64,000 bases of DNA from Sinorhizobium terangae (GTDB lineage Bacteria; Pseudomonadota; Alphaproteobacteria; Rhizobiales; Rhizobiaceae). Under the pieces are notes generated by a model. That model was not told the origin of the DNA. It saw nothing but the letters and a program-made list of their open reading frames with translations, and did no database searches. The stretch's first letter is position 1. The number at the start of each line of letters is the position of its first letter. A program made the position numbers and the translations under genes. Positions 1-64,000 of the stretch are shown piece by piece. The stretch covers positions 2,170,001-2,234,000 of the forward strand of contig NZ_CP121659.1 of assembly GCF_029714365.1 (NCBI RefSeq), given 5' to 3'.

Positions 1-2
1 CC

Positions 3-260
3 GACGAGATCGCCGCGCTCGTCGCCAGCACCACGGGCAAGGAGCTCGAGGTCGTCCACATTTCCGATGAAGCGCTCGCCGGTGGCCTCAAGGGTGCCGG
101 GCTGCCCGACGTCCTGATCCCGATCGTGGTCTCCTTCGACAGCAACACCCGCGAAGGCCATATCGGCATGGTGACTGAGGATTTCGCCTCGCTGACCGGC
201 AAGACGCCCATCAGCCTCCCGGCATTCCTCGAAGCGAGCAAGGCAACGCTTCTCCAATAA
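3..260 (+). CDS. C-terminal part of an NmrA/QorB-like NAD(P)H:quinone oxidoreductase
   Basis: The open frame enters from the left edge and ends in TAA at 260, giving the last 85 residues of a protein. The tail pattern (EVVHISDEAL, then LKGAGLPDVL, then FASLTGKTPISLPAFL) matches the C-terminal half of the NmrA-like SDR group that includes QorB-type quinone oxidoreductases. In that family this part contributes to the substrate pocket, and the NAD(P)-binding GxxGxxG motif lies in the missing N-terminus. A strong terminator follows at once, so this is the last gene of its transcript. Family assignment is good; the exact substrate cannot be told from the tail alone. Confidence 0.65.
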   Translation, partial: DEIAALVASTTGKELEVVHISDEALAGGLKGAGLPDVLIPIVVSFDSNTREGHIGMVTEDFASLTGKTPISLPAFLEASKATLLQ

Positions 261-272
261 GCCCTCCGCACA

Positions 273-301
273 GCCCCGGTCTCAACCGTCCGGGGCTTTT
301 T
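273..301 (+). terminator. Rho-independent terminator
   Basis: A 7-bp perfect stem (GCCCCGG at 273-279 with CCGGGGC at 290-296) closes a 10-nt loop and is followed by TTTTT. It sits 12 bases after the stop of the preceding gene, so it ends that transcript. Confidence 0.9.
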
Positions 302-409
302 GTCGAAGGCTGCATTGGCGAGCAATGTCCGGGCTCTATCTACCTCTCCTGCGTTCAACACGCGACTACAGCGCTGAGCGGACACTCATGCAGCAGGGGA
401 GGAAGAGCA

Positions 410-1021
410 ATGACGGCACCGATCGACTTCTGGTTCTCGATAGGAAGCCCTTATACCTTTCTGGCGGTCATGCGGCTTACTGAAGTCGCCGCAAGGGCGG
501 ACGTCGAGGTTCGCTGGAGGCCCTTCGACGCCCGCGCGATCCAGCTTGATGCAAACGACGTTCCCTTCGCCGACAGGCCGCTCAAGGCGGCCTATATGTG
601 GCGCGACATCGAGCGGCGCGCCGCGAAGTTCGGCCTGCCCTTGAGGCTGCCTATCCCCTACCCGCTGGCCGAGTTGGAGCAGGCCAACCGCGTCGCGGTG
701 CTCGCCGCCGGTGAAGGCTGGTGCCCGGCCTATGCGATGGCCGCCTACCGCCGCTGGTTCGTCGACCGCGACCCTGCCGGCAGCGAGCCGAGCCTCACGG
801 CGAGCATCAGGGAAGCGGGACAGGACCCCGCCCGCGTTCTGAAGCAGGCAAACTCCGGCGCCGTGGTCGAGGCGCTCGACGCAGCGACCAGAGAGGCGAA
901 GGAGATCGGCATCTTCGGTTCGCCCTCCTTCGTCTCGGATGGCGAACTGTTCTGGGGCCACGATCGCCTGGAAGATGCGATCGAATGGCAGCACAATCTG
1001 GATCTGGGAAACCCGGGGTGA
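410..1021 (+). CDS. 2-hydroxychromene-2-carboxylate isomerase family protein (DsbA-like fold)
   Basis: 203 residues, the normal family length. The N-terminus (DFWFSIGSPYTFLAVMRL) is the DsbA/GST-kappa-like opening of HCCA isomerases, with Ser at about residue 11 in the position of the glutathione-activating serine. The C-terminal GIFGSPSFVSDGELFWGHDRL is the cis-Pro loop and FxGxDRL motif of the family. Known members isomerise 2-hydroxychromene-2-carboxylate to the pyruvate derivative, using glutathione, in naphthalene-type degradation. In rhizobia most copies are orphan and of unknown substrate, and no catabolic neighbours are seen here. The ATG at 410 follows a GGGGAGGAAG ribosome binding site. 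Confidence 0.85.
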   Translation: MTAPIDFWFSIGSPYTFLAVMRLTEVAARADVEVRWRPFDARAIQLDANDVPFADRPLKAAYMWRDIERRAAKFGLPLRLPIPYPLAELEQANRVAVLAAGEGWCPAYAMAAYRRWFVDRDPAGSEPSLTASIREAGQDPARVLKQANSGAVVEALDAATREAKEIGIFGSPSFVSDGELFWGHDRLEDAIEWQHNLDLGNPG

Positions 1022-1056
1022 AACCTAATCGTCGCGGCGCATCGGGTGGCAAGTTG

Positions 1057-1220
1057 CCCCTCATCCGCCTGCCGGCACCTTCTCCACGTTTTGACGGGGA
1101 GAAGGGATATGCCGCACCCGCCAGGTCCCCTCTCCGCAGACGGCAAGAGGGATCTCAAGCGGCACAACGGGTCCCTTGTCCCCGCTTGCGGGGAGAAGGT
1201 CGCGGCAGCGGGATGAGGGG
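1057..1220. repeat. RIME-like rhizobial intergenic mosaic element, copy 1
   Basis: The stretch opens with CCCCTCATCCGCCTGCCGG and closes with GCGGGATGAGGGG, so its ends are inverted. Inside are arms of the type CTTCTCC...GGGGAGAAGG and TCCCCGCTTGCGGGGAGAAGG, able to form large hairpins. The same building blocks recur at 34649-34758. Layout and sequence match the RIME elements known from Rhizobium and Sinorhizobium. It fills the gap between the convergent isomerase and DoxX genes. Confidence 0.8.
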
Positions 1221-1228
1221 CCGATCGC

Positions 1229-1735
1229 CTATCGGTTTCCCCTCCCGGACGCAATCCACCGGTCCATCGACAACCTGCCCGCACCCCAAGCAATGACCCC
1301 AAGCGCCATCGCCGCCCAGGTCAAGTGGATCGGCCATCCATCCGGAACGGTGAGCTGGATGACAATCGTCATTGCGAGAAGTCCGAGCGCGACGAGGCGC
1401 GTCGCCAACCCCAGGACAAGAAGCGTCGGCAGCAGCACCTCCGCGCAAGCGACCACGAAGGCCGTCGTGGCCGGCGCCGGGAATGCATAGGGGCCACCCG
1501 GCAGGTGCAACTGGAACTCCGAGGTGAAGAGCAGGACGGCCACATCGTTGAGCTGCAGGAAGCCGTCCCATTTGCTCATGCCCGAGCGCCAGAAGGGTAC
1601 GGCAAGTCCCAAACGCAAGGCAAGCTGGGCGAGAGAGATCGGCGCAATGGCGGCAATCAGGCCGTCGATCCGGCCGAGCCAGCCTCCGCCGCCCCAGTTT
1701 TCGTGTCTTTCGAAGAATTTTGGTACGAGAGTCAC
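1229..1735 (-). CDS. DoxX-family membrane protein of the bufferin operon
   Basis: 168 residues with about four hydrophobic segments and the DoxX pattern LALRLGLAVPFWRSGMSKW near the N-terminus. The start is taken as GTG at 1735, because GGGAGGA lies six bases upstream; a longer ATG frame to 1780 would run into bufC. It is the last gene of the bufA-bufB-bufC-doxX operon, and the same order with a DoxX gene at the end is known in Caulobacter. DoxX proteins are small inner-membrane proteins linked to redox and sulfur metabolism. Its exact job in bufferin maturation is not established. Confidence 0.8.
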   Translation of the reverse strand: MTLVPKFFERHENWGGGGWLGRIDGLIAAIAPISLAQLALRLGLAVPFWRSGMSKWDGFLQLNDVAVLLFTSEFQLHLPGGPYAFPAPATTAFVVACAEVLLPTLLVLGLATRLVALGLLAMTIVIQLTVPDGWPIHLTWAAMALGVIAWGAGRLSMDRWIASGRGNR

Positions 1736-1739
1736 CGTC

Positions 1740-2540
1740 TCATCCTCCCTGGCGAACCGCGGCAAGGGCCCCGGCCTCAAGCATCACGACAATGGCAGTT
1801 GCGAGATCGAATTCCGGACAGCGCGCACTTGCCGTCGCGGCAGCACTTCCGAGCGGCTCGGCTGACAGGAGACTGCCGAGGAAGACATCGGCGCCCGGCG
1901 GAAGGCGGCGAACCTCAACGTCGAGCGCCGGTCTCGTTACAAGCGCGTTCTCCGGCTCCCTCGTCTCGATGCGGCCGACCGGGCCGCTGCCGCGGTTTGC
2001 GGAAAAGATCGTCACCGCCGGATAGGCCGAGCGGACCAAGCGCGTTGACGGGTGCGCCTCGAGGACAACGTCGCGAAGCGCTTGTGCCGGAAACGACGCC
2101 AAGGCATATGGCGTGAGGACAGGCGCGTCCGCCGCATGATAGGCGTCGAGCCAGGCGCGCTCGATGCGGGCAACGTCGGCCAGCCACGGCATCGATCGCG
2201 CATATTCGTAACGCTCGATGAAGGCGGGAAAGTCCCGGCCGTACTCGAAGAGAAGCGGCGACGTCGGCGGCCTCTCCCGCACGTGAAACCGGGCCATTGC
2301 GCGAAAGAAGGCCTCCCCGGTGACGCGCATCGTCGCGGGAAATGCCGCGGCGAGCGCGTCGATCAGGCTGACAGTCACGTTGTTGCGATAGACGTTGAAG
2401 CGCCTGTTGGCGGCCTTGCCCCTCGGTCCGGCGACGAGGGCGGGCGTGGGGCAGCCGGGATCGAGCAGCGCTGGTACGAAGCCCTCCGGATAACCCAGAC
2501 TGTTATCGGTCAGGGAAAGACCTTCCCTAGCCGCGCGCAT
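1740..2540 (-). CDS. bufC: BufC/HvfC-type partner protein (DUF2063) of the MNIO enzyme
   Basis: 266 residues. The N-terminal region contains the DUF2063 signature [23 protein letters not shown] (about residues 46-68) followed by [10 protein letters not shown] and [15 protein letters not shown], typical of the putative DNA-binding-like domain of HvfC/BufC proteins. In bufferin and methanobactin-like systems this protein partners the DUF692 (MNIO) enzyme and is thought to bind the precursor leader. The frame overlaps the end of bufB by 14 bases, which indicates translational coupling. Family assignment is firm; the biochemical role is inferred from relatives. Confidence 0.85.
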
Positions 2541-3456
2541 GGCTCTTCTCCCGCAGGAATGCGCCGGCGTGCCGATCGAGGATCGCTTGTGCCGCCACAG
2601 CTTCCGCCTTCAGCACCGGCCAGTGGGGAATGGCGCTGTCCCATTCGATGAGCGTCGGGATCGGCCCGCACCGGCCGATCACGATGTCGAAAAGCGTCCA
2701 GACCGCGTCGGCGACCGGTCCGTCGTGGCTGTCGATCAGGAGGAGTTCGCCCTCGTCGTCCTCTTGCTCGGCGTGGCCAGCCAGATGGATCTCGCCGACA
2801 TGTTCGAGCGGATAATCCGCGAGATAGTCGAGGGCGGAAAAACCATGATTGGTTGCCGAGACGAAGACATTGTTGACGTCGAGCAGCAGGCCGCAGTCCG
2901 TGCGCCTGACCAGTTCGCCGATGAACGCGGTTTCGCTCATCGTTGATTCCTTGAAGAGCAGATAGGTCGACGGGTTCTCCAGCAGTATCGGCCGCCCGAT
3001 CGTCTCCTGAACCTCGTCGATATGGTCGGCGACACGCCGCAGGGTGGCTTCGGTATAGGGCAGAGGCAAAAGGTCGTTGTAATAGGTCGTGGCGTGCGTC
3101 GACCAGGCGAGATGCTCCGAGACAAGCGCGGGCTCGTATCGCTCGATCAGTCGCGCGAAACGGTCGAGATGGGCCTTGTCCAGCGGCTGCGGTCCGCCGA
3201 TTGACATGCAGACGCCATGAAGAGAAACCGGATAATCCTGTCGTATTCGCGCGAGCGCCGCGTGCGGCGGCCCGCCCTCGCCCATGTAGTTTTCCGCGTG
3301 AACCTCGAAGAAGCCACGCTTGTCCGCCTGCTCCTCGAGAATGGATGTGATGTGCTCATGCTTGAAACTGGTGCCTGCCAGTCCGTCGATCGAATGCGCC
3401 GGAAATCGGGAGCCTTCCGACGCGCCACGATCCGCGCGAATTGCCAATTTGGCCAT
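2527..3456 (-). CDS. bufB: BufB, DUF692 multinuclear non-heme iron oxidative enzyme (MNIO)
   Basis: 309 residues, the usual MNIO length. Conserved metal-ligand and active-site segments are visible: [11 protein letters not shown] (49-59), HGVCMSIG (80-87), VSEHLAWS (112-119), ENPSTYL (160-166), [13 protein letters not shown] (193-205), GEIHLAGH (221-228), DSHDGPV (242-248) and LIEWDSAIP (269-277). Known family members oxidatively convert cysteines of a precursor peptide, for example to thiooxazoles in bufferins. The ATG at 3456 follows GGAGGCGACG; longer in-frame starts reach back into bufA and lack a comparable site. The substrate is very probably the adjacent bufA product. Confidence 0.92.
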
Positions 3457-3494
3457 CGTCGCCTCCGCTTTCCGGCGCTTGTGTTGCATCTGAA

Positions 3495-3818
3495 TTAAGA
3501 GGGAAGATCGCGCGACAGCGGTTCCGGCGAGCCCTTGCGGCCGTCCGGCAGGTCCATCGTCGTGCAGGTACCACCGTCGACGAATTTCCAGGCATTGCCT
3601 TGATAGTCGACCGTCGACGTGGCTTGGCAGGTCGTGCCCGGGCCGGCCTTGCAGTCGTTCTGGCCCTTGAGCGCGACGCCGTAGCATTTCTCTTTGCCGG
3701 CATCCATCGCGGCCTTGACCTGGGCCTCCGTGAGCGGCGCGGCGATCGCGAGCGACGACACCGCAGTTGCCACCGCACTCGCCAGCAGGGCCGCGCTTAT
3801 AGTGGATTTCGTAGACAT
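3495..3818 (-). CDS. bufA: BufA, DUF2282 bufferin precursor (copper-binding RiPP)
   Basis: 107 residues: a Sec signal peptide (about 1-27, cleavage after SLAIAA) then a small core with four cysteines at residues 45, 56, 64 and 85. The pattern [20 protein letters not shown] followed by TTC and GTC is the DUF2282 signature. Such precursors are modified by the DUF692/DUF2063 pair on selected Cys residues, exported, and bind copper. The ATG at 3818 follows GGAGACGAAGTC. It is the first gene of the operon, directly downstream of a GTAAC-N16-CGAA promoter. Confidence 0.9.
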
Positions 3819-3874
3819 GACTTCGTCTCCGTGTTGGTTTCCTGGTGTGCCGTTCCAAGGCACACAGAGGCTCG

Positions 3875-3899
3875 TTCGCACCAACGGGAGATATGTTAC
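3875..3899 (-). promoter_or_regulatory. SigF-type ECF promoter of the bufA operon
   Basis: On the minus strand GTAAC (3899-3895) and CGAA (3878-3875) are separated by exactly 16 bases, about 57 bases upstream of the bufA start. The Caulobacter SigF consensus, from memory, is GTAACC and CGAA with a spacer of this size. The same elements and spacing appear in front of the divergent sigma gene, which supports both calls. Confidence 0.75.
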
Positions 3900-4032
3900 A
3901 TTCGGCGTCTACACGCTTTCGTGAGCCCGCGTCCCCTGCCAGATCACGATGAAGGGAGGCCGAGGATACAGGCGGAATACCGCTTTACACTCTTCGTCGT
4001 CCTATTTTAGCCAAAGGATTGCCGGCGGCGAT

Positions 4033-4057
4033 GTAACGAACGGCAAAGACGAGCGAA
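4033..4057 (+). promoter_or_regulatory. SigF-type ECF promoter candidate for the sigma/anti-sigma operon
   Basis: GTAAC (4033-4037) and CGAA (4054-4057) with a 16-base spacer, the same architecture as the bufA promoter on the other strand. It would make the sigma operon autoregulated. One oddity: transcription starting 6-8 bases after CGAA would begin inside or next to the GGGAGGAAG ribosome site (4060-4068) of the GTG start at 4074, so the leader would be very short or a later start is used. Confidence 0.6.
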
Positions 4058-4073
4058 TTGGGAGGAAGCACTC

Positions 4074-4607
4074 GTGGACGGCGTGGATGAAAGGAGCCTC
4101 GCCAGACTTTTCCATGCGGCGCTCGACGGCGACGAGCGAGCCTATGGCAACTTCCTGCACGAGGCCGCTCGCCTCGTTCGTGTCTGGGCGCGGCGGAGGG
4201 CGTTCGGCGGCCCGGATCCGGAAGACATCGTTCAGGAAACGCTGCTCGCCATCCATGTGAAGCGCCACACCTGGCGGAGTGATGGTCCGGTGACGCCATG
4301 GCTCTACGCGATTGCAAAGCACAAGCTGGTCGATGCCTTGCGGCGGCAAGGCCGTCATCCTCGGGTTGAGATCAGCGAGATGGAAGACCGGCTGGCCGCC
4401 GAGGAAACGGAGACGGCGCGGGATTGGGAGATCGGCCGCGCACTCGAAACACTGACGCCGGGCCAGCGTTCGGTGGTTACGGCGATATCGGTGGAAGGGC
4501 GCACGATCGCAGAGACCGCCCGGAGCCTCGACATGAACGAAACCGCAGTTCGCGTCGCACTTCATCGTGGCCTTACTGCCATCGCCAGGCGATTTGGACG
4601 AGACTGA
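4074..4607 (+). CDS. sigF: ECF RNA polymerase sigma factor, SigF type
   Basis: 177 residues with sigma region 2 (FGGPDPEDIVQETLLAIH, then TPWLYAIAKHKLVDALRR) and region 4 (LTPGQRSVVTAISVEGRTIAETARSLDMNETAVRVALHRGL) as in ECF sigma factors. It is followed one base later by a DUF1109 anti-sigma and is divergent from the bufferin operon. In Caulobacter the same set (SigF, NrsF, DUF2282/DUF692/DUF2063/DoxX) responds to chromate, cadmium and other heavy-metal stress. Start codon is GTG at 4074 with GGGAGGAAG upstream; an in-frame GTG at 4083 is the alternative. Confidence 0.88.
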   Translation: MDGVDERSLARLFHAALDGDERAYGNFLHEAARLVRVWARRRAFGGPDPEDIVQETLLAIHVKRHTWRSDGPVTPWLYAIAKHKLVDALRRQGRHPRVEISEMEDRLAAEETETARDWEIGRALETLTPGQRSVVTAISVEGRTIAETARSLDMNETAVRVALHRGLTAIARRFGRD

Positions 4608-4608
4608 C

Positions 4609-5247
4609 ATGGAGACGCACGAACTCATCAAGGGTCTTGCTGCGGACAGCCGGCGAACCGGCATGCCAATGAACACCGCCTGGTGGGCCGCTGTCCTTAT
4701 CGCGATCGCCATCGCCGCGGCGGTCTTTTTCGCGCTGCTCGGTCCCCGGCCAGACATCGCCGGCGCCGCCCAGACAGTCCGGTTTCTCTTCAAATTCGTG
4801 GTGACGATCGCCCTTGCCGCAAGCGCCTTTGTCCCTTTGCGCATGCTGTCGCGCCCGGAGACCGATCCGCGCGGCGGGCTGCTCTATCTGGCCATCGCCC
4901 CGGCACTCATCCTGGCGGGGGTTGCGATCGAGCTTGTCGTCGCACCCGCCGAAACGTGGTTGACCAGGCTTGTCGGGACGAACAGCCTGGTTTGCCTGAC
5001 CTTCATTCCGCTGATCGGGGTCGGCCCGCTCGCGCTGCTTTTGCTCGCGCTACGCCACGGTGCCCCGTCCCATCCGGCGCTCGCCGGTGCGATCGCAGGG
5101 CTTACGGCCGGCGGCATCGCAGCGACGTTCTATGCCTCCCATTGCACCGACGATTCACCCCTGTTCGTCGCGACCTGGTACACGATCGCAACCGCAATCC
5201 TCGCACTTCTCGGAACCCTCGGCGGCCGCTACGTCGCCCGCTGGTGA
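4609..5247 (+). CDS. nrsF: NrsF-type DUF1109 membrane anti-sigma factor
   Basis: 212 residues with six hydrophobic segments (about 24-44, 60-80, 91-112, 124-148, 157-177 and 186-207), the DUF1109 layout. Two cysteines, Cys129 (NSLVCLTFIPL) and Cys179 (ASHCTDDSP), lie where the family has its two conserved cysteines. In Caulobacter NrsF these are needed to sense metal stress and release SigF. The ATG at 4609 lies one base past the sigma gene stop, so the two are coupled. Regulation of the bufferin operon through this pair is inferred from context and the shared promoter motif. Confidence 0.85.
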   Translation: METHELIKGLAADSRRTGMPMNTAWWAAVLIAIAIAAAVFFALLGPRPDIAGAAQTVRFLFKFVVTIALAASAFVPLRMLSRPETDPRGGLLYLAIAPALILAGVAIELVVAPAETWLTRLVGTNSLVCLTFIPLIGVGPLALLLLALRHGAPSHPALAGAIAGLTAGGIAATFYASHCTDDSPLFVATWYTIATAILALLGTLGGRYVARW

Positions 5248-5266
5248 CGCGTCGGCCGCATCGCAG

Positions 5267-5692
5267 TCAGGAGGTCGCGCTTGCCTTTGGCCCTTCCGGC
5301 GCCGGCGGCAGGGCCCTACGCACGACCTTGCCTTCTTCCGCCTTGTAGAAGAACTGGCTGGCGACCAGCCAGCCCTTCAGCGGCCGCAGCGGCGGGATGC
5401 AGGTGAGAAGCATGAAGGGACCGGTCGTCAGCAGATGCACCCACAGCGGTGCGGCAAACTGCACCTCCAGCCAGACGCCGAGGAAGACGCTCGGCACGCA
5501 GGCGAAGCAGATGACGAAGAAGGCCGGGCCATCGGCCGGATCGGCGAAGGAATAATCGAGCCCGCAGACTTCGCATTCCGGGCGGAGCTTCAGGAAGCCT
5601 TGGAACAGATGCCCCTGGCCGCAACGCGGGCAGCGGCCGCGCAGGCCCGTCTGCAACGGCGGAAGGGCCGGCCAATCTTCGTGTGAAGACAT
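5267..5692 (-). CDS. DUF983 zinc-ribbon membrane protein
   Basis: 141 residues. A rubredoxin-like pair of CxxC knuckles (RCPRCGQGHLF at about residues 20-30 and CEVCGLDY at about 40-47) precedes two membrane segments (FFVICFACVPSVFLGVWL and LLTTGPFMLLTCIPPL). This is the DUF983 layout, common in alphaproteobacteria and often near cytochrome oxidase genes, though not here. The ATG at 5692 follows GGAAAGGAAAG. It converges on nrsF. No experimentally proven function is known to me. Confidence 0.85.
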   Translation of the reverse strand: MSSHEDWPALPPLQTGLRGRCPRCGQGHLFQGFLKLRPECEVCGLDYSFADPADGPAFFVICFACVPSVFLGVWLEVQFAAPLWVHLLTTGPFMLLTCIPPLRPLKGWLVASQFFYKAEEGKVVRRALPPAPEGPKASATS

Positions 5693-5825
5693 TGTCTTTC
5701 CTTTCCAGGATCGCGTCGGCGGCAGGCAGGTGCGCATTTCAAATGCGCTCGTTCGGTGCCGACATGCCGGGTGGCCGCGGACAATCCGCGCCCTCGCCGG
5801 CTTCGGAAACAATCAGCCATACAAA

Positions 5826-5851
5826 GCATACATTGTCAAATTATTGTATGC
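5826..5851. promoter_or_regulatory. Palindrome upstream of the DUF983 gene, possible operator
   Basis: GCATACA (5826-5832) and TGTATGC (5845-5851) form a 7-bp inverted repeat with a 12-base AT-rich spacer. It lies between the MocR gene end and the DUF983 start. The 11-mer CATACATTGTC inside it also occurs on the minus strand just upstream of the MocR gene (7303-7313), suggesting a common binding protein. Confidence 0.4.
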
Positions 5852-5887
5852 ATAAACGCCTGCGACAATTGCGCCGGATTTCGGCGC

Positions 5888-7294
5888 TCAGACGACGAAG
5901 TTTACCGCAGCCGGCGATTGCAAGAGAAGATCGGCGATGATGGCGAGGCTGCGCTCAAGCTCCGCGCGTGTCTCCGCTGCCCCCAGCCCCAACCGCACCG
6001 CCTCGGGCGGATTGGCGAGCGCAAACGCATCGCTGGTGACGATGCTGATCCCGGCTGTACGCAGGCGGGCGGTGAACTCCCCGCGTGTCCAGCCGGGGGG
6101 CAGCGTGAGCCAAAGGTGAAAGGCCTCCGGATCGGTCAGCACGCGATCGGCCGGCAGGATTTCCGCCGCGATCCGCTGGCGCCGTCCGGCCTCTGTGCGA
6201 ATGGCCGCAAGCACCGCATCCGCCGTTCCATCCTCGATCCAGCGCGTGGCGATCGCCGCCGAAAGCGGCGAGGCCATGCCGGCAGTCGCGCGGATCGCGC
6301 CTTCGAGGCCAACGGAATTTGCGCCATCCGGAACGACGAGATAGGAGATGCGGAGCGCCGGTGAGAGGCACTTGGCCAGCCCGGCCACGTAATAGACGAG
6401 GTCAGGAGCAAGCGTGGCGAGCGGCGGTACGGGTTCAGTCGGCAGCGCGCCATAGGCATCGTCCTCGATGATCGCAACGCCGTGCCTGCGGGCGATTGCG
6501 ATGACCGCCTCCCGGCGCTTGAGCGACAGTGTCGCCGTCGTCGGGTTATGAAGCGTCGGGTTGCAGTAGAGCGCCTTCGGCCGGTGCTTGACGCAAGCGG
6601 CCTCGAACGCCTCGGGCAAAAACCCCTGCTCATCCACCGCAATAGCAGCAAAGCTTATCCCGAGATGGGCCGCGAGCGACCGCAGTCCCGGATAGGTCAG
6701 TGCCTCGGCGCAGATCACGTCGCCGCGCGCGGCAAGCATGCTGACCGTGGCGAGCAGCGCCCCTTGCGTACCGGGGCAGATGAGCACACGCTCCGCCGCC
6801 ACCTCGCCGAGCCTCGGCCGCAGCCAGGTCGCCCCCGCCGCTTTATCCGACAGGGCGCCACCGACCGCCTGGTAGCGCAGCAGGAGCTCCAATCCCCGCT
6901 CGTCCTCAAGGGCATCGATGCCGCCCCACATCCGGGCGATGAGTCCCGGATCGTCGAAGAGAGGCGGCAGGTTCATGCTCATGTCGACGAGCCCGCCGCC
7001 GGACGATCGGCCGCCATTCTTTCGCCGCGCCTTGACATACGTGCCCTGCCCCACGCGGCCTTCGACCAGTCCCCGCGCCCGCGCCTCGTTATAGGCGCGG
7101 CTGACGGTGGTGAAATCTATGCCGAGCACGCCCGCAAGCGCCCGCTGCGGGGGCAATCGCGTTCCCTCCTTAAGCTCGCCGGCCGCGATATCCGTCGCCA
7201 ACGCATCCGCGATCGCCAGATAAAGCGGCCCCGCCTCCCTGCTCAGCGCCGGCATCCAGGAAAGACGTGCGTGATCCTTGCCCATCGACAACAT
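5888..7294 (-). CDS. MocR-family regulator: GntR winged helix fused to a PLP-dependent aminotransferase domain
   Basis: 468 residues. The N-terminal GntR HTH spans about residues 20-85 (GPLYLAIADALATDIAAGELKEGTRLPPQRALAGVLGI... VSRAYNEARARGLVEGRVGQGTYV). A fold-type I aminotransferase domain follows, with YCNPTLHNPTT, IIEDDAYG and the PLP-lysine region YYVAGLAKCLSPALRISYLV. MocR proteins sense PLP or amine-PLP adducts. It lies 87 bases downstream of pdxJ (PLP synthesis) in the same direction, so a PdxR-like role is possible but not shown. Direct repeats upstream (7303-7327) may be its own operator. A start at the internal Met4 cannot be excluded. Confidence 0.85.
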   Translation of the reverse strand: MLSMGKDHARLSWMPALSREAGPLYLAIADALATDIAAGELKEGTRLPPQRALAGVLGIDFTTVSRAYNEARARGLVEGRVGQGTYVKARRKNGGRSSGGGLVDMSMNLPPLFDDPGLIARMWGGIDALEDERGLELLLRYQAVGGALSDKAAGATWLRPRLGEVAAERVLICPGTQGALLATVSMLAARGDVICAEALTYPGLRSLAAHLGISFAAIAVDEQGFLPEAFEAACVKHRPKALYCNPTLHNPTTATLSLKRREAVIAIARRHGVAIIEDDAYGALPTEPVPPLATLAPDLVYYVAGLAKCLSPALRISYLVVPDGANSVGLEGAIRATAGMASPLSAAIATRWIEDGTADAVLAAIRTEAGRRQRIAAEILPADRVLTDPEAFHLWLTLPPGWTRGEFTARLRTAGISIVTSDAFALANPPEAVRLGLGAAETRAELERSLAIIADLLLQSPAAVNFVV

Positions 7295-7302
7295 CCCGTT
7301 TC

Positions 7303-7327
7303 GACAATGTATGGATATTGCATGGAT
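7303..7327 (-). promoter_or_regulatory. Direct repeat upstream of the MocR gene, candidate autoregulatory site
   Basis: On the minus strand ATCCAT occurs twice exactly 11 bases apart (one helical turn), followed by CATTGTC, immediately upstream of the MocR start. MocR regulators such as GabR and PdxR bind direct repeats near their own genes. The 11-mer CATACATTGTC is shared with the palindrome at 5826-5851. Confidence 0.4.
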
Positions 7328-7381
7328 TCGGCATCCAGAGCAAGCGCCGTCGCATTCGCCTGAATACGACTATTCTTTAGA

Positions 7382-8134
7382 CTAGATCGCCTCGCCGCAG
7401 GCACGACGGAAGCGGCGCACCGTCTCCGCCATGCCATATTCCAGCGCGTCCGCCGTCAGGCCGTGGCCGATCGAAACCTCGGCGAGCGCCGGGATGTGTT
7501 TTGCCAGCAACGGCAGGTTGGCGACGGTCAGGTCGTGGCCGGCATTGACGGCAAGGCCGAGGTCAAGCGCGATTTCCGCGGTGCGGCCGAGTTCTGCAGC
7601 GATCCGCTCGGCCTCCTCGGGCTCGTCATAGCAGCCGCCATAGGGGCCGGTATAAAGCTCGATCCGGTCCGCCCCGGTTTCCTTGGCGATCTTCAATGCC
7701 TCCGGATCCGGATCGCCATCGGCGAAGAGCGAAACGCGGAAGCCCTTTTTCTTCAGCCGCCCGACTACATTCCCAAGCAGGTTGTGGTTCTTGCGAAAAT
7801 CCCAGCCGTGATCCGAGGTCGCCTGCGCCGGATCGTCCGGCACCAGCGTCACCTGCTCCGGTTCGTGCCGTTCGACCAGTTGAAGAAAATCCTCGTTGGG
7901 GAAGCCTTCCATGTTGAATTCAGCCTGCGGAAACTCGTCGTCGATCAGGTTGCGGATAGGCTGGAGGTCGGAGAAACGGATGTGGCGCTGATCCGGCCGC
8001 GGGTGAACGGTCAACCCGCTCGCCCCTGCCTGAAGGGCAATTCGGCCAAGCCCGGTAACGGACGGCCAGGGAAGATCGCGCCGGTTGCGCAGCATCGCGA
8101 CGGCATTCAGATTCACGGACAGTTTTGCGGGCAT
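7382..8134 (-). CDS. pdxJ: Pyridoxine 5'-phosphate synthase
   Basis: 250 residues, full length. It opens with the PdxJ signature [22 protein letters not shown] and contains [56 protein letters not shown] and LAVNAGHDL, all parts of the TIM-barrel active site. It condenses 1-deoxyxylulose 5-phosphate with 3-amino-2-oxopropyl phosphate to form pyridoxine 5'-phosphate, the closing step of DXP-dependent vitamin B6 synthesis. A MocR regulator follows downstream on the same strand. Confidence 0.95.
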
Positions 8135-8315
8135 GTCGAAACTTTCACAGAGGCGGGCAACATCATTGATGTCGCTGTTCTACCGCAGATTTTATAAAAC
8201 CGGAATCGCCGTTTTGTATGGCCTCATCCCACGTTTTGACATCACGAAATTATGTTGAATCAACGTTTATCCGGCAAGATGAAGGTAAATCGCATAGAAG
8301 CAAGAGGAGGCGATC

Positions 8316-9019
8316 ATGACGACCACATTCATCCCGGCAAACGAACTGGCAGCGCGGAACCATGCCAGCTTTCCCAATGAAAGTGACGACTATCGACGGG
8401 CCGCAATGCGCTTCTGGCGGAGGAAATCGAACTCAGGCGCCATATCGAGCGCGTGGCCGAACTGCGCCGGCAGCTGCCGCCGGGCGGAGAAGTTACCAAG
8501 GACTATCGATTCGAGGGCGAGAACGGGCCTGTCACGCTTGCCGATCTTTTCGGCGGCAAGGACACGCTCATCATCTACAGCTACATGTTCGGCCCGCAGC
8601 GCGAAAAACCTTGCCCCATGTGCACCTCGTTGATGGGAGCATGGGAGCGCAAGGTGCCGGATATAGAGCAGCGCGTCGCGCTCGCGCTGCTTGCTCGCTC
8701 GCCGATCGAACGGCTGATGGCGGCCAAGAAGGCACGCGGCTGGACACGCTTGAAGGTCTATTCCGACGGAGACGGCACCTTTACCCGCGACTATGTCAGC
8801 GCCGAGGATGCGGATGTCCCCGGCTACACGGTCTTCACCCGCCGCGACGGCATCATCCGGCATTTCTGGAGCAGCGAAATGAACGGCAAGATGGCCGATC
8901 CCGGCCAGGACCCGCGCGGCGCGCCGGACCTTGACCCGCTGTGGACCCTCCTCGACACCACGCCCGAAGGCCGCGGCAAGGATTGGTATCCGAAGCTCGA
9001 ATATCCCAACGGCGGGTGA
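8316..9019 (+). pseudogene. DUF899 thioredoxin-like protein, frameshifted near codon 29
   Basis: Translation from ATG 8316 (behind GAGGAGG) gives MTTTFIPANELAARNHASF then ESDDYRRA. The homologous continuation (LLAEEIELRRHIERVAELR, then PPGGEVTKDYRF) is in another frame. Adding one base near 8401-8403 restores one continuous DUF899 frame of about 235 residues. Family features are the PCPMCTS cysteine pair, SYMFGP and the C-terminal GKDWYPKLEYPNGG. As written, only a GTG-started product from 8453 (188 residues) could be made. This is either a true inactivating indel or a one-base sequence error in a G/C run. Confidence 0.75.
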
Positions 9020-9056
9020 AAGCGCCGCCGACCATCGTCGCATTCGCGATCTGCAC

Positions 9057-9088
9057 GCGCTCTCCCGTCACACCTGGCGGGAGAGCGC
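9057..9088. terminator. Strong hairpin after the DUF899 gene
   Basis: A perfect 11-bp stem (GCGCTCTCCCG at 9057-9067 with CGGGAGAGCGC at 9078-9088) around a 10-base loop lies 37 bases past the stop. No T-tract follows on either strand, so it may be a transcript-stabilising hairpin rather than an intrinsic terminator. Confidence 0.55.
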
Positions 9089-9264
9089 GATCCTGCCGAT
9101 GCCCGGCCGCAGGCCTGAGTCGCGTATTTCAGAAAAAGTGCGATTAATTGCCATCGAACCTGACAACCGCCATTTTTGGGCTTAAGGTCCGAATCAGGTT
9201 TAAGTTGTTTCTTCCCGGCAATCTTGGTTCCGGCATTCCGCCTTTATCTTGTGGAGCTACATCG

Positions 9265-10374
9265 ATGACGCCAGCCGAAAGGCCCTGCGACGAGACGATC
9301 CGGCTGGCGCTGCGCCGGATTCTCGACAGCCGCAGCTTTCGGCGGTCCGAAAGGTTGCGCGCCTTCCTCGCCTATGTCGTCGAAAAGGAAATGATCGGCG
9401 AAGGCGCCCAGCTCAAGGGCTATTCGATCGGCGTCGACGTCTTCGGCCGCGACCAGAGCTTCAATGCCGACGGAGACCCCCTTGTCCGCGTCCACGCCGG
9501 CAAGTTGCGCAAGCAGCTCAAGGCCTTCTACGACACTGAAGGCGCCAGCGAGAAATGGCAGATCACCATTCCGAAGGGAACGTATGTCCCGGAGTATCAC
9601 CGCGTGCAAGTCGGCGACGCCGGCGAGGTTTCGGTGAAGCAGGAAAAGGTCGCCAGCCGGTCGTTGTCCGGGCGCCGCGCTCCCTGGCAGCCGGCTCCTT
9701 TGTCTTCTCCCTGGGCGGTTCTCAGCGTGCTGCCGCTGCTCCTCTTCGCACCCCTCCCCTCGCCCGAAATGACGCTGGATATCGATGCGGAGGCGAAGCT
9801 CGTCGCGGGTCCTATGGCGGCCATCCGCGGCCTGCCGTCAGTCAGCATCAGCGTGTCCGGCCCGGAACATAAAGCCACCAGGCAATTCGCAAATGCACTC
9901 CACGAGGCGGCGCTTCGCCACAAGACGCTCGCCAAGGCGAGCGCGGTCAAGGACAAAGGTGCTTCCGCCTCCAGCAATCAGGCTCTGGCTTTCTCGATCG
10001 ACCTCGCCTGGTACGACGCGCCCGCAGCAGGCATCCGCATCACCCTCTCGCATGATGGTGTTGGCATCCCGCTGCGGCGTGATTTCATCAGCGCGGAACG
10101 GCTGACGAGCGAGCCGGACGTTTTTTTCGAAAGTACTTCGCTTGCCGCGCTGCTTTTTGCCGTCGACGGCGAGATCTACGCCCACGCCGCTGCGGAAAGA
10201 ATCCAGAGCACGCTTATGGAATGCATGACCGCAACGGCGCGCTACCGCCGGCTGCTGACGCGCGACAGCTTTGAGAAGGCGTGGGACTGCCAGCAGAAGC
10301 TCGGTCCGCTCAAGGGCGACGAGCCGCTCTTCATCATTTCCGCCAACAGCCCACTCAAGGTCATCGGCCATTGA
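9265..10374 (+). CDS. Protein with the N-terminal domain found before TPR/cyclase modules; C-terminus of unknown family
   Basis: 369 residues from ATG 9265, with GTGGAG 9-14 bases upstream. Residues 10-112 (LRRILDSRSFRRSERLRAFLAYVV, YSIGVDVFGRDQSF, DPLVRVHAGKLRKQL, IPKGTYVPEY) match a domain often found in front of TPR or adenylate-cyclase-like proteins in rhizobia, where it is thought to be a winged-helix-like regulatory domain. A weak hydrophobic stretch (about 149-164) follows, and the C-terminal 200 residues resemble the periplasmic part of such proteins but contain no cyclase motif. It is likely a membrane-linked regulator; its target is unknown. Confidence 0.6.
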   Translation: MTPAERPCDETIRLALRRILDSRSFRRSERLRAFLAYVVEKEMIGEGAQLKGYSIGVDVFGRDQSFNADGDPLVRVHAGKLRKQLKAFYDTEGASEKWQITIPKGTYVPEYHRVQVGDAGEVSVKQEKVASRSLSGRRAPWQPAPLSSPWAVLSVLPLLLFAPLPSPEMTLDIDAEAKLVAGPMAAIRGLPSVSISVSGPEHKATRQFANALHEAALRHKTLAKASAVKDKGASASSNQALAFSIDLAWYDAPAAGIRITLSHDGVGIPLRRDFISAERLTSEPDVFFESTSLAALLFAVDGEIYAHAAAERIQSTLMECMTATARYRRLLTRDSFEKAWDCQQKLGPLKGDEPLFIISANSPLKVIGH

Positions 10375-10750
10375 CGCATGTCGCGCGCAATGGATGAGTC
10401 CGTGTGCCCCACTGCACTCAGTCCGAAGCTGCGTTTTTCCTGCAATATTAAGGACTGTTCATTTGAGTGATTCGCACTTACCGTGAGTGCGTGCGTTGGA
10501 TTTCATGCCGGGTTGCTCACTGGAGCACCGCGCGTTCGGGCGAATGCGTGACGGGGCTCCAGCTAACGGACCTGTGTCGACCGGTTTCGTCGCAGGCCTG
10601 CACATTGGTCAGCAGTAGCCGTGCTTGCGCACGGATGTGTCCCACGAGCAGCAGGTGTCGAGGTCCACAACCGGCCGGACGCTTGGCTGGACGAACGGTC
10701 TCCGCCACAGGGCTGGCGGGTTGCGACGCTCGGAACGGGGGACATTGGAA
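10375..10750. other. Non-coding stretch between two regulator genes
   Basis: No convincing coding frame in 376 bases. A small inverted repeat (CGCACT / AGTGCG near 10473-10491) is the only structure noted. The part just before 10751 carries the GGGGGAC ribosome site of the MerR-type gene and presumably its promoter. Confidence 0.5.
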
Positions 10751-11416
10751 ATGTCGCAGGATTCCAGAAAACACGCAGACGACACTTTCGGCTTTCTGCC
10801 GCAACTGCCCGTGCCCTACCATGGTCAGGACGACCGGCTCGCCATCGCCGAGATGGCGGAGGTTTTCGGGGTGACGCACCGGACATTGCATTTCTACGAG
10901 GAGAAGGGCCTGCTGACCGCAGCCCGCATGGGACCGATGCGCGTTTATGGCGAGGATCATGTCCGTCGCATGGCGGTGATCAATGCCTGCCGGGAGATCG
11001 ACATGCCGATCGCCGCGATCCAGGAGCTGATGGCGGGACTTGATCGCGCCGAAAGCCAGGCGCGCGCCGACGAGTTGTTCGACGCCGCCTTGCAGGCCCG
11101 TCGCCGCGAGCTCGCCGCCCAGCAATCGATCCTGCGCCGTCAGATGCAAAAGATCGCCGAGTTGCTCGAAGCGAGATCGGTGGAGGGCGAAGACGATCCG
11201 ACGGGAGCGGAGAATGTCCACCTGTCGCCGATCGAGTCCAATTGCCTCGGTTTCATGGCCGTAGGCTATCCCGCCTCCCGCATAGCCGAGCTGATGGACA
11301 TGGACCTGACCGCGGCGCTCACGCTGGAATCCGGGATCATCCGCAAGTTCGGCGCACACAATCGCTTTCAAGCCGTCGCCAAGGCCGTTCTCGCCGGCCT
11401 CATTGCATCGGAGTAG
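10751..11416 (+). CDS. MerR-type regulator with a LuxR/GerE-like C-terminal helix-turn-helix
   Basis: 221 residues from ATG 10751, behind GGGGGAC; an in-frame start at 10625 lacks support. Residues about 28-95 are a MerR HTH plus wing (IAEMAEVFGVTHRTLHFYEE, then RVYGEDHVRRMAVINACREI), followed by a coiled region (QARRRELAAQQSILRRQMQ). The last 60 residues (LSPIESNCLGFMAVGYPASRIAEL ... IIRKFGAHNRFQAVAKAVLAGLI) resemble the LuxR/GerE DNA-binding domain. This arrangement is unusual and suggests two DNA-binding ends in one protein. The target is unknown. Confidence 0.75.
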   Translation: MSQDSRKHADDTFGFLPQLPVPYHGQDDRLAIAEMAEVFGVTHRTLHFYEEKGLLTAARMGPMRVYGEDHVRRMAVINACREIDMPIAAIQELMAGLDRAESQARADELFDAALQARRRELAAQQSILRRQMQKIAELLEARSVEGEDDPTGAENVHLSPIESNCLGFMAVGYPASRIAELMDMDLTAALTLESGIIRKFGAHNRFQAVAKAVLAGLIASE

Positions 11417-11708
11417 GGAAGAAAAAACGTTCAGGCCGACCACAAACCGATACAACCTGTCGTAATATTTGACGAGCGGAATAGGCCCTGACAATTGTCA
11501 CCGCCCCGGTGCGGCAGTAACATTTGGGCACGGCCAGGCACGTCTTTAACGACGACCCGCATGTCTTGCCAGCGATATGCTTCTGACCGAGCAGAAGAGC
11601 TTCTCGCTAGCCGAGATGCATATTCAGAAGCTTATTTCCATCCGGCGCCAGAAAATGGCGCGTCCGCCGATCTTTATTGCATGCGCGCGGATATACTTGG
11701 AGGAAAAG

Positions 11709-11948
11709 ATGAACAAGCTCACTGTAATGATCCTTCTCGCAGGCGGCTTCGCTTTGTCCGGTTGCCAGTCCATGACGACCTCCAGCACCCGCGCTGGCGA
11801 GTTCGGCTGCATCGCCGGTACAGTCGGCGGAGCGGTTGTCGGCGGCCTGGTCGGCTCGACCATTGGCGCGGGAACCGGCCAACTCTGGGCTGTTGGCTCC
11901 GGCGCCACGCTGGGCGCGGCAGGCGGCAATGCCTTGACCTGCTATTGA
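11709..11948 (+). CDS. Small glycine-zipper lipoprotein
   Basis: 79 residues from ATG 11709, directly behind GGAGGAAAAG. The signal peptide ends in the lipobox LSGC (Cys about residue 19), so the mature protein is an outer- or inner-membrane lipoprotein. The rest is a Gly/Ala-rich zipper (GTVGGAVVGGLVGSTIGAGTG) as in OmpA-like 2TM lipoproteins and entericidin-like peptides. It ends on the TGA that overlaps an ATG for the next gene, so the EF-hand gene is probably cotranscribed. Confidence 0.75.
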   Translation: MNKLTVMILLAGGFALSGCQSMTTSSTRAGEFGCIAGTVGGAVVGGLVGSTIGAGTGQLWAVGSGATLGAAGGNALTCY

Positions 11949-11965
11949 TGCGAGGGGCCGGGATC

Positions 11966-12319
11966 ATGAAAAGGATAGTGCTGCTGGCCGCATTCGCACT
12001 TTCACAGGCCATTGCGGCCGCGGCGCAGGATCGGCCGGCGGCCATGAACCAGGGCCAGATGGATCGGCTCGACCGCAACAGGAATGGCGCGGTCGACCAG
12101 TCCGAGTACGAGTCCTTCATGACCTCCGCTTTCGCGAGCCTGGACAAGAACAAGGACGGCAGCCTGCGCAAAGAAGAAGTGGGCCAGCTTCTGAACGCGC
12201 AACAATTTGCCGCCACTGACGCCAACCGCGACGGCAGGCTCACCCAGAGCGAGTTCCTGAACAGGGTCATGGCCGATTTCAAGGCCGCCGACCGCAGCGG
12301 CGACGGCCATCTTCAGTAG
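11966..12319 (+). CDS. Secreted EF-hand calcium-binding protein
   Basis: 117 residues with an N-terminal signal peptide (about 1-21, ending AIAAAA-Q). Four EF-hand-type loops are visible: DRNRNGAVDQSE, DKNKDGSLRKEE, DANRDGRLTQSE and a final DRSGDGHLQ. GAGGGG lies upstream at good distance from ATG 11966; an ATG at 11948 overlapping the previous stop is possible. It probably acts as a periplasmic calcium-binding protein. No partner can be named from context beyond the preceding lipoprotein gene. Confidence 0.8.
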   Translation: MKRIVLLAAFALSQAIAAAAQDRPAAMNQGQMDRLDRNRNGAVDQSEYESFMTSAFASLDKNKDGSLRKEEVGQLLNAQQFAATDANRDGRLTQSEFLNRVMADFKAADRSGDGHLQ

Positions 12320-12642
12320 GCGCGCGGCCGCCTGTGATTGTTATGCGCCTTGCACGTTCAAGGGAACGGGCAAGAAGAGAAGCCCAGCTTCATGTACCCC
12401 GCCTCGGGATCAAGAGTGCGTTACTGTCCCCTTTGAACGCAACGCCCCGTCTTCGTGCGATCGCCACAGCTTTATCCATGTAGAGCGAACCTGACGCGGA
12501 AGAATCATCCGCTAAGATGACCGGCGCAACGCGAGAAACAACTTGCTCTCACCTTTAGCCGCTTAACGCTAAATCAATCATTTTGGCAAATTCTGGACGC
12601 GCAACTTGCGGACAGGGAAACGCTTCGTTGCGGAACAGACCT

Positions 12643-12742
12643 CTACAGCGCCGCGCGTCTTATCAGACGAGCAAGGCACTGTAGCACTTTGAATTGCTGC
12701 ATGTTTTATCCTTAAATCGAGTAGGTTTTAAGGAAAACGTGC
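12643..12742. repeat. Dispersed palindromic intergenic repeat, copy A (in a 450-base non-coding gap)
   Basis: Shares CTACA-CGCCGCGC, TCTT-TCAGAC and GTAGCACTTTGAATTGCTGC with the copy at 55504-55602, and the AGCACTTTGAA core with 31968-32032 and 44104-44126. The core can form a short stem, and a second pair of arms (CATGTTTT / AAAACGTG) flanks a CCTTAAAT-TTTAAGG inverted repeat. The rest of the gap 12320-12769 shows no gene. Confidence 0.7.
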
Positions 12743-12769
12743 GGTAGAGGAGCACGGGAAAATACCACC

Positions 12770-13114
12770 ATGGCGATCCCCCAGGATGATCACGGACGGC
12801 GCGGGGAACGTCCGGTCAACAAAACAGCGCTTTGCCTCCATTTTCTGCTCTTCGTTCTTCTTGCCCTGTCCGCTTGGGCAATGCCCCGCGGCCCCTTCGT
12901 GCTTGTGGTCACGCATCCGAACGACCCGCCGCAAAAGGCCATATCGCTTATTGCTGCCGCCGGCGGTTCCTTCGTCGGCAGCGGGGGGCTGCCGTGGATT
13001 TCGCTGGCGCATGCCAACTCCGAAGATTTCCCGGCGAGGTTGCTTCGCGCCGGCGCACTGCTCGTTCTCAACGCAAGCCTCTCCGCCGCTTGCTCGCAGG
13101 AAAGTTTAAAATGA
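12770..13114 (+). CDS. Small membrane-anchored protein coupled to a chemoreceptor gene
   Basis: 114 residues. A hydrophobic signal anchor ([18 protein letters not shown], about 21-38) is followed by an alpha/beta-like segment ([20 protein letters not shown], then [19 protein letters not shown]). Its stop overlaps the ATG of the following chemoreceptor gene (ATGA), which argues that the two are translated together. I do not recognise a named family; it could be an accessory periplasmic protein for the receptor. Confidence 0.6.
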
Positions 13115-14736
13115 GCGCTCTCGAAGAAATTCGCCAAAAGGTGTCGCCGGGGATCATCGCGCTCCTTTGGATCAACGTCGCACTGATCACTATTACGACT
13201 GTCATGCGCGCGGACGGCTTCGACCGCTTCGCCGTCGGCGCCGCGGTAGTCATCGTGGTATCGGCAACCGTCGGCTGGATCCGCGACAGGACGGGGCCGA
13301 CAACCCGGATCGTGACGGCAATGGCTCACGCCGCCACCGTTGCCCTGCTCGTCTTCGCCTTCTCCGGCTCGCCGCTGCAGATCGACATGCACATGTATTT
13401 CTTCGCCAGCCTTGCGATCTGCGCCGCCTGGATCGATTGGCGCGCAATCGTCGGCTATGCGGTGCTGGTCAGCGTTCATCATCTGCTTCTCTATTTCGTC
13501 TCGCCCTTCGCGGTTTTCCCGCAAAGTTCCGATTTTTCGCGCGTGCTGCTCCATGCAGTCATCCTGACGCTGGAAAGCGCGGTTCTCATCGCGATGGTCT
13601 TTTCGCTGGTCTCCGCATTGGTCTCGGCGGAAAAGGCGACGCACGAAGCAGAGGAGGCTCATCGCCAGAACGCAGCGCTGGCCGAGCAGGCAAGGGCTGC
13701 CGACCTCGCGGCCGAAGCCGAGCGCGTGCGTTTGACGGCGGAAGCGGACGAGACCGCTCAGATGCGCCTGCAAGAGGCAACGGCAGGGCTTGCCACCGGC
13801 CTGCGCCGGCTGGCAGCGGGCGATCTCGCCTTTCAGCTCACCGAACCCTTCGCCCCGGATTTCGAGGCGCTTCGCCACGACCTGAACGGAGCGGTCTCGC
13901 AGCTCAGCGAAACCTTGAAAGGCGTGGCACACGCGGCAGCCGCTATCGACGGCAACTCGCACGATATCAGCCGGAGCTCAAGCGAGCTTTCGACACGCAC
14001 CGAACGGCAGGCGGCGTTTCTGGAAGAGACCGCAGCCGCTCTTGATCAGATCACCGCCAATGTCACCCACGCATCCAAACGGGCGGAGGAAGCCCGCCTC
14101 GTCGCGGCTCAGGCCAATAGCAGCGCCCTGCAGTCCGGCAGAATCGTCTCCGAAGCCGTCGACGCCATGGGCCGGATCGAACAGTCGTCGACGCAGATCT
14201 CCGGCATTATCGGCGTCATCGACGATATCGCCTTCCAGACCAATCTGCTCGCATTGAATGCCGGCGTGGAGGCCGCGCGGGCGGGCGAAGCGGGCAAGGG
14301 ATTTGCCGTCGTCGCGCAGGAAGTACGCGAACTGGCGCAACGCTCGGCGCAGGCAGCCAAGGAGATCAAGGAACTCATCCGCAATTCGAGTGCCGAGATC
14401 CAGAACGGAGTGAAGCTTGTCAGCGAGACCGGCGCAACGCTGCGTGCGATCGAGAACTATATCGTGACCGTCAACGAACACATGGACGCAGTCGCGCTCT
14501 CGGCGCGCGAACAATCATCGGACCTCGCCGGCGTCAATTCCGCGGTCACCCAAATGGACCAGGTTACCCAAAGGAACGCAACAATGGTCGAGGAAGCGAC
14601 CGCGGCGGGCGCAGCGCTCGCCGACGCGGCGGCCCGGCTGCGCGAACTGATCGCGCACTTCCAACTGGCGGACACTTCGCTCGCGCGGACCACCGTTGGC
14701 GCACCTCGTTTCTTTTCCGGCGAGAAGGTCGCGTAA
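13111..14736 (+). CDS. Methyl-accepting chemotaxis protein with a multi-pass membrane sensor
   Basis: 541 residues. The first 175 residues hold about six hydrophobic segments with no large periplasmic domain, so sensing is probably within the membrane or through a partner. A coiled helix ([20 protein letters not shown]) and a HAMP-like stretch ([21 protein letters not shown]) precede the signalling domain. Its hairpin tip is [20 protein letters not shown], then [20 protein letters not shown], the CheA/CheW contact region. No C-terminal CheR-binding pentapeptide is seen. The ATG at 13111 overlaps the stop of the upstream small gene. Confidence 0.9.
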
Positions 14737-14905
14737 CGCTTTGCGCGCGCGTTTTTGAAGAACGACGAGATTCCGGCGACGCCTGGCGGCATCCCGGTTG
14801 GCTGGCGTGAGATAGAACGTCGATGCCGCATCGATATCGACGTTGCTCGTAAAGACGATGCGCCCGACGGGTGTTGGCCGCCGCGTCGAGCGACCTGCCA
14901 AGACA

Positions 14906-15631
14906 TCAATCGCGTTGGCGCTGCGGCGCCAGCGACATCGCCTGCGCATAGGCCAGTGGCGAGCGGTTCCCCGGCATGTTCTCGTCCAGGATCAACGTTT
15001 TCAGGTCATCTGAGCGAACGTCGAGAGCCACCGCCTGCTCCAGTTTGTCGACTGACCAAACGACATAGCCAAGCTTGGCGCTGTATCCACACTCCCATCC
15101 GCAGTTGCAATCATGTTTGCGCTCACTCCCACGCTCGTCTTCGGTTTCGCGTTCGCATTCACATTTCGCCGCGACGATTTTGTGCGGGGAGACAGGTAGA
15201 ATCATGATTTGCGGCTTGGGGAGTTTGTAGCAATGCCCTTCATAGGCATAGCCATAAATTACTCCAACGCTTTCAAAGCCCTCGCTCACCCCAGTGGAAA
15301 CGGATAAATAATGGAAATATTTAGATGCTATTACCCCAACAATAACGTTGTCTGCAGAAATTACTGTTTTGTTAAGTAAATCTTCAATAACAACTTCCAT
15401 CACTTCGATAAAATCACCGTAATTATCGGGTGAAATTTTTGGATTTTTTCCCAAAAGTTCTCCGATTTTTTCCTTATAATAAGCATGCGCTTCGGCTGAA
15501 TCTTTTGGCTTTCTAACGATATTACCGGGCCTTCCGTAGAGCCTTATTTCTCCGGGATTGTAGGGACCCGTACGTCCCGTTATCTCACCCGGGTCAGTGA
15601 ACAAACTTGGATTTCCACAGCAATCACTCAT
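14906..15631 (-). CDS. Low-GC Cys-rich protein of unknown family, last gene of the YcaO-TfuA operon
   Basis: 241 residues, not recognised. It begins MSDCCGNPSLFTDPG and has a further Cys cluster near residues 165-195 (AAKCECE, then HDCNCGWECGY) separated by a Glu/Arg-rich stretch. The middle part (IEVMEVVIEDLLNKTVIS) is alpha/beta-like. The gene is clearly more AT-rich than its surroundings (TTA, ATA and AAA codons are frequent), a sign of transfer. The ATG at 15631 follows GGAGTGGAGC, 20 bases after the peptidase gene. As the only unknown in a YcaO/TfuA/peptidase operon it is a candidate substrate or partner; this is inference. Confidence 0.7.
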   Translation of the reverse strand: MSDCCGNPSLFTDPGEITGRTGPYNPGEIRLYGRPGNIVRKPKDSAEAHAYYKEKIGELLGKNPKISPDNYGDFIEVMEVVIEDLLNKTVISADNVIVGVIASKYFHYLSVSTGVSEGFESVGVIYGYAYEGHCYKLPKPQIMILPVSPHKIVAAKCECERETEDERGSERKHDCNCGWECGYSAKLGYVVWSVDKLEQAVALDVRSDDLKTLILDENMPGNRSPLAYAQAMSLAPQRQRD

Positions 15632-15651
15632 GCTCCACTCCTTTCCCAGCT

Positions 15652-16836
15652 CTATCTTTGACTGATGATCTCACGCCATGCGAAATTGGCTTCCAGCAGT
15701 TCGGCGGTCGCCCCGCTTGCGGCGGAAATGACAGCATTTGCCGCCTGATCGAGCCGCAACGTGTCTGGATCGAGTGTCGGCAGCGCCCCCGCAAGCGCTT
15801 GTCCGACTGCATCGCGGGCAGCGGTCAGCGCCAATCTGAAGAACATCGGTTTGACCTGGAAGGCCGCCGCCGTCATCTGGCGGAAACGGTCGAATTCATC
15901 CTGTTCCAAATCTCGAATATCGAAATCCAGAAGCCGCGTGTCGGCGCAGTCGCGCTCAACCAGTTCCCGATGATAAAGCTCGACGATGGTGTCGAAGATG
16001 GCGCCGATGAAAGGGAGCGCCCGGTCGTGCACTTCGCGCGTCGTCTCGGACATGCGGCGAAAATTGGTGGCAAGACGGATCTGGGTCTCGGGACTCGTTT
16101 CCGCAAACCGATTGAGCTCGTTGTAAAGCAGCAGATTGCCTCTCGTTCGGCGCAGCAGCCGGTCGATGGCGGAGTCGAACTGCAGAAACGAGATCAGTGA
16201 CACCACGTCCGAAAAGGCTTCGGAAAATGCAAAGAAGTCGCTGTCACGCAGAGGGGCCGTCGGGATCCCCGTCTCGGAAAGGAGGATAATGTGACCGATT
16301 TCATGCGCGATCGTGTCGAAATTCAACGCGTACGGCCGCCTTATACCCTCGACGTCGGAACACCCCAGTTCCAGGAAACCGTAGCCCGCGTGGGCGTTGT
16401 CCCAGTTTACAAAGGCGATGATCTCAAGTCTCGGAAAGGTCTGCGCAAAAAACCACCGGATCGGGTGACCCAGATAGCTCTGCCAAATGTCAAGGACGAA
16501 ACGCACGCAGGCATAGGCATGTACGCTGAGAAACGCCCTTGAGTTGGGTGACAGATTGTCGAAGTGGCGATCCGGGCCAGGCATTGCCGGCAGACGCTTC
16601 GCTCCATCGAAGGGCGGGAATTGATTGAAACCGTAAGGCTGCTTGTCAACGAGCGGATCGACCACGTAGACGGTCAAATCGCTCGGCCCCTCGCCGATTT
16701 CGTCCCGCGGTATCGACAGCCACACACGATCCGGTTGCTCATATCCGGGGATGAACGGGGGCTGGGGATATATCCAGAAGCGCGTGCCAAGACGCGCGTT
16801 TGCCGATCCGAGGGCATCGTCCCCAGGCAGACGCAT
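15652..16836 (-). CDS. Thermolysin-like (gluzincin) zinc metallopeptidase in the YcaO-TfuA operon
   Basis: 394 residues from ATG 16836, behind GGGGGGC. Zinc motif HEIGH at 178-182, third ligand Glu206 in SEAFSD (the thermolysin form is NEAISD) and a candidate proton-donor His270 in EVHDRA. The order and spacing (24 and 64 residues) resemble M4 peptidases. No signal peptide is evident, so it may act in the cytoplasm. It shares HExxH...EAFxD...EVHDR with the larger peptidase at 39753-41888. In this operon it could process a modified peptide or protein. The function is inferred; the fold call is fairly good. Confidence 0.75.
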   Translation of the reverse strand: MRLPGDDALGSANARLGTRFWIYPQPPFIPGYEQPDRVWLSIPRDEIGEGPSDLTVYVVDPLVDKQPYGFNQFPPFDGAKRLPAMPGPDRHFDNLSPNSRAFLSVHAYACVRFVLDIWQSYLGHPIRWFFAQTFPRLEIIAFVNWDNAHAGYGFLELGCSDVEGIRRPYALNFDTIAHEIGHIILLSETGIPTAPLRDSDFFAFSEAFSDVVSLISFLQFDSAIDRLLRRTRGNLLLYNELNRFAETSPETQIRLATNFRRMSETTREVHDRALPFIGAIFDTIVELYHRELVERDCADTRLLDFDIRDLEQDEFDRFRQMTAAAFQVKPMFFRLALTAARDAVGQALAGALPTLDPDTLRLDQAANAVISAASGATAELLEANFAWREIISQR

Positions 16837-16869
16837 TGCACAATCGCCCCCCGATGGAAAATCTGGCAA

Positions 16870-17637
16870 TTAGAGATTCAATTTATAAGTGTTCACTAAA
16901 TTTGAGTCAATGCCGCCCGCCTCGAGGTCCCGCATGAAGGTATTCGTCGCGACCCAGGAATCAGGCGCGCGCACGCTTTCACGTTGCATTGCAAGATCTG
17001 AAGCGCATTGCAGAGCAAGAAGCGCGTCGCGCTTCTTCTGCCTTACGATATCATTTCTCAGCCTCTTGGCCTCGTCGTCCCGCCACCCGCCGGTCCGCAA
17101 GACTGCATCGAACGAGCGTTCCCGAAAGTTCATCTCTCGCGCGATCGTTGTGAGCAGACGACGCTCCTCGGCTCCGATAAGGCCACGGCGCATCAGGCTC
17201 GACAATGTTCGCTGAATATCAACGAGCGAGTCCGTCAGTGGTGGAAAGCCCAGTTCGGCAGGGCCCGAATGAACGGCAACCGCATCGTCCGGCGCAAGCC
17301 GCCAGCGCCGATACCACCGATAGATGAGGCCGACGCCGACCATGCCGAAGTTGCTGAGTTCCGCCGCCCTAAGCGCTCCCATACTGGCGGCGCCGATCAC
17401 TGTGATTCCTTGCGCCATTGCCCATAGGATTTCCTTGTGCCGCACGGCCGGCCGGTCTTCGAATTGTCCGTCGATCAGAACCATCGCGCGCGGGTGAAAT
17501 GCATGGGCGGCAAGCAGAATGTCGCCCTGGGCGACAGGCTGCAGATAGATGGCGTCGAGCACTGCCTCCGCTTCCGCGAGCCTCAGTGTCGGTCCGAGAA
17601 ACACCAGGATCGGGCCCTGATCGCTCGTATCGCTCAT
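16870..17637 (-). CDS. TfuA-like protein, YcaO partner
   Basis: 255 residues from ATG 17637, which has GAGG six bases upstream; ATGs at 17643 and 17649 fit less well. The TfuA core is clear: VFLGPTL (12-18), QGDILLAAHAFHPRAMVLIDG, AVRHKEILWAMAQGITVIGA and SMGALRAAELSNFGMVGVGLI. TfuA proteins are named from trifolitoxin biosynthesis in Rhizobium and occur with YcaO enzymes, for example in thioamidation of methyl-CoM reductase. It directly follows the YcaO gene (8-base gap), so the two very likely form one enzyme complex. Confidence 0.92.
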   Translation of the reverse strand: MSDTSDQGPILVFLGPTLRLAEAEAVLDAIYLQPVAQGDILLAAHAFHPRAMVLIDGQFEDRPAVRHKEILWAMAQGITVIGAASMGALRAAELSNFGMVGVGLIYRWYRRWRLAPDDAVAVHSGPAELGFPPLTDSLVDIQRTLSSLMRRGLIGAEERRLLTTIAREMNFRERSFDAVLRTGGWRDDEAKRLRNDIVRQKKRDALLALQCASDLAMQRESVRAPDSWVATNTFMRDLEAGGIDSNLVNTYKLNL

Positions 17638-17645
17638 TGTCATCC

Positions 17646-18884
17646 TCATCGCAGAATGGAAAAGGGCGTCGCTCCCGGCAGGATGACCCTCACGCAGTGC
17701 ACGCCCGTTTCGCAGTCGGAACCCACCGGCACTGCCAGTATAGGTCCAACTCGTGCCGCCATTGTTTTCTCGATGAGCGCAGCAAGATCGTCGACGATCG
17801 GTACTTCGCCCGAAACATATCGCGCCGTGGACGCTCGCTCGACAATGAGTTGGCGCGCCTGGGAAACGACCGCGTCCATGCTTCTTCGATAGTGGCCTCG
17901 GGTCTGGTCGTCGCGAGCGCCCGATATCGCGCCGGCGCGCGCCGAGAGCGCCTCCAGCATCGCGCTCGCCGCGGCTGCAGCGACGCTTGGACCCGCCGCA
18001 TAGCCCTCGGTCGGGAGTGCCAGGATTGGTTCGCCGGGCCCCGTTTCGATCGCCTGGCACCAGACGACTGGAACACCGGTTGGCGAGGGCGCCAGCCACA
18101 AGCCGAACGATACCCCGCACTCCCCAGCAACAGATCCTATGCGGTCGACACGGTCCCCCAACCCCGAGGGGGCGATCCGCATGCGATCGAAGAAGCCATG
18201 CGTGGCGAAGGCACGCGCCATGGCGTCGCGCTCGATGCATTCGAACAGCCCGTGCAGGAATGCGCCATAGGCCGACGTATGGCAGGCAAGACCGGTCGTC
18301 GTACGGATGAACAGGCCGTCTCGGGCGGGCGGCGGCTCGGTATAGCGGGTATGTACAAGTTCAAGGGGAACAGGCTCAGCGGCCCCGGTGGCGATGTCGA
18401 TCCCGGTGATCCAATGGATCTCCCTGGTCCGCCAGTTCGAGCCGACCCCGGGTGCCAGAAGCTGTTCAAACAGCCCTTCCGCCAGTCCGATGTCGTCGGC
18501 AGAGGCGAGGAAAACGCGCTCGGCTGGAACGGACTCGGCGAAGAACCGCTCAAGCGATTCCATGATCGCACCCAACGCCGCCTCCGACATGGCGAGGCCG
18601 CGCCCGAGAGACGTCACTTCCGAGAGCGCTGCCGGCCGAACCACCTGGACGACCGGGAGGCCGATCCGGTCGAGCCCGGTCAGGTCCGCGACCCGCGTTA
18701 TCCGCGCTCGGCGACAGAGCGGCAGAACCCTCCGAAGGCAGTGTTCGGCCTCTCCCGGCCCTGTCTGCGTTGCGAAAGGACTTCGCAGGCCGGAAAGAAT
18801 CGCATCCCGAAATCCGGAAAGGGCACCACCCGAGCGCGATCGTTCCTTCAGCGGCAAGTCTTCGGGTTCAACGCTCGATGACAA
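17646..18884 (-). CDS. YcaO-family cyclodehydratase / thioamide-forming ATPase
   Basis: 412 residues if started at TTG 18884, which has GGGAG seven bases upstream and overlaps the preceding gene by 17 bases. YcaO ATP-site segments are present: SEAALGAIMESLERF (100-114, Glu109 and Glu112) and HGLFECIERDA (211-221, Glu215 and Glu218). The C-terminus lacks the Pro-rich tail of azoline-forming YcaOs. Together with an adjacent TfuA this points to backbone thioamide formation rather than azoline formation. YcaO enzymes phosphorylate a peptide amide with ATP. The substrate is not identified. Confidence 0.88.
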   Translation of the reverse strand: MSSSVEPEDLPLKERSRSGGALSGFRDAILSGLRSPFATQTGPGEAEHCLRRVLPLCRRARITRVADLTGLDRIGLPVVQVVRPAALSEVTSLGRGLAMSEAALGAIMESLERFFAESVPAERVFLASADDIGLAEGLFEQLLAPGVGSNWRTREIHWITGIDIATGAAEPVPLELVHTRYTEPPPARDGLFIRTTTGLACHTSAYGAFLHGLFECIERDAMARAFATHGFFDRMRIAPSGLGDRVDRIGSVAGECGVSFGLWLAPSPTGVPVVWCQAIETGPGEPILALPTEGYAAGPSVAAAAASAMLEALSARAGAISGARDDQTRGHYRRSMDAVVSQARQLIVERASTARYVSGEVPIVDDLAALIEKTMAARVGPILAVPVGSDCETGVHCVRVILPGATPFSILR

Positions 18885-21800
18885 TGCCAAGCTCCCGGAC
18901 CGATTGCCTGGCCCGCTCCGCAAGCGCCTCGGCGCCCTGATCCTCGGCAATTTCGATAGCGGCGCGCAAATCCGCGGCGACGATATCGTGAGGTGCCTTG
19001 GCTCGAGCATGGAGAACCGCACGGCATCGATGGAGTTCGGGGAGCCAATAGGCGTGGTGGGTTTCCTTCGCCTTCTCGATCGCCTCATTGGCGACATCGA
19101 TCGCCGCCTCGTATTTCTGCGCCAATCCCAGCATCATGGCGTGCATATAGAGGTAAATCGGAAGGTCTATGACCGTGCCGAGTTGCTTCAAAAGCGAAAG
19201 GCCGCTTTGAAACGTCTCGTGGCCACCCGCTAGATTTTCGAGATGAGCCTCGGCCCAGCCGCCGAAAAGAAGCGACAGGCCGGAAAGCGACTGCATCTCG
19301 TGCTGGCTCGCAAATTCGGCCATCCTTCCGGCAACGTCCGTAAGCCGCTGAAAGTCGTTGCGGTAGAAGGCGGACACCGCTTCCGTGTCCAGCGAATGCG
19401 CTGTGCTCGGCGCATGCGCAATCCTTTCAACAAAGGCGATCATTTTTGAAAGCGCCGCGTCCGATGCCTTTGGCTGGCCCGTCAGCCACAACGAAAGCGC
19501 CAGTTGTCCGAGGCCGCAAACCTTGGCGTCATGCCCGCCATAAAGCGTGCGGCTCGTCTTGGCCGATTGCTCGTCATAGAGCGCCAGCCCCGCTTCGATC
19601 GCCGCCTGGGTCTCGCGATGACGGCCGAGATTGAAATCGATGGCCCAGATGCAATGGTTGACCTGTAGCCTGACCTCCGGATCCTCCACTCCGGCCAGCA
19701 TTGCCTGCACCTGCAGCGCGCGATCGTGCATGGCGGGAAAATCCGCGCCCGTCAGCCACCAGCCCCAATAGATCGGGAACCATTTCGGCTGGTCCTCCAT
19801 CGGTTGCCAGCGCGCGATCGCCACGCCTTTTTCATAGAGCTGACGCGCCGGCTGCGAACTCATTCCCACCATTCCGATGAGGATCGGTCCCAGGGCGACC
19901 AGCGCCGAAAGCTGCAGCAGCTCGACCGCGTGCCCATCGCCCATCCGCTCCGCGAGCGTCAGCGCGTGTTCGAGATATTGGCGTGCCTCGACCATCGCCG
20001 AGCGGCTCGAGCTCTCCTTTCCCGCCGCAATGAACAGCTCGATCGCGCTTTCGAGAAGCCCCGCCCGTTCCGCATGCTCGGCGAGCTCGCCGGTATCGAT
20101 CCAGGCTGCGAGCTGGCGGTCCTGGCTGATGGCGCCAAAAAGGCGGCGATGCAATGTCTGTCGCTGCTTGCGCAACAGCGCGTTGTAGATCGTCTCCTGG
20201 ATCAGTACGTGCCGGAAGCCGTAGGCGGTGCGCCCCGGCGCCCTGATGCGAATCAGGAATCCAGTTTCGCAGAGGGTATCGGCGGCACTTGCCAGCGACT
20301 TCTTGCTGAAATCGGGTAACAACGCGTGCAGCACCGGCAGCGTGAACTGGGGGCCCGCAATCGCACCGGCCCGCGCCACATCCCGGGCGGGACCTAAGTG
20401 CTGGAGGCGAGCGTCAAGGATGCTCTCGAAGGCCGAGACGTGGCTGGGCTTGACGCTTTCCGAGAGGTTCATCGTGTCGGCGCCCACGTTCTGCGACGCC
20501 CACTGGCAAATCTCTTCGATGAAAAGCGGAACGCCGCCCGATATTCTTTCCGTCACATCGAAAAGTTCGGGAAGCATGGCGAGCCTGTGCTCCGGCCATC
20601 TCGCCCTGATCGCCAGCCGCGTCTCGTCGCGATCGAGTGCTTGGAGGGTAATACGCGTCGGATTTGCGGCATCGAGCCAGTGCACCGGGCTCCCGGACGG
20701 TTGGTGTCCCGTCGCCTGCGATCGCGGGCGCGAGGTGACAACGAGCAGGATCGGAAGTTCGCGCAAGACCTGTGCGGCTTCCGCCAGCAGATCCTGCGAG
20801 GTGGGGTCGATCCAATGCACGTCCTCGACCACGACGACGATCGGTCCGTTCTGGCAGGCGGCCTTCAGCGTGCGGAACACGGCGCGATGCGCCTTTTCGC
20901 GGACCGCCTTCGGATCGCTGCCTGACAAAAACTCGTTTCGCCCCTGCGCTCCGAGCAGGTAGGCGAAGACGTCCGTTGCTTCCTCATCGTAAATGCCGTT
21001 GCGTTCAAAGAGGTCCGTCACCGCGGCCGCCGTCAGTTGCCCGTCGGCTTCCGAGATGTCTCCCGGAATACTGTTGCGCAGCGGATGTAGCGTCGATCGG
21101 AAACCGCCGGGAAGGCACTGGAAGAAAAACAGCTTTGATCGCCGGTCGCGCGTGTTCCGGCGGACCTCCCGCAACAGCCGGGACTTGCCGATACCAGCCT
21201 CTCCCACGATAAGCAGCACCTCGCCCTCACCGCCAAGCACGCCCTCCCAGGCCGCGGCGATCGCAGCCATCTCGCTTTCGCGCCCGATGAAAGGACCACC
21301 GAGCCTTCCATATGCGTAAAAGCGATTGACCTCGATCTTGTGCCCGAGCGCGCGCCACACCTTCTCGGGCTCGGAAAATCCCTTGAGCGTCTTGCTGCCC
21401 TGGAACACGAAGGCATGCGACCGCCCCGCGAGATTGCGCGTGCCCTCGGAGACCAGGACGCTGTCCGGCTCAGCGATGGATTCGAGCCGGGTTGCCATGG
21501 CGAGCGCCGCGCCGGTGACAGCTTCCTGCGTCCAATTCTCCATCTTTGCTTCGTTGACGAGCGCGATCGACGTCGCGACGCCGACGCGAACGTGCAAATC
21601 GTCACGCTTCACCTCGTGGCCGACGCGCCGGCAGCCTTCGATGATGTCCAAGCCGGCGCGGATGGCGAGCGAGGCCGCATCCTTCGCGTCGAGCTCGATC
21701 GGAAACAGCGCCACACCGCCGTCGCCCGCCTCGTGCTGGATGATGCCGGAATGGGAGGCGATCGATTGTCTCGCCGCAGCCGCAAAGGCGCTCATCAGTT

Positions 21801-21963
21801 CCTGATAGTCTTCGATGTCCATGCGCTGGAAGAGATCGGTCGAGCCCACGAGGTCGTAGCAGAGCGCGGTTACGATGCGCCGCTCGCTGTCATGCGTGGA
21901 TGAACCGCCCCGTGCGCGCTTGGTCAATCGTCGTGGTGTGTTGGTCCGACTCTCGCGAAGCAT
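18868..21963 (-). CDS. Class III cyclase domain fused to AAA/STAND ATPase and helical repeats
   Basis: 1031 residues. The N-terminal class III cyclase-like domain has both metal Asp positions (Asp37 in CYDLVGSTD, Asp81 in HEAGDGGVALF). The ATPase domain has Walker A GEAGIGKS (254-261) and a Walker B-like VVVVEDVHWIDPTSQDLL. The C-terminal 500 residues are alpha-helical, TPR-like. Such proteins act as signal-dependent regulators. The gene heads the operon; its end overlaps the start of the YcaO gene. The ATG at 21963 follows GGGAGTGG. Whether it makes cAMP or controls YcaO-TfuA expression or activity is not known. Confidence 0.85.
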   Translation of the reverse strand: MLRESRTNTPRRLTKRARGGSSTHDSERRIVTALCYDLVGSTDLFQRMDIEDYQELMSAFAAAARQSIASHSGIIQHEAGDGGVALFPIELDAKDAASLAIRAGLDIIEGCRRVGHEVKRDDLHVRVGVATSIALVNEAKMENWTQEAVTGAALAMATRLESIAEPDSVLVSEGTRNLAGRSHAFVFQGSKTLKGFSEPEKVWRALGHKIEVNRFYAYGRLGGPFIGRESEMAAIAAAWEGVLGGEGEVLLIVGEAGIGKSRLLREVRRNTRDRRSKLFFFQCLPGGFRSTLHPLRNSIPGDISEADGQLTAAAVTDLFERNGIYDEEATDVFAYLLGAQGRNEFLSGSDPKAVREKAHRAVFRTLKAACQNGPIVVVVEDVHWIDPTSQDLLAEAAQVLRELPILLVVTSRPRSQATGHQPSGSPVHWLDAANPTRITLQALDRDETRLAIRARWPEHRLAMLPELFDVTERISGGVPLFIEEICQWASQNVGADTMNLSESVKPSHVSAFESILDARLQHLGPARDVARAGAIAGPQFTLPVLHALLPDFSKKSLASAADTLCETGFLIRIRAPGRTAYGFRHVLIQETIYNALLRKQRQTLHRRLFGAISQDRQLAAWIDTGELAEHAERAGLLESAIELFIAAGKESSSRSAMVEARQYLEHALTLAERMGDGHAVELLQLSALVALGPILIGMVGMSSQPARQLYEKGVAIARWQPMEDQPKWFPIYWGWWLTGADFPAMHDRALQVQAMLAGVEDPEVRLQVNHCIWAIDFNLGRHRETQAAIEAGLALYDEQSAKTSRTLYGGHDAKVCGLGQLALSLWLTGQPKASDAALSKMIAFVERIAHAPSTAHSLDTEAVSAFYRNDFQRLTDVAGRMAEFASQHEMQSLSGLSLLFGGWAEAHLENLAGGHETFQSGLSLLKQLGTVIDLPIYLYMHAMMLGLAQKYEAAIDVANEAIEKAKETHHAYWLPELHRCRAVLHARAKAPHDIVAADLRAAIEIAEDQGAEALAERARQSVRELGIVIER

Positions 21964-22241
21964 GCACCACTCCCGCCCCCTGCCGTCCCGCGACTAGCCG
22001 GTCGCGCTACCGCATGATCTCGTCCATGATCAGATTCCCGCGGAGGCTATCATGAACAACAACGCCGCACCCGCTCAAAAACGCACAAGATGCTGTCTGC
22101 CAGATTCTCTCGTATTAGCAAATACTGATCGATGGCGGTGGAATGTCAATCTGCCTGCGGCGCCAATCGGATGCGGACAGGTCATCCCCAACACCGCGAT
22201 CAGTGCATGGATTATCCGCCGGCTTGGCCGGCATTCCTGCC

Positions 22242-23369
22242 TCACCGGACGATCGTCAGCCGCTCCGCCGCGCGGGTGATCGCCGTGTAAAGCCAGCGTT
22301 CGCGTGTGTCGCGAAAGGCAAAGCTCTCGTCGAAGAGCACGACATTGTTCCACTGCGAGCCCTGCGCCTTGTGCACCGTCAGCGCGTATCCGTAGTCAAA
22401 CTCGTCGTAGCGCTTGCGGGTGGACCAAGGGATCTCGCCTTCGACATCCTCGAAGGCGGCCTTCAAGAGCTTGATCTTCGCCGCGCCGCGATCCATGTCG
22501 TCGTCTTCCGGGCGGATCATCAGGTTGATGCCCGGCTTCACCGTTTCTTTCGAGGAGCTCATCACCTGCCAGAGCGAGCCGTTGAGCAGCCCCTTGGCCG
22601 GGTCGTTCCGAAGGCAAACCAGCTTGTCGCCGGATTGCGGATATTCGCTGGTGAAGCCTTTCAGCTCGCGAAGCCGCTGGTTGTAGCGCCGCCGCGTCCT
22701 GTTGGTGCCGACGAGCACCTGGTCGGCCTCCAGCACCAGTTCCTGCGTCACCTGCCCTCGCCCGATCACCTGCGCCGTGCCGTAGTCGCCATGCATGATC
22801 TCGCTGCCCTCGCGCACCTGCATGGCCAGCTGGATGATCGGATTGTCGCGCGCTTGGCGGTGGATATCCGTCAGCAGGTAATCCGGTTCCTGATTGGTGA
22901 AGTAACCGCCGCCCGAAACTGGCGGCAACTGTCCCGGGTCGCCAAGAACGAGGATCGGCGTGCCGAAGCTCATCAGGTCCTTGCCGAGCGCCTCGTCGAC
23001 CATCGAACACTCGTCGACGATGATCAGCGCGGCTTTCGCGACCGGGCTCTGCCGGTTGATAGAGAACATCGGCGCGATCGAGGTCTTGCCGGTTTCCTCG
23101 TCCTCCACCTCCTCCTCTCCGCGCGGCCGGTAGATCAGCGAGTGGATGGTCTTGGCATTGCTCGCGCCCTTGGAACGCAGCACCTGCGCTGCCTTGCCGG
23201 TGAAGGCGGCAAACAGCACCTCGCCGTCCACGTGCTCGGCGAAATGGCGGGCAAGCGTGGTCTTTCCGGTTCCGGCATAGCCGAACAGCCGGAAGAGCGG
23301 TGAGCGCCCTTCCTTCAGCCAGCGCGAAACGGCCTGCAAGGCCTCATCCTGTTGCGGAGCGAACTGCAT
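22242..23369 (-). CDS. RecD-like ATP-dependent DNA helicase
   Basis: 375 residues from ATG 23369. Superfamily 1 motifs are in order: Walker A GYAGTGKT (30-37), FTGKAAQVLRSKGASNAKTIH (motif Ia), Walker B LIIVDECSMVD, motif III ILVLGDPGQLPPV, motif V/VI region YGYALTVHKAQGSQWNNVVL and the closing WLYTAITRAAERLTIV (UvrD_C_2). It lacks the N-terminal domain of full RecD2, so it belongs to the short AAA_30/RecD-like group common in rhizobia. It probably works as a 5'-3' DNA helicase in repair. It stands alone. Confidence 0.88.
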   Translation of the reverse strand: MQFAPQQDEALQAVSRWLKEGRSPLFRLFGYAGTGKTTLARHFAEHVDGEVLFAAFTGKAAQVLRSKGASNAKTIHSLIYRPRGEEEVEDEETGKTSIAPMFSINRQSPVAKAALIIVDECSMVDEALGKDLMSFGTPILVLGDPGQLPPVSGGGYFTNQEPDYLLTDIHRQARDNPIIQLAMQVREGSEIMHGDYGTAQVIGRGQVTQELVLEADQVLVGTNRTRRRYNQRLRELKGFTSEYPQSGDKLVCLRNDPAKGLLNGSLWQVMSSSKETVKPGINLMIRPEDDDMDRGAAKIKLLKAAFEDVEGEIPWSTRKRYDEFDYGYALTVHKAQGSQWNNVVLFDESFAFRDTRERWLYTAITRAAERLTIVR

Positions 23370-23681
23370 GGCCCGCAGTGTCAGGATTCGGGGGCGGTGC
23401 GCAAGTGCGGATTTCGCAATCACGGCCCTCGACGAGGCAGCTTCTAAAAAGGACCCATCCGGCTGTGGCACTTTTTTGCGGTGCACCTTGAACCGGTCGC
23501 AAATGCTTCTACCCTGCGCGGCATTCAACGCGGCTAGAAGCAGTGGCACCATGAAATCGCGCAGGCGCTTTTTCCCAAAATCGATTTCCGATTTTCCGCT
23601 TATGCGCTACCAACCGTTCCGAACCCTGCGCCGCCATATCGTTCGCCCGCCGCACACGCCAGCGAACACCGGAGAAGGCCT
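23370..23681. other. Non-coding divergent promoter region
   Basis: 312 bases between the divergent helicase and AbrB-family genes. No coding frame or strong repeat seen; it presumably holds both promoters. GGAGAAGG at 23671-23678 is the ribosome site for the TTG start at 23682. Confidence 0.5.
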
Positions 23682-24770
23682 TTGAGACCGGAACACCCCG
23701 CAACGCCCTCCCCGCCGGAAAACGCAGGGATCGGTCGATTGCCGCCGGCGTTGCAGTGGTGCGTGCTCGCACCTTTTTCGGCCGTCTTTACGGCGATACT
23801 TGAGACGATCGGCCTTCCGGCCGGACTGCTGATAGGCCCGATGCTCGCCGGCGCGCTCGTCGGCATGAACGGCGGCACGATCCGCCTGCCGCGTCAGCTC
23901 TACTTCTGCGTCCAGTTCATCCTGGCGATGATGATCGCCGGTTCGATGACGCCCGCGCTGTTGGTCGCCTTTTCCGGTAACTGGCTCCTCTTCCTCGCCG
24001 TCGTTCTCGCCGTCATTGGCGTCAGCACGCTTTGCGGCTGGATCATGACGCGGATGCGCATCCTGCCCGGCACGACCGCGATATGGGGCTCCTCGGCCGG
24101 TGCGGCTTCGACCATGCTGTTGATGGCGGATGCCTATGGTGCCGATGCGAGGCTGGTTGCCTTCATGCAGTACTTGCGCGTCGTCTTCGTCGCCAGCGCC
24201 GCCACGCTGGTCGCCCATCTGTGGGTCACCGGCGCCGAGGTCAGCGCCACGACCGACTGGTTTGCGCCGATCGCCGGCCTCCCCTTCCTGGCAACGCTTG
24301 CCGTCGGCCTTGCCGGCGGCTTCCTTGGCAAGGTCCTGCGTGTTCCGGGCGGCGTCTTCCTCGTGCCTTTCGCCATCGGCTCTGTTCTCAACATCACCGG
24401 CGCGCTGACGACGGAACTGCCGCAATGGCTGATCGCGCTCTGCTCCGTCATGCTCGGCTGGAACATCGGCCTCGGTTTCACGCGTGCGATTCTGGCCCAT
24501 GCGCGCCGGGCACTGGTGCCGACGGTCATCTCCATCCTGGCATTGATGTCCTTTTCCGGATTGCTTGCGGTTCTCCTGATCTTCGCCGCGGGCATCGATC
24601 CGCTGACGGCCTATCTCGCCACCAGCCCCGGCGGCCTCGATTCGATCGCTGTCATCGCCTCGTCGAGCAATGTCGATTTGTCCTTCGTCATGGCACTACA
24701 GACGGTACGGGTGCTGATCATCACCCTGCTCGGCCCGGCTCTCGCCCGCTTCGTCGCCGACCGCGCCTGA
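23682..24770 (+). CDS. AbrB-family (ammonia monooxygenase-like) membrane protein
   Basis: 362 residues with about ten hydrophobic segments in two similar halves, each with the family motif (LPAGLLIGPMLAGALVG in the first half; the second ends in TAYLATSPGGLDSIAVIASS). This is the AbrB family of inner-membrane proteins, not the AbrB transcription factor. The E. coli member has been annotated as a regulator of aidB, and others as transporters. The TTG start at 23682 is supported by GGAGAAGG three bases upstream. No operon partner is seen. Confidence 0.8.
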   Translation: MRPEHPATPSPPENAGIGRLPPALQWCVLAPFSAVFTAILETIGLPAGLLIGPMLAGALVGMNGGTIRLPRQLYFCVQFILAMMIAGSMTPALLVAFSGNWLLFLAVVLAVIGVSTLCGWIMTRMRILPGTTAIWGSSAGAASTMLLMADAYGADARLVAFMQYLRVVFVASAATLVAHLWVTGAEVSATTDWFAPIAGLPFLATLAVGLAGGFLGKVLRVPGGVFLVPFAIGSVLNITGALTTELPQWLIALCSVMLGWNIGLGFTRAILAHARRALVPTVISILALMSFSGLLAVLLIFAAGIDPLTAYLATSPGGLDSIAVIASSSNVDLSFVMALQTVRVLIITLLGPALARFVADRA

Positions 24771-24969
24771 GCAGACGGTATCGCGCTCCTGTGCGCCGCG
24801 AACGGTTCCTTCCCGCAGCCGCCTCAACCATCACGAGCGCATAGGGAATAAATCCTGCGTCCTCCGTGTCTTATCTGTGAACCTGCCAGAACGCGGTTCC
24901 GCTTCAGCGAGGACGGGACGAGGGAATCCTTGCCCCGCGAGAGAAACCTATTGAGGAAGGAAGGCCCCC

Positions 24970-25344
24970 ATGAGAACGTTTCCATTAGTCATCGCCATTT
25001 GCCTTGTCGCAAGCACTTCCGCCCTCGCCGCACCGCCGGTCAAGACGGTTGAATCGAAAAAGGGCAATGTGCTGGCCGCAGCGAACGGCATGACGCTTTA
25101 CACCTATAAGGACGACCACGGTGGTGTTTCCAGCTGCTACGACAAATGTGCGAAGAACTGGCCGCCCTTCCTGGTCGAAGGAAAAGCCATGGCCGAAGGC
25201 GGCTACACCATCGTCGACCGCAAGGATGGCGGCAAGCAGTGGGCGAAGGATGGCATGCCGCTCTATTTCTTCATCAAGGACAAGAAGATGGGTGATGTCA
25301 CCGGCGACGGTGTGAAGGGCGAATGGGATGTCGCACGGCCGTGA
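24970..25344 (+). CDS. Secreted COG4315-type repeat protein
   Basis: 124 residues with a signal peptide (1-21, ending ALAA). Two family repeats follow: GMTLYTYKDDHGG with SCYDKCAKNWPPF, then GMPLYFFIKDKKMGDVTGDG. The Yx[FWY]xxD pattern marks COG4315, a periplasmic protein group often encoded next to ECF sigma factors. Two cysteines lie in the first repeat. A GGGAATAAAT box at 24844-24853 followed by CGTGTC at 24865-24870 could be part of an ECF-type promoter, but the match is not compelling. The 3' end overlaps the sigma gene by 17 bases. Confidence 0.85.
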   Translation: MRTFPLVIAICLVASTSALAAPPVKTVESKKGNVLAAANGMTLYTYKDDHGGVSSCYDKCAKNWPPFLVEGKAMAEGGYTIVDRKDGGKQWAKDGMPLYFFIKDKKMGDVTGDGVKGEWDVARP

Positions 25345-25882
25345 CGGTCAGGAGGGGGGCGCGGGGACGGACCCCACCGCCCCCGATGCATTCGAGGAGG
25401 GAGTCCTCGCCCTGATGCCTGCGCTGCGGCGCTATTCGCGCAGCCTCACCCGTTCCGATCCGGACGGCGAGGATCTGCTGCAGGATTGCGTCGAGAAGGT
25501 TCTGGCGCGCCGCGCGCAGTGGCGCGGGGTGAACCTGCGCGCCTGGGCCTTCACGATCATGACCAATCTCTACCGCAACCGGCACAGGCACAGGGCGCAG
25601 CATCCGGAGGTGGAGCTCGATGAGGACCTCGGTCTCGCCGCCACCGAAGACAACGCCGACCCGCTGGAGAAGCTGCGCCTCGAACGCGCGCTCGACAGGC
25701 TTTCGGCTGAAAACCGCTCGGTGCTGATGCTGGTGGTGATCGAGGGGTACCGCTACCAGGACGTGGCGGAGATGATGGCGATCCCGATCGGCACGGTCAT
25801 GTCGCGCCTGTCGCGTGCCCGCCGCCAGCTCGCCGAAGCGATGAAGGACGACAACGTGGTTGCCCTGCGGAGACCGAAATGA
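25328..25882 (+). CDS. ECF RNA polymerase sigma factor
   Basis: 184 residues. Region 2 is visible in RRYSRSLTRSDPDGEDLLQD and NLRAWAFTIMTNLYRNRHR; region 4 in LSAENRSVLMLVVIEGYRYQ followed by EMMAIPIGTVMSRLSRARRQL. It overlaps the upstream COG4315 gene by 17 bases and the downstream anti-sigma gene by four (ATGA), so the three form a coupled operon. The stimulus is unknown; similar triads are linked to oxidative or envelope stress. Confidence 0.9.
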   Translation: MSHGRDGQEGGAGTDPTAPDAFEEGVLALMPALRRYSRSLTRSDPDGEDLLQDCVEKVLARRAQWRGVNLRAWAFTIMTNLYRNRHRHRAQHPEVELDEDLGLAATEDNADPLEKLRLERALDRLSAENRSVLMLVVIEGYRYQDVAEMMAIPIGTVMSRLSRARRQLAEAMKDDNVVALRRPK

Positions 25883-26688
25883 CCGACGACTTCAACACTG
25901 TCTCCGAAGACGAGCTGCACGCCTATGTCGATGGCCAGTTGAGCCAGCCGGAGCGGGAGCGCATCGAGGCTTGGCTCGAAAGGCACCCGGCGCGCGCAGA
26001 GGAAGTGCGGCAATGGCAGGCGCAGGCCGCGGCGCTGAAATCGCACTTCGCCAGCTACGCCCGCAGTGACGACAGCGATCGGGTGCTCGTCGCCACGCGC
26101 CGGGCAGCGCCCAAGGTCGGGGCGATATCGAGTGGCATTGTTAGACGCGCCGCCGCCGGTCTGCTGATTTTTGCTGCGGGCGCGCTCACCGGCCTCTATA
26201 CACCCGCGATCGTGGCACCCGACAGGCCGCTTCAGATCGCTGAAGAGCGCGAAACACTGCCCCGGCAGGCACAGTCGGCGTTCCTCATCTATGCAAGCGA
26301 GGTGCGCCACCCGGTCGAGGTGGGCGCCGACGAGCAGGGGCATCTCGCCAACTGGCTCGGCAAGCGGCTCGACTATGCGCTGAGGATTCCCGATCTCTCC
26401 ACACTCGGCTTCTCGCTCGTCGGCGGGCGGCTCGTTCCGGTCAACGGCAAGGCAGGCGCCATGCTGATGTACGAGGACGGCACCGGCCAGCGGCTGACCG
26501 TCCTTCTCGGCCGCGACACCGAGAACCGCGAAACGAGCTTCCGCATTGCCAGCCAAAGCGGCGTCGAAACCTTCTACTGGATCGACAGCGGGATCGGCTA
26601 CGCCGTCACCGGCGAGGTGTCACGCGACCTTTTGCAGAAGGTCGCCCATGAATGCTACCGGCAGTTCGAGGGGTCATCAGAGTCGTAA
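25879..26688 (+). CDS. Transmembrane anti-sigma factor
   Basis: 269 residues. The cytoplasmic N-terminus has the anti-sigma zinc-less pattern SEDELHAYVDGQLSQPERERI (about 9-29). One membrane segment (AAAGLLIFAAGALTGLYTPAIV, about 92-113) is followed by a periplasmic domain of about 155 residues. It overlaps the sigma gene by ATGA, the usual sign of a sigma/anti-sigma pair. The fixed order with the secreted COG4315 gene suggests that the exported protein is part of the same response. Confidence 0.85.
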   Translation: MTDDFNTVSEDELHAYVDGQLSQPERERIEAWLERHPARAEEVRQWQAQAAALKSHFASYARSDDSDRVLVATRRAAPKVGAISSGIVRRAAAGLLIFAAGALTGLYTPAIVAPDRPLQIAEERETLPRQAQSAFLIYASEVRHPVEVGADEQGHLANWLGKRLDYALRIPDLSTLGFSLVGGRLVPVNGKAGAMLMYEDGTGQRLTVLLGRDTENRETSFRIASQSGVETFYWIDSGIGYAVTGEVSRDLLQKVAHECYRQFEGSSES

Positions 26689-26741
26689 AGAGAGGAGCAA
26701 GGGTGCGAGCAGAGCAACGCTTTACCGCACGCCCTGCCCGT

Positions 26742-27155
26742 TCACCTCAGCGGATCGTTCTCGATGATGATCGGCTTGCCGTGCGGCGTGGCTTCGGCCG
26801 CGCGCTGCCAGCTTCGGGTGAGCGCCTCGAGTTCACATCCGGAAGCGATGGAGCGCTCCGCTATCAGCCGGGAAAGTGCAGCCACCCAGCAATCGTAGTA
26901 ATCGCTCGCGTCGGCCTTGCGGCCGGGCTTGTGGAGTTCGGCCGAGAGCGCTTCCGCCCACTCGCCCCAGGAAAACACGCCCTGCTCATGCAGGCTGAGG
27001 GCCATGGCGAAAGCGGCCGCCTGCCAGGGTTCGGCAAAGACGGGATCGCCCTCTGTGGATTTCGGCAGTTCCGTCGAAGCGAGCAGTGGGGAAGTGAACG
27101 CCGGTTTACCCTCCGCACTCCCGTCCAATCGCGAAGAAGTCTTACACACGCTCAA
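26742..27155 (-). CDS. Nitrile hydratase accessory protein (beta-subunit-like activator)
   Basis: 137 residues. The core FAEPWQAAAFAMALSLHEQGVFSWGEWAEALSAEL resembles the N-terminal part of nitrile hydratase beta subunits and is the family pattern of the small activator (P14K/NhlE-like) that helps insert cobalt by subunit exchange. Start is probably TTG at 27155 with GGGAGAG upstream, overlapping the end of the beta gene by 14 bases. It is the last gene of the nitrile hydratase operon. The assignment rests on sequence pattern and context together. Confidence 0.85.
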   Translation of the reverse strand: MSVCKTSSRLDGSAEGKPAFTSPLLASTELPKSTEGDPVFAEPWQAAAFAMALSLHEQGVFSWGEWAEALSAELHKPGRKADASDYYDCWVAALSRLIAERSIASGCELEALTRSWQRAAEATPHGKPIIIENDPLR

Positions 27156-27801
27156 GATAGCTCTCCCAGGCGTCGATCGAGACCGTCAGCGTCGGATCCG
27201 CCGCCTCACCCCAGATCTCGCTGCCCTCGAACACGACCGTATAGACCCATTGCGGGTTCTCGCCCCAGCCGTGAGCATTGTCGTCCGGAAAGACGAAGCC
27301 ACCCTGCACGGCCTCTACAACGCCCGTTTTGGCGCGGGCATAGCGCGGCAGGCGCGTGTGGGTTTCGGGATTGAAATTCTTCGTGCGCACCCTCTCTCCG
27401 ACGACGAAACGCGGCGGCGGTGCGACCCGTCGGTCACAGGGACCGCCCCTGGCGAGCACGCCTGCCACCATCTCGGCCTTCAGCACCCGCTTTGGTTCCG
27501 TCCCCTTTTCCAACATACGGCCAGCGTCGAGTTCGGCCTGCGTGACAAAGCCATGGCGCTTGAGCAAGATCTCCAGCGCGCGGGTCCAGATCTCGTAATA
27601 GCTTGCCGACAGATAGGTCGCGGGGGGTAGACTTTCGCGCGCATGCCGGCTCTCGTCGATCGTCCATGCGCCGAAGGCGCCGCAGCAGAGCGTAACGCCG
27701 AGCGCCCGCTTCTCCCATTCCGCATGGAAATAGGGCTCGTCCTTTTCGGGCGCGATCGGCCCAAGACCATGCTGGCCGCCGAGGTCGTGCGGCCCGTTCA
27801 T
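27142..27801 (-). CDS. nthB: Nitrile hydratase beta subunit
   Basis: 219 residues from ATG 27801, with GGAGGTGG upstream. It begins [16 protein letters not shown], the classic beta-subunit opening, continues with [20 protein letters not shown] and ends with the SH3-like C-terminal domain ([42 protein letters not shown]). The heterodimer hydrates nitriles to amides. It overlaps the alpha gene by four bases. No amidase gene is seen downstream, so the amide would be handled elsewhere. Confidence 0.93.
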
Positions 27802-28439
27802 CGCACCACCTCCGGCGAAAGCGCGAGGCCGGTGCCGATCATCGAGTCCCGCGTCACCAAGTCGGCCAGTTGCTCCTCGTTGAAGCCTTCGGTTCCGTCC
27901 GGCCGTTCGGGCACGACGAGGTAGCGCAGTTCCGCCGTCGAATCCCAGACGCGAATCTTCTTCTCCGCCGGCAGTTCGAGCCCAAATTCGGACAGCACGC
28001 CGCGCGGATCGATGACCGCGCGCGAACGATAAGGCGGCGCCTTGTACCAGACAGGCGGCAGGCCCAGCACCGACCATGGATAGCAGGAGCAGAGCGTGCA
28101 GACGACGAGATTGTGCGTGTCGGCCGTGTTGAACACGGCGCGCATGTGCTCGCCTTGCCGTCCGGTAAAGCCGAGGCTCGCGATCGCCGCCGTTGCGTCG
28201 CGCTTCAGCCAGTCGGAAAACTCGGGGTTGCTCCAGGCCCTTGCGACAACGCGCGCACCGTTCCTCGGCCCCACCTTGGTCTCGTAGGTCTCGACGATCG
28301 CATCGATTGCCGCAGGGTCGATCAACCCCTTTTCCGTCAGCACCGTTTCCAGCGCCTTCACTCGCGCTTCGATGTCGGAGAAATGATTGTCGTGATGGTG
28401 ATCGTGCCCATGGCCTTCACCATGATGATGTTCTGACAT
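27798..28439 (-). CDS. nthA: Nitrile hydratase alpha subunit, cobalt type
   Basis: 213 residues. The metal-binding loop [11 protein letters not shown] gives Cys114, Cys117 and Cys119; Thr in CTLCSC is the mark of cobalt-type enzymes (iron types have Ser). Two of these cysteines are oxidised in known enzymes to form the active site. Unusual is the N-terminal His-rich tail, with nine His among the first 19 residues ([16 protein letters not shown]), which could bind metal. The ATG at 28439 follows GAGGAGCGG. It is first in the operon nthA-nthB-accessory. Confidence 0.94.
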
Positions 28440-28542
28440 TCCGCCGCTCCTCTGCCGGAAACGCCGTTCTTTTTAGTGCATTAGCACAAGAACCGGAATC
28501 GATTTCTGAACCGATTGACACCGAAAGTTGTCACGATGGAAC

Positions 28543-29091
28543 TCACTCGATGGGAACCTTGCCGAGGAATTCATGATCGAGCAAGCCCATCATCACATCG
28601 TCGTGCCACGCCCCGTTGACGAGGGCGGCCTCGCGCTCTCTCCCTTCGACAACAAAGCCGGACTTTTCATACGCCCTGATCGCCCGTTCGTTGTAGCTGA
28701 GCACACGTATTCCAATTCGATGAAGCCCCATCGGACCAAAGGCATGCCTCAGAAGAAGGCCGATTGCCTCGCTGCCAAACCCACGCCCAAGCAAGGCGCT
28801 GTCGTATATTCCGATTGCCATCGAGGCGCGCCGATCATGCTGGTCGACGCGGTCCAGCCTGATCTCACCAGCGCACCTCCCCTGAATTTCAATGATCCAG
28901 GCATGTGGGTGCTCACCCAAGTTCCGGACCCAGGCGGCCGCCTTGTCTCTCGTTATCGGCCGCACGTCTTCTCTGCTGACCCCGAACATTTCGGCGATCT
29001 TCGGATCGCTCCCTAAAAGAAGGCGAGCCTCGATATCCGCGTCACAAGGGGGCCGGAGCGTGATGCTCGGTCCTTCGAGAATGGGTGGCAC
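28543..29091 (-). CDS. GNAT-family N-acetyltransferase, RimJ/RimL type
   Basis: 182 residues. It has the RimJ/RimL layout: TLRPPCDADIEARL at the N-terminus, the acetyl-CoA loop region ALLGRGFGSEAIGLLLRHAF (about 97-116) and the C-terminal HRIGIRVLSYNERAIRAYEKSGFVVEG. Start is GTG at 29091 with GAGGAG upstream. Substrate unknown. It stands between the nitrile hydratase operon and the divergent SDR gene and does not obviously belong to either. Confidence 0.85.
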   Translation of the reverse strand: MPPILEGPSITLRPPCDADIEARLLLGSDPKIAEMFGVSREDVRPITRDKAAAWVRNLGEHPHAWIIEIQGRCAGEIRLDRVDQHDRRASMAIGIYDSALLGRGFGSEAIGLLLRHAFGPMGLHRIGIRVLSYNERAIRAYEKSGFVVEGREREAALVNGAWHDDVMMGLLDHEFLGKVPIE

Positions 29092-29229
29092 CGCTCATCT
29101 CCTCATTCGCTGCTTTCCGACTGGCATGGCTCAGAAGAGCGGCAAGCACAAGCTCCGCTTGACATGGACGCTAGCGGCGAGGTTGCAAGCGGTACTTTCG
29201 CGCCTACCGGTTTCAGCTAAGGTCGTGCC

Positions 29230-30513
29230 ATGAACGTCCTGATTCTCGGCGCAACCGGCTTCATCGGCTCCGCGATCGCAAGAAAACTCGTTGACGACGG
29301 CCACCAGGTCACCGGGCTTGGCCGCGACCCTTCGCGCGCCGCGGTGAAGATGCCTGTCTTTCGCTGGATCAGAGCCGACCTTGCCGGCATGACGGCGAGT
29401 GGGAATTGGCGAGACGCACTGGAGGGCCAGGATGTGGTCGTCAATTGTGCCGGCGCCCTGCAGGACGGCCTTTCGGACGACCTCGTCGCCACCCAGGAGG
29501 ACGCGATGTTGGCGCTCTACGAGGCCGCACGCGACAGCGGACTGCGGCTTGTCGTGCAGGTATCGGCAGAAACCGAGGGCGCCGCCAGCGATCTCGCCTT
29601 TCTGGCGACCAAGCGCAGGGCGGACGCGGCGCTCGCATCGAGCGGGCTACCCTTTGTCATCCTGCGTCCGGCGCTGGTCATCGGCCGCAACGCCCATGGT
29701 GGCTCCGCGCTGCTGAGAGCCCTTGCCGCCCTCCCCTTTGCGATCCCGCTCGTCCATGCCGAAAATTCGGTAGCAACAGTCGCGCTCGACGATGTCGCAA
29801 ACACCGCCAGCGACGCTGTCAACGGCGACCTGCCGGCCGGCTCCGATCTTGCGCTCGGCAGCGGCGAAGGCCTGACGTTGAAGGATCTCGTTGTCATTCA
29901 TCGCCGCTGGCTCGGCCTCCCGCCCGCTCCGGTAATTGTCCTGCCGCCCGTCTTGGCGCGACCGGTTACCTGGCTCGCGGATGCGGCCGGCATGCTCGGC
30001 TGGCGCTCACCACTGCGCTCCACCGCGATGACGACCATGTCCGGCGGCATCGCGAGCAGGCCATCGTCGGATTTCAAGCCGGGACTGTCGTCCGCCGCTG
30101 AAATGCTGGCCGCCGCCCCGTCAGGCATCCAGGATCTCTGGTTTGCCAGGCTCTACCTGTTGAAGCCGCTGATTATCGTAGCCCTCTCGCTTTTCTGGCT
30201 CATCTCCGGCCTCGTGCCGTTTTTCGCCTTCGGTGCGGCGAGCATTCATTTCGCGGCCTTCCTGCCGGCGCCGCTTGCAAGCGCGGCGACGATCGCGACC
30301 TCTTTTGCCGATATCGCGCTCGGGCTTGCGGTTCTCGTCCGGCCCTCGGCAAAGCGGGCGCTCCTCGGCATGCTTTTGTTGACGCTTGCCTACCTGCTTG
30401 CGGCAACGCTTGCCGAACCTGCACTCTGGCTCGATCCGCTCGGCCCGCTGGTCAAGGTTCCACCGTCGATCCTGCTGACGCTCGCCGCGCTTGCCATACT
30501 GGACGAACGCTGA
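29230..30513 (+). CDS. NAD(P)-binding SDR/epimerase domain fused to a DoxX-like membrane domain
   Basis: 427 residues. The N-terminal Rossmann domain has GATGFIGS (7-14) and the atypical SDR pattern without a clear YxxxK catalytic pair; residues 1-270 resemble NmrA/complex-I-type epimerases. The last 130 residues carry four hydrophobic segments like a DoxX domain. Fusions of this kind are common in rhizobia. The stop overlaps the ATG of the DUF2269 gene (TGATG), so both are cotranscribed. The reaction is unknown. Confidence 0.8.
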   Translation: MNVLILGATGFIGSAIARKLVDDGHQVTGLGRDPSRAAVKMPVFRWIRADLAGMTASGNWRDALEGQDVVVNCAGALQDGLSDDLVATQEDAMLALYEAARDSGLRLVVQVSAETEGAASDLAFLATKRRADAALASSGLPFVILRPALVIGRNAHGGSALLRALAALPFAIPLVHAENSVATVALDDVANTASDAVNGDLPAGSDLALGSGEGLTLKDLVVIHRRWLGLPPAPVIVLPPVLARPVTWLADAAGMLGWRSPLRSTAMTTMSGGIASRPSSDFKPGLSSAAEMLAAAPSGIQDLWFARLYLLKPLIIVALSLFWLISGLVPFFAFGAASIHFAAFLPAPLASAATIATSFADIALGLAVLVRPSAKRALLGMLLLTLAYLLAATLAEPALWLDPLGPLVKVPPSILLTLAALAILDER

Positions 30514-30985
30514 TGATCCTTGAAGATCTGCTGAGACTTCTGCACGTGCTCGGTGCCACCGTGCTACTCGGCACTGGCGCCGGCATCGCCTTTTTCATGG
30601 TCATGGCCCAACGCAGCCGCGATCCGCGCATCATCGCTCATGTCGCCGGGACTGTGGTCATCGCCGATACGGTCTTCACCGCGACCGCGGTCGTGCTGCA
30701 GCCGCTGACCGGCTGGCGCGCGCGATCGGCTGGCCGCTTAGCGAGGGCTGGATCGTACTGTCGCTGGCACTCTATGTCCTGGCCGGCCTCTTCTGGCTGC
30801 CGGTGGTCTGGATCCAGATTCGACTGCGGGACCTGGCGAAGCAGGCCGTCGCAGCAAAGGCGCCCCTGCCGCCGGCCTTCGATAGGCTCTATCGCATCTG
30901 GTTCGCCTGCGGGTTTCCCGCCTTTGCTTCGGTGATTGCGATTTTCTGGCTGATGCTGACGAAGCCCGACATCACCCTATTTTAG
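30513..30985 (+). pseudogene. DUF2269 membrane protein, frameshifted in the middle
   Basis: The first 67 codons (LRLLHVLGATVLLGTGAGIA, FFMVMAQRSRDPRIIAHVAG, VVLQPLTGW) are DUF2269. The continuation AIGWPLSEGWIVLSLALYVL and GLFWLPVVWIQIRLRDLA up to 30985 is in another frame. A four-base deletion of a CTGG tandem unit near 30712-30717 (or a one-base loss) explains the shift: restoring it gives GWLARAIGWP. The intact protein would have about 158 residues and four membrane segments. Either the gene is broken in this strain or the read has an error. Confidence 0.75.
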
Positions 30986-31570
30986 CATCGGCCAGAGGCT
31001 GACGACGAGCAGCGCCGCCATGGTGATATTGAACCATTTGAGCCGCGACGGCTCCGAAAGCCATTGCCGCAGTGCCGAGCCGAAGCCAGCCCAGGTCGAA
31101 ACGCTCGGCACATTGACGAGCGCGAAGACGAGACCGACGAAGAGCACACTGACGAGATAGCTGTCGCCGCTCGTGTACGTGGCCATGGCCGAGACCGCCA
31201 TCACCCAGGCCTTGGGGTTGACCCATTGGAAGGCGGCCGCCTGCAGGAAGGTCATCGGCCGCGCACTCGCCATGCCCTCGCCAAGCGATCGCGACGAGCC
31301 GATCTTCCAGGCGATCCAGACGAGATAGGCGCCGCCGGCAAATTTCAGCGTGGTGTAGACGAGCGGTACCGAGTGGAGCAGCGCGCCGAGGCCGAGGCCG
31401 ACTGCCAGCAAAAGCACGAAGAAGCCTACACCGATGCCGAGCATGTGCGGAATGGTGCGCGCGAAGCCGAAGTTCACGCCTGAGGCAAACAGCATCATGT
31501 TGTTCGGCCCCGGCGTGATCGACGTCGTGAAGGCAAACAGGAACAGCGCGAGCAGCGTATCCAGTTGCAT
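30977..31570 (-). CDS. LysE-family amino-acid exporter
   Basis: 197 residues from ATG 31570, directly behind GGAGGAAATTC. LysE/RhtB features are TTSITPGPNNMMLFASGVNFG near the N-terminus, GIGVGFFVLLLAVGLGLGAL, AYLVWIAWKIG and FQWVNPKAWVMAVSAMATY, with six membrane segments. It exports amino acids or related metabolites; the substrate cannot be read off. The 3' end overlaps that of the DUF2269 gene by nine bases, convergently. Confidence 0.9.
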   Translation of the reverse strand: MQLDTLLALFLFAFTTSITPGPNNMMLFASGVNFGFARTIPHMLGIGVGFFVLLLAVGLGLGALLHSVPLVYTTLKFAGGAYLVWIAWKIGSSRSLGEGMASARPMTFLQAAAFQWVNPKAWVMAVSAMATYTSGDSYLVSVLFVGLVFALVNVPSVSTWAGFGSALRQWLSEPSRLKWFNITMAALLVVSLWPMLK

Positions 31571-32075
31571 GAATTTCCTCCAGCAGCGCGGCACCGCCGT
31601 GGCGACGCGCCACATCCATCTGATTTATCTTGGCAATCCGTCAGAACCGGAATCGGTTCTAGATAATTTAGGTCAGCCTACCTGCCGTAAATGCGATGAC
31701 CAGCCAATTCTTGTCATGGTTACAAAACGGGATTTGGTGGGCGTCTTCGGACGGATGATCCGGCTTTTCGCCGTTTCCTTGTTCCCACAGCGCGGCGCGT
31801 CGGACGCCGCGGTCACAAGAATCCTGCCAGCCCAAGTGCTTGGGCTGAAAAGACTCTTCCGCGCCGCGGACATGGGCCGCTGCTGGATTCCCTGTGACAA
31901 ACACAGGGATGACGGCGAAGAAAACTATGCTGCTGTCGTCTACGATGACCGGACGCGCAAACGTCGCTGTAGCACTTTGAACTGCTGCATGATTTCGTCC
32001 TTAGATCGATTCCGATTTAAGGGATCATGCAGTAACGCGTGGAAATTGGACGCGCGCACGACATGGAACGCTTGG
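31571..32075. other. Non-coding gap with repeats
   Basis: 505 bases without a convincing gene. It contains a 7-bp palindrome CCCTGTG...CACAGGG at 31890-31908 and a copy of the dispersed repeat at 31968-32032. Short open frames on the minus strand around 31670-31900 lie across this repeat material and look spurious. Confidence 0.6.
31968..32032. repeat. Dispersed palindromic intergenic repeat, copy B
   Basis: TGTAGCACTTTGAACTGCTGC followed by a CCTTAGATCGATTCCGATTTAAGG-type inverted repeat and a closing CATGCAG that pairs with CTGCATG. Same family as 12643-12742 and 55504-55602; this copy is the most symmetrical. It lies 44 bases upstream of the methyltransferase gene. Confidence 0.7.
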
Positions 32076-32804
32076 ATGGCACAAAATATCTACGACAAAC
32101 CCGAATTCTTCGCGGGCTACGGACAGCTCCCGCGATCCGTACACGGGCTCGATGGCGCCCCCGAATGGCCGGCGATCCGGGCCGTGTTGCCGGACCTCAA
32201 GGGCCTGCGTGTGGTCGACCTCGGCTGCGGGTTCGGCTGGTTCGCACGCTGGGCGCGGGAAAACGGCGCCGCGCAGGTAATCGGCTTCGACCTTTCCGAA
32301 AACATGATCGCTCGGGCGAGGAAGGATACGAGCGACCCGGCGATCGAATACCGCATCGCCGATCTCGAGCTCCTGGCCTTGCCGGAGGCGAGCTTCGATT
32401 TCGCCTATAGCTCGCTCGCCTTCCACTACATCGAGGACTTCGACCGGATGGTGCGGACGATCCACGCGGGTCTCGTTCCCGGCTCGCGTTTCGTCTTCAC
32501 GATCGAGCATCCGATCTTCATGGCACCGACGAACCCCGGCTGGTTGACGGACGCCGAAGGCCGCCGCGTCTGGCCGCTCGACCGTTACTCGGCCGAGGGG
32601 AAACGCGTCACCGACTGGCTCGCCAAGGGTGTCGTCAAATATCACCGCACGATCGGCACTACGGTTAACGCCCTCGTCAAGGCCGGCTTCTCGATCCGCC
32701 ATGTCGAGGAGTGGAGCCCGAAAGCCGAACAGATCGCCGCTACGCCCGATCTCGCGGAAGAAGTCGACCGGCCAATGATGCTTCTCATCGCCGCCCAGCG
32801 TTAG
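32076..32804 (+). CDS. Class I SAM-dependent methyltransferase
   Basis: 242 residues from ATG 32076. SAM motif I is VVDLGCGFGWFARWA (46-60), the acidic motif II lies in VIGFDLSENMIARARK, and a motif IV region ASFDFAYSSLAFHYIED follows (Methyltransf_11 type). The C-terminal region (HPIFMAPTNPGW, KYHRTIGTTVNALVKAGFSI) is typical of small-molecule methyltransferases related to Tam/BioC. The substrate is unknown. The ribosome site is weak. It stands alone after a repeat. Confidence 0.85.
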   Translation: MAQNIYDKPEFFAGYGQLPRSVHGLDGAPEWPAIRAVLPDLKGLRVVDLGCGFGWFARWARENGAAQVIGFDLSENMIARARKDTSDPAIEYRIADLELLALPEASFDFAYSSLAFHYIEDFDRMVRTIHAGLVPGSRFVFTIEHPIFMAPTNPGWLTDAEGRRVWPLDRYSAEGKRVTDWLAKGVVKYHRTIGTTVNALVKAGFSIRHVEEWSPKAEQIAATPDLAEEVDRPMMLLIAAQR

Positions 32805-32831
32805 GCAACGAGTATCCGGAAAGCGGATTAT

Positions 32832-33062
32832 CTATTTCCGCTTTTGGGCCTTTCGCTTCTCTTTCGGCACAGGGGCAGGATTTGCCGCCTCCTCGGCGGC
32901 TTCCTTTTCCAGCCGCAATTGCCGGAGACGGGCCGTCTTCTTCTCGCGAGCGACCTTCTCCTGTTCCATAATGGCGCGCGAGGCGATCGTCGCCTGGTCA
33001 GCGCGGTCGGACGGAGTTTTCTTGCCCTGCTTGAAGACGCTGTTGGCCTGACTTTCCTTCAT
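32832..33062 (-). CDS. Small basic coiled-coil protein, conserved-looking hypothetical
   Basis: 76 residues from ATG 33062, behind GGAG. Highly charged and helical (ASRAIMEQEKVAREKKTARL, then RLEKEAAEEA, ending PVPKEKRKAQKRK), with no hydrophobic segment. Similar short Lys/Glu-rich proteins are common in rhizobia; function unknown. It lies downstream of cspA but a terminator separates them, so it probably has its own promoter. Confidence 0.65.
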   Translation of the reverse strand: MKESQANSVFKQGKKTPSDRADQATIASRAIMEQEKVAREKKTARLRQLRLEKEAAEEAANPAPVPKEKRKAQKRK

Positions 33063-33087
33063 CAATTTACTCCTTACTGACGGCAAC

Positions 33088-33113
33088 AAAAAAAGGCCGG
33101 GCGAACCCGACCT
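33088..33113 (-). terminator. Rho-independent terminator of cspA
   Basis: On the minus strand AGGTCGGG-TTCG-CCCGGCCT is followed by TTTTTTT: an eight-bp stem with one mismatch, a stable UUCG loop and a T-run. It lies about 105 bases past the cspA stop. Confidence 0.88.
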
Positions 33114-33217
33114 TCCCTCATCATCTCAACCTGCCAGTGCCAGTACATCCGTGGTCAAAGGCCGGGAGATGATAATCTCGTCTAATGCGATCATGGAGCA
33201 CAATCGCGTGCGCAAAC

Positions 33218-33427
33218 TCAAAGGGCGCGCAGGTTTTCCGCCGACGTCTTGCCCGTGCGGCGATCCTGAGCGAGTTCGAAGCTCACCTTCTGGCCGTCCT
33301 TGAGAGTGGACAGGCCGGCGCGCTCAACGGCCGAGATATGCACGAACACGTCAGAGGCTCCATCATCCGGCTGAATAAACCCGAAGCCCTTGGTGCTATT
33401 GAACCACTTTACTGTTCCGGAAGCCAC
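33218..33427 (-). CDS. cspA: Cold-shock-type RNA chaperone CspA
   Basis: 69 residues, a single cold-shock domain with RNP1 [10 protein letters not shown] (13-22) and RNP2 DVFVHISAV (26-34), preceded by [10 protein letters not shown]. It binds single-stranded RNA/DNA and melts RNA structure. The upstream region is AT-rich and long, as expected for a structured cold-shock leader, but I cannot confirm a cold box. Rhizobia have several paralogues, so the gene number is not certain. Confidence 0.92.
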
Positions 33428-33776
33428 GTCAGCATCCTTTCAATCGCTCATGGAAAAACAACATCGCGTTTCCGCGATGTATTGAAACCGATTTTGTCAG
33501 GATCTTCGTGACGATACGCCAAGGCGCAGAAACAAATATCGTCGATCAATATCGATTACAACTATGTAGGTTACAATTGTGTCCCTTGCAAGGCCGCGAT
33601 TTATTTTTATTTCTCGACGAGTTAGCGGCGCCGCGCCGATATTGTCATCTTACCGCAACGGGAGGATGCAGCGACACGAACGCACTTTCCGCCACGATAG
33701 CAGCGCTTGTCCTGATGGACTTTCTCGCATCGGATCTTAAACTTGAAGTGTCGAGCCAACCTCAGGACGATTTCCG
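33428..33776. other. Divergent regulatory region between cspA and the aldo/keto reductase
   Basis: 349 bases without a gene. The part 33530-33610 is AT-rich, with repeated TTACAA (in CGATTACAACT and GGTTACAATTG) and two ATATCG motifs, probably promoter and leader sequence for cspA on one side and the reductase on the other. Confidence 0.5.
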
Positions 33777-34622
33777 ATGCACGATCCAATCCCGACCACC
33801 ACCTTTCCCGACGGCCGCACGGTTCCAGTACTTGGCCAAGGCACCTGGCGCATGGGCGAGAACCGCGCAAGGGCGGCGGAGGAAATCCGTAGCCTGCAAA
33901 TCGGGCTCGACCTCGGCATGACGCTGATCGACACGGCGGAAATGTACGGAGATGGCGGCGCGGAGCGCATAGTCGGCGAGGCGATCAGGGGCCGTCGCGA
34001 CGAGGTTTTTATCGTCAGCAAGGTGCTGCCCTCCAATGCCAGCCGTTCCGGCACCGTTGCCGCTTGTGAACGCAGCCTCAAATGTCTCGGTACCGACCGG
34101 ATCGATCTCTATCTTCTGCATTGGCGCGGCGTATACCCGCTCGCCGAAACCGTCGCCGCCTTCGAGACGCTGAAGAAGGCTGGCAAGATCGCCGCCTGGG
34201 GCGTTTCGAATTTCGACGTCGACGATATGGAGGAGCTGGAAGCGGTCCCGGACGGCAGCAATGTCGCCGCCAACCAGGTGCTCTACAACCTCGCCCGCCG
34301 CGGCATCGAATACGACCTCCTGCCCTGGTGCCGCGACCGCGGTGTACCGGTCATGGCCTATTCGCCGCTCGACGAGGGCCGGCTGCTTCACAACACCGAC
34401 CTGATCCACATCGCCAAGGCGCACCAGGCGACGCCAGCGCAGGTGGCGCTCGCCTTCCTGAAGAGCCGCCCGGGCGTCATCTCGATCCCGAAGACCGGAT
34501 CGGCCGAACGCGCGCACGAAAACCGCGACGCGATGGACATTCACTTCACGGCCGAGAACGTCGCCGAATTGGACCGGCTTTTTCCGCCGCCAAGGAGGAA
34601 GATGCGGTTGGAGGTTATTTGA
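33777..34622 (+). CDS. Aldo/keto reductase
   Basis: 281 residues. The AKR catalytic tetrad is present: Asp52 (LIDTAEMYG), Tyr57, Lys82 (VSKVLP) and His115 (LYLLHWRG). The NADPH-binding C-terminal motif [20 protein letters not shown] is also present. It reduces carbonyls with NADPH; the closest type is the YeaE/YvgN-like group. The substrate is unknown. A RIME element follows the gene. Confidence 0.92.
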
Positions 34623-34648
34623 TTCTGGTGATTGACGAGCCGAAATGG

Positions 34649-34758
34649 CCCCTCATCCCGCCTGCCGCGACCTTCTCCCCGCTTGCGGGGAGAAGGGATA
34701 TGCCGCGCCGCCCCAAGTCCCCTCTCCCCGCCTGCGGCGAGAGGGTTAGGGTGAGGGG
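34649..34758. repeat. RIME-like rhizobial intergenic mosaic element, copy 2
   Basis: Begins CCCCTCATCCCGCCTGCCGC and ends GGTTAGGGTGAGGGG. It contains TTCTCCCCGCTTGCGGGGAG and CTCTCCCCGCCTGCGGCGAG, two large hairpins joined by GATATGCCGC, which is also found in copy 1. It separates the reductase from the convergent ilvH. Confidence 0.85.
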
Positions 34759-34787
34759 CAATTGCCATCGCAACGCAGCGTTACGCC

Positions 34788-35360
34788 TCACATCCCCTGC
34801 GGGCCGCGGTTCATCGCGGCGATACCGGTGCGGCAGACCTCGATCAGACCGAGCGGCTTCATGATGGCGATGAACTGCTCGATCTTCGACGGCTTGCCGG
34901 TGATCTCGAAGACGAAGTGCTCGATATTGGCGTCGATGACGGAGGCGCGGAAGGCATCCGCGAGCCGCAGCGCCTCCACCCGGTGATCACCGGAGCCGTG
35001 CACCTTGACAAGCGCCAGCTCCCGCTCGATCGGCCGGTCGTGGCCGAGGTTGGCGGCACGAACCGTGAGGTCGACGACCCGATGCACGGGCACCAAGCGT
35101 TCGAGCTGGTGCTTGATCTGCTCCAGCACATGCGGCGTACCGCGCGTGACGATGGTGATACGCGACAGATGCGCCTCGTGTTCGGTCTCGGAAACCGTCA
35201 GGCTCTCGATGTTGTAGCCGCGGCCGGAAAAGAGGCCGATCACGCGGGCGAGCACGCCCGGCTCATTGTCGACGAGAACGGAGAGCGTGTGCGTTTCCGC
35301 AAGCTCCGTCTCCTTGGCGATGAAATAGGCAGAGCCCGTCGGCTGAAGATGTGCACTCAT
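34788..35360 (-). CDS. ilvH: Acetolactate synthase small (regulatory) subunit
   Basis: 190 residues, full length. The N-terminal ACT domain has HTLSVLVDNEPGVLARVIGL and FSGRGYNIESLTVSETE, the valine-binding region; the C-terminal ALS domain contains LVKVHGSGDHRVEAL and FVFEITGKPSKIEQFI. It binds the large subunit and gives valine feedback control in branched-chain amino-acid synthesis. The gene follows ilvI by 22 bases in the same operon. Confidence 0.95.
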   Translation of the reverse strand: MSAHLQPTGSAYFIAKETELAETHTLSVLVDNEPGVLARVIGLFSGRGYNIESLTVSETEHEAHLSRITIVTRGTPHVLEQIKHQLERLVPVHRVVDLTVRAANLGHDRPIERELALVKVHGSGDHRVEALRLADAFRASVIDANIEHFVFEITGKPSKIEQFIAIMKPLGLIEVCRTGIAAMNRGPQGM

Positions 35361-35382
35361 TTTGTTCGTTCCTACCTTTTCA

Positions 35383-37161
35383 TCAAACGAGCTGGCGGCC
35401 CTTGGCGTCGATCGCGTTGGCGACCGCCTCGTCCGTCGCCTCGTCGGGCAACAGCATTTCGTTGTGCGCCTTGCCCGACGGGATCATCGGGAAGCAGTTG
35501 GCAAGGTTGGCGACGCGGCAGTCGAAGATGACCGGCTGCGGCGTGTCGATCATCTGGCGGATCGCCTCGTCCAGTTCGCCGGGCTTTTCGCAGCGGATGC
35601 CGACACCGCCATAGGCTTCGGCGAGCTTGACGAAATCCGGCATCGCTTCCGTATAGGAGTGCGACAGGCGGTTGCCGTGGAGCAACTGCTGCCATTGCCG
35701 GACCATGCCCATATACTGGTTGTTGAGAATGAAGATCTTGACCGGCAAGCCGTATTGGACCGCGCAGGACATTTCCTGGATGCACATCTGGATCGAGGCG
35801 TCGCCGGCGATGTCGATGACGAGGCTTTCCGGATGCGCTACCTGGACGCCGACGGCGGCCGGGAAGCCATAACCCATGGTGCCGAGGCCGCCCGAGGTCA
35901 TCCAGCGGTTCGGCTGCTCGAAACCGAAGAACTGCGCCGCCCACATCTGGTGCTGGCCGACTTCGGTGGTGATGTAGGTGTCGCGGTCCTTGGTGAGTTC
36001 ATAGAGCCGCTGGATCGCATATTGCGGCATTATGACGTCGTCATTCGGCGTGTAGGCCAGCGAATTGCGCGCTCGCCACTTGGCAATGCCGCTCCACCAG
36101 TCCTCGAGCCGCGCCTTGTCGACGGTCTTCGCCGCAGCGCGCCACAGGCGGACCATGTCCTCCAGGACCGTCGCGACGTCGCCGAGGATCGGAATGTCGA
36201 CGCGGACATTCTTGTTGATCGAGGATGGGTCGATGTCGATGTGGATCTTCTTCGAGTTCGGCGAAAACGCGTTGAGGCGGCCGGTGATGCGGTCGTCGAA
36301 ACGGGCGCCGATGCAGACCATGACGTCGCAGTCGTGCATGGCCATGTTGGCTTCGTAGGTGCCGTGCATGCCGAGCATGCCGAGCCAGTTCTTGCCGGAA
36401 TGCGGATAGGCGCCTAGCCCCATCAGCGTCGAAGTGATCGGGAAGTCGGTGAGTTCGACCAGCTCGCGCAGGAAATGCGATGCCTGCGGGCCAGAATTGA
36501 TGACGCCGCCGCCGGAATAGATGATCGGCCGGCGGGCGTTCTTCATCAGTTCGACGGCTTCCTCGATCTTCTTCAGGTCGCCCTGCGTCTTCGGCTGGTA
36601 GCTCTTCTGGGTCGGGACGGCCGAAGGCGGGGTATAGGTGCCGGTCGCGAACTGGACGTCCTTCGGAATGTCGACGACGACCGGACCGGGACGGCCGGAC
36701 TGCGAGATGCGGAAAGCCTCGTGGATGATGCGGGCGAGATCGTTGACGTCCTTGACCAGCCAGTTGTGCTTGGTGCAAGGCCGGGTGATACCGACGGTGT
36801 CGCATTCCTGGAAGGCATCCGATCCTATCAGCGGGGTCGGAACCTGGCCGGAGATGCAGACGAGCGGGATCGAATCCATCAGCGCGTCCTGGAGCGGCGT
36901 GACCGCGTTGGTCGCGCCGGGGCCGGAGGTGACGAGCATGACGCCGACCTTGCCGGTGGAGCGGGCATAGCCCTCGGCCATATGGCCGGCCCCCTGCTCG
37001 TGGCGGACCAGAATGTGCTCGATCTCTTCCTGCTGGAAGATCTCGTCATAGATCGGAAGCACGGCACCGCCGGGATAGCCGAAGATATGCTTGACGCCGT
37101 TGTCCTTCAGTGCCTGGAGAACGATCTCCGCGCCCGTCATCTGGTTTTCTGTTCCGCTCAT
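35383..37161 (-). CDS. ilvI: Acetolactate synthase large (catalytic) subunit
   Basis: 592 residues from ATG 37161. TPP-enzyme features are present: the catalytic Glu in FGYPGGAVLPIYDEIF...LVRHEQGAGHMAEGYAR, an FAD/central domain, and the TPP/Mg motif GDASIQMCIQEMSCAVQ...ILNNQYMGMVRQWQ. It joins two pyruvates to acetolactate, or pyruvate plus 2-ketobutyrate, in Val/Leu/Ile synthesis. An attenuator and leader peptide lie upstream, so expression should respond to branched-chain aminoacyl-tRNA levels. Confidence 0.96.
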   Translation of the reverse strand: MSGTENQMTGAEIVLQALKDNGVKHIFGYPGGAVLPIYDEIFQQEEIEHILVRHEQGAGHMAEGYARSTGKVGVMLVTSGPGATNAVTPLQDALMDSIPLVCISGQVPTPLIGSDAFQECDTVGITRPCTKHNWLVKDVNDLARIIHEAFRISQSGRPGPVVVDIPKDVQFATGTYTPPSAVPTQKSYQPKTQGDLKKIEEAVELMKNARRPIIYSGGGVINSGPQASHFLRELVELTDFPITSTLMGLGAYPHSGKNWLGMLGMHGTYEANMAMHDCDVMVCIGARFDDRITGRLNAFSPNSKKIHIDIDPSSINKNVRVDIPILGDVATVLEDMVRLWRAAAKTVDKARLEDWWSGIAKWRARNSLAYTPNDDVIMPQYAIQRLYELTKDRDTYITTEVGQHQMWAAQFFGFEQPNRWMTSGGLGTMGYGFPAAVGVQVAHPESLVIDIAGDASIQMCIQEMSCAVQYGLPVKIFILNNQYMGMVRQWQQLLHGNRLSHSYTEAMPDFVKLAEAYGGVGIRCEKPGELDEAIRQMIDTPQPVIFDCRVANLANCFPMIPSGKAHNEMLLPDEATDEAVANAIDAKGRQLV

Positions 37162-37217
37162 TGGCCTGCTTCCGTCCCTTTTCAAGGTTTGGGGTGTGAT
37201 TAGCTTTTCTCAGGGCA

Positions 37218-37243
37218 TAAAAAAAGGCCCCTTCAGGAGCCTC
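37218..37243 (-). terminator. Attenuator terminator of ilvIH
   Basis: On the minus strand GGCTCCTGAAGGGGCC (37241-37226) forms a hairpin followed by TTTTTTT, between the leader peptide and ilvI. Upstream, GCGCATGGG and CCCATGCGC (with inner GGATGGT/ACCATCC) form a competing pause hairpin, as expected for translation-coupled attenuation. Confidence 0.85.
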
Positions 37244-37274
37244 GTTCAGCGCATGGGTGGCTACTGCCGGATGG

Positions 37275-37331
37275 TTACACCATCCTGCCCATGCGCCGTC
37301 CCACCACAAGAATAACCGCGAAATTTTTCAT
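37275..37331 (-). CDS. ilv leader peptide controlling attenuation
   Basis: An 18-residue frame from ATG 37331 to TAA 37275 reads MKNFAVILVVGRRMGRMV. The run Val-Ile-Leu-Val-Val is the regulatory stretch expected for control by branched-chain aminoacyl-tRNAs. It ends within the pause hairpin and lies about 30 bases before the terminator hairpin in front of ilvI. When charged tRNAs are scarce the ribosome would stall in this run, prevent terminator formation and allow ilvIH transcription. Confidence 0.88.
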   Translation of the reverse strand: MKNFAVILVVGRRMGRMV

Positions 37332-37489
37332 GGGGCGATTTGATAAACAGAAAAATCCTGCCCGTCAACGCCTTTTCCGACTGCGCGCAGAACGGCGGAA
37401 AACAGCGACATACTTCGATAAGAGCACGAAACCACTTATTAAATCCGCCCCGCTAATCTATCGAGCTATTCGTCGCGTGAGGTGCTGAG

Positions 37490-39529
37490 TTGCTCGACAG
37501 TAATCTTCATTCCTCGGTCCGTGCCGGAGAGCAGGATCGCCGTGACACCCTTAAACCAGGTAATCGCTTCCTCGGCCGTGTCGTTGGCTGCAGCGGTTCG
37601 CGCGCAACGATCGCCGCAGTTGCCGAAAACGGCGAAACCTCGCTGACGGAGCTCTGGTCGGTCGGTCGCCTGATTTCCATTTCCGTGGGCGCCAACCGCG
37701 TCGTGGCGCTCGTCTATGCAATGCAGACGGTCGCCAGCGAATGGGGCGAGCAAGCGAACAACACCTTCCGCATCGAGGTCGAGTTGATGGGCGAGGTCCA
37801 AACCGACCCCGACGGGCGCGAATCCTTCTCCACCGGGATCAGCCAATATCCCTATCTCGGCGCGATCGCCCACCGCATCCGCGCCACCGACCTTGCCCGC
37901 ATCTATGAGTCGAGCCAGACGGACAGTTGCGTTATCGGCAAGCTGACCCAGGACGAGAGCCTTGACGCCACGATCCACGTGCCGTCGATGCTCGCCAAGC
38001 ATTTTGCCATCGTCGGAACGACCGGCGTCGGCAAATCGACCGCCGTCACGCTGCTTCTGCACAAGGCGATTGCCGCCGACCCGAAGCTGCGTGTGCTGAT
38101 CCTCGACCCGCACAATGAGTTCGCTGCCGCTTTCCCGGAGCATGCAGTCGTCATCGACACGGACACGCTCGACCTCCCCTTCTGGCTCTTCCGGCTGGAA
38201 GAATTCGCTGAAGTGATTTTCCGCGGTCGGCCGCCCGTTCCGGAAGAGCTCGACATCCTGCGCGATGTCATTCCCGATGCGAAGAAGGCCTTCAAGGGCG
38301 GCGAATCCGGCCTGATGCGCCGCCAGAACGAAAAGAGTTCGATCACGGTCGACACACCGGTGCCCTATCGGATCGCCGATCTTCTGGCGATGATCGACGA
38401 GCGCATCGGCCGGCTGGAGGGCCGCACGGACAAGCCGCATCTGCGTTCGCTCAAGATCAAGATCATCTCCGCGATCAACGATCCGCGCTACCATTTCATG
38501 TTCTCGTCGAACACGATCACTGATACGATCCAGGACACGATCGCCAAAATCTTCCGCATCCCTGGCGAAGGCCGGCCGATTGCCACTTTCGAACTCGCCG
38601 GCATCCCTTCGGAAGTCGTCAATTCGGTCGCATCGGTGCTCTGCCGCATGGCTTTCGAAATCGGGCTCTGGAGCGACGGCGGCATCCACATGCTGGTCGT
38701 CTGCGAAGAGGCGCACCGCTACGTTCCGGCCGACGCCTCGCTCGGTTTCCTGCCGACCCGTCAGGCGATCGCGCGCATCGCCAAGGAAGGCCGCAAATAC
38801 GGCGTTTCGCTCGGCATCATCACGCAGCGTCCGGGTGAGCTCGACCCCACGATCCTGTCGCAATGCTCCACCGTCTTCGCCATGCGACTTGCCAATGATC
38901 GCGACCAGGAGATCATCCGCTCGGCGATCTCGAACTCGTCGATCTCCACCACCAGCTTCATCTCCTCGATTGGCAACGGCGAAGCCATCGCCTTCGGTGA
39001 GGCAGTCGCTGTGCCAATGCGCATGCGCTTCACCCGCGTCGAGGACCGGCACCTTCCGCGTGCCCACGGCATCACCGACAAGCCGGACGAGGATGCGTCC
39101 CCGAGCGTCGACCTGCGGTCGATCGTCAGCCGGATGCGGGCGATCTCCGGGCCTGACATCTCAAACTTCCAGCAGAGCTACCTGGCAGCGCAGAGCGCCA
39201 AGGCCCCGACCCTTGAAGACGATTGGCCTATTCAGGAAATCGCCCACGGCGCCATCCAGCCATCCGAGCCTGAAGCTTGGCACGAGCCGGAGATCGAGCC
39301 CTACCGGCCGGACATGCTTCCGCGCGCCGAGCCGGTTAACCCGCAGCTCGAGCGTTTCAACCAGATCCGCGAGCAGATCCTCTCCGGCCAGGCCGAAAGG
39401 GACAGCGGTCCGAGACCGCAAGCCCCGGACCCACGCCTCGCGCAGCCGGCAACCGAGCCGCGCCGCGAGGGCTCGTCGCTGCGCGAGAGCCTGCTCAAAC
39501 GCCCGCTCGGCAGCCTCATCCGCAAATAG
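37490..39529 (+). CDS. HerA-like ATPase (DUF87 helicase/translocase)
   Basis: 679 residues from TTG 37490. N-terminal HerA-like beta-barrel, then the ATPase with Walker A GTTGVGKS (176-183), ILDPHNEF, Walker B MLVVCEEAHRYVP and an arginine-finger region ARIAKEGRKYGVSLGIITQR. The C-terminal 130 residues are Pro/Glu-rich and probably disordered. HerA-type proteins are hexameric DNA translocases, in some systems paired with a NurA nuclease, and some act in phage defence. No NurA or other partner is adjacent, so a housekeeping role is likely. Well conserved in rhizobia. Confidence 0.85.
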   Translation: MLDSNLHSSVRAGEQDRRDTLKPGNRFLGRVVGCSGSRATIAAVAENGETSLTELWSVGRLISISVGANRVVALVYAMQTVASEWGEQANNTFRIEVELMGEVQTDPDGRESFSTGISQYPYLGAIAHRIRATDLARIYESSQTDSCVIGKLTQDESLDATIHVPSMLAKHFAIVGTTGVGKSTAVTLLLHKAIAADPKLRVLILDPHNEFAAAFPEHAVVIDTDTLDLPFWLFRLEEFAEVIFRGRPPVPEELDILRDVIPDAKKAFKGGESGLMRRQNEKSSITVDTPVPYRIADLLAMIDERIGRLEGRTDKPHLRSLKIKIISAINDPRYHFMFSSNTITDTIQDTIAKIFRIPGEGRPIATFELAGIPSEVVNSVASVLCRMAFEIGLWSDGGIHMLVVCEEAHRYVPADASLGFLPTRQAIARIAKEGRKYGVSLGIITQRPGELDPTILSQCSTVFAMRLANDRDQEIIRSAISNSSISTTSFISSIGNGEAIAFGEAVAVPMRMRFTRVEDRHLPRAHGITDKPDEDASPSVDLRSIVSRMRAISGPDISNFQQSYLAAQSAKAPTLEDDWPIQEIAHGAIQPSEPEAWHEPEIEPYRPDMLPRAEPVNPQLERFNQIREQILSGQAERDSGPRPQAPDPRLAQPATEPRREGSSLRESLLKRPLGSLIRK

Positions 39530-39752
39530 GTCGCGACAACGCGGAATGCCTTCCCCTCACCTCGCGGTCGTCACGGCGCGTCCGCGCCGGTGAACGCCCA
39601 GGCAAGTCACCTTCCTTCACTCGCGCTTGCAATCGTGAGTTGACAAACCTGTGACGCGGACGAATCCTTCCTGTTGCAACATCAAGGCGGCCGAACTTCA
39701 AGGAATGCATCGACTGGACAGCACATAGCGGCGGCAATCCCGGGAGGAGCAG

Positions 39753-41888
39753 ATGTCCGTTTTGTCGACCATGCCTCCGCGCAAACTCCGAATCTTCGCC
39801 TTCGACCCGAGCATGGGGCGACGACACGAAACGCTGCCGCTCAACGAAGTGATCGTTTCGATCCCTTGGGAGATGGACAAGCTCGACCCCGGCGTTCCGT
39901 TCGTCGGTCCGGTCGGCGAATATGTCGAGGTCGTTGACTTCGACCCGTCGCTCGATCTCGTCTACAGGCCGGTCAATCTGCACGATCCGAGCTTGCTCGC
40001 CGACAATGGTCTAAGGCCCGCGGAATGGAACCCGCAATTCCACCAGCAGATGACCTATGCCGTGGCGATGAACACCATCGTCAATTTCGAAAGCGCCCTT
40101 GGCCGTGTCGCGCTCTGGGCGCCGCGCGACCGCGACGAAAAAGGCCGCTGGATCAATCCGCAATATGTGCAGCGCCTGCGCATCTATCCGCATGCGCTGC
40201 GTGACGCCAATGCCTATTACAGCCCCGAGAAAAAGGCCCTGCTTTTCGGCTATTTCGCGGCCGGAGAAGGCCAATCCGGGGCGCCTGCCGGGACCATCAT
40301 ATTCACGTGCCTCTCCCACGACATCATCGCCCACGAAACGTCGCATGCCCTGCTCGACGGCATGCATCCCCGCTTCAGCGAGGCGACCAATCCGGACGTG
40401 CTGGCGCTGCACGAAGCCTTCGCGGACATCGTCGCGATCTTCCAGCATTTCTCCTATCCGGACGTGTTGAAGGACCAGATCGCCCGCACGCGCGGCGACC
40501 TCGAGAGCCAGAACCTGCTCGGCCAGCTCGCCCAGGAATTCGGCCAGGTCCTCGGCCGCGGAACGGCGCTGCGCGACGCGCTCGGCGGCTGGAAGGACGG
40601 CATCTGGCGAGCGCACGAGCCCAATCCGAGGCTTCTGCGCGAGACGGAAGAGGTGCATGACCGCGGTGCCATTCTGGTGGCCGCCGTGTTCCGGGCGTTC
40701 CTGTCGATTTATCGCGCGCGCATATCCGATCTCCTGCGCATCGCGTCGAGCGGCACGGGCATTTTGCCGGCGGGCGCACTGCACCCCGATCTCATCAACC
40801 GGCTGGCCAAGGAGGCATCGAAATCGGCCCGGCACATCCTGCAGATGTGCATCCGCGCGCTCGACTACTGTCCGCCCGTCGACGTCACCTTCGGCGACTA
40901 TCTGCGCGCGATCATTACCGCCGATCGCGATCTCTACCCTGAGGACGAGCACAACTACCGCGTCGCAGTGATGGAGGCCTTTTTGGCTTGGGGTATTGTT
41001 CCGCGCGACATGCCGATCGTCTCGGTCCAGACGCTGCTCTGGCCGACGATGGCCGAAGCAGCGGCCGACTACAAAGCCGCCTTTCCCAGCCTCAGCGATC
41101 TCAAAGCTGATGTCGCCTATCTGCTTTCGCGGCCACTCGAAATGATCGACGAACTCAAAAGTCGCAGCGATTTCCACGACAGCGAGGGCCAGAAATTCCT
41201 CGACGGGCTGGACCGCACCGCACAGGAAATTTTTAATGAACTGAACAAGGCGATGGGCAACCGCCTGCCGCAGACCGCCAAGCGGTCGAAATCGTCGCTC
41301 CGGGAAATCCTCGGACGCAATCTCCTGGAGCTCGGCCTCGAGGCCGACCGCAAGGTCGAATGGCTGGCGCGCGACCTCTACGGGCGGCTGTTCTGGGGAT
41401 TGATCACCGAGGCCAAGAATGCGCCGCTTCGCGATATCATCCGCATCAGGACCGACGTCGACGCACCGGCGACGGTCCGGCGCAGCAAGATCGTCGACAG
41501 TCCGGCCATCGAGGTGCACAGCGTCCGCATGGCCGCACGCCGCGGCAACCGCGACCAGATGGAGCGCGAATATGTCGTCGAACTGACGCAGACCCGCCAT
41601 GGTTACCTCGACCCCAAGAAGCAGGAGGCGGCGGACAAGGGTAAGCCGCCGAGAGGTCCCCACGATTTCTATTTTCGCCGCGGCTGCACGCTGCTCATCG
41701 ACGCCGAGACTTTCGAGATCCGCCGGGTCATCCGCACGCCCGGCGACATCTGCGACGACGCCGAGCTCGAAAGAATGCGGGCCTACCTGACCCGACAGGC
41801 GCGGAGGCGGGAAAACGCCTTCACCGCTGGCGGGAGCAAACCCGTTCGACCTGAGATTTTCGCCCATCTTCACCGACAGGGGAGCTAG
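39753..41888 (+). CDS. Large thermolysin-like (gluzincin) zinc metallopeptidase
   Basis: 711 residues. Zinc motif HETSH at 194-198, third ligand Glu221 in HEAFAD and candidate proton donor His302 in EVHDRG. This order resembles M4 peptidases with larger spacing, and the same motifs occur in the operon peptidase at 15652-16836. No signal peptide is evident. The C-terminal 400 residues are of unknown fold. The next gene (MBL-fold hydrolase) starts three bases after the stop, indicating an operon. Substrate unknown. Confidence 0.7.
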   Translation: MSVLSTMPPRKLRIFAFDPSMGRRHETLPLNEVIVSIPWEMDKLDPGVPFVGPVGEYVEVVDFDPSLDLVYRPVNLHDPSLLADNGLRPAEWNPQFHQQMTYAVAMNTIVNFESALGRVALWAPRDRDEKGRWINPQYVQRLRIYPHALRDANAYYSPEKKALLFGYFAAGEGQSGAPAGTIIFTCLSHDIIAHETSHALLDGMHPRFSEATNPDVLALHEAFADIVAIFQHFSYPDVLKDQIARTRGDLESQNLLGQLAQEFGQVLGRGTALRDALGGWKDGIWRAHEPNPRLLRETEEVHDRGAILVAAVFRAFLSIYRARISDLLRIASSGTGILPAGALHPDLINRLAKEASKSARHILQMCIRALDYCPPVDVTFGDYLRAIITADRDLYPEDEHNYRVAVMEAFLAWGIVPRDMPIVSVQTLLWPTMAEAAADYKAAFPSLSDLKADVAYLLSRPLEMIDELKSRSDFHDSEGQKFLDGLDRTAQEIFNELNKAMGNRLPQTAKRSKSSLREILGRNLLELGLEADRKVEWLARDLYGRLFWGLITEAKNAPLRDIIRIRTDVDAPATVRRSKIVDSPAIEVHSVRMAARRGNRDQMEREYVVELTQTRHGYLDPKKQEAADKGKPPRGPHDFYFRRGCTLLIDAETFEIRRVIRTPGDICDDAELERMRAYLTRQARRRENAFTAGGSKPVRPEIFAHLHRQGS

Positions 41889-41891
41889 GAG

Positions 41892-43439
41892 ATGCCCAGA
41901 ATGGAGGCGCCCGAGTCCGGTGTCACGGTGCGCATGTATCGGCAAGGCCATGGCGACTGTTTTCTTCTGGCGATGCGCAAGGTGGACGGCAGTGCCTTTT
42001 ACATGCTGATCGACTGCGGCCTGTGGACGAACTCCGAAATCAAGCCCGACCAGACGATCGACAAGGTGATCGCCGACATCGCCGAAGCGACCGCCAACCG
42101 ATTGGACGTCGTGCTGGTGACCCATGAGCACATGGATCACGTCAACGGCTTTGCGGCGAAGGATCCCGCGACGAGAAAGCCATGCTTCGACCCGATCGAG
42201 ATCGGCGAGCTCTGGCTGGGATGGACCGAGGATGGTGATGATCCGTTCGCCAACAGCCTGCGCGAGCGCTTCCACGACACGCTGCTCGCCCTGATGGGCG
42301 CCGACGAGCGGCTCGAGCGTGCGGGCTTCGGTATCCATTCGCCGAACCGCACGATGCTGCGCGATCTCCTTTCCTTCGAGACCGGAGAGGATGCAGCCGA
42401 CGCGCTTCGCGAACGCTTCAGAAAGGTCAAACGGCAACACCCGGCACTCTCTCCTCGAAGACAGGGCGCGCTTGCCATCGAAGGGATCACCAACAAGCGC
42501 GCCATCAAATATTTGCGCGACCGCATTGCCGGCGATCCGGTTTTCCTGCGACCCGACCATGAGCCCTACCGACTGCCGGGCGTCGATGGCGTGCGAGTCT
42601 ACGCGCTCGGACCGCCGCGCGACATCGAGCTGCTGCTTTCGCTGGAACCTCAGGGCGAGGAGGAATTCAGACTGTCGGCCGACGGAGCGACGCTGAGCCT
42701 GCTTGCGGCGACGGTCGACGGCGGCCCGGAGGACGCCAACCGCGCCTTCGACCCGCGCTTCGGCATTTCGCGCAAGAACGTCGAACAGGGGCCTGATGCG
42801 TTTCTGAAGGCGTTTTTTGCCGACCACTACGGCGTCAAAGGCAAGCGGGGTTCCGCCGAGGCCTGGCGGCAGATCGATAGCGACTGGCTTGAGAGCGGGG
42901 AAACGCTGGCTCTCCGGCTGAATGACGAGGTGAACAACACCAGCCTCGTTATCGCGATCGAACTTCCCGGAACCGGCAAGGTGCTGCTTTTCACCGGCGA
43001 CGCCCAGCGTGGCAACTGGGTCTCCTGGGCGCCGCTCAAATGGAATGTCAATGGCAGGATCATCACGGCGCGCGATCTTCTCGGCCGCACGGTTCTCTAC
43101 AAGGTCGGCCATCACGGCAGCCACAATGCCACGCTCGACGGCAGCGTGGCGGCGGACTATGCCAACCTTTCCTGGCTGGCAAGCAACGCCTTCCAGGACG
43201 AATTCGTGGCGATGATCCCGGCCAATACGCCCTGGGCGGCGCACAAGGACAAGCCGTGGGAGCACCCGCTTCGCTTCATCGAGGAGAGGCTCCTGCAAAA
43301 GGCTCGCGGTCGCGTGTTCCGCAGCGATGTCGACCATGTCGCTAAACCCGGTGACATCGCTGCCGACGAGTGGCAAAGATTCAAGCGGACCGAAACCGAC
43401 CTCTTCTTTGGATACACCGTCGCCGACACCGCGGCATAG
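41892..43439 (+). CDS. MBL-fold metallohydrolase, ComEC/Rec2 C-terminal-like
   Basis: 515 residues. The HxHxDH zinc motif is THEHMDH (77-83), and LLFTGDAQRGNWVSW and VLYKVGHHGSHNATLDGS supply the further ligands of the MBL family (GDA and GHHGSHNA as in ComEC-type domains). No membrane segments, so a soluble hydrolase. It is three bases downstream of the metallopeptidase gene, so a two-enzyme system is likely. The reaction (nuclease, phosphodiesterase or other) is unknown. Confidence 0.8.
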   Translation: MPRMEAPESGVTVRMYRQGHGDCFLLAMRKVDGSAFYMLIDCGLWTNSEIKPDQTIDKVIADIAEATANRLDVVLVTHEHMDHVNGFAAKDPATRKPCFDPIEIGELWLGWTEDGDDPFANSLRERFHDTLLALMGADERLERAGFGIHSPNRTMLRDLLSFETGEDAADALRERFRKVKRQHPALSPRRQGALAIEGITNKRAIKYLRDRIAGDPVFLRPDHEPYRLPGVDGVRVYALGPPRDIELLLSLEPQGEEEFRLSADGATLSLLAATVDGGPEDANRAFDPRFGISRKNVEQGPDAFLKAFFADHYGVKGKRGSAEAWRQIDSDWLESGETLALRLNDEVNNTSLVIAIELPGTGKVLLFTGDAQRGNWVSWAPLKWNVNGRIITARDLLGRTVLYKVGHHGSHNATLDGSVAADYANLSWLASNAFQDEFVAMIPANTPWAAHKDKPWEHPLRFIEERLLQKARGRVFRSDVDHVAKPGDIAADEWQRFKRTETDLFFGYTVADTAA

Positions 43440-43670
43440 GCAGCGATGGGAGACCCTTCATATCGCGCCGAAGGCCTCGCCCGGATAGGAAGCCCTACTT
43501 CGCCTACTGCACCTCGACCTATTGCGATACCGGGGTCGGTTGGAAACTCGTGCAGCACCAGCAAGCGGCGACTGGCTGATGGGCCGGCGCTGCCGGCACG
43601 TCGTAGGAACCGCGCGGCACGGGCGCGCGTTTTCATTCAAACTGCTTAAATAAAATCCAGGACCGGAATC

Positions 43671-44102
43671 ATGGAAGAGATCCTCCGACGCTTCTTCGAG
43701 CGGTACGAAACCATGGCCAATCGCGTGCTCGCCAACGAAATTGACGTTGACGAGACGACCTTCGCTTTCGCCTCGGAGTTCATCGCCGCTTCGCCTGCAG
43801 GTGTGCTTGCCGGCAAGAACGACGACAGCCTGCAGGTCTCGATGGCGAGGGGCTATGCCCGCTATCGCGCGATCGGCACCAAGGAGTTGAAGATCCGCAA
43901 GACCACCGTCACGCCGATCGACAACCAGCATTTCCTCGTCAAGATCGACTGGCGCTCCACCTACGACGTTGAGGACAGCCCGGACGTGGCTATCGATTTC
44001 GAGGTCCACTATCTGGTCCAGGTACGCAACGACGAGCCCAAGATCTTCGGCTGGATCAGTGGCGATGAGGAAGCCGTGCTGAAGGAGCACGGCATCGGCT
44101 GA
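43671..44102 (+). CDS. NTF2-like / SnoaL-type small protein
   Basis: 143 residues. The pattern (an N-terminal helix LRRFFERYETMANRVLANEI, then strands KTTVTPIDNQHFLVKIDWRS and FEVHYLVQ) fits the NTF2-like cone fold used for ligand binding or small-molecule reactions. No catalytic residue pattern is clear. It lies between the MBL gene and convergent miaA, and its function is unknown. Confidence 0.6.
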   Translation: MEEILRRFFERYETMANRVLANEIDVDETTFAFASEFIAASPAGVLAGKNDDSLQVSMARGYARYRAIGTKELKIRKTTVTPIDNQHFLVKIDWRSTYDVEDSPDVAIDFEVHYLVQVRNDEPKIFGWISGDEEAVLKEHGIG

Positions 44103-44103
44103 T

Positions 44104-44126
44104 ACAGCAATTCAAAGTGTTACAGT
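44104..44126 (-). repeat. Fragment of the dispersed intergenic repeat, copy D
   Basis: On the minus strand ACACTTTGAATTGCTGTA matches the core of copies A-C with few changes. It includes the miaA stop codon region, so the repeat end abuts or overlaps the gene end. Confidence 0.45.
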
Positions 44127-45031
44127 AGGCTCTCCGGCCTGTCGATCCGCTGCCAGCTTTCATCGAGCTGGTTGCGGAACCAGGTCATCTGACGCTTGGC
44201 ATATTGCCGCGTCGCGGCTGCGCCGGTGGCGATGACCTCCTCCTCACTGATCTCGCCCCTCAGCATCGCGGCAATCTGCTGGACGCCGATCGCCTTCATC
44301 ACCGGCATGTCGGGCGAGAGGTCGAGCGCAAGGAGTGCCCGCACTTCGTCGACTGCACCGCGCTCAAGCATGGTCTCGAACCGTCGGTCGATCCGGCCAT
44401 GCAGGAGGGCGCGGTCCGGCAGCACGACGATCTTTTGCGCCTTGTCGGGATCGACGATCATGGGGCCGCGGCTCTGCTGGAAGAGATGGATCGGCTTGCC
44501 GGTCGCTTCGATCACCTCGAGCGCGCGAACGATCCGCTGTCCGTCGCCCGGCCGCAATTGCGCGGCCGTTTGCGGGTCTCGCGCGGCAAGCTCCGCATGG
44601 AGCGCCTCGGCCCCCTCCTCCTTCAGCCGCGCCCGCAGTGCATCGCGGGTGGTCGCCGGTATCTCCGGCATATCGGAAAGCCCGCCTGTCAGCGCCTTGA
44701 AATAGAGGCCGGTACCGCCGACGAACACTGGCATCCGCCCCTCCTCGCGCAACCGCATGACAAGGGCCTCGGCTTCGCGCAGCCATGCGCCGGTCGAATA
44801 GGCCTGTCCGGCCGGCACATGGCCATAGAGAAAATGCTCTATCCCGCCCATCTCCTTCTCGTCCGGCCTAGCGGTCAGGATCTTCAGTGTGTCGTAGACC
44901 TGCATGCTGTCGGCGTTGATCACCACGCCGCCGTGCCGCCCCGCGAGTTCCACCGCAAGCGCGGACTTGCCGCTGGCGGTCGGCCCGGTTATCAGGATCG
45001 CGTCCGTGTCTCTTTCAAGGTTCTTGATCAT
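44120..45031 (-). CDS. miaA: tRNA dimethylallyltransferase
   Basis: 303 residues from ATG 45031. P-loop GPTASGKS (16-23), substrate motif INADSMQVYDTLKILTARPD, GGTGLYFKALTGGL and the C-terminal ATRQYAKRQMTWFRNQ are all MiaA signatures. It adds the dimethylallyl group to A37 of tRNAs reading UNN codons. Its start codon overlaps the serB start on the other strand (the shared CATG at 45029-45032). The ribosome site (GAGAG) therefore lies inside the serB coding sequence. Confidence 0.95.
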   Translation of the reverse strand: MIKNLERDTDAILITGPTASGKSALAVELAGRHGGVVINADSMQVYDTLKILTARPDEKEMGGIEHFLYGHVPAGQAYSTGAWLREAEALVMRLREEGRMPVFVGGTGLYFKALTGGLSDMPEIPATTRDALRARLKEEGAEALHAELAARDPQTAAQLRPGDGQRIVRALEVIEATGKPIHLFQQSRGPMIVDPDKAQKIVVLPDRALLHGRIDRRFETMLERGAVDEVRALLALDLSPDMPVMKAIGVQQIAAMLRGEISEEEVIATGAAATRQYAKRQMTWFRNQLDESWQRIDRPESLL

Positions 45032-45917
45032 GGCTCTCGTTGCCACGCTTATCGCCAATCCGTCAAATCCTGTTCTGACGCCTGAGCTGGCGGAAGCGGC
45101 AGCGAGCGCCATAAAAGCATCCGGGGTCTATTGGCTGGCGGACGGCGTCGCCTGCGACATCCCGCTCACGGACGGCACCGATCCGGACGCCGCCGAGATG
45201 CGGTTGCGCGCGGAGGTGAACGGCTTTCCGATCGACGTCGCGGTGCAGGATGCCGAAAGCCGTCGCAAGAAGTTCCTGATCGCCGACATGGACTCCACCA
45301 TGATCGGCCAGGAGTGCATCGACGAGCTTGCCGCCGAAGTGGGTCTGAAGGAAAAGGTTGCCGCGATCACCGCCCGCGCCATGAATGGCGAGATCGCCTT
45401 CGAGCCGGCGCTGATCGAGCGCGTGGGCTTGCTGAAGGGCCTGCCCGGCAGTGTCATCGGCGAGGTGATTGCCAAGCGCATCACGCTGACGCCGGGAGGC
45501 CGAGAGCTGATCGCGACCATGAAGGCCAAGGGCTACTATACCGCCCTCGTCTCCGGCGGCTTCACCGTCTTCACCGACCCCATCGCGACGAAACTCGGCT
45601 TTGACGAGAACCGCGCCAATGTGCTGATCGAAAAGGACGGCACGCTTACCGGCGAGGTCGCCCATCCGATCCTCGGCAAGCAGGCCAAGGTCGACGCGCT
45701 CGTCGACATTTCCCGCAAGCTCGGCATCTCGACCGCCGAAGTGATTGCCGTCGGCGATGGCGCCAATGATCTCGGCATGCTGCAGCTTGCCGGCAGCGGC
45801 GTCGCGCTGCACGCGAAACCCGTGGTCGCCGAACAGGCGAAGATCCGCATCGACCACGGCGACCTGACGGCCCTTCTCTACCTGCAGGGCTATCGCAAGA
45901 CGGATTTCGTGGCGTGA
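45030..45917 (+). CDS. serB: Phosphoserine phosphatase
   Basis: 295 residues from ATG 45030. The HAD motif I DMDST (nucleophile Asp86, Asp88) is followed by MIGQECIDELAAEVGLKEKV, LVSGGFTVFTDPIATKLGFD and GDGANDLGMLQLAGSGVALHAKP (motif IV). It performs the last step of serine biosynthesis. An N-terminal ACT-like segment (1-80) precedes the phosphatase. It is divergent from miaA with overlapping start codons and overlaps the GNAT gene downstream by four bases. Confidence 0.95.
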   Translation: MALVATLIANPSNPVLTPELAEAAASAIKASGVYWLADGVACDIPLTDGTDPDAAEMRLRAEVNGFPIDVAVQDAESRRKKFLIADMDSTMIGQECIDELAAEVGLKEKVAAITARAMNGEIAFEPALIERVGLLKGLPGSVIGEVIAKRITLTPGGRELIATMKAKGYYTALVSGGFTVFTDPIATKLGFDENRANVLIEKDGTLTGEVAHPILGKQAKVDALVDISRKLGISTAEVIAVGDGANDLGMLQLAGSGVALHAKPVVAEQAKIRIDHGDLTALLYLQGYRKTDFVA

Positions 45918-46486
45918 TCATCCGCGAAACCGACAGGCTGCGCATTCGCGGCTGGAACGAGACCGATCGTGACCTCTTTGCCGAGATCAACAGCGATCCG
46001 AAGGTGATGGAATTCTTCGCCTTCCGCCGCAGCCGCACGGAATCCGATGCGCTGTTCGATCGCATCGGCCGCGGTATCAGCGAAACCGGCTTCGGCTTCT
46101 TTGCCCTCGCATTGCGCGACAGCGACACCCCGGTCGGCTTCTGCGGTCTTGCGCTGACCGATCTGGAGCCGCATCTGCCGAACGGCACGATCGAGATCGG
46201 CTGGCGGCTCGCCCTGCCCTTCTGGGGCAAGGGCTATGTGACCGAGGCGGCAGCGGCCCTCCTCGACTACGGCTTTACCGAACGGAGCCTCGGCGAAATC
46301 GTTTCCTTCGCCGTGCCCGCAAACACCCGCTCCACCGCCGTGATGAAACGGCTCGGCATGCGGCCGGACCCGAACCGCGACTTCGACCACCCGCGCGTCC
46401 CCGACACGCATGCCCATCTGAAGCGCCACGTGCTCTACGCGATCACGGCGGATGAGTGGACGCGGCGCGTCCCGGCGCAGGGTTAG
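45914..46486 (+). CDS. GNAT-family acetyltransferase, RimJ/RimL type
   Basis: 190 residues from GTG 45914, overlapping the serB stop (GTGA), so translation is coupled. Pattern: IIRETDRLRIRGWNETDRDL, FCGLALTDLEPHLPNGTIEI, the acetyl-CoA region LPFWGKGYVTEAAAALLDYG and the closing ANTRSTAVMKRLGMR. It probably acetylates an amine of a protein or small molecule; the substrate is unknown. Confidence 0.88.
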   Translation: MIIRETDRLRIRGWNETDRDLFAEINSDPKVMEFFAFRRSRTESDALFDRIGRGISETGFGFFALALRDSDTPVGFCGLALTDLEPHLPNGTIEIGWRLALPFWGKGYVTEAAAALLDYGFTERSLGEIVSFAVPANTRSTAVMKRLGMRPDPNRDFDHPRVPDTHAHLKRHVLYAITADEWTRRVPAQG

Positions 46487-46778
46487 GCACCGTTTCGAGA
46501 CCTATCAGCATAACACCGCTCGACCCACGCGACGAAACGTCTGGCGGGTTCGGAGAGCGCATCGAACCGCCGCGCAACCAGCCAGAAGGCAAGAATGTGA
46601 AACCTTGCTCCGAGGGGATTGGACCACGAACCGAGAGACAAGTGGAACTGGGGGCCACATGTTGCGCGAAATCACTCCAGTCCGTCTCCCTTCCGCTGCT
46701 GCCATGGAGGAGTACGATCGGAGGCTCGCTTGAGCTCTTTAGGGTGACCTTGAAATCAAAGCCCTCGGAATGCTGCAT
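46483..46778 (-). pseudogene. Remnant of an alpha/beta hydrolase joined to another broken frame
   Basis: On the minus strand 46778-46593 encodes about 62 residues (IVLLHGSSGRETDWSDFAQH, then RGPIPSEQGFTF) that look like the start of a carboxylesterase/phospholipase of the YpfH type, with no catalytic Ser region left. The following bases in a different frame read ARRFDALSEPARRFVAWVE up to a stop at 46485, possibly the tail of a different protein (LysR-like, uncertain). This fills most of the 313-base gap before degP. Confidence 0.5.
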
Positions 46779-46799
46779 GGAAAGGACGCGCGCCCGCCC

Positions 46800-48302
46800 C
46801 TATTCCATCTGCACGGTAACGAAGCGCAACTCGCCGGTCTTGTTGGCGATCATCAGAAGCGCGTTGCGGCGGCCATCGCCCTTTAGTTCCTCGATCCGCG
46901 CCGAAACGTCCTCCGGCGTGTCCATTGCCTCCTGGCCGACCTCGACGATCACGTCGCCGACTGCCACCCGGCGCTCGGCCGCGGCGGAATTCGGCTGGAC
47001 CTCGGTGACCACGACGCCTTTGACGTCTTCGGCAATGCCGAAGCTCTTGCGGCGACCGGCGTCGAGCACTGCGAGCTTCATGCCGAGTACGGCGTCGGTT
47101 GCTGGCAGTTGGGCAGCGGGCGGCTCCGTGGGCTTTGCGCCCTCGCCGTTCTCGTTCGTCTGCACATTGGCAAGATGCTCGCCGTCCTCGAGCCGGCCAA
47201 GCGTGACGCGAACCGTCTGCTCCTTGCCGTCACGAATGATGACCACGTCGACCATCTTGCCGACAGGGCTCTCGCCGACCGCGCGCATCAGGTCACGGAT
47301 CTCCGCGACATCGGTCCCATCGAAACGGGTAATGATATCGCCTGCCTTGATCTCGCCCTTGGCGATCGGACCGCCTTCGATGATACCGGAGACCAGCGCA
47401 CCATGCGGCCTCTCCATCTTCAGGCTTTCGGCGATATCGTCGGTAACCGGCTGGATGCGAACGCCAAGCCAACCACGCCGGGTCTCGCCGAATTCCTTGA
47501 GCTGATTGACGACGTTCATCGCCAATTCCGTCGGTACGGCGAAGCCGATGCCAACCGACATGCCGGTCTGGGAGAGGATCGCGGTGTTGATGCCGATCAC
47601 CTCGCCCCGCATGTTGAACAGCGGGCCGCCCGAATTGCCGCGGTTGATCGCCGCGTCGGTCTGGATGAAGCTGTCATAGGGACCGGCATTGATGTTGCGC
47701 CCGCGCGCCGAGACAACACCGACCGAAACGGACACACCGAGGCCGAACGGATTACCGACCACCATCACCCAATCACCGATCCGGATCTTACGCGAGTCTC
47801 CGAAGGAAACGGCCTTGAGCGGTTTTTTCGGCTCGACCTTCAGCACCGCCAGATCGGTCTTGGTGTCCATGCCAACCAACTTCGCCTTCAACTTGGACCC
47901 GTCCGAGAAGTTGATCTCGATGTCGTCGGCGTCCTGGATGACATGGTTGTTGGTAACGATGAAGCCGGTCGAATCGATAACGAAACCGGAGCCGAGCGAG
48001 TTGACCGTTCGCGGCCGGTTACCCTCGCCGCCCTGACCCTTGAAGAACTCATCGAAGAACTCCTGATGCGGCGAGCCTTCCGGCACTTGCGGCATCGGGG
48101 CGTCATCATCATCGCTTTTGACGTTCTGCGAAATGGAAATGTTGACCACCGCATCGAGCAGTCCCTCGGCAAGGTCGGCAACGGATGGCGGTCCGGCCGC
48201 CGGTTGCGACGTTGCCGTCTCGGCGAGCGCCGTGTTGTTCAGAAGCAGTGCCGTCGCGGCCGCAAGCACCAGGCCGCGGAAGAGTTGGGGTCGTGTCGAC
48301 AA
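46800..48302 (-). CDS. degP: Periplasmic serine protease DegP/DegQ (Do family)
   Basis: 500 residues with a signal peptide (about 1-27, ALA-ET). Catalytic triad His120 (TNNHVI), Asp150 (TKTDLAVL) and Ser224 (GNSGGP). Two PDZ domains follow: LGVRIQPVTDDIAESLKM...GDIITRFDG, and a second with KGVVVTEVQPNSAAAERRVAVG. An acidic insert (DDDD near 64-67) lies before the protease core. It degrades and refolds misfolded envelope proteins. It lies near hflK/hflC, as in other rhizobia, but a 235-base gap and another gene separate them. Confidence 0.95.
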   Translation of the reverse strand: MSTRPQLFRGLVLAAATALLLNNTALAETATSQPAAGPPSVADLAEGLLDAVVNISISQNVKSDDDDAPMPQVPEGSPHQEFFDEFFKGQGGEGNRPRTVNSLGSGFVIDSTGFIVTNNHVIQDADDIEINFSDGSKLKAKLVGMDTKTDLAVLKVEPKKPLKAVSFGDSRKIRIGDWVMVVGNPFGLGVSVSVGVVSARGRNINAGPYDSFIQTDAAINRGNSGGPLFNMRGEVIGINTAILSQTGMSVGIGFAVPTELAMNVVNQLKEFGETRRGWLGVRIQPVTDDIAESLKMERPHGALVSGIIEGGPIAKGEIKAGDIITRFDGTDVAEIRDLMRAVGESPVGKMVDVVIIRDGKEQTVRVTLGRLEDGEHLANVQTNENGEGAKPTEPPAAQLPATDAVLGMKLAVLDAGRRKSFGIAEDVKGVVVTEVQPNSAAAERRVAVGDVIVEVGQEAMDTPEDVSARIEELKGDGRRNALLMIANKTGELRFVTVQME

Positions 48303-48537
48303 GTCACTAGGCTCCTATTATTCCTCTTTGACCACGCACCGGTCCCGCATTTGGCAAACCGGGACCACCGCGTGATCGATTCCCTTCACCTGCACGATAC
48401 GCCGCTGCCGCGGCTTCGCACACAAGCGATCTTCCATTGAAGATACGGCGGAATTCCGGAGCGTCCAAACACGATTTCCTGATCCGCCCCACGAAGGCAG
48501 AGGGCCGACACCTGCGGCCAGCGCCACCTTCGCGCGT

Positions 48538-48924
48538 TCAGCCGGTGATCTCGTGCCCGTGTTCCTTCAACGCCTGCACCGCCTTTTCAAGGTTGGAGCC
48601 CGCGACGAAGACATAGTCGGTGCTGAAGGTCGAATTGGCGAATACGCCGACGCCGGCCGCGGAAAGCGGCCGCAGCACGGAAGACAGCACGCCCGGTACG
48701 TCGAAGCTGAAATGCTGCTCGATGCGGAAGCAGCGCCATCCAAGCGAGCTCTGCACGCTCGACGGCACGCGGGCGGCGCGACAGACCAGTGTCATTTCCT
48801 CGCGAGAGCTGGACACCGTCCAGAAACCCGGCCCCGGCAGCCACTCCGGTATCGCGGACCCGACATTCAGACGGGTAATGGCATATTCGGCATCGACCAG
48901 CCGGATCAGCAGTTTATGTGGCAT
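48538..48924 (-). CDS. ACT-domain (CASTOR/ACT_7-like) protein
   Basis: 128 residues. The pattern LLIRLVDAEYAITRLNVGSA, FWTVSSSREEMTLVCRAARV and FDVPGVLSSVLRPLSAAGVG with FSTDYVFVAGSNLEKAVQAL fits the double ACT-like small proteins thought to bind amino acids. No enzyme domain is attached. It lies in the hflC/DUF2065 neighbourhood; the start at 48924 is six bases after the DUF2065 stop, so cotranscription is likely. Confidence 0.78.
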   Translation of the reverse strand: MPHKLLIRLVDAEYAITRLNVGSAIPEWLPGPGFWTVSSSREEMTLVCRAARVPSSVQSSLGWRCFRIEQHFSFDVPGVLSSVLRPLSAAGVGVFANSTFSTDYVFVAGSNLEKAVQALKEHGHEITG

Positions 48925-48930
48925 TTCGCA

Positions 48931-49116
48931 TTATCCTCGAACCAACCATACAAGTCCGACGCCAGCCGCCACCGAGAAGAGTCCAGCCAGTCGGAGCTGA
49001 TGTTCCGGGACATACGGCAAACGCTTCGCCAATTCCACCAAAACCAAAGGGGCCAGTGCGTACACCAGCCCCTCGATGATCAGGAAGAAACCAAACCCAA
49101 TCAGGAAATCGGACAT
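48931..49116 (-). CDS. DUF2065 small membrane protein
   Basis: 61 residues from ATG 49116. Two hydrophobic segments (IGFGFFLIIEGLVYALAP and LRLAGLFSVAAGVGLVWLV) separated by the conserved KRLPYVPEHQLRL. DUF2065 genes typically follow hflK-hflC, as here, seven bases after the hflC stop; the E. coli equivalent is YjeT. Function unknown, presumably linked to the HflKC membrane complex. Confidence 0.88.
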   Translation of the reverse strand: MSDFLIGFGFFLIIEGLVYALAPLVLVELAKRLPYVPEHQLRLAGLFSVAAGVGLVWLVRG

Positions 49117-49123
49117 CATCCGC

Positions 49124-50056
49124 TCAATCTGGTGTCGCAGGCGCCGCTGGCGCGGCCGGCGGCTGTGGCAGCGCCGCACCATCCGCACTGTTGAAATAGC
49201 GGAAGAATTCCGAATGCGGCGAGAGCACCACGGTTGTATCCGGGTTCCCGATGGACTGGGAATAGGCCGTCATCGAGCGGTAGAAGTCGAAGAAGCCGGG
49301 ATCACGCGTGAAGGCGTCGGCAAAGATCCCGGCCCGCTCGGCTTCGCCCTCGCCTCGCAGGATTTCCGAATCACGCTGGGCTTCCGCCACGATCTCGACC
49401 ACCTGGCGATCGGCGATCGCGCGGCGGCGCTGGCCTTCCTCGTTACCGCGTGCGCGGATCAGCTCGGCCTCGGCCAGACGTTCCGCCTTCATCCTCTCGA
49501 AGGTTTGCTGCGAAACCTCCTGCGTCAAGTCTGTCCGGCGGATGCGTACGTCCTCGATGTTGAGGCCGAGCGATTCTGCGTCCGTCTTGAGGTCCGTGCG
49601 CACCTCGCGCATCATCGACGCGCGTTCATCCGATAGGGCCGCCTCGAACCCCCTCAGGCCGTAGACACGGCGCAGCGACGCGTCGAGACGGGTCCTAAGC
49701 CGCGCCTCGGCCGACTCCCGGTCGCCCGAAACGGTCTCGCGGAAACGCCGGGCGTCGGCGATCCTGTAAACCACGAACGCATCCACCTCGTAGAACTTGC
49801 CGCCGGAGACCTGCACGCGGATGTTGTCGAGATCGAAGCGAAGCGCCTGGTCCTCGACAAATTGCACGCGATCGGCATCCATGAAGGCAAACGGAAGCTT
49901 GAAATAAAGGCCGGGCTCGGACTTGACGGCCCGGATCTCGCCGAAGCGTACGACGATCGCCTGTTGGCGCTCGTTGACCACGAAGACCGACGAGTAGATC
50001 ACGACGAGCACTGCCGCGACGATGATCAGGATGATCGAACTGCGATTGTTTATCAT
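49124..50056 (-). CDS. hflC: HflC, SPFH-domain modulator of FtsH
   Basis: 310 residues: an N-terminal membrane anchor (IILIIVAAVLVVIYSSVFVV, 8-27), an SPFH/band-7 domain (ERQQAIVVRFGEIRAV...GLYFKLPF) and a long helical region with RMKAERLAEAELIRARGNEE, then the C-terminal segment FYRSMTAYSQSIGNPDTTVVLSP. With HflK it forms a large cage around FtsH and tunes membrane-protein proteolysis. The start overlaps the hflK stop (ATGA). Confidence 0.95.
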   Translation of the reverse strand: MINNRSSIILIIVAAVLVVIYSSVFVVNERQQAIVVRFGEIRAVKSEPGLYFKLPFAFMDADRVQFVEDQALRFDLDNIRVQVSGGKFYEVDAFVVYRIADARRFRETVSGDRESAEARLRTRLDASLRRVYGLRGFEAALSDERASMMREVRTDLKTDAESLGLNIEDVRIRRTDLTQEVSQQTFERMKAERLAEAELIRARGNEEGQRRRAIADRQVVEIVAEAQRDSEILRGEGEAERAGIFADAFTRDPGFFDFYRSMTAYSQSIGNPDTTVVLSPHSEFFRYFNSADGAALPQPPAAPAAPATPD

Positions 50057-51141
50057 TGGGTACCTCCCGACTGCGCGGGTCTGCCGATTTCATTGAGCGG
50101 CAGATAGGGCAGCACGCCCTGCCCGTTCTTCTCGTCGAGAATGACCTTCTTCGACTTTCGGAAAACATCCTGCATGGTTTCGAGATAAAGCCGCCGGCGC
50201 GTGACGTCCGGAGCCTTCGAATAGGCGTCATGGACCGAGATGAAGCGCTGTGCCTCACCCTGCGCCTCCTTGACGACGCGGTCCTTGTATGCGGCCGCCT
50301 CTTCGCGGATCTGCGCGCCCTGACCGCGCGCCTTGCCGAGCACCTGGTTGGCGTACTGGTTGGCTTCCTCGACGAAACGATCTTCGTCCTGTTCGGCGCG
50401 CTGCACCTCATCGAAGGCGTCGGCGACTTCACGCGGAGGCGCGGCATCCTCGATCGCGACGGTGTTCACCGAAACGCCGGCGCCGTAGCTGTCCATCGTC
50501 GCCTGAATCGTGTTCTTCACGTCGGCGGCGATTGCCTGGCGGTTGTCGCGGAAAATGTCTTGCGCCGGACGCCGGCCAACGACCTCGCGCATGGCGCTTT
50601 CGGCAACCTGCTGCAGCGTGTCGGACGGGTTCTCGACGTTGAAGAGGTAGGCCTTCGGGTCGGTCACCGAGAAGAGCACGGAGAACTGCACATTGACGAT
50701 GTTCTGGTCGCCGGAGAGCATCAGCCCGGCATTGGACTGACCACTGGCGCGTCCGCCGATATTCTGCTGCTGTTCCGTGACCTTGACGAACTCGACGGTT
50801 TCGAGGGGCCAGAAGTGGTAGTGCAGGCCCGGCATCGAAATTTCTTCTTTCGGCCTGCCGAAGCGCATCTCGACGCCGCGTTCGTCCGGCTGGACCGTGT
50901 AGATCGAGTTGAGCAGGATGAAGCCAACGATCAAAAGGCCGACGATAACGAAGACGCCGCCGTTGAAGCCCCCTGGGACCACATTCTTCAATTGGTCCTG
51001 ACCGCGCCGGATGATCTCTTCGAGATCTGGCGGGCCGCCTCTCCCGCCTCGTGGCCGATTGGGCCCCTGGCCCCACGGCCCTTGATTGCCGCCGCCGCCC
51101 CATGGGCCGCCGCCGCCATTCTGATTGCTCCAGGGCATCAA
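50053..51141 (-). CDS. hflK: HflK, SPFH-domain partner of HflC
   Basis: 362 residues. The N-terminus is Gly/Pro-rich (GGGGPWGGGGNQGPWGQG), typical of HflK, followed by a membrane segment (GVFVIVGLLIVGFILLNSIY), the SPFH domain (QPDERGVEMRFGR, then GLHYHFWPLETVEFVKV) and the helical region (AYKDRVVKEAQGEAQRFISV). It acts in the inner membrane with HflC on FtsH. It is first in the hflK-hflC-DUF2065-ACT gene cluster. Confidence 0.95.
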   Translation of the reverse strand: MMPWSNQNGGGGPWGGGGNQGPWGQGPNRPRGGRGGPPDLEEIIRRGQDQLKNVVPGGFNGGVFVIVGLLIVGFILLNSIYTVQPDERGVEMRFGRPKEEISMPGLHYHFWPLETVEFVKVTEQQQNIGGRASGQSNAGLMLSGDQNIVNVQFSVLFSVTDPKAYLFNVENPSDTLQQVAESAMREVVGRRPAQDIFRDNRQAIAADVKNTIQATMDSYGAGVSVNTVAIEDAAPPREVADAFDEVQRAEQDEDRFVEEANQYANQVLGKARGQGAQIREEAAAYKDRVVKEAQGEAQRFISVHDAYSKAPDVTRRRLYLETMQDVFRKSKKVILDEKNGQGVLPYLPLNEIGRPAQSGGTQ

Positions 51142-51384
51142 AACCTCTCTTCAAGAAAACTCTCTCGCCGACCGCCCGCAGGCACGAGCACGCGGTCACG
51201 ATGTGAAACCGTTATAGGTATCACATGCATTGCTTTCAACGCGATACGGCCGACTTCACCGTAAATGGGTTAAAATAGTTGAGAGACGCGCTACACGAAC
51301 AGGTGAGCGCTGCATGCGCGCCAAAAAGGCCTCGCATTTTTCTCATCTCGGTTTCTTTGCCTCACGCGGAATGCGGGCGGAAAA

Positions 51385-51933
51385 TCATTCCGGTGTCTCC
51401 CGCCGGCGCCAGGTCACGAAATGCATCGCATGGCTGTCCTTCTCGCCGCGCGGCAGCTCTTCCTCGAACACTTTCTCGAAGACCGCCGGATCGATCGCCG
51501 GGAAGCGGGTGTCGCCGTCGACCTCCGCCTGCACCTCCGTCACGTGCAGCACGTCCGCGATGCCGATCGACTGGCGGTAGATCTCCCCGCCGCCGATAAT
51601 GCAGATCTCGTTTGCGCCGATCGCCGCCGCGTGGCTGCGCGCCAACGCGAGCGCCGCCACTAGCGAGGGGGCGACCTCGGCACCCTGCGCCTCGAAATCG
51701 CGATTCCGGCTGATGACGATGTTCGGTCGCCCCGGCAGTGGGCGCCCGAGCGAGGTCCATGTCTTCCGTCCCATCACGACCGGCTTGCCGATCGTCAGCG
51801 CCTTGAAGCGCTTGAGATCGGTCGAGAGTCGCCACGGCAGGCCGCCCTCGCGGCCGATCACCCCGTTGGCCGCAACCGCGACGACGATCACGATCTTCGG
51901 TTCAGCGCTCGTTTCAGTCTTTGCTTCAGTCAT
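51385..51933 (-). CDS. folA: Dihydrofolate reductase
   Basis: 182 residues from ATG 51933. Signature ANGVIGREGGLPWRLSTDLK and KPVVMGRKTWTSLGRPLPGR, then IIGGGEIYRQSI. The usual Met20-loop Asp/Glu and NADPH motifs are present. It reduces dihydrofolate to tetrahydrofolate, working with thyA, which lies two genes upstream in the same direction. Its start overlaps the GST gene end by eight bases. Confidence 0.94.
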   Translation of the reverse strand: MTEAKTETSAEPKIVIVVAVAANGVIGREGGLPWRLSTDLKRFKALTIGKPVVMGRKTWTSLGRPLPGRPNIVISRNRDFEAQGAEVAPSLVAALALARSHAAAIGANEICIIGGGEIYRQSIGIADVLHVTEVQAEVDGDTRFPAIDPAVFEKVFEEELPRGEKDSHAMHFVTWRRRETPE

Positions 51934-52531
51934 GGAAACCACTCGGCTTGCTGTCGATCTCGCGCGCTCGCTGCAGGGCCGCCCGGTCGGTCGTGACGCG
52001 AATGTAGCGGTCGATCACCTCGCTTTCGGGCAGGATCTTGCGCATCCATTGCAGCGCGCTCGCCAGCAACAGATCGGCCGCGCTCATGGTCTCGCCGAGC
52101 AGAAAGGTCTGGCGACTGAGGACTCCGATCACATGGGTGCACATTTCACTGTAGAGCCTTGCCAGCGCCGGATTGTTGACGGTCACGCCGGAAATATGGG
52201 CAAGCGCCGTCGGCTCGATGACGCCGGCATAATAGGCGAGCCAGGAAAGATAAGCGCCGCGGTCGGGATGGCCCGGCGGCCGGCCAAGGCTGGCGTTCGG
52301 GTAAAGGTCGGTCAAATATTGCACGACGGCGGCCGACTCCCAGATCACCGCGCCGTTGTGCAGAAGTGCCGGCACCTGCTTGTGCGGATGTGGATTATTC
52401 TCGTCCGGACCGCCCGAGCCGTCCCAGCGGCGGATGTTGACGTAGCGGATCTCGTATTCGGCCCCGATTTCCTCGAGCAGCCAGATGATGCGCGACGAGC
52501 GCGACAGTGGCGCATGGATGAGTGTCAGCAT
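51926..52531 (-). CDS. Glutathione S-transferase family protein
   Basis: 201 residues from ATG 52531, behind GGGAGGG. The N-terminal thioredoxin-like half has LIHAPLSRSSRIIWLLEEIG and VPALLHNGAVIWESAAVVQY (the glutathione-binding ESAA region); the C-terminal helical half ends with LLGETMSAADLLLASALQWM. It lies between thyA and folA in the operon; its substrate is unknown. Confidence 0.88.
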   Translation of the reverse strand: MLTLIHAPLSRSSRIIWLLEEIGAEYEIRYVNIRRWDGSGGPDENNPHPHKQVPALLHNGAVIWESAAVVQYLTDLYPNASLGRPPGHPDRGAYLSWLAYYAGVIEPTALAHISGVTVNNPALARLYSEMCTHVIGVLSRQTFLLGETMSAADLLLASALQWMRKILPESEVIDRYIRVTTDRAALQRAREIDSKPSGFHD

Positions 52532-52611
52532 CGAACCCTCCCTGTTACGCCGGCTCGCGGCGCTTTTTCCCGGCCGCGCGGGTCCCAAGAACGCGGAAGG
52601 AAGCTACCAAC

Positions 52612-53406
52612 CTAGACCGCGACCGGCGCTTTGATATGTGAATCAGCTTCGTAGCCGACGAGCGTAAAGTCTTCGAATTTAAAGGAAAATATATCCTTCA
52701 CCGCCGGATTGATGCGCATTTCCGGCAGCTTCTTCGGCGTTCGCGTCAGTTGCAGCCGCGCCTGTTCGAAGTGGTTGTGATAGATGTGGGCGTCACCGAG
52801 CGTGTGGACGAAATCGCCGGGCTTCAGCCCCGTCACCTGCGCAACCATCAAAGTCAGCAGCGCATAGGAGGCGATATTGAACGGCACGCCGAGGAAGATG
52901 TCGGCCGAGCGCTGGTAAAGCTGGCAGGAGAGCTTGCCGTCCGCCACGTAGAACTGGAACAGGCAATGGCAGGGCGGCAGCGCCATCTCGTCGACCAGCG
53001 CCGGATTCCAGGCCGAAACGATATGGCGGCGGGAATTCGGATTGGTCTTCAGGCCCTCGATGAGTGCTGCGATCTGGTCGATGTGGCCACCTTCGGGTGT
53101 CGGCCAGGAGCGCCACTGATAACCATAGACCGGCCCCAGTTCGCCGCTCTCGTCGGCCCACTCGTCCCAGATGCTGACGCCGTTTTCCTTGAGGTAGGCG
53201 ATATTCGTCTCGCCTTTGAGGAACCACAGCAGTTCATGGATGATCGAGCGCAGGTGCAGCTTCTTGGTGGTCAGCACCGGGAAGCCCTGCGACAGGTCGA
53301 AGCGCATCTGGTAACCGAAAACCGAACGCGTACCCGTTCCCGTCCGGTCGCCGCGGTCGGTTCCCGTTGTAATCACATGTTCGAGGAGATCGAGATATTG
53401 CCGCAT
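52612..53406 (-). CDS. thyA: Thymidylate synthase (ThyA type)
   Basis: 264 residues, the same length as the E. coli enzyme. The catalytic Cys146 is in [12 protein letters not shown]; other signatures are [40 protein letters not shown] and [20 protein letters not shown]. It methylates dUMP to dTMP using methylene-tetrahydrofolate, producing dihydrofolate that folA recycles. It heads the thyA-GST-folA group. Confidence 0.97.
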
Positions 53407-53598
53407 GCTTTTTCGCCGACGATTCGTTCGCTTCGCCCAAAATAGGACGAAGCCACCGGCGAACCAATGGCTGGTGCACGTTTTCCCGCAATTTGATGCC
53501 GCGACAGCGCCTGTAGCGCTAAGCCATCGTGCTCAAGGAACGCGGCAGGCGCTGTCAGCGTTCTCGAACAACAAGCCCTGGCGAGGTTCAACCGCGTC

Positions 53599-54015
53599 AT
53601 GTCCGAAACCACACTCGTCTTCGTCTTCGGCACGTTGAAGAGAGGCTTTCCCCTACACGGACGAGGCCTCGCTCGGGCACATTTTGTCGGGTTTTATCGG
53701 ACAGCACGGAAATATCCGATGCTGATTGCCGGACCATGGTTCGCTCCAATGATGCTGGACGAACCAGGCGAGGGTCACCGTGTTAGGGGCGAGCTTTATG
53801 AGGTCGATCCCGACATGCTCGCCCGGATTGACCGGTTGGAGGCGGTAGGCCGGACGGGCAATTTTCGAAAGCAAATTCGCATTATGCCTGAGAGATTTGG
53901 GCCGAGCTGCGACGCATTTACCTACTTCAAAGCCAGGTTTTTGGCTTCCCCTGCCCACACCGAATATCTCGCTTCCTACAGCGACAGGCGTTTCGTCCCG
54001 CCGTGGCGGCGCTGA
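53599..54015 (+). CDS. Gamma-glutamylcyclotransferase-like protein
   Basis: 138 residues. N-terminal VFVFGTLKRGFPLHGRGL is the AIG2/GGCT nucleotide- or substrate-loop motif, and GEGHRVRGELYEVDPDMLARIDRLE contains the conserved catalytic Glu region. Known relatives cleave gamma-glutamyl amino acids or gamma-glutamylamines to 5-oxoproline. It is convergent with the small-protein operon at 54018. Confidence 0.88.
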   Translation: MSETTLVFVFGTLKRGFPLHGRGLARAHFVGFYRTARKYPMLIAGPWFAPMMLDEPGEGHRVRGELYEVDPDMLARIDRLEAVGRTGNFRKQIRIMPERFGPSCDAFTYFKARFLASPAHTEYLASYSDRRFVPPWRR

Positions 54016-54017
54016 GG

Positions 54018-54275
54018 CTATTTCCTCCCGCGTCCCTGATCGTCCGACTCGGCACGCTCTTTCGCCGGACGCCGGTTTGCGGCGTGATCCTGGTATTGTT
54101 CGTTTCTCACCGCTCTTTCATCGAGACCGCGCGTATCGGAATGCTGCGCCTTGTCCCGATTGGAAAGAACGTCGTTCTCACCAAGAACACCACCTTTTAC
54201 TTCAGTCTGTGCGCCGCTGCCTGAGCCCTTGCCTTTGTCCGGCTTTCCGACATGCTTGCGACTGGCGTGAGCCAT
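54018..54275 (-). CDS. Small hydrophilic, probably disordered stress protein
   Basis: 85 residues, almost without hydrophobic residues (KPDKGKGSGSGAQTEVKGGV, AQHSDTRGLDERAVRNEQYQ). GGAGACGGACC precedes ATG 54275. It is the third of three similar small genes in tandem on the minus strand downstream of an EcfG/RpoE2-type promoter. Such proteins are common in rhizobial general-stress regulons; molecular role unknown. Confidence 0.65.
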   Translation of the reverse strand: MAHASRKHVGKPDKGKGSGSGAQTEVKGGVLGENDVLSNRDKAQHSDTRGLDERAVRNEQYQDHAANRRPAKERAESDDQGRGRK

Positions 54276-54322
54276 GGTCCGTCTCCTTTCATTATCTGGG
54301 ATGGCCGTGAAGGGTTTTCGCT

Positions 54323-54565
54323 TCAGCTCTTTGAACTCTGGTGGTGCCTGCTTTCCTGGTTCTTTCCGCGTGTCATGCTGCGGTCGTCTTCCTCGCGCGC
54401 ATCGCTATGCTCGGTGTCAAGGCTGTCACCTTTTCGATAGGCTTTTCTCAGCGCCTTGGAGCGGTGTAGTTCCGCCTCGGCATCGAAATCCTTGCTCGCG
54501 TTGGACGTATCCTCGCGGCGCTGAAGCACGCGCTGTTGCTGTTCATGCGTCTTCCTGCCGACCAT
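54323..54565 (-). CDS. Small hydrophilic charged protein
   Basis: 80 residues, Arg/Lys/Asp/Glu/Ser-rich (KTHEQQQRVLQRREDTSNAS, ALRKAYRKGDSLDTEHSDAR). GGAGGAAAGCCA precedes ATG 54565. It lies 11 bases after the upstream small gene and 47 bases before the next, so it is cotranscribed. Predicted disordered; function unknown. Confidence 0.65.
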   Translation of the reverse strand: MVGRKTHEQQQRVLQRREDTSNASKDFDAEAELHRSKALRKAYRKGDSLDTEHSDAREEDDRSMTRGKNQESRHHQSSKS

Positions 54566-54576
54566 TGGCTTTCCTC

Positions 54577-54783
54577 CTATTTGTTCGTCCGACCGCGCTG
54601 GCGCGGGTTCGCCCCGCCCTGCGTGGTCGTGTCGTTCGCGACGTCGCCTTCTATGGTGTTGCCGCGCTTCAGCATCTCATAATCGGACGGTCCCCGGATG
54701 CCCTTGCTCCGGCCGATGCCGGGGTCCTGCTTGAGATCCTTGTCGTTGGGGTGCCGTGTCTTCGGGTGCTTGGAAGATGTCAT
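54577..54783 (-). CDS. Small hydrophilic protein, first of the stress-type operon
   Basis: 68 residues from ATG 54783, behind GGAAGGAAG. Sequence KHPKTRHPNDKDLKQDPGIG ... GPSDYEMLKRGNTIEGDVAN is polar and probably disordered. It starts about 72 bases downstream of a GGAAC-N17-GTT promoter on the same strand, so it is likely part of the general stress response. Confidence 0.65.
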   Translation of the reverse strand: MTSSKHPKTRHPNDKDLKQDPGIGRSKGIRGPSDYEMLKRGNTIEGDVANDTTTQGGANPRQRGRTNK

Positions 54784-54854
54784 CGGACTTCCTTCCATTT
54801 CTGCTGGCCGCGCCCAGGTACACCTTGGTCGGCGCCCGGGCATCTCCCTTGGCT

Positions 54855-54879
54855 AACCCGGCGCGCTCGCGATTGTTCC
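54855..54879 (-). promoter_or_regulatory. EcfG/RpoE2-type general-stress promoter (minus strand)
   Basis: On the minus strand GGAAC (54879-54875), 17 bases, GTT (54857-54855), i.e. GGAAC-N18-TT. This matches the alphaproteobacterial EcfG/RpoE2 consensus (GGAAC, 18-19 bases, TT). It drives the three small hydrophilic genes. Confidence 0.7.
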
Positions 54880-54929
54880 GAGGTCGACCGCATAGGAGTA
54901 CGTCGGTCGCGCTTTTCTCGGCGGACGAC

Positions 54930-54954
54930 GAAACAAATGCAGCCGCCTGGGGTT
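54930..54954 (+). promoter_or_regulatory. EcfG/RpoE2-type promoter candidate (plus strand)
   Basis: GAAAC (54930-54934), 17 bases, GTT (54952-54954): the same spacing as the divergent promoter with one mismatch in the -35 box. It precedes the DUF2267 gene by 50 bases. Confidence 0.5.
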
Positions 54955-55004
54955 AGTCCTTTTGAGATCGATATTGAAGTTCGACCGACAAGAGAGGTGT
55001 GACC

Positions 55005-55457
55005 ATGAGTGCGACAGGCCTCGATGTTTTCGACAAGACCCTGCAAACCACCAATATCTGGCTCGGCGAAATCATGGAGCATCACGGCCCGGACCGGAAA
55101 GTGGCGTGGCACATATTGAGTGTTGTGCTGCGGACGCTGCGCGACAAGCTTCCTCCCGAGGTGGCCGCGCACCTTGGCGCGGAACTGCCTCTGCTCGTGC
55201 GGGGCGCCTATTACGACCAATACCGTCCCAACCATCGCCCCGAAAAGGCGACGCGGTCGCTCGACGACTTTCTCGAGTGCGTCGCGGACGGAATGAAACC
55301 CGGCCGCCCGGTCAATCCTGCTGAAGCCACCAAATCGGTGTTTCAGGTTCTTGCACGGCATGTCGACCTCGGCCAATCGGCAAAGGTGCGCGATACCTTA
55401 TCGAAGGAAATCCGCGCCTTGTGGCCCGACAGCGTCGGCACCAAGGAAGACACATAA
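55005..55457 (+). CDS. DUF2267 protein
   Basis: 150 residues from ATG 55005, behind AGAGAGG. The family pattern is NIWLGEIMEHHGPDRKVAWH, then LRDKLPPEVAAHLGAELPLL, VRGAYYDQYRP and a second half with LARHVDLGQSAKVRDTLSKE. DUF2267 proteins are small, helical, often seen in general-stress regulons; function unknown. It is divergent from the small hydrophilic gene operon and shares its promoter type. Confidence 0.85.
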   Translation: MSATGLDVFDKTLQTTNIWLGEIMEHHGPDRKVAWHILSVVLRTLRDKLPPEVAAHLGAELPLLVRGAYYDQYRPNHRPEKATRSLDDFLECVADGMKPGRPVNPAEATKSVFQVLARHVDLGQSAKVRDTLSKEIRALWPDSVGTKEDT

Positions 55458-55503
55458 CACCGTCCGGACTGTCTCCGCCCTTCGACCCGCATGCGGCAGC
55501 ACA

Positions 55504-55602
55504 CTACACCGCCGCGCATCTTGTCAGACACGCTACGGACGCAGCAGCACTTTAAATTGCTGCATGTTTTTGGCCTCGGATGCGATTCAAGGAAACATGC
55601 AG
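55504..55602. repeat. Dispersed palindromic intergenic repeat, copy C
   Basis: Shares CTACA-CGCCGCGC, TCTTGTCAGAC and GCAGCACTTTAAATTGCTGC with copy A (12643-12742). The core is a GCAGCA/TGCTGC stem and the right part a GCATGTTT...AAACATGC stem. It lies between the DUF2267 and DUF2853 genes, which converge. Confidence 0.75.
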
Positions 55603-55699
55603 GAGTGATCCCGGACTGCACGGCCGGGGTCGCTGAGTGACGGCGATCTTTGCGGGTCTGAAAGCCGTGCCTTCCCGAATCCGGGAGATCTGCGGTGGA

Positions 55700-56008
55700 T
55701 CAGAGCGCCTGGAGCTTGCCGAGGTTCTTGGCTACCAGATAGTAGAACGTCACGCGCGACTTCGAGCGGTCGTCCGCCATCGCCTTGGCCGTGGCTGCGA
55801 TTGCTGCATCCGCATCCGCGCCGCCGACGCCGAGCTTCTTCTCGCACCACTTTTCCTTGACGCGCTCGAGTTCCTTCGGGTCGGAGGCCGAAACGAGGGC
55901 GGAGTCCTTGTTGCGAAGGGCGATGCCGAGATGGCGCACGATCTTGTTGACAACTGCTTCGTCGGCGCCGCTGTCGTATTTCTGCACGTCTGCGAGATAG
56001 TCAGTCAT
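55700..56008 (-). CDS. DUF2853 protein
   Basis: 102 residues from ATG 56008, behind GGAGGCATC. The sequence YLADVQKYDSGADEAVVNKI with RHLGIALRNKDSALVSASDP and KWCEKKLG is the DUF2853 pattern, a small helical alphaproteobacterial family with no assigned function. It stands alone. Confidence 0.85.
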   Translation of the reverse strand: MTDYLADVQKYDSGADEAVVNKIVRHLGIALRNKDSALVSASDPKELERVKEKWCEKKLGVGGADADAAIAATAKAMADDRSKSRVTFYYLVAKNLGKLQAL

Positions 56009-56197
56009 GATGCCTCCACTTTGCACTTGCTCCCATGCTGCCGCCCTCCTCGCGAAACGCGTGCAGCCGCAGGAGTTTTTCACGCTCATCGGGTAAGTCA
56101 AGGCGTTTCCGTGCGCGCGGCACACTGGATAATATATCCGTCACATTTCGCTTGACCGCCCCTTTTCTTGGGCGGCGGAAACACCTATATCACGTGT

Positions 56198-56522
56198 GCC
56201 GTCTTCGGGCGGCTATGGCAATAAACGGGCGATGAAATAAACCCATTGGACCCGGGGGCGGTACCCGGCGCCTCCACCAAAAACCGGCCTGGAAATGCGG
56301 ACCGGCTTTTGATGGGGGCGAAATAGGATCGACAAGGGCGTAAAGATCGACTTTTTGCTCGGCATTGTACCACCGTTATCGGGCTAAACTTATAGTTGCA
56401 AACGACAACTATGCTGAAGCACGTCTCGCTGCCTAACGGCGGTGCGGCACTTCAAATCAAGCCCTTCCGGGTAGCACCGTAAGGCGGGGTCCGAAGGCAC
56501 CTGGCAACAGAAGCCTTCACCT
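56198..56522 (+). ncRNA. ssrA: Two-piece (circularly permuted) tmRNA
   Basis: The acceptor part comes first, with GGACCCGGGGGCGGTACCCG and the 3' end CGCCTCCACCA (CCA at 56277-56279). A processed linker (56280-56313) follows, then the coding part from GGGGGCGAAATAGG (56314), whose GGGGGCG pairs with CGCCTCC of the acceptor end. The tag frame 56398-56436 reads ANDNYAEARLAA-stop. Permuted order is the alphaproteobacterial form. It rescues stalled ribosomes and tags the product for ClpXP. The outer ends are approximate. Confidence 0.93.
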
Positions 56523-56684
56523 TCTCCCCTGTCGCGAAATGGTCTATAGATGCTTGATAATTGACTCGTCATAAGCGGACGGGGCAAAGGAGTGTCCGTA
56601 GAGCGCTGCACGCCGCTTTGGCGCGCAAGGTCGCTGCGGCGCTTTAACATGCAGCAGTTGAGTTCGAAGGAAGACGGGGATCAT

Positions 56685-57197
56685 ATGGGCCAGGACCACA
56701 TACGCTACGACATTCTGGCGCAGGACGCGCTTCGAGGCGTCATTCGCAAGGTGCTGGCCGAAGTCGCAGCCACGGGTCATTTGCCCGGCGATCACCACTT
56801 CTTCATCACGTTTCTGACCGGCGCCCCCGGCGTGCGCATCTCGCAGCACCTGAAGGCGAAGTACCCCGAGCAGATGACAATCGTCGTGCAGCATCAGTTC
56901 TGGGACCTGAAGGTCACCGAGGCGGCTTTCGAGATCGGCCTTTCCTTCTCCGACACGCCGGAGAAACTGGTGATCCCCTTCAACGCCGTCCGGGGCTTCT
57001 ACGACCCGTCGGTCAATTTCGAGCTGGAGTTCGACGTTGCCGCCAGCGAGGAGGAAGAGGATTCGGCAGAGATCACCGCTTACCCGGCCGGCGAAGATGG
57101 CGACGAACCTGCCGAAAAGAGCGCGGAAAAATCGGGCGAACCGAAAAATGGCGGTGGCTCGGTCGTCTCGCTCGACGCGTTCCGCAAGAAGAACTGA
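56685..57197 (+). CDS. sspB: SspB-type ClpXP adaptor for ssrA-tagged proteins
   Basis: 170 residues from ATG 56685. The fold pattern IRYDILAQDALRGVIRKVLA, HHFFITFLTGAPGVRISQHL, MTIVVQHQFWDLKV and VIPFNAVRGFYDPSVNFEL is alphaproteobacterial SspB. The acidic tail (ASEEEEDSAE) is followed by a short C-terminal module (GGSVVSLDAFRKKN) that probably contacts ClpX. It delivers tmRNA-tagged proteins to ClpXP, and here it sits directly downstream of the tmRNA gene. Confidence 0.92.
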   Translation: MGQDHIRYDILAQDALRGVIRKVLAEVAATGHLPGDHHFFITFLTGAPGVRISQHLKAKYPEQMTIVVQHQFWDLKVTEAAFEIGLSFSDTPEKLVIPFNAVRGFYDPSVNFELEFDVAASEEEEDSAEITAYPAGEDGDEPAEKSAEKSGEPKNGGGSVVSLDAFRKKN

Positions 57198-57213
57198 ACG
57201 ATATGGAGGCGTG

Positions 57214-57435
57214 ATGGCCGGCGACGTCGTCAACCTGCGCCAGTTCCGCAAGAAGCAGGCCCGCACGGAAAAAGAAAGGCAGGCCGAGCAGAACCGCATC
57301 TCCTTCGGCCGCACCAAGGCGGAGAAGTCGCTTACCCGCGCCCTGAACGAGAAAGCTTCCAAGACGCTTGACCAGGGCCGGCTGGCAACGCCCGCACACT
57401 CAGCGGACGGTGCCCCAGACGGGGAGAAGGCGTGA
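57214..57435 (+). CDS. DUF4169 small basic protein
   Basis: 73 residues from ATG 57214, behind GGAGG. Sequence DVVNLRQFRKKQARTEKERQ followed by NRISFGRTKAEK is the DUF4169 pattern, a small charged helical protein of alphaproteobacteria. It follows sspB by 16 bases, so it is likely cotranscribed. Function unknown. Its N-terminal VVNLRQFRKK resembles the C-terminal VVSLDAFRKK of SspB. Confidence 0.85.
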   Translation: MAGDVVNLRQFRKKQARTEKERQAEQNRISFGRTKAEKSLTRALNEKASKTLDQGRLATPAHSADGAPDGEKA

Positions 57436-57535
57436 CAAGCCGCGTCGTCTGCAATCCCGAAAAACGATTCCGCCACCAAGATTTGCGCCAGGTTCCGGAA
57501 TCGGACTGCCAACGCCTTGAATCGGCTTGTGAGCG

Positions 57536-57769
57536 ATGACGATCGTCAAGCACTCTGCCACTCTGCACGGCCATCGAACGAGTATCACGCTCGAAGAGCC
57601 GTTCTGGCAGGAACTGAAATCTATCGCGCAAAGCCGTGCCATGCCGCTCGCCCGGCTGATCGCCGAAGTCGACGACGGGCGCAACCCTGACGGAAACCTC
57701 TCCTCGGCGCTGCGCGTCTACGTTCTCGCCTGGGTAAAATCACACGCCAGCGCAACCGAAACGCCCTGA
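57536..57769 (+). CDS. Ribbon-helix-helix protein (RHH_4 type)
   Basis: 77 residues. Opening strand SATLHGHRTSITLEEPFWQE, then helices KSIAQSRAMPLARLIAEVDD and LSSALRVYVLAWV, as in the RHH_4 family of small putative DNA-binding or arylsulfate-sulfotransferase-associated proteins in rhizobia. It is the third gene of the sspB-DUF4169-RHH group; target unknown. Confidence 0.8.
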   Translation: MTIVKHSATLHGHRTSITLEEPFWQELKSIAQSRAMPLARLIAEVDDGRNPDGNLSSALRVYVLAWVKSHASATETP

Positions 57770-57872
57770 GGTCGCAACCGCGCCGTGCCTCTTGTAAAAA
57801 CGCACAACAATCGCCGCATCGTGCTGAGTTGGTGAATGTTGTTTCGATGAAGCGGCGGTCCACGCCTGGAAG

Positions 57873-58742
57873 TCAGCGTCCTGCCAACCGCGATGCCTGG
57901 CTGTCGATTATCGTGTCGACCCCATCTGCCTGGAGTACCGCGAAACCGCGGCGCAATTGCTCGGCCATGGCGCGTATGTCGCGGGGCGAGTGCTCCATCA
58001 TCGAAACGCAGTTCCGCCCCGCTCCCTTGGCGAGATAGAGCTGGTCGTCGGCGATCCTGAAAATGTCCTCGTACACTGCCGGATAGGTGAAGAGGGCAAT
58101 TCCGATGCTGACGGTAACCGCATCCGCACGGCCGCCTTCCCGCCCCCGATCCTCGGCGACTTCGAGGCGGATGCGCTCCGCCAGTGCACCGGTCGCAGTC
58201 GCATCGGTCGACCGCACGAAAGCAGCGAATTCTTCACCACCGAGCCGCCCCACCACACCCGCTTCGCCTACCGCATCGCGCAGTACCGCCGCGATCGCGA
58301 CGAGCGCCGCATCTCCGGCAAGGTGCCCGTGGCAATCGTTGATCTTCTTGAAATGATCGGCATCGAGGATCAGCAGCGCCGATGTACACGGAAATGGCGC
58401 GAGGTTCTGTTTCGCGAAGAAATCGATGACATCGGCCGTGAAAGCGCCCCGGTTCAGACAGCCCGTCAGCCCGTCATAGCGGCTCGCCTGGATAAGCAGC
58501 CGGTTGGTCAGTGCCAGTTGCTGTATCTTGACGCCGATCAAGGCAAAGAGCGGCACACCAAGAAGCACGGGAATGTAGAAGGCGAGGCTGAGTGTGGTGG
58601 CCAAGACCTCCGCGCCGAAGTGGGCCGTGCAACAATAGGTGATGAGCATCGCGATCGCCGTGCAGCCGGCGGTGCCACCGAGGGTACAGTTCCCGATCCA
58701 GATGACTGCGCGGCGATCTAGCCCCGGCCCAAGCGATTTCAT
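57873..58742 (-). CDS. Membrane diguanylate cyclase (GGDEF domain)
   Basis: 289 residues. Two hydrophobic segments (about 14-38 and 50-74) precede a GGDEF domain with the active-site form GGEEF (168-172) and LILDADHFKKINDCHGHLAG. There is no clear RxxD inhibitory site just before GGEEF, so product inhibition may be absent. It makes cyclic-di-GMP from GTP; no sensor domain beyond the membrane region is visible. Confidence 0.9.
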   Translation of the reverse strand: MKSLGPGLDRRAVIWIGNCTLGGTAGCTAIAMLITYCCTAHFGAEVLATTLSLAFYIPVLLGVPLFALIGVKIQQLALTNRLLIQASRYDGLTGCLNRGAFTADVIDFFAKQNLAPFPCTSALLILDADHFKKINDCHGHLAGDAALVAIAAVLRDAVGEAGVVGRLGGEEFAAFVRSTDATATGALAERIRLEVAEDRGREGGRADAVTVSIGIALFTYPAVYEDIFRIADDQLYLAKGAGRNCVSMMEHSPRDIRAMAEQLRRGFAVLQADGVDTIIDSQASRLAGR

Positions 58743-58847
58743 TTCGCAACCCCAATTGTAGGCGCATTGTGCCTGAGGGATGCTAATGCGACTTCAAATG
58801 GACCAGTAAAATTCTAGGGGTTTTGACTGTTTCGGCGCCGAGCCGGA

Positions 58848-58936
58848 GGAAAACCGCCTCGCACTTTTCCTCATCCCAACTTGCCTGTTTGTCGCGGGAT
58901 GCGGGCGGAAAACCGCTTAGCACTTTTCCTCATCCC
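58848..58936. repeat. Pair of 30-bp direct repeats downstream of the AsmA-like gene
   Basis: GGAAAACCGC-T-GCACTTTT followed by CCTCATCCC occurs at 58848-58877 and again at 58907-58936 with two mismatches. The second copy ends two bases before the AsmA-like gene stop. Related fragments appear near 51365-51390. Probably part of a rhizobial intergenic repeat family. Confidence 0.65.
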
Positions 58937-58938
58937 GC

Positions 58939-61900
58939 TTATTGCACAGTGATGTCTGGCAGCATGTCGAAGTTCAGCGTCGGGCCGGCGTTTTCACCGG
59001 CCGCGTTGCCGCCGGACAGTGGATGGACATTTTGCGGGGGCGGGGGCGGTGCTGCGGGACTCCGCGGCGGGAGTTGCCGCAAGCGCAGGCGCAGTTCCTC
59101 GGCGGCGCGCCGTTCGGCCGCCGCGCGCGCCTCCGCCTCAGCTTTCATCCGCGCCGCCTCTGCGGCCGCGGCCTGGCGGTGGCGTTCCTCGGCGATTGCC
59201 CTCAGGCGCGCAACCTCGCGTTCGGCCGCGCGCGCCTTGTAAAGCGCCACTTCGCGGCGAAGCCGCTGCTTCTCAAGCACATTCGACTGCAGCGTTTCCA
59301 CACGCCGCCGCTCGCGCTCGAAGGCCCTCAGCGACAGGAAATTCGAAAGGTCAGTGACGTCCACCGATACATCCGGTGCGTGCAGGGGTCCGCCAAAGCC
59401 GAGGCGTACGCGCGGCTCCGCACCAGCAAGCGCCTCTTCGCCCGGCCGGAACGTCAGGTCGATCACGCCATTCATGTGTTGTTCGGCAAGGTCGAACGCC
59501 GCTTCGCCGGTGAACGCGGCATTGCCATCGCCGGCTGTAACGCTCTGCGCCCTGGCGGTGCCGCCGGCAACGCTGAAAGGCACCTTGATTGCACCGACGA
59601 CCGACTGACCGGTAAAGAGCACTTGTTCTGCTGCCTTGCGGATCGCGTCCGGCGAAATCTCCGTCTTCATGGCATCAGCGGCCGCCATCAGCGGCGACAG
59701 CGCCGCCGTGTTGATGCCGTTGAGCGTGACGCCGTTGAAGATCGCCGTTCCCGATCCGCTCGCCGAATGTGCCATCGCCCGGGGCGTCGCGCCTGAAGCC
59801 TCCATCGCTAAAGCCAGATCGAACCGGCCGGTCGCCACCGGACCGCCTTCGCGTGCCCACCCGGCAGCCGCAAGATCGCCGCCCTTGAGATCGAAGCGCG
59901 AGCGCAGGAAGCCCGAGCCGTTGGCATTGCCGACCTGCAGCCGCCCCTCGAGCTTGCCCCCGAGCCAATCACCGGTGGCGTCACTCAGCGCAAGCTCGTC
60001 GCCCTTCCATTCGAGTTTGCCGGCGAAGCCGGTAACAGGACCGTAGACACCCGGCCAGAAGCGCTTCGCCGTGACGTTCAACGCGACGTCGAATCCTGTC
60101 CAGGCCGGCTGCGCGACCGGCGCCATCGATAATCCGCCGATCGACGCGTCCTCGAATTGCCCGAGGATCCCCTCGCCGAGCCAGCCGAGGTCGAGCGTGT
60201 CGAGCGCCAACTCGCCGACGGCCTTGCCGGCGGTCTTGCGGTCGATCGCGAGAGCGCCGGAAAAGACATTCTGGTCGACCTTGCCTTCGATCGCCGAGAG
60301 CGCGACTTTTTCGGCATCGGTTGTGATGTCGGTCGACAGCGTCACCGGTAGTCCGCTGCCCATCTGCGGCAGCCCGATTCCCTGGAGAAGCAGAAACGGC
60401 TCCAGATCTTGCGTCTGCAGCGTCAGCTTCGCCTGCCCTTCAAGATAGTGGTCCCGGGCAAGATCGACGTCACCCTTGGCGGCGAGCGACGTTTTCTCGG
60501 TGGTGAAGGTCAGCGTGCCGTTCGCCTTGGAACCTTCCGTGCTCTGCAGCTTGACTGCCAGGATGCCGTTGGGATCCGCGTCGAACGGCAGCGGATCGAA
60601 GCCCGCCTGTCCGACGAGGACGACCGTCTGCGGATTTTCGAGCGTCGCCTCCAGCAGCATGCCCTTGCCGGTGAGCGCCTGGGCGACATCGGGCGCCTGG
60701 TAGCTTGCGGCAATCTTGCTGCCATTGGCGGTGCCGATCACCCCGAAGGTAACTGGTGCACTGCCTTCGTTGCTGCCGGCCGTCAGCGTCACGTCCAAGG
60801 CAGCGTCGGAATAGTAGGGGCCGGCCTTGATGAGCCGTTGCAGCGCCGGATGGGCGACTGTATGTCGGCCGATCATTTCGAGGACGGGCGTCAGATCCTT
60901 GGCGGCGAGCTTCATCTTCGCCGAAAGCACCGGCTGGTCGAGGCCGCCGCTCATCCGGCCGGAGAGGGCAAGCTGGGCGCCCGAAAGCGAGCCGATCGCT
61001 ACCCGCTCGGCCTGCAATTGGCCGTTCTTGAGCGTCAGCACCGCCTGCACATCACGCGCCTCCTCACCGAAAGCGGAAAATGCATCGGCGGAAAGATCGG
61101 CGGCGATCGCATGCTGCAGCAGCGTCCCGGTCGAGGCATCGCCGGCGACGAGACCGGCCAATGCCTGCAGCGCCTCCAGGTCGATGCGGTTGCCCTTGAG
61201 CTGCAGCGACAGGCTCGGCTGCTGCTCCGCGAAGGACTGGCGTTCGATCCGCCCCCGAAGCGTCGCAGGACCCGCCGCCACCTCAAGGCTCTCGAACTGC
61301 TGCAACGTGTCCGTCAGGTTGACAGTCGCGGCAAATCCGGCCGTCTTCAGCTTGCGGATCGCCGGGTCCACGGACCCGGCCAGCCAGTTCGCCAATCCCG
61401 AAGGCTGGTTAGAGGCGACCAGGATGTCGCCCCGGAAGGCACGCTGCTCCTTGAGGTTCAGCCGCCCGCTGGCCTCCATTTGCGTTCGGCCGGGTAGCAG
61501 CGCCACGGCATTCTCAACGATCCAGCCGGCGCCGTCGGGCCTGACATCGAGCCGCACGTCCCGAACCGTCGTGTCGCCGATCACGATCGCCGGCAGCTTT
61601 AGGCTGGCGCGTCCCGGCACCTGCGGGATGGGTATGTCGGCGGCGATCGCCAGCATCGCCTCGATCCGCTGGCGCAGCGAAATTGCGGGGTCGCGGCCGG
61701 TCTTGCCGCTTCGGCCGGAATTGCCGATGCGGCTGACGTCGATCTGCTGGCCATCGGCAATCAGCAGGAATTTCTGGTCCTTGCCGGTGTCGAGGGTCGC
61801 CTCCCCGGTGACGACATAGGGATCGTCCGGCGGGCCGGCCTCGAAGCGGTATTCCGGGACACGGATGCTCTCGTTGGTGAGCTGGAATTCGCCGTTGATG

Positions 61901-62673
61901 CGCAGAGCGCCACTTTGCTTGGCTTCGTCCGCCGGCCGGTTTTCCGTCAGCGTGAACCGCCCGCCATAGACCGGCCTGAAGTCGACAACCTTGAGATCGC
62001 CGTCGAGCTCGACGCCGAACGGTCGCTTGTCCGGTGTCAGCCGCGCCCTGAGGCTCAGCGCCCCTTCCTCGTCCACCGCGTTGCTGGAAAAGGCGAAGCT
62101 GCCGGCTTCACCGTCGAGTGCCGCGCGCCCCTCGACCTTCCATGGACCGGCAAGAGTGCGCGCCGACAGGTCGGCGGAAAGGTCTGTGACACGGCGCGTC
62201 CGTCCCGTCTGCTCGTCGACGAACTCGATCTCACCGTCGACAACCTCGACCTTTTCGAGAACGACCGTACTTGCAGGAATCGATGCCTGCGACCCACGCG
62301 CCCAGTCGAGCGTGCCATCCGGCAGGAGACGAATCCTCGCTTTCGGTCGATCGAGCCGCATATCGAAGATCAGCGCCTCGCCGCTCAGGAACGGCGCAAG
62401 CTCGGCGCTCATCGAGAATTGCGCGACCTGGACGATCGGCTGGTCGCTCTCAGTAGAACCGACGCGCACGTCATTGAGGGTCACGGTCGGGAACGGGAGG
62501 ATGCGGGCGTCGACACTGCCATGGACGACCACCGGCTTGCCCATGATGCGGCTTGCCTCGCGCTCGAAATCCTTGCGGAAGTTGGTCCAGTCGATGAACA
62601 ATGGCGCGATCAACGCCGCAAAGAGCGCGACGACAACAAGCCCACCGATGGTAACCAGAATTCGCGCCAGCAC
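58939..62673 (-). CDS. Large AsmA-family protein
   Basis: 1244 residues. An N-terminal membrane anchor (VTIGGLVVVALFAALIAPLF, about 7-26) is followed by the AsmA opening (WTNFRKDFEREASRIMGKPV, VHGSVDARILPFPTVTLNDV), long beta-rich repeats and a C-terminal AsmA_2-like domain. The last 120 residues are unusual: an Arg/Glu/Ala coiled coil followed by a Pro-rich stretch and GGNAAGENAGPTLNFDML. AsmA relatives (TamB, YhdP) move lipids between membranes; this is inferred, not shown. Confidence 0.85.
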   Translation of the reverse strand: MLARILVTIGGLVVVALFAALIAPLFIDWTNFRKDFEREASRIMGKPVVVHGSVDARILPFPTVTLNDVRVGSTESDQPIVQVAQFSMSAELAPFLSGEALIFDMRLDRPKARIRLLPDGTLDWARGSQASIPASTVVLEKVEVVDGEIEFVDEQTGRTRRVTDLSADLSARTLAGPWKVEGRAALDGEAGSFAFSSNAVDEEGALSLRARLTPDKRPFGVELDGDLKVVDFRPVYGGRFTLTENRPADEAKQSGALRINGEFQLTNESIRVPEYRFEAGPPDDPYVVTGEATLDTGKDQKFLLIADGQQIDVSRIGNSGRSGKTGRDPAISLRQRIEAMLAIAADIPIPQVPGRASLKLPAIVIGDTTVRDVRLDVRPDGAGWIVENAVALLPGRTQMEASGRLNLKEQRAFRGDILVASNQPSGLANWLAGSVDPAIRKLKTAGFAATVNLTDTLQQFESLEVAAGPATLRGRIERQSFAEQQPSLSLQLKGNRIDLEALQALAGLVAGDASTGTLLQHAIAADLSADAFSAFGEEARDVQAVLTLKNGQLQAERVAIGSLSGAQLALSGRMSGGLDQPVLSAKMKLAAKDLTPVLEMIGRHTVAHPALQRLIKAGPYYSDAALDVTLTAGSNEGSAPVTFGVIGTANGSKIAASYQAPDVAQALTGKGMLLEATLENPQTVVLVGQAGFDPLPFDADPNGILAVKLQSTEGSKANGTLTFTTEKTSLAAKGDVDLARDHYLEGQAKLTLQTQDLEPFLLLQGIGLPQMGSGLPVTLSTDITTDAEKVALSAIEGKVDQNVFSGALAIDRKTAGKAVGELALDTLDLGWLGEGILGQFEDASIGGLSMAPVAQPAWTGFDVALNVTAKRFWPGVYGPVTGFAGKLEWKGDELALSDATGDWLGGKLEGRLQVGNANGSGFLRSRFDLKGGDLAAAGWAREGGPVATGRFDLALAMEASGATPRAMAHSASGSGTAIFNGVTLNGINTAALSPLMAAADAMKTEISPDAIRKAAEQVLFTGQSVVGAIKVPFSVAGGTARAQSVTAGDGNAAFTGEAAFDLAEQHMNGVIDLTFRPGEEALAGAEPRVRLGFGGPLHAPDVSVDVTDLSNFLSLRAFERERRRVETLQSNVLEKQRLRREVALYKARAAEREVARLRAIAEERHRQAAAAEAARMKAEAEARAAAERRAAEELRLRLRQLPPRSPAAPPPPPQNVHPLSGGNAAGENAGPTLNFDMLPDITVQ

Positions 62674-62740
62674 CGCGTCACTTTCCCGTCTGTCTCATTC
62701 GCGCCCTGCTCGCATCCTTGAGCGGCCGATCCCCGCGCTG

Positions 62741-64000
62741 TCAGGCAAAGATCTTGCCCGGATTGAAGATATTGTCTGGATCAAGCGCCCGCTTGATCTG
62801 CCGCATCAGATCCAAGGCGTCGCCGAGCTCCGCCTTGAGAAACGGCATCTTGCCCTGCCCGATTCCATGTTCGCCCGTGCAGGTGCCGTCCATCGACAGA
62901 GCCCGCGCGTTCAGCCGCTCCACGAAGGCCTCCGCCCGCGCAACATCGGCTGGATCCTTGTCGTCGAAAAGCAGCCCGACGTGAAAGTTGCCGTCGCCCG
63001 CATGGCCGACGATCGGGGCGACCAGCCCGTGTGCCGCGCTGTCCTCTTGCGTCGCCGCGACGCAATCGGCAAGCCGCGAGATCGGCACGCAGACATCCGT
63101 CGAAAGGATCGCGGCGCCGGGCACCAGCCCCTTCTGTGCCCAATAGGCGTTGTGCCGCGCCTTCCAGAGTCGCGAGCGCTCTTCCGGATTGGTCGTCCAG
63201 ATAAAACCAGTAGACCCCAATTCCGACGCTATTTCGGCGAACTGGCGCGATTGCAACTCGACGCTCTCGGCGCTGCCATGAAACTCGACGAAAAGCGTCG
63301 GCGTCTCCTCATAGTTGAGGTTCGAATAGGCATTGCACGCCTTCATCTGCAGCGCGTCGAGCAGTTCGATGCGCGCTACCGGAATGCCCGATTGGATCGT
63401 CAGGATCACCGCGTTGCAGGCATCGGCAATGGTCGGGAAAGGGCAGACGCCACCGGAGATCACCTCCGGTATGCCTTGCAGGCGCAGCGTGATCGACGTG
63501 ACGATACCGAGCGTGCCTTCCGCGCCAACGAAGAGCCGCGTCAGGTCGTAGCCTGCCGAGGACTTGCGCGCCCGGTGGCCGGTCGAAATCTCGCGACCGT
63601 CGGCAGCGACCGCCGTCACCGCCAGCACGTTTTCCTTCATCGTGCCGTAGCGCACCGCGTTGGTGCCGGAGGCACGCGTCGACGCCATGCCGCCGATCGA
63701 GGCGTTCGCCCCCGGGTCGATCGGAAAGAAAAGACCGGTATCGCGCAGATAAGTGTTCAGGTCCTCGCGTGTGATGCCGGGTTCGACCGTGCAATCGAGA
63801 TCCTCGGCATTGACGGCGAGAACGCGGTTCATGCGCATCATGTCGACCGATATCCCGCCATGCGGCGCGTTGACGTGCCCTTCCAGCGACGATCCGGTGC
63901 CGAAAGGGATCAGCGGCACGCGGTGCGCGCTGGCGATCTTGACGATCTCGCGCACTTCGGCGCCGCTTTCGGGAAAGACCACGGCATCCGGCAATTGCGC
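62741..64000 (-). CDS. FAD-linked oxidase, D-lactate/glycolate dehydrogenase type (5' part missing)
   Basis: The frame runs off the right edge; 419 residues are visible. FAD_binding_4 motifs are IPFGTGSSLEGHVNAPHGGI, GLFFPIDPGANASIGGMAST and the RYGTMKENVLAVTAV loop; the C-terminal FAD-oxidase domain has GHAGDGNFHVGLLFD and DGTCTGEHGIGQGK. It belongs to the GlcD/Dld group, oxidising 2-hydroxy acids such as D-lactate. About 45 N-terminal residues probably lie outside the window. The 5' neighbour is unseen. Confidence 0.9.
   Translation of the reverse strand, partial: AQLPDAVVFPESGAEVREIVKIASAHRVPLIPFGTGSSLEGHVNAPHGGISVDMMRMNRVLAVNAEDLDCTVEPGITREDLNTYLRDTGLFFPIDPGANASIGGMASTRASGTNAVRYGTMKENVLAVTAVAADGREISTGHRARKSSAGYDLTRLFVGAEGTLGIVTSITLRLQGIPEVISGGVCPFPTIADACNAVILTIQSGIPVARIELLDALQMKACNAYSNLNYEETPTLFVEFHGSAESVELQSRQFAEIASELGSTGFIWTTNPEERSRLWKARHNAYWAQKGLVPGAAILSTDVCVPISRLADCVAATQEDSAAHGLVAPIVGHAGDGNFHVGLLFDDKDPADVARAEAFVERLNARALSMDGTCTGEHGIGQGKMPFLKAELGDALDLMRQIKRALDPDNIFNPGKIFA

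Follow-up and report, generated by a model that had tools for sequence, protein, structure and literature searches.

A conserved YcaO-TfuA operon of Sinorhizobium terangae probably encodes a thioamide peptide cassette with a long precursor and a thermolysin-like peptidase

YcaO enzymes catalyse the ATP-dependent modification of backbone amides, and the operon at 14906..21963 of the window (the whole 64,000-nucleotide stretch of Sinorhizobium terangae DNA that was analysed) raises the question of what its YcaO-TfuA pair modifies. The original prediction described five minus-strand genes joined by overlaps or short gaps and considered them a YcaO-TfuA modification operon that a peptidase and an unknown protein set apart from the usual pair, without an obvious precursor gene. 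All five genes were recovered at the following positions.

18868..21963, minus strand: CYC, 1031 aa, Pfam PF00211 and PF13191
17646..18857, minus strand: YcaO, PF02624, start uncertain
16870..17649, minus strand: TfuA, PF07812, ATG overlapping the YcaO stop
15652..16836, minus strand: PEP, 394 aa from the first ATG, thermolysin fold
14906..15631, minus strand: PRE, 241 aa, leader domain and C-terminal core, probable precursor
14909..14980, minus strand: proposed core of PRE, residues 218-241, NMPGNRSPLAYAQAMSLAPQRQRD
15284..15523, minus strand: hypervariable middle of PRE, residues 37-116
15182..15277, minus strand: conserved leader hairpin of PRE, residues 119-150, VIYGYAYEGHCYKLPKPQIM

The junctions are as compact as had been described, with the TfuA ATG overlapping the YcaO stop and 33 bases separating the TfuA stop from the PEP start; the PRE start is preceded by GGAG. 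The first ATG of PEP is at 16836, the start formerly given at 16869 being a TTG, and YcaO has three candidate starts, a TTG at 18857, 18884 or 18890.

YcaO matches PF02624 with 164.5 bits (cut-off 25.7) and TfuA matches PF07812 with 144.3 bits (cut-off 30), and the two genes are adjacent, as in YcaO-TfuA thioamidated RiPP pathways. The closest solved structure to YcaO is MJ1094 (E 7.4e-7). The pair resembles the McrA glycine thioamidation pair in matching both of its models, TIGR03266 with 115.3 bits for YcaO and NF033432 with 175.8 bits for TfuA. However, these scores are below the curated cut-offs of 365 and 235.2, respectively, and the gene company differs. Two further YcaO-TfuA loci are present in the same genome.

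The order and orientation of CYC, YcaO, TfuA, PEP and PRE are kept in 77 of 80 relatives, which are the best 80 of 103 loci retrieved with PRE as the query; the arrangement is therefore far beyond chance. A comparison of neighbourhoods had been suggested as a way to challenge the original prediction, and since PEP and PRE are kept beside YcaO-TfuA in these 77 loci, this challenge failed. Genes split into two open frames (CYC, YcaO or PEP) were scored as present, which concerns 7 of the 77 loci (L023, L032, L037, L043, L063, L065 and L079). The three relatives outside the 77 are a 3,180-base contig with PEP and PRE (L085) and two C-terminal remnants (L086 and L093). Loci retrieved with PRE are blind to PEP operons lacking PRE, a question that is covered by the scan of 385 genomes presented below. 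When open frames of at least 50 aa were compared, no sixth neighbour was common to more than 19 of the 77 loci, a count made slightly too low by contigs stopping shortly past PRE, such as L051, L070 and L091, and no transporter gene was conserved beside the operon in these loci. Within the genus, PRE was found in 29 of 32 genomes, including two weak matches (G001 and G024) and one genome with only a stop-containing fragment (G010). The carriers of the cassette are root-nodule bacteria and soil relatives.

With regard to PEP, no Pfam or NCBIfam family scored above cut-off, and no M4 match was found in either. Its AlphaFold model (pLDDT 86) nevertheless matches thermolysin and other M4/M36 enzymes, with a best Foldseek E of 2.4e-5 and 10-14% identity to the best solved M4/M36 matches. 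The residues H178, E179, H182 and E206 are invariant across 47 aligned homologues and make up an HExxH...E metal site, which we take to be the thermolysin-type metal motif. As the fold and the metal site match while the curated M4 models do not, PEP is thermolysin-like, in agreement with the original prediction, and is not filed as M4. A hydrophobic signal-like stretch, by a crude measure, is absent in all 47 homologues, which also sets PEP apart from the M4 peptidases.

The gene first listed as a Cys-rich unknown is itself likely the precursor that had seemed to be missing. Judged by sequence alone, it provides the cluster with the leader and core expected of YcaO-TfuA thioamidated RiPPs, here a folded leader of ~217 residues followed by a C-terminal core. 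The core motif N-x-P-G-x-R-S-P-x-x-Y is nearly invariant, with N218, P220, G221, R223, S224, P225 and Y228 present in 97-100% of 89 rows. Residues 37-116, which form two helices in the model, are hypervariable (the commonest residue accounts for 21% on average) and have a GC of 0.346. No match to PRE was found in NCBIfam, including the NHLP and Nif11 leader models, at E up to 1. The window's PRE contains a single core and no significant repeat, and so differs from the repeated core of thiovarsolin-type precursors; among Rhizobiales PREs, 4 of 119 pass the repeat test, through Cys/Gly/Asp motifs.

The distant homologues exhibit a different tail. Five distant loci carry PEP and TfuA on a contig that extends past PEP; in each of them PEP is followed by a gene for a PRE homologue, and four of these homologues end in tandem repeats, with (RAVMAS)n, (VSGAR)n, (LVGRSD)n and (GMNV)n as units. 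The Rhizobiales and repeat-type PRE profiles match at 98.8% (E 4.9e-17), and the alignment ends at residue 222 of PRE. A significant C-terminal repeat is present in 32 of 39 repeat-type PREs, against just 2 of 39 for the stretch before it; as the loci in which the repeats came to light are part of profiles A6 and A7, and P0240 is almost a duplicate of L127, these are not 39 independent cases. The seven proteins without a significant repeat are L129 and, from the 34 database proteins, P0245, P0256, P0257, P0265, P0268 and P0270; of these, P0256 and P0265 appear cut off before the core. Of 149 Arg residues in the repeat-type tails, 125 are preceded by G, S or A. Across 385 alphaproteobacterial genomes, with up to 8 candidates scored in each, PRE occurs in 7, and a strong PEP in these 7 and one more, whose contig stops at PEP. 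The PEP-less YcaO-TfuA loci L132, L133, L164 and L165 do not contain PRE.

Based on the constant company of PRE and PEP, the tandem-repeat tails, and a conserved core next to a hypervariable middle, we interpret the operon, with a probability of roughly 0.7, as a thioamide-RiPP cassette in which PRE is the precursor, YcaO-TfuA modify it, PEP cleaves it and CYC exerts control. PRE would be made as a 241-residue precursor, in the core of which YcaO, using ATP, would exchange a backbone oxygen for sulphur, with TfuA as the sulphur supplier. The thioamide would most likely be placed at the residue right before the invariant Arg223, which is Asn222 here. The thioamide of thiovarsolin lies in a Pro-Arg bond (PMC6511847), and the std product carries its thioamide between Asn and Lys (PMC13174530). 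PEP, presumably cytosolic, would then free the core from PRE, and in distant relatives the tandem-array core would give several copies per precursor. CYC would probably detect a signal and govern the system. Two observations count against the cassette: in trees, each comprising 23 of the 77 loci and 11 further loci, the repeat-type YcaO-TfuA loci are mixed with PEP-less ones (L131 being tagged as repeat-type there despite its single core), and the sole YcaO of genome G697 sits on a separate contig.

CYC comprises a class III nucleotide-cyclase domain (PF00211, 26.9 bits, cut-off 21.9), an AAA_16 ATPase (PF13191, 78.8 bits, cut-off 32.6) and a C-terminal region, in this order. The P-loop GxxGxGKS is at least 95% conserved. 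The Asn that we take to be a cyclase-site residue is replaced by Ala in 63 of 77 CYC rows, a set in which the window and three CYC-like sequences from other bacterial orders (L127, L129 and L132) are counted, and the cyclase domain thus appears degenerate from its sequence. CYC is probably a regulator. It resembles the TOMM kinase/cyclase fusion TIGR03903 along residues 20-1025, but the score of about 286 bits is below the cut-off of 705.75, and the match starts at profile position 276, the N-terminal kinase part being absent from CYC. Its adjacency in just 2 of 6 distant loci and the lack of a conserved transporter are further points against the cassette.

Some properties of PRE are unusual for a precursor. 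It is far above the usual precursor length, its confident fold (predicted pLDDT about 90 in the conserved parts) is what a working protein would show, the window's clade has a single core, and leader and core are conserved there to a similar degree, whereas RiPP cores often vary. The fold and the even conservation would fit a thioamide-bearing mature protein with a function of its own, like McrA or ribosomal protein uL16, which PEP only trims, with no small peptide being freed. Whole proteins are indeed also modified by YcaO enzymes, according to PMC13063428, and MJ1094, the nearest structure to YcaO, modifies McrA. Nevertheless, the repeat tails of 32 of 39 distant homologues, the hypervariable middle and a dedicated peptidase in each PRE-bearing genome of the 385 make this explanation unlikely.

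PRE could instead be a helper, such as a substrate-binding or immunity protein, with the true substrate encoded elsewhere in the genome. Its length and the two additional YcaO-TfuA loci, which mean that parts could work in trans, are in line with this, but as the tandem repeats lie within PRE itself and the operon has no conserved sixth neighbour, we regard a helper role as quite improbable. Even less probable is a modification other than a thioamide, namely a ring of the azoline kind or some other change to the amide. Azolines are also made by YcaO enzymes, and Ser is found in some repeat units and in the window's core; in contrast, GMNV-like units contain no Ser, Thr or Cys, and none of the 77 five-gene loci lacks TfuA. 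In the studied cases considered here, TfuA pairs install thioamides (PMC6511847, PMC13174530).

The proposed thioamide-RiPP cassette shares features with two known clusters. Like the thiovarsolin var cluster of Streptomyces varsoviensis (PMC6511847), it contains YcaO and TfuA, and the distant PREs exhibit the repeated C-terminal cores of the thiovarsolin precursor, with its small Arg-containing unit. In contrast, PRE is much longer and has a folded leader, and a single core is found in the window's clade. A cyclase/ATPase is present here, as is a dedicated metallopeptidase, whereas the var cluster is described there without a specific protease. The std cluster of Streptomyces thermodiastaticus (preprint PMC13174530) combines a YcaO-TfuA pair with a peptidase, and has a conserved C-terminal core motif and a thioamide before a basic residue. 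However, the std peptidase belongs to the S8/S53 type and forms a fusion with a carbamoyltransferase, and the pathway additionally involves an iron enzyme; the five genes contain a counterpart of neither.

We tentatively suggest, at somewhat less than even odds, that the cassette represents a new alphaproteobacterial class of thioamidated RiPPs, whose hallmarks would be the large size of the folded leader and a thermolysin-like peptidase dedicated to the pathway and acting in the cytosol. In the Rhizobiaceae and their relatives, this class would have become fixed on a single near-invariant core. According to a 2021 survey (PMC8120280), more than 500 TfuA-related clusters occur in Rhizobium, and the TfuA-YcaO RiPPs known at that time were all actinobacterial. 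Two TfuA surveys limited precursors to 20-120 residues; PRE, with 241 residues, would therefore be excluded from both, which suggests that the length limit caused long precursors to be overlooked. In a search of open-licence papers, we found no account of a PRE-type precursor and no thermolysin-like peptidase described in a TfuA-YcaO locus. A widespread rhizobial cassette gains a candidate substrate, a named core and a putative processing enzyme, which makes it directly testable. If the proposal is true, the near-invariant Rhizobiaceae core would favour a conserved physiological function of the thioamide peptide, which might act as a signal, a cofactor or a metal ligand, over a varied antibiotic arsenal.

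The description of the PRE gene as low in GC and rich in Cys holds for the window, where its GC is 0.483, compared with 0.585-0.656 in the other four genes, and 8 of the 241 residues are Cys. It does not extend to the family: as 18 divergent orthologues hold 1-5 Cys, Cys-richness appears to be a trait of one lineage.

Five consecutive minus-strand genes in the window probably encode a novel form of thioamide RiPP system, whose precursor was identified by sequence and whose chemistry, processing and function are predicted:

18868-21963, minus strand, cyclase/AAA protein (CYC), first of the five genes
17646 to about 18857, minus strand, YcaO
16870-17649, minus strand, TfuA, with a start that overlaps the YcaO stop
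15652-16836, minus strand, thermolysin-fold peptidase (PEP)
14906-15631, minus strand, proposed precursor (PRE), last of the five genes

The remaining junctions between these genes are short. The window is chromosomal, from a Sinorhizobium near S. terangae. The closest relative of PRE, from S. terangae USDA4894 (locus L021), differs by one residue.

GTDB genomes were scanned with an alignment of PRE homologues (A1), and the best 80 of 103 loci were kept. The original refuting condition, that the peptidase and the Cys-rich gene, here called PRE, are not conserved neighbours in homologous operons, did not come true: all five genes are present in 77 of these 80 loci, with an identical order and strand in 77/77. 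The genera with five-gene loci include Sinorhizobium/Ensifer, Rhizobium, Phyllobacterium, Chelativorans, Pseudaminobacter, Mesorhizobium, Stappia, Aestuariivirga, Taklimakanibacter, Microvirga, and others. PRE matches were obtained in 29 of the 32 genomes of the window's own genus, three of the 29 being weak or fragmentary. The unit is also plasmid-borne (74 matching plasmid records), for example on pRL11 of Rhizobium johnstonii 3841 and on one plasmid of Phyllobacterium zundukense, where PEP and PRE are annotated merely as hypothetical proteins. On pRL11 (L160, 8342-8737), a small hypothetical gene that is not widely conserved, RL_RS31020, immediately follows PRE. No conserved extra neighbour was found among open frames of at least 120 aa, each common to at most 16 of the 77 loci, or of at least 50 aa, each common to at most 19. 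As no neighbours are held in common, the unit appears to comprise just CYC, YcaO, TfuA, PEP and PRE. In Ensifer sp. MPMI2T (L086, near 10001-10180) and Rhizobium sp. CF122 (L093, near 10001-10183), isolated C-terminal fragments of PRE were observed with no operon around them, a pattern that would fit loss of the unit in those genomes.

The key to reading PRE as a probable precursor was given by distant peptidase genes. A PEP profile matched 13 of 385 alphaproteobacterial genomes, and eight of these matches were strong (E under 1e-90). The strong set includes the window's genome and G107, which exhibits the five-gene order. In the other six, TfuA adjoins PEP in all cases and YcaO adjoins TfuA in five; the sole YcaO of genome G697 is located on a separate contig. 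CYC lies within the gene order in two of the six loci, while two others show a weak opposite-strand cyclase-like match; of the remaining two, one lies on too short a contig and the other shows none. The gene after PEP encodes a PRE-like domain in all five distant loci whose contig runs beyond PEP, and four of the five end in tandem repeats: RAVMAS (L125), VSGAR (L127), LVGRSD (L128) and GMNV (L130). No tandem repeats are observed at the end of the L129 protein. A profile of these five proteins found 34 proteins of 138-288 residues, many of whose tails end with repeats such as SGARV, GSRVS, GRDGNLV, RADLV and RGAMV (30/34 tails inspected). The final 70 residues of each sequence were scored for autocorrelation and shuffled 500 times for comparison; the score was significant (p <=0.022) in 32/39 sequences, comprising 28 of the 34 proteins and four of the five loci. 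On the stretch preceding these 70 residues, it was significant in 2/39, one being L125, whose repeats extend there. Among Rhizobiales proteins, 4/119 pass at 0.01, via Cys/Gly/Asp motifs rather than core repeats.

PRE exhibits a conserved N-terminal motif and a conserved C-terminal half, with a hypervariable middle. The mean frequency of the commonest residue is 0.21 in the middle, 0.78 in the hairpin at residues 119-150 and 0.74 in residues 214-241. The middle (window 15284-15523) has a GC content of 0.346, compared with about 62% for the window. Profile-profile comparison of the window-type alignment A2 with the repeat-type profile A7 gave a probability of 98.8% (E 4.9e-17) over residues 116-222 of the window's PRE. 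The predicted core is what lies beyond the aligned part, namely N-x-P-G-x-R-S-P-x-x-Y in the window's clade and repeats in most others.

When A7 was searched against these 385 genomes, PRE was found in seven, every one among the eight with a strong PEP; the eighth, G549, has a contig that stops at PEP. No PRE was found within the 13-16 kb fetched for four PEP-less YcaO-TfuA loci (L132, L133, L164 and L165), of which L132 and L133 belong to the genome of the window. This linkage suggests that PEP would cut PRE. PEP is probably active and cytosolic, given its thermolysin-like fold, its invariant HExxH...E site (47/47) and the lack of a signal-like stretch in a crude hydropathy test (0/47). Elsewhere in the window (39753-41888, plus strand), a 711-residue protein with no Pfam match contains a stretch resembling the PEP profile (E 2.0e-14); it stands before a metallo-beta-lactamase-fold protein (41892-43439, plus strand).

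YcaO, for which the nearest solved structure is MJ1094, and TfuA retain their family residues. The thioamide is in a Pro-Arg bond in the thiovarsolins (PMC6511847) and in an Asn-Lys bond in the Streptomyces thermodiastaticus product (PMC13174530). By analogy with these bonds, the thioamide of the window PRE would be placed at Asn222, which precedes the invariant Arg223. Arg in the repeat-type tails is preceded by G, S or A in 125/149 cases, each repeat copy being counted; the GMNV repeats, which lack Arg, do not fit this placement. In the YcaO and TfuA trees, a strongly supported branch (100/100; 100/99) separates the single-core operons from the other side, where the repeat-type loci are mixed with PEP-less YcaO-TfuA loci, so neither YcaO nor TfuA shows that the association with PEP and PRE arose only once. 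The loci L132 and L133 are on contig C2 of the window's genome and have neither PEP nor PRE.

CYC retains its ATPase P-loop. Of the Asp, Asp, Arg and Asn positions in the class III cyclase site, the first three are kept in 73, 76 and 76 of 77 rows, respectively. The Asn position is Ala in 63/77 and Asn in 6/77, and distant loci L125 and L128 retain Asn. As this position is mostly Ala, it is doubtful that CYC acts as a cyclase in the window's clade. YcaO-TfuA pairs in general may be accompanied by the cyclase/ATPase. A CYC relative is also present beside YcaO-TfuA at L132, and others occur on the opposite strand near PEP-less pairs in two other genomes (L164, L165).

The YcaO-TfuA gene pair is known in Rhizobium, since over 500 TfuA-related clusters have already been counted there in a survey (PMC8120280). 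That survey ran RiPPER at standard settings, for which the default precursor size is given as 20-120 residues in PMC6511847. The repeat-type proteins, with 138-288 residues, and the window PRE, with 241, would therefore both be left out. The types listed in the precursor section of PMC8120280 are CCRG-2, albusnodin, thiopeptide and Nif11, and the present precursor is not among them. The window also contains a tmRNA gene (56185-56527, plus strand) with the tag ANDNYAEARLAA.
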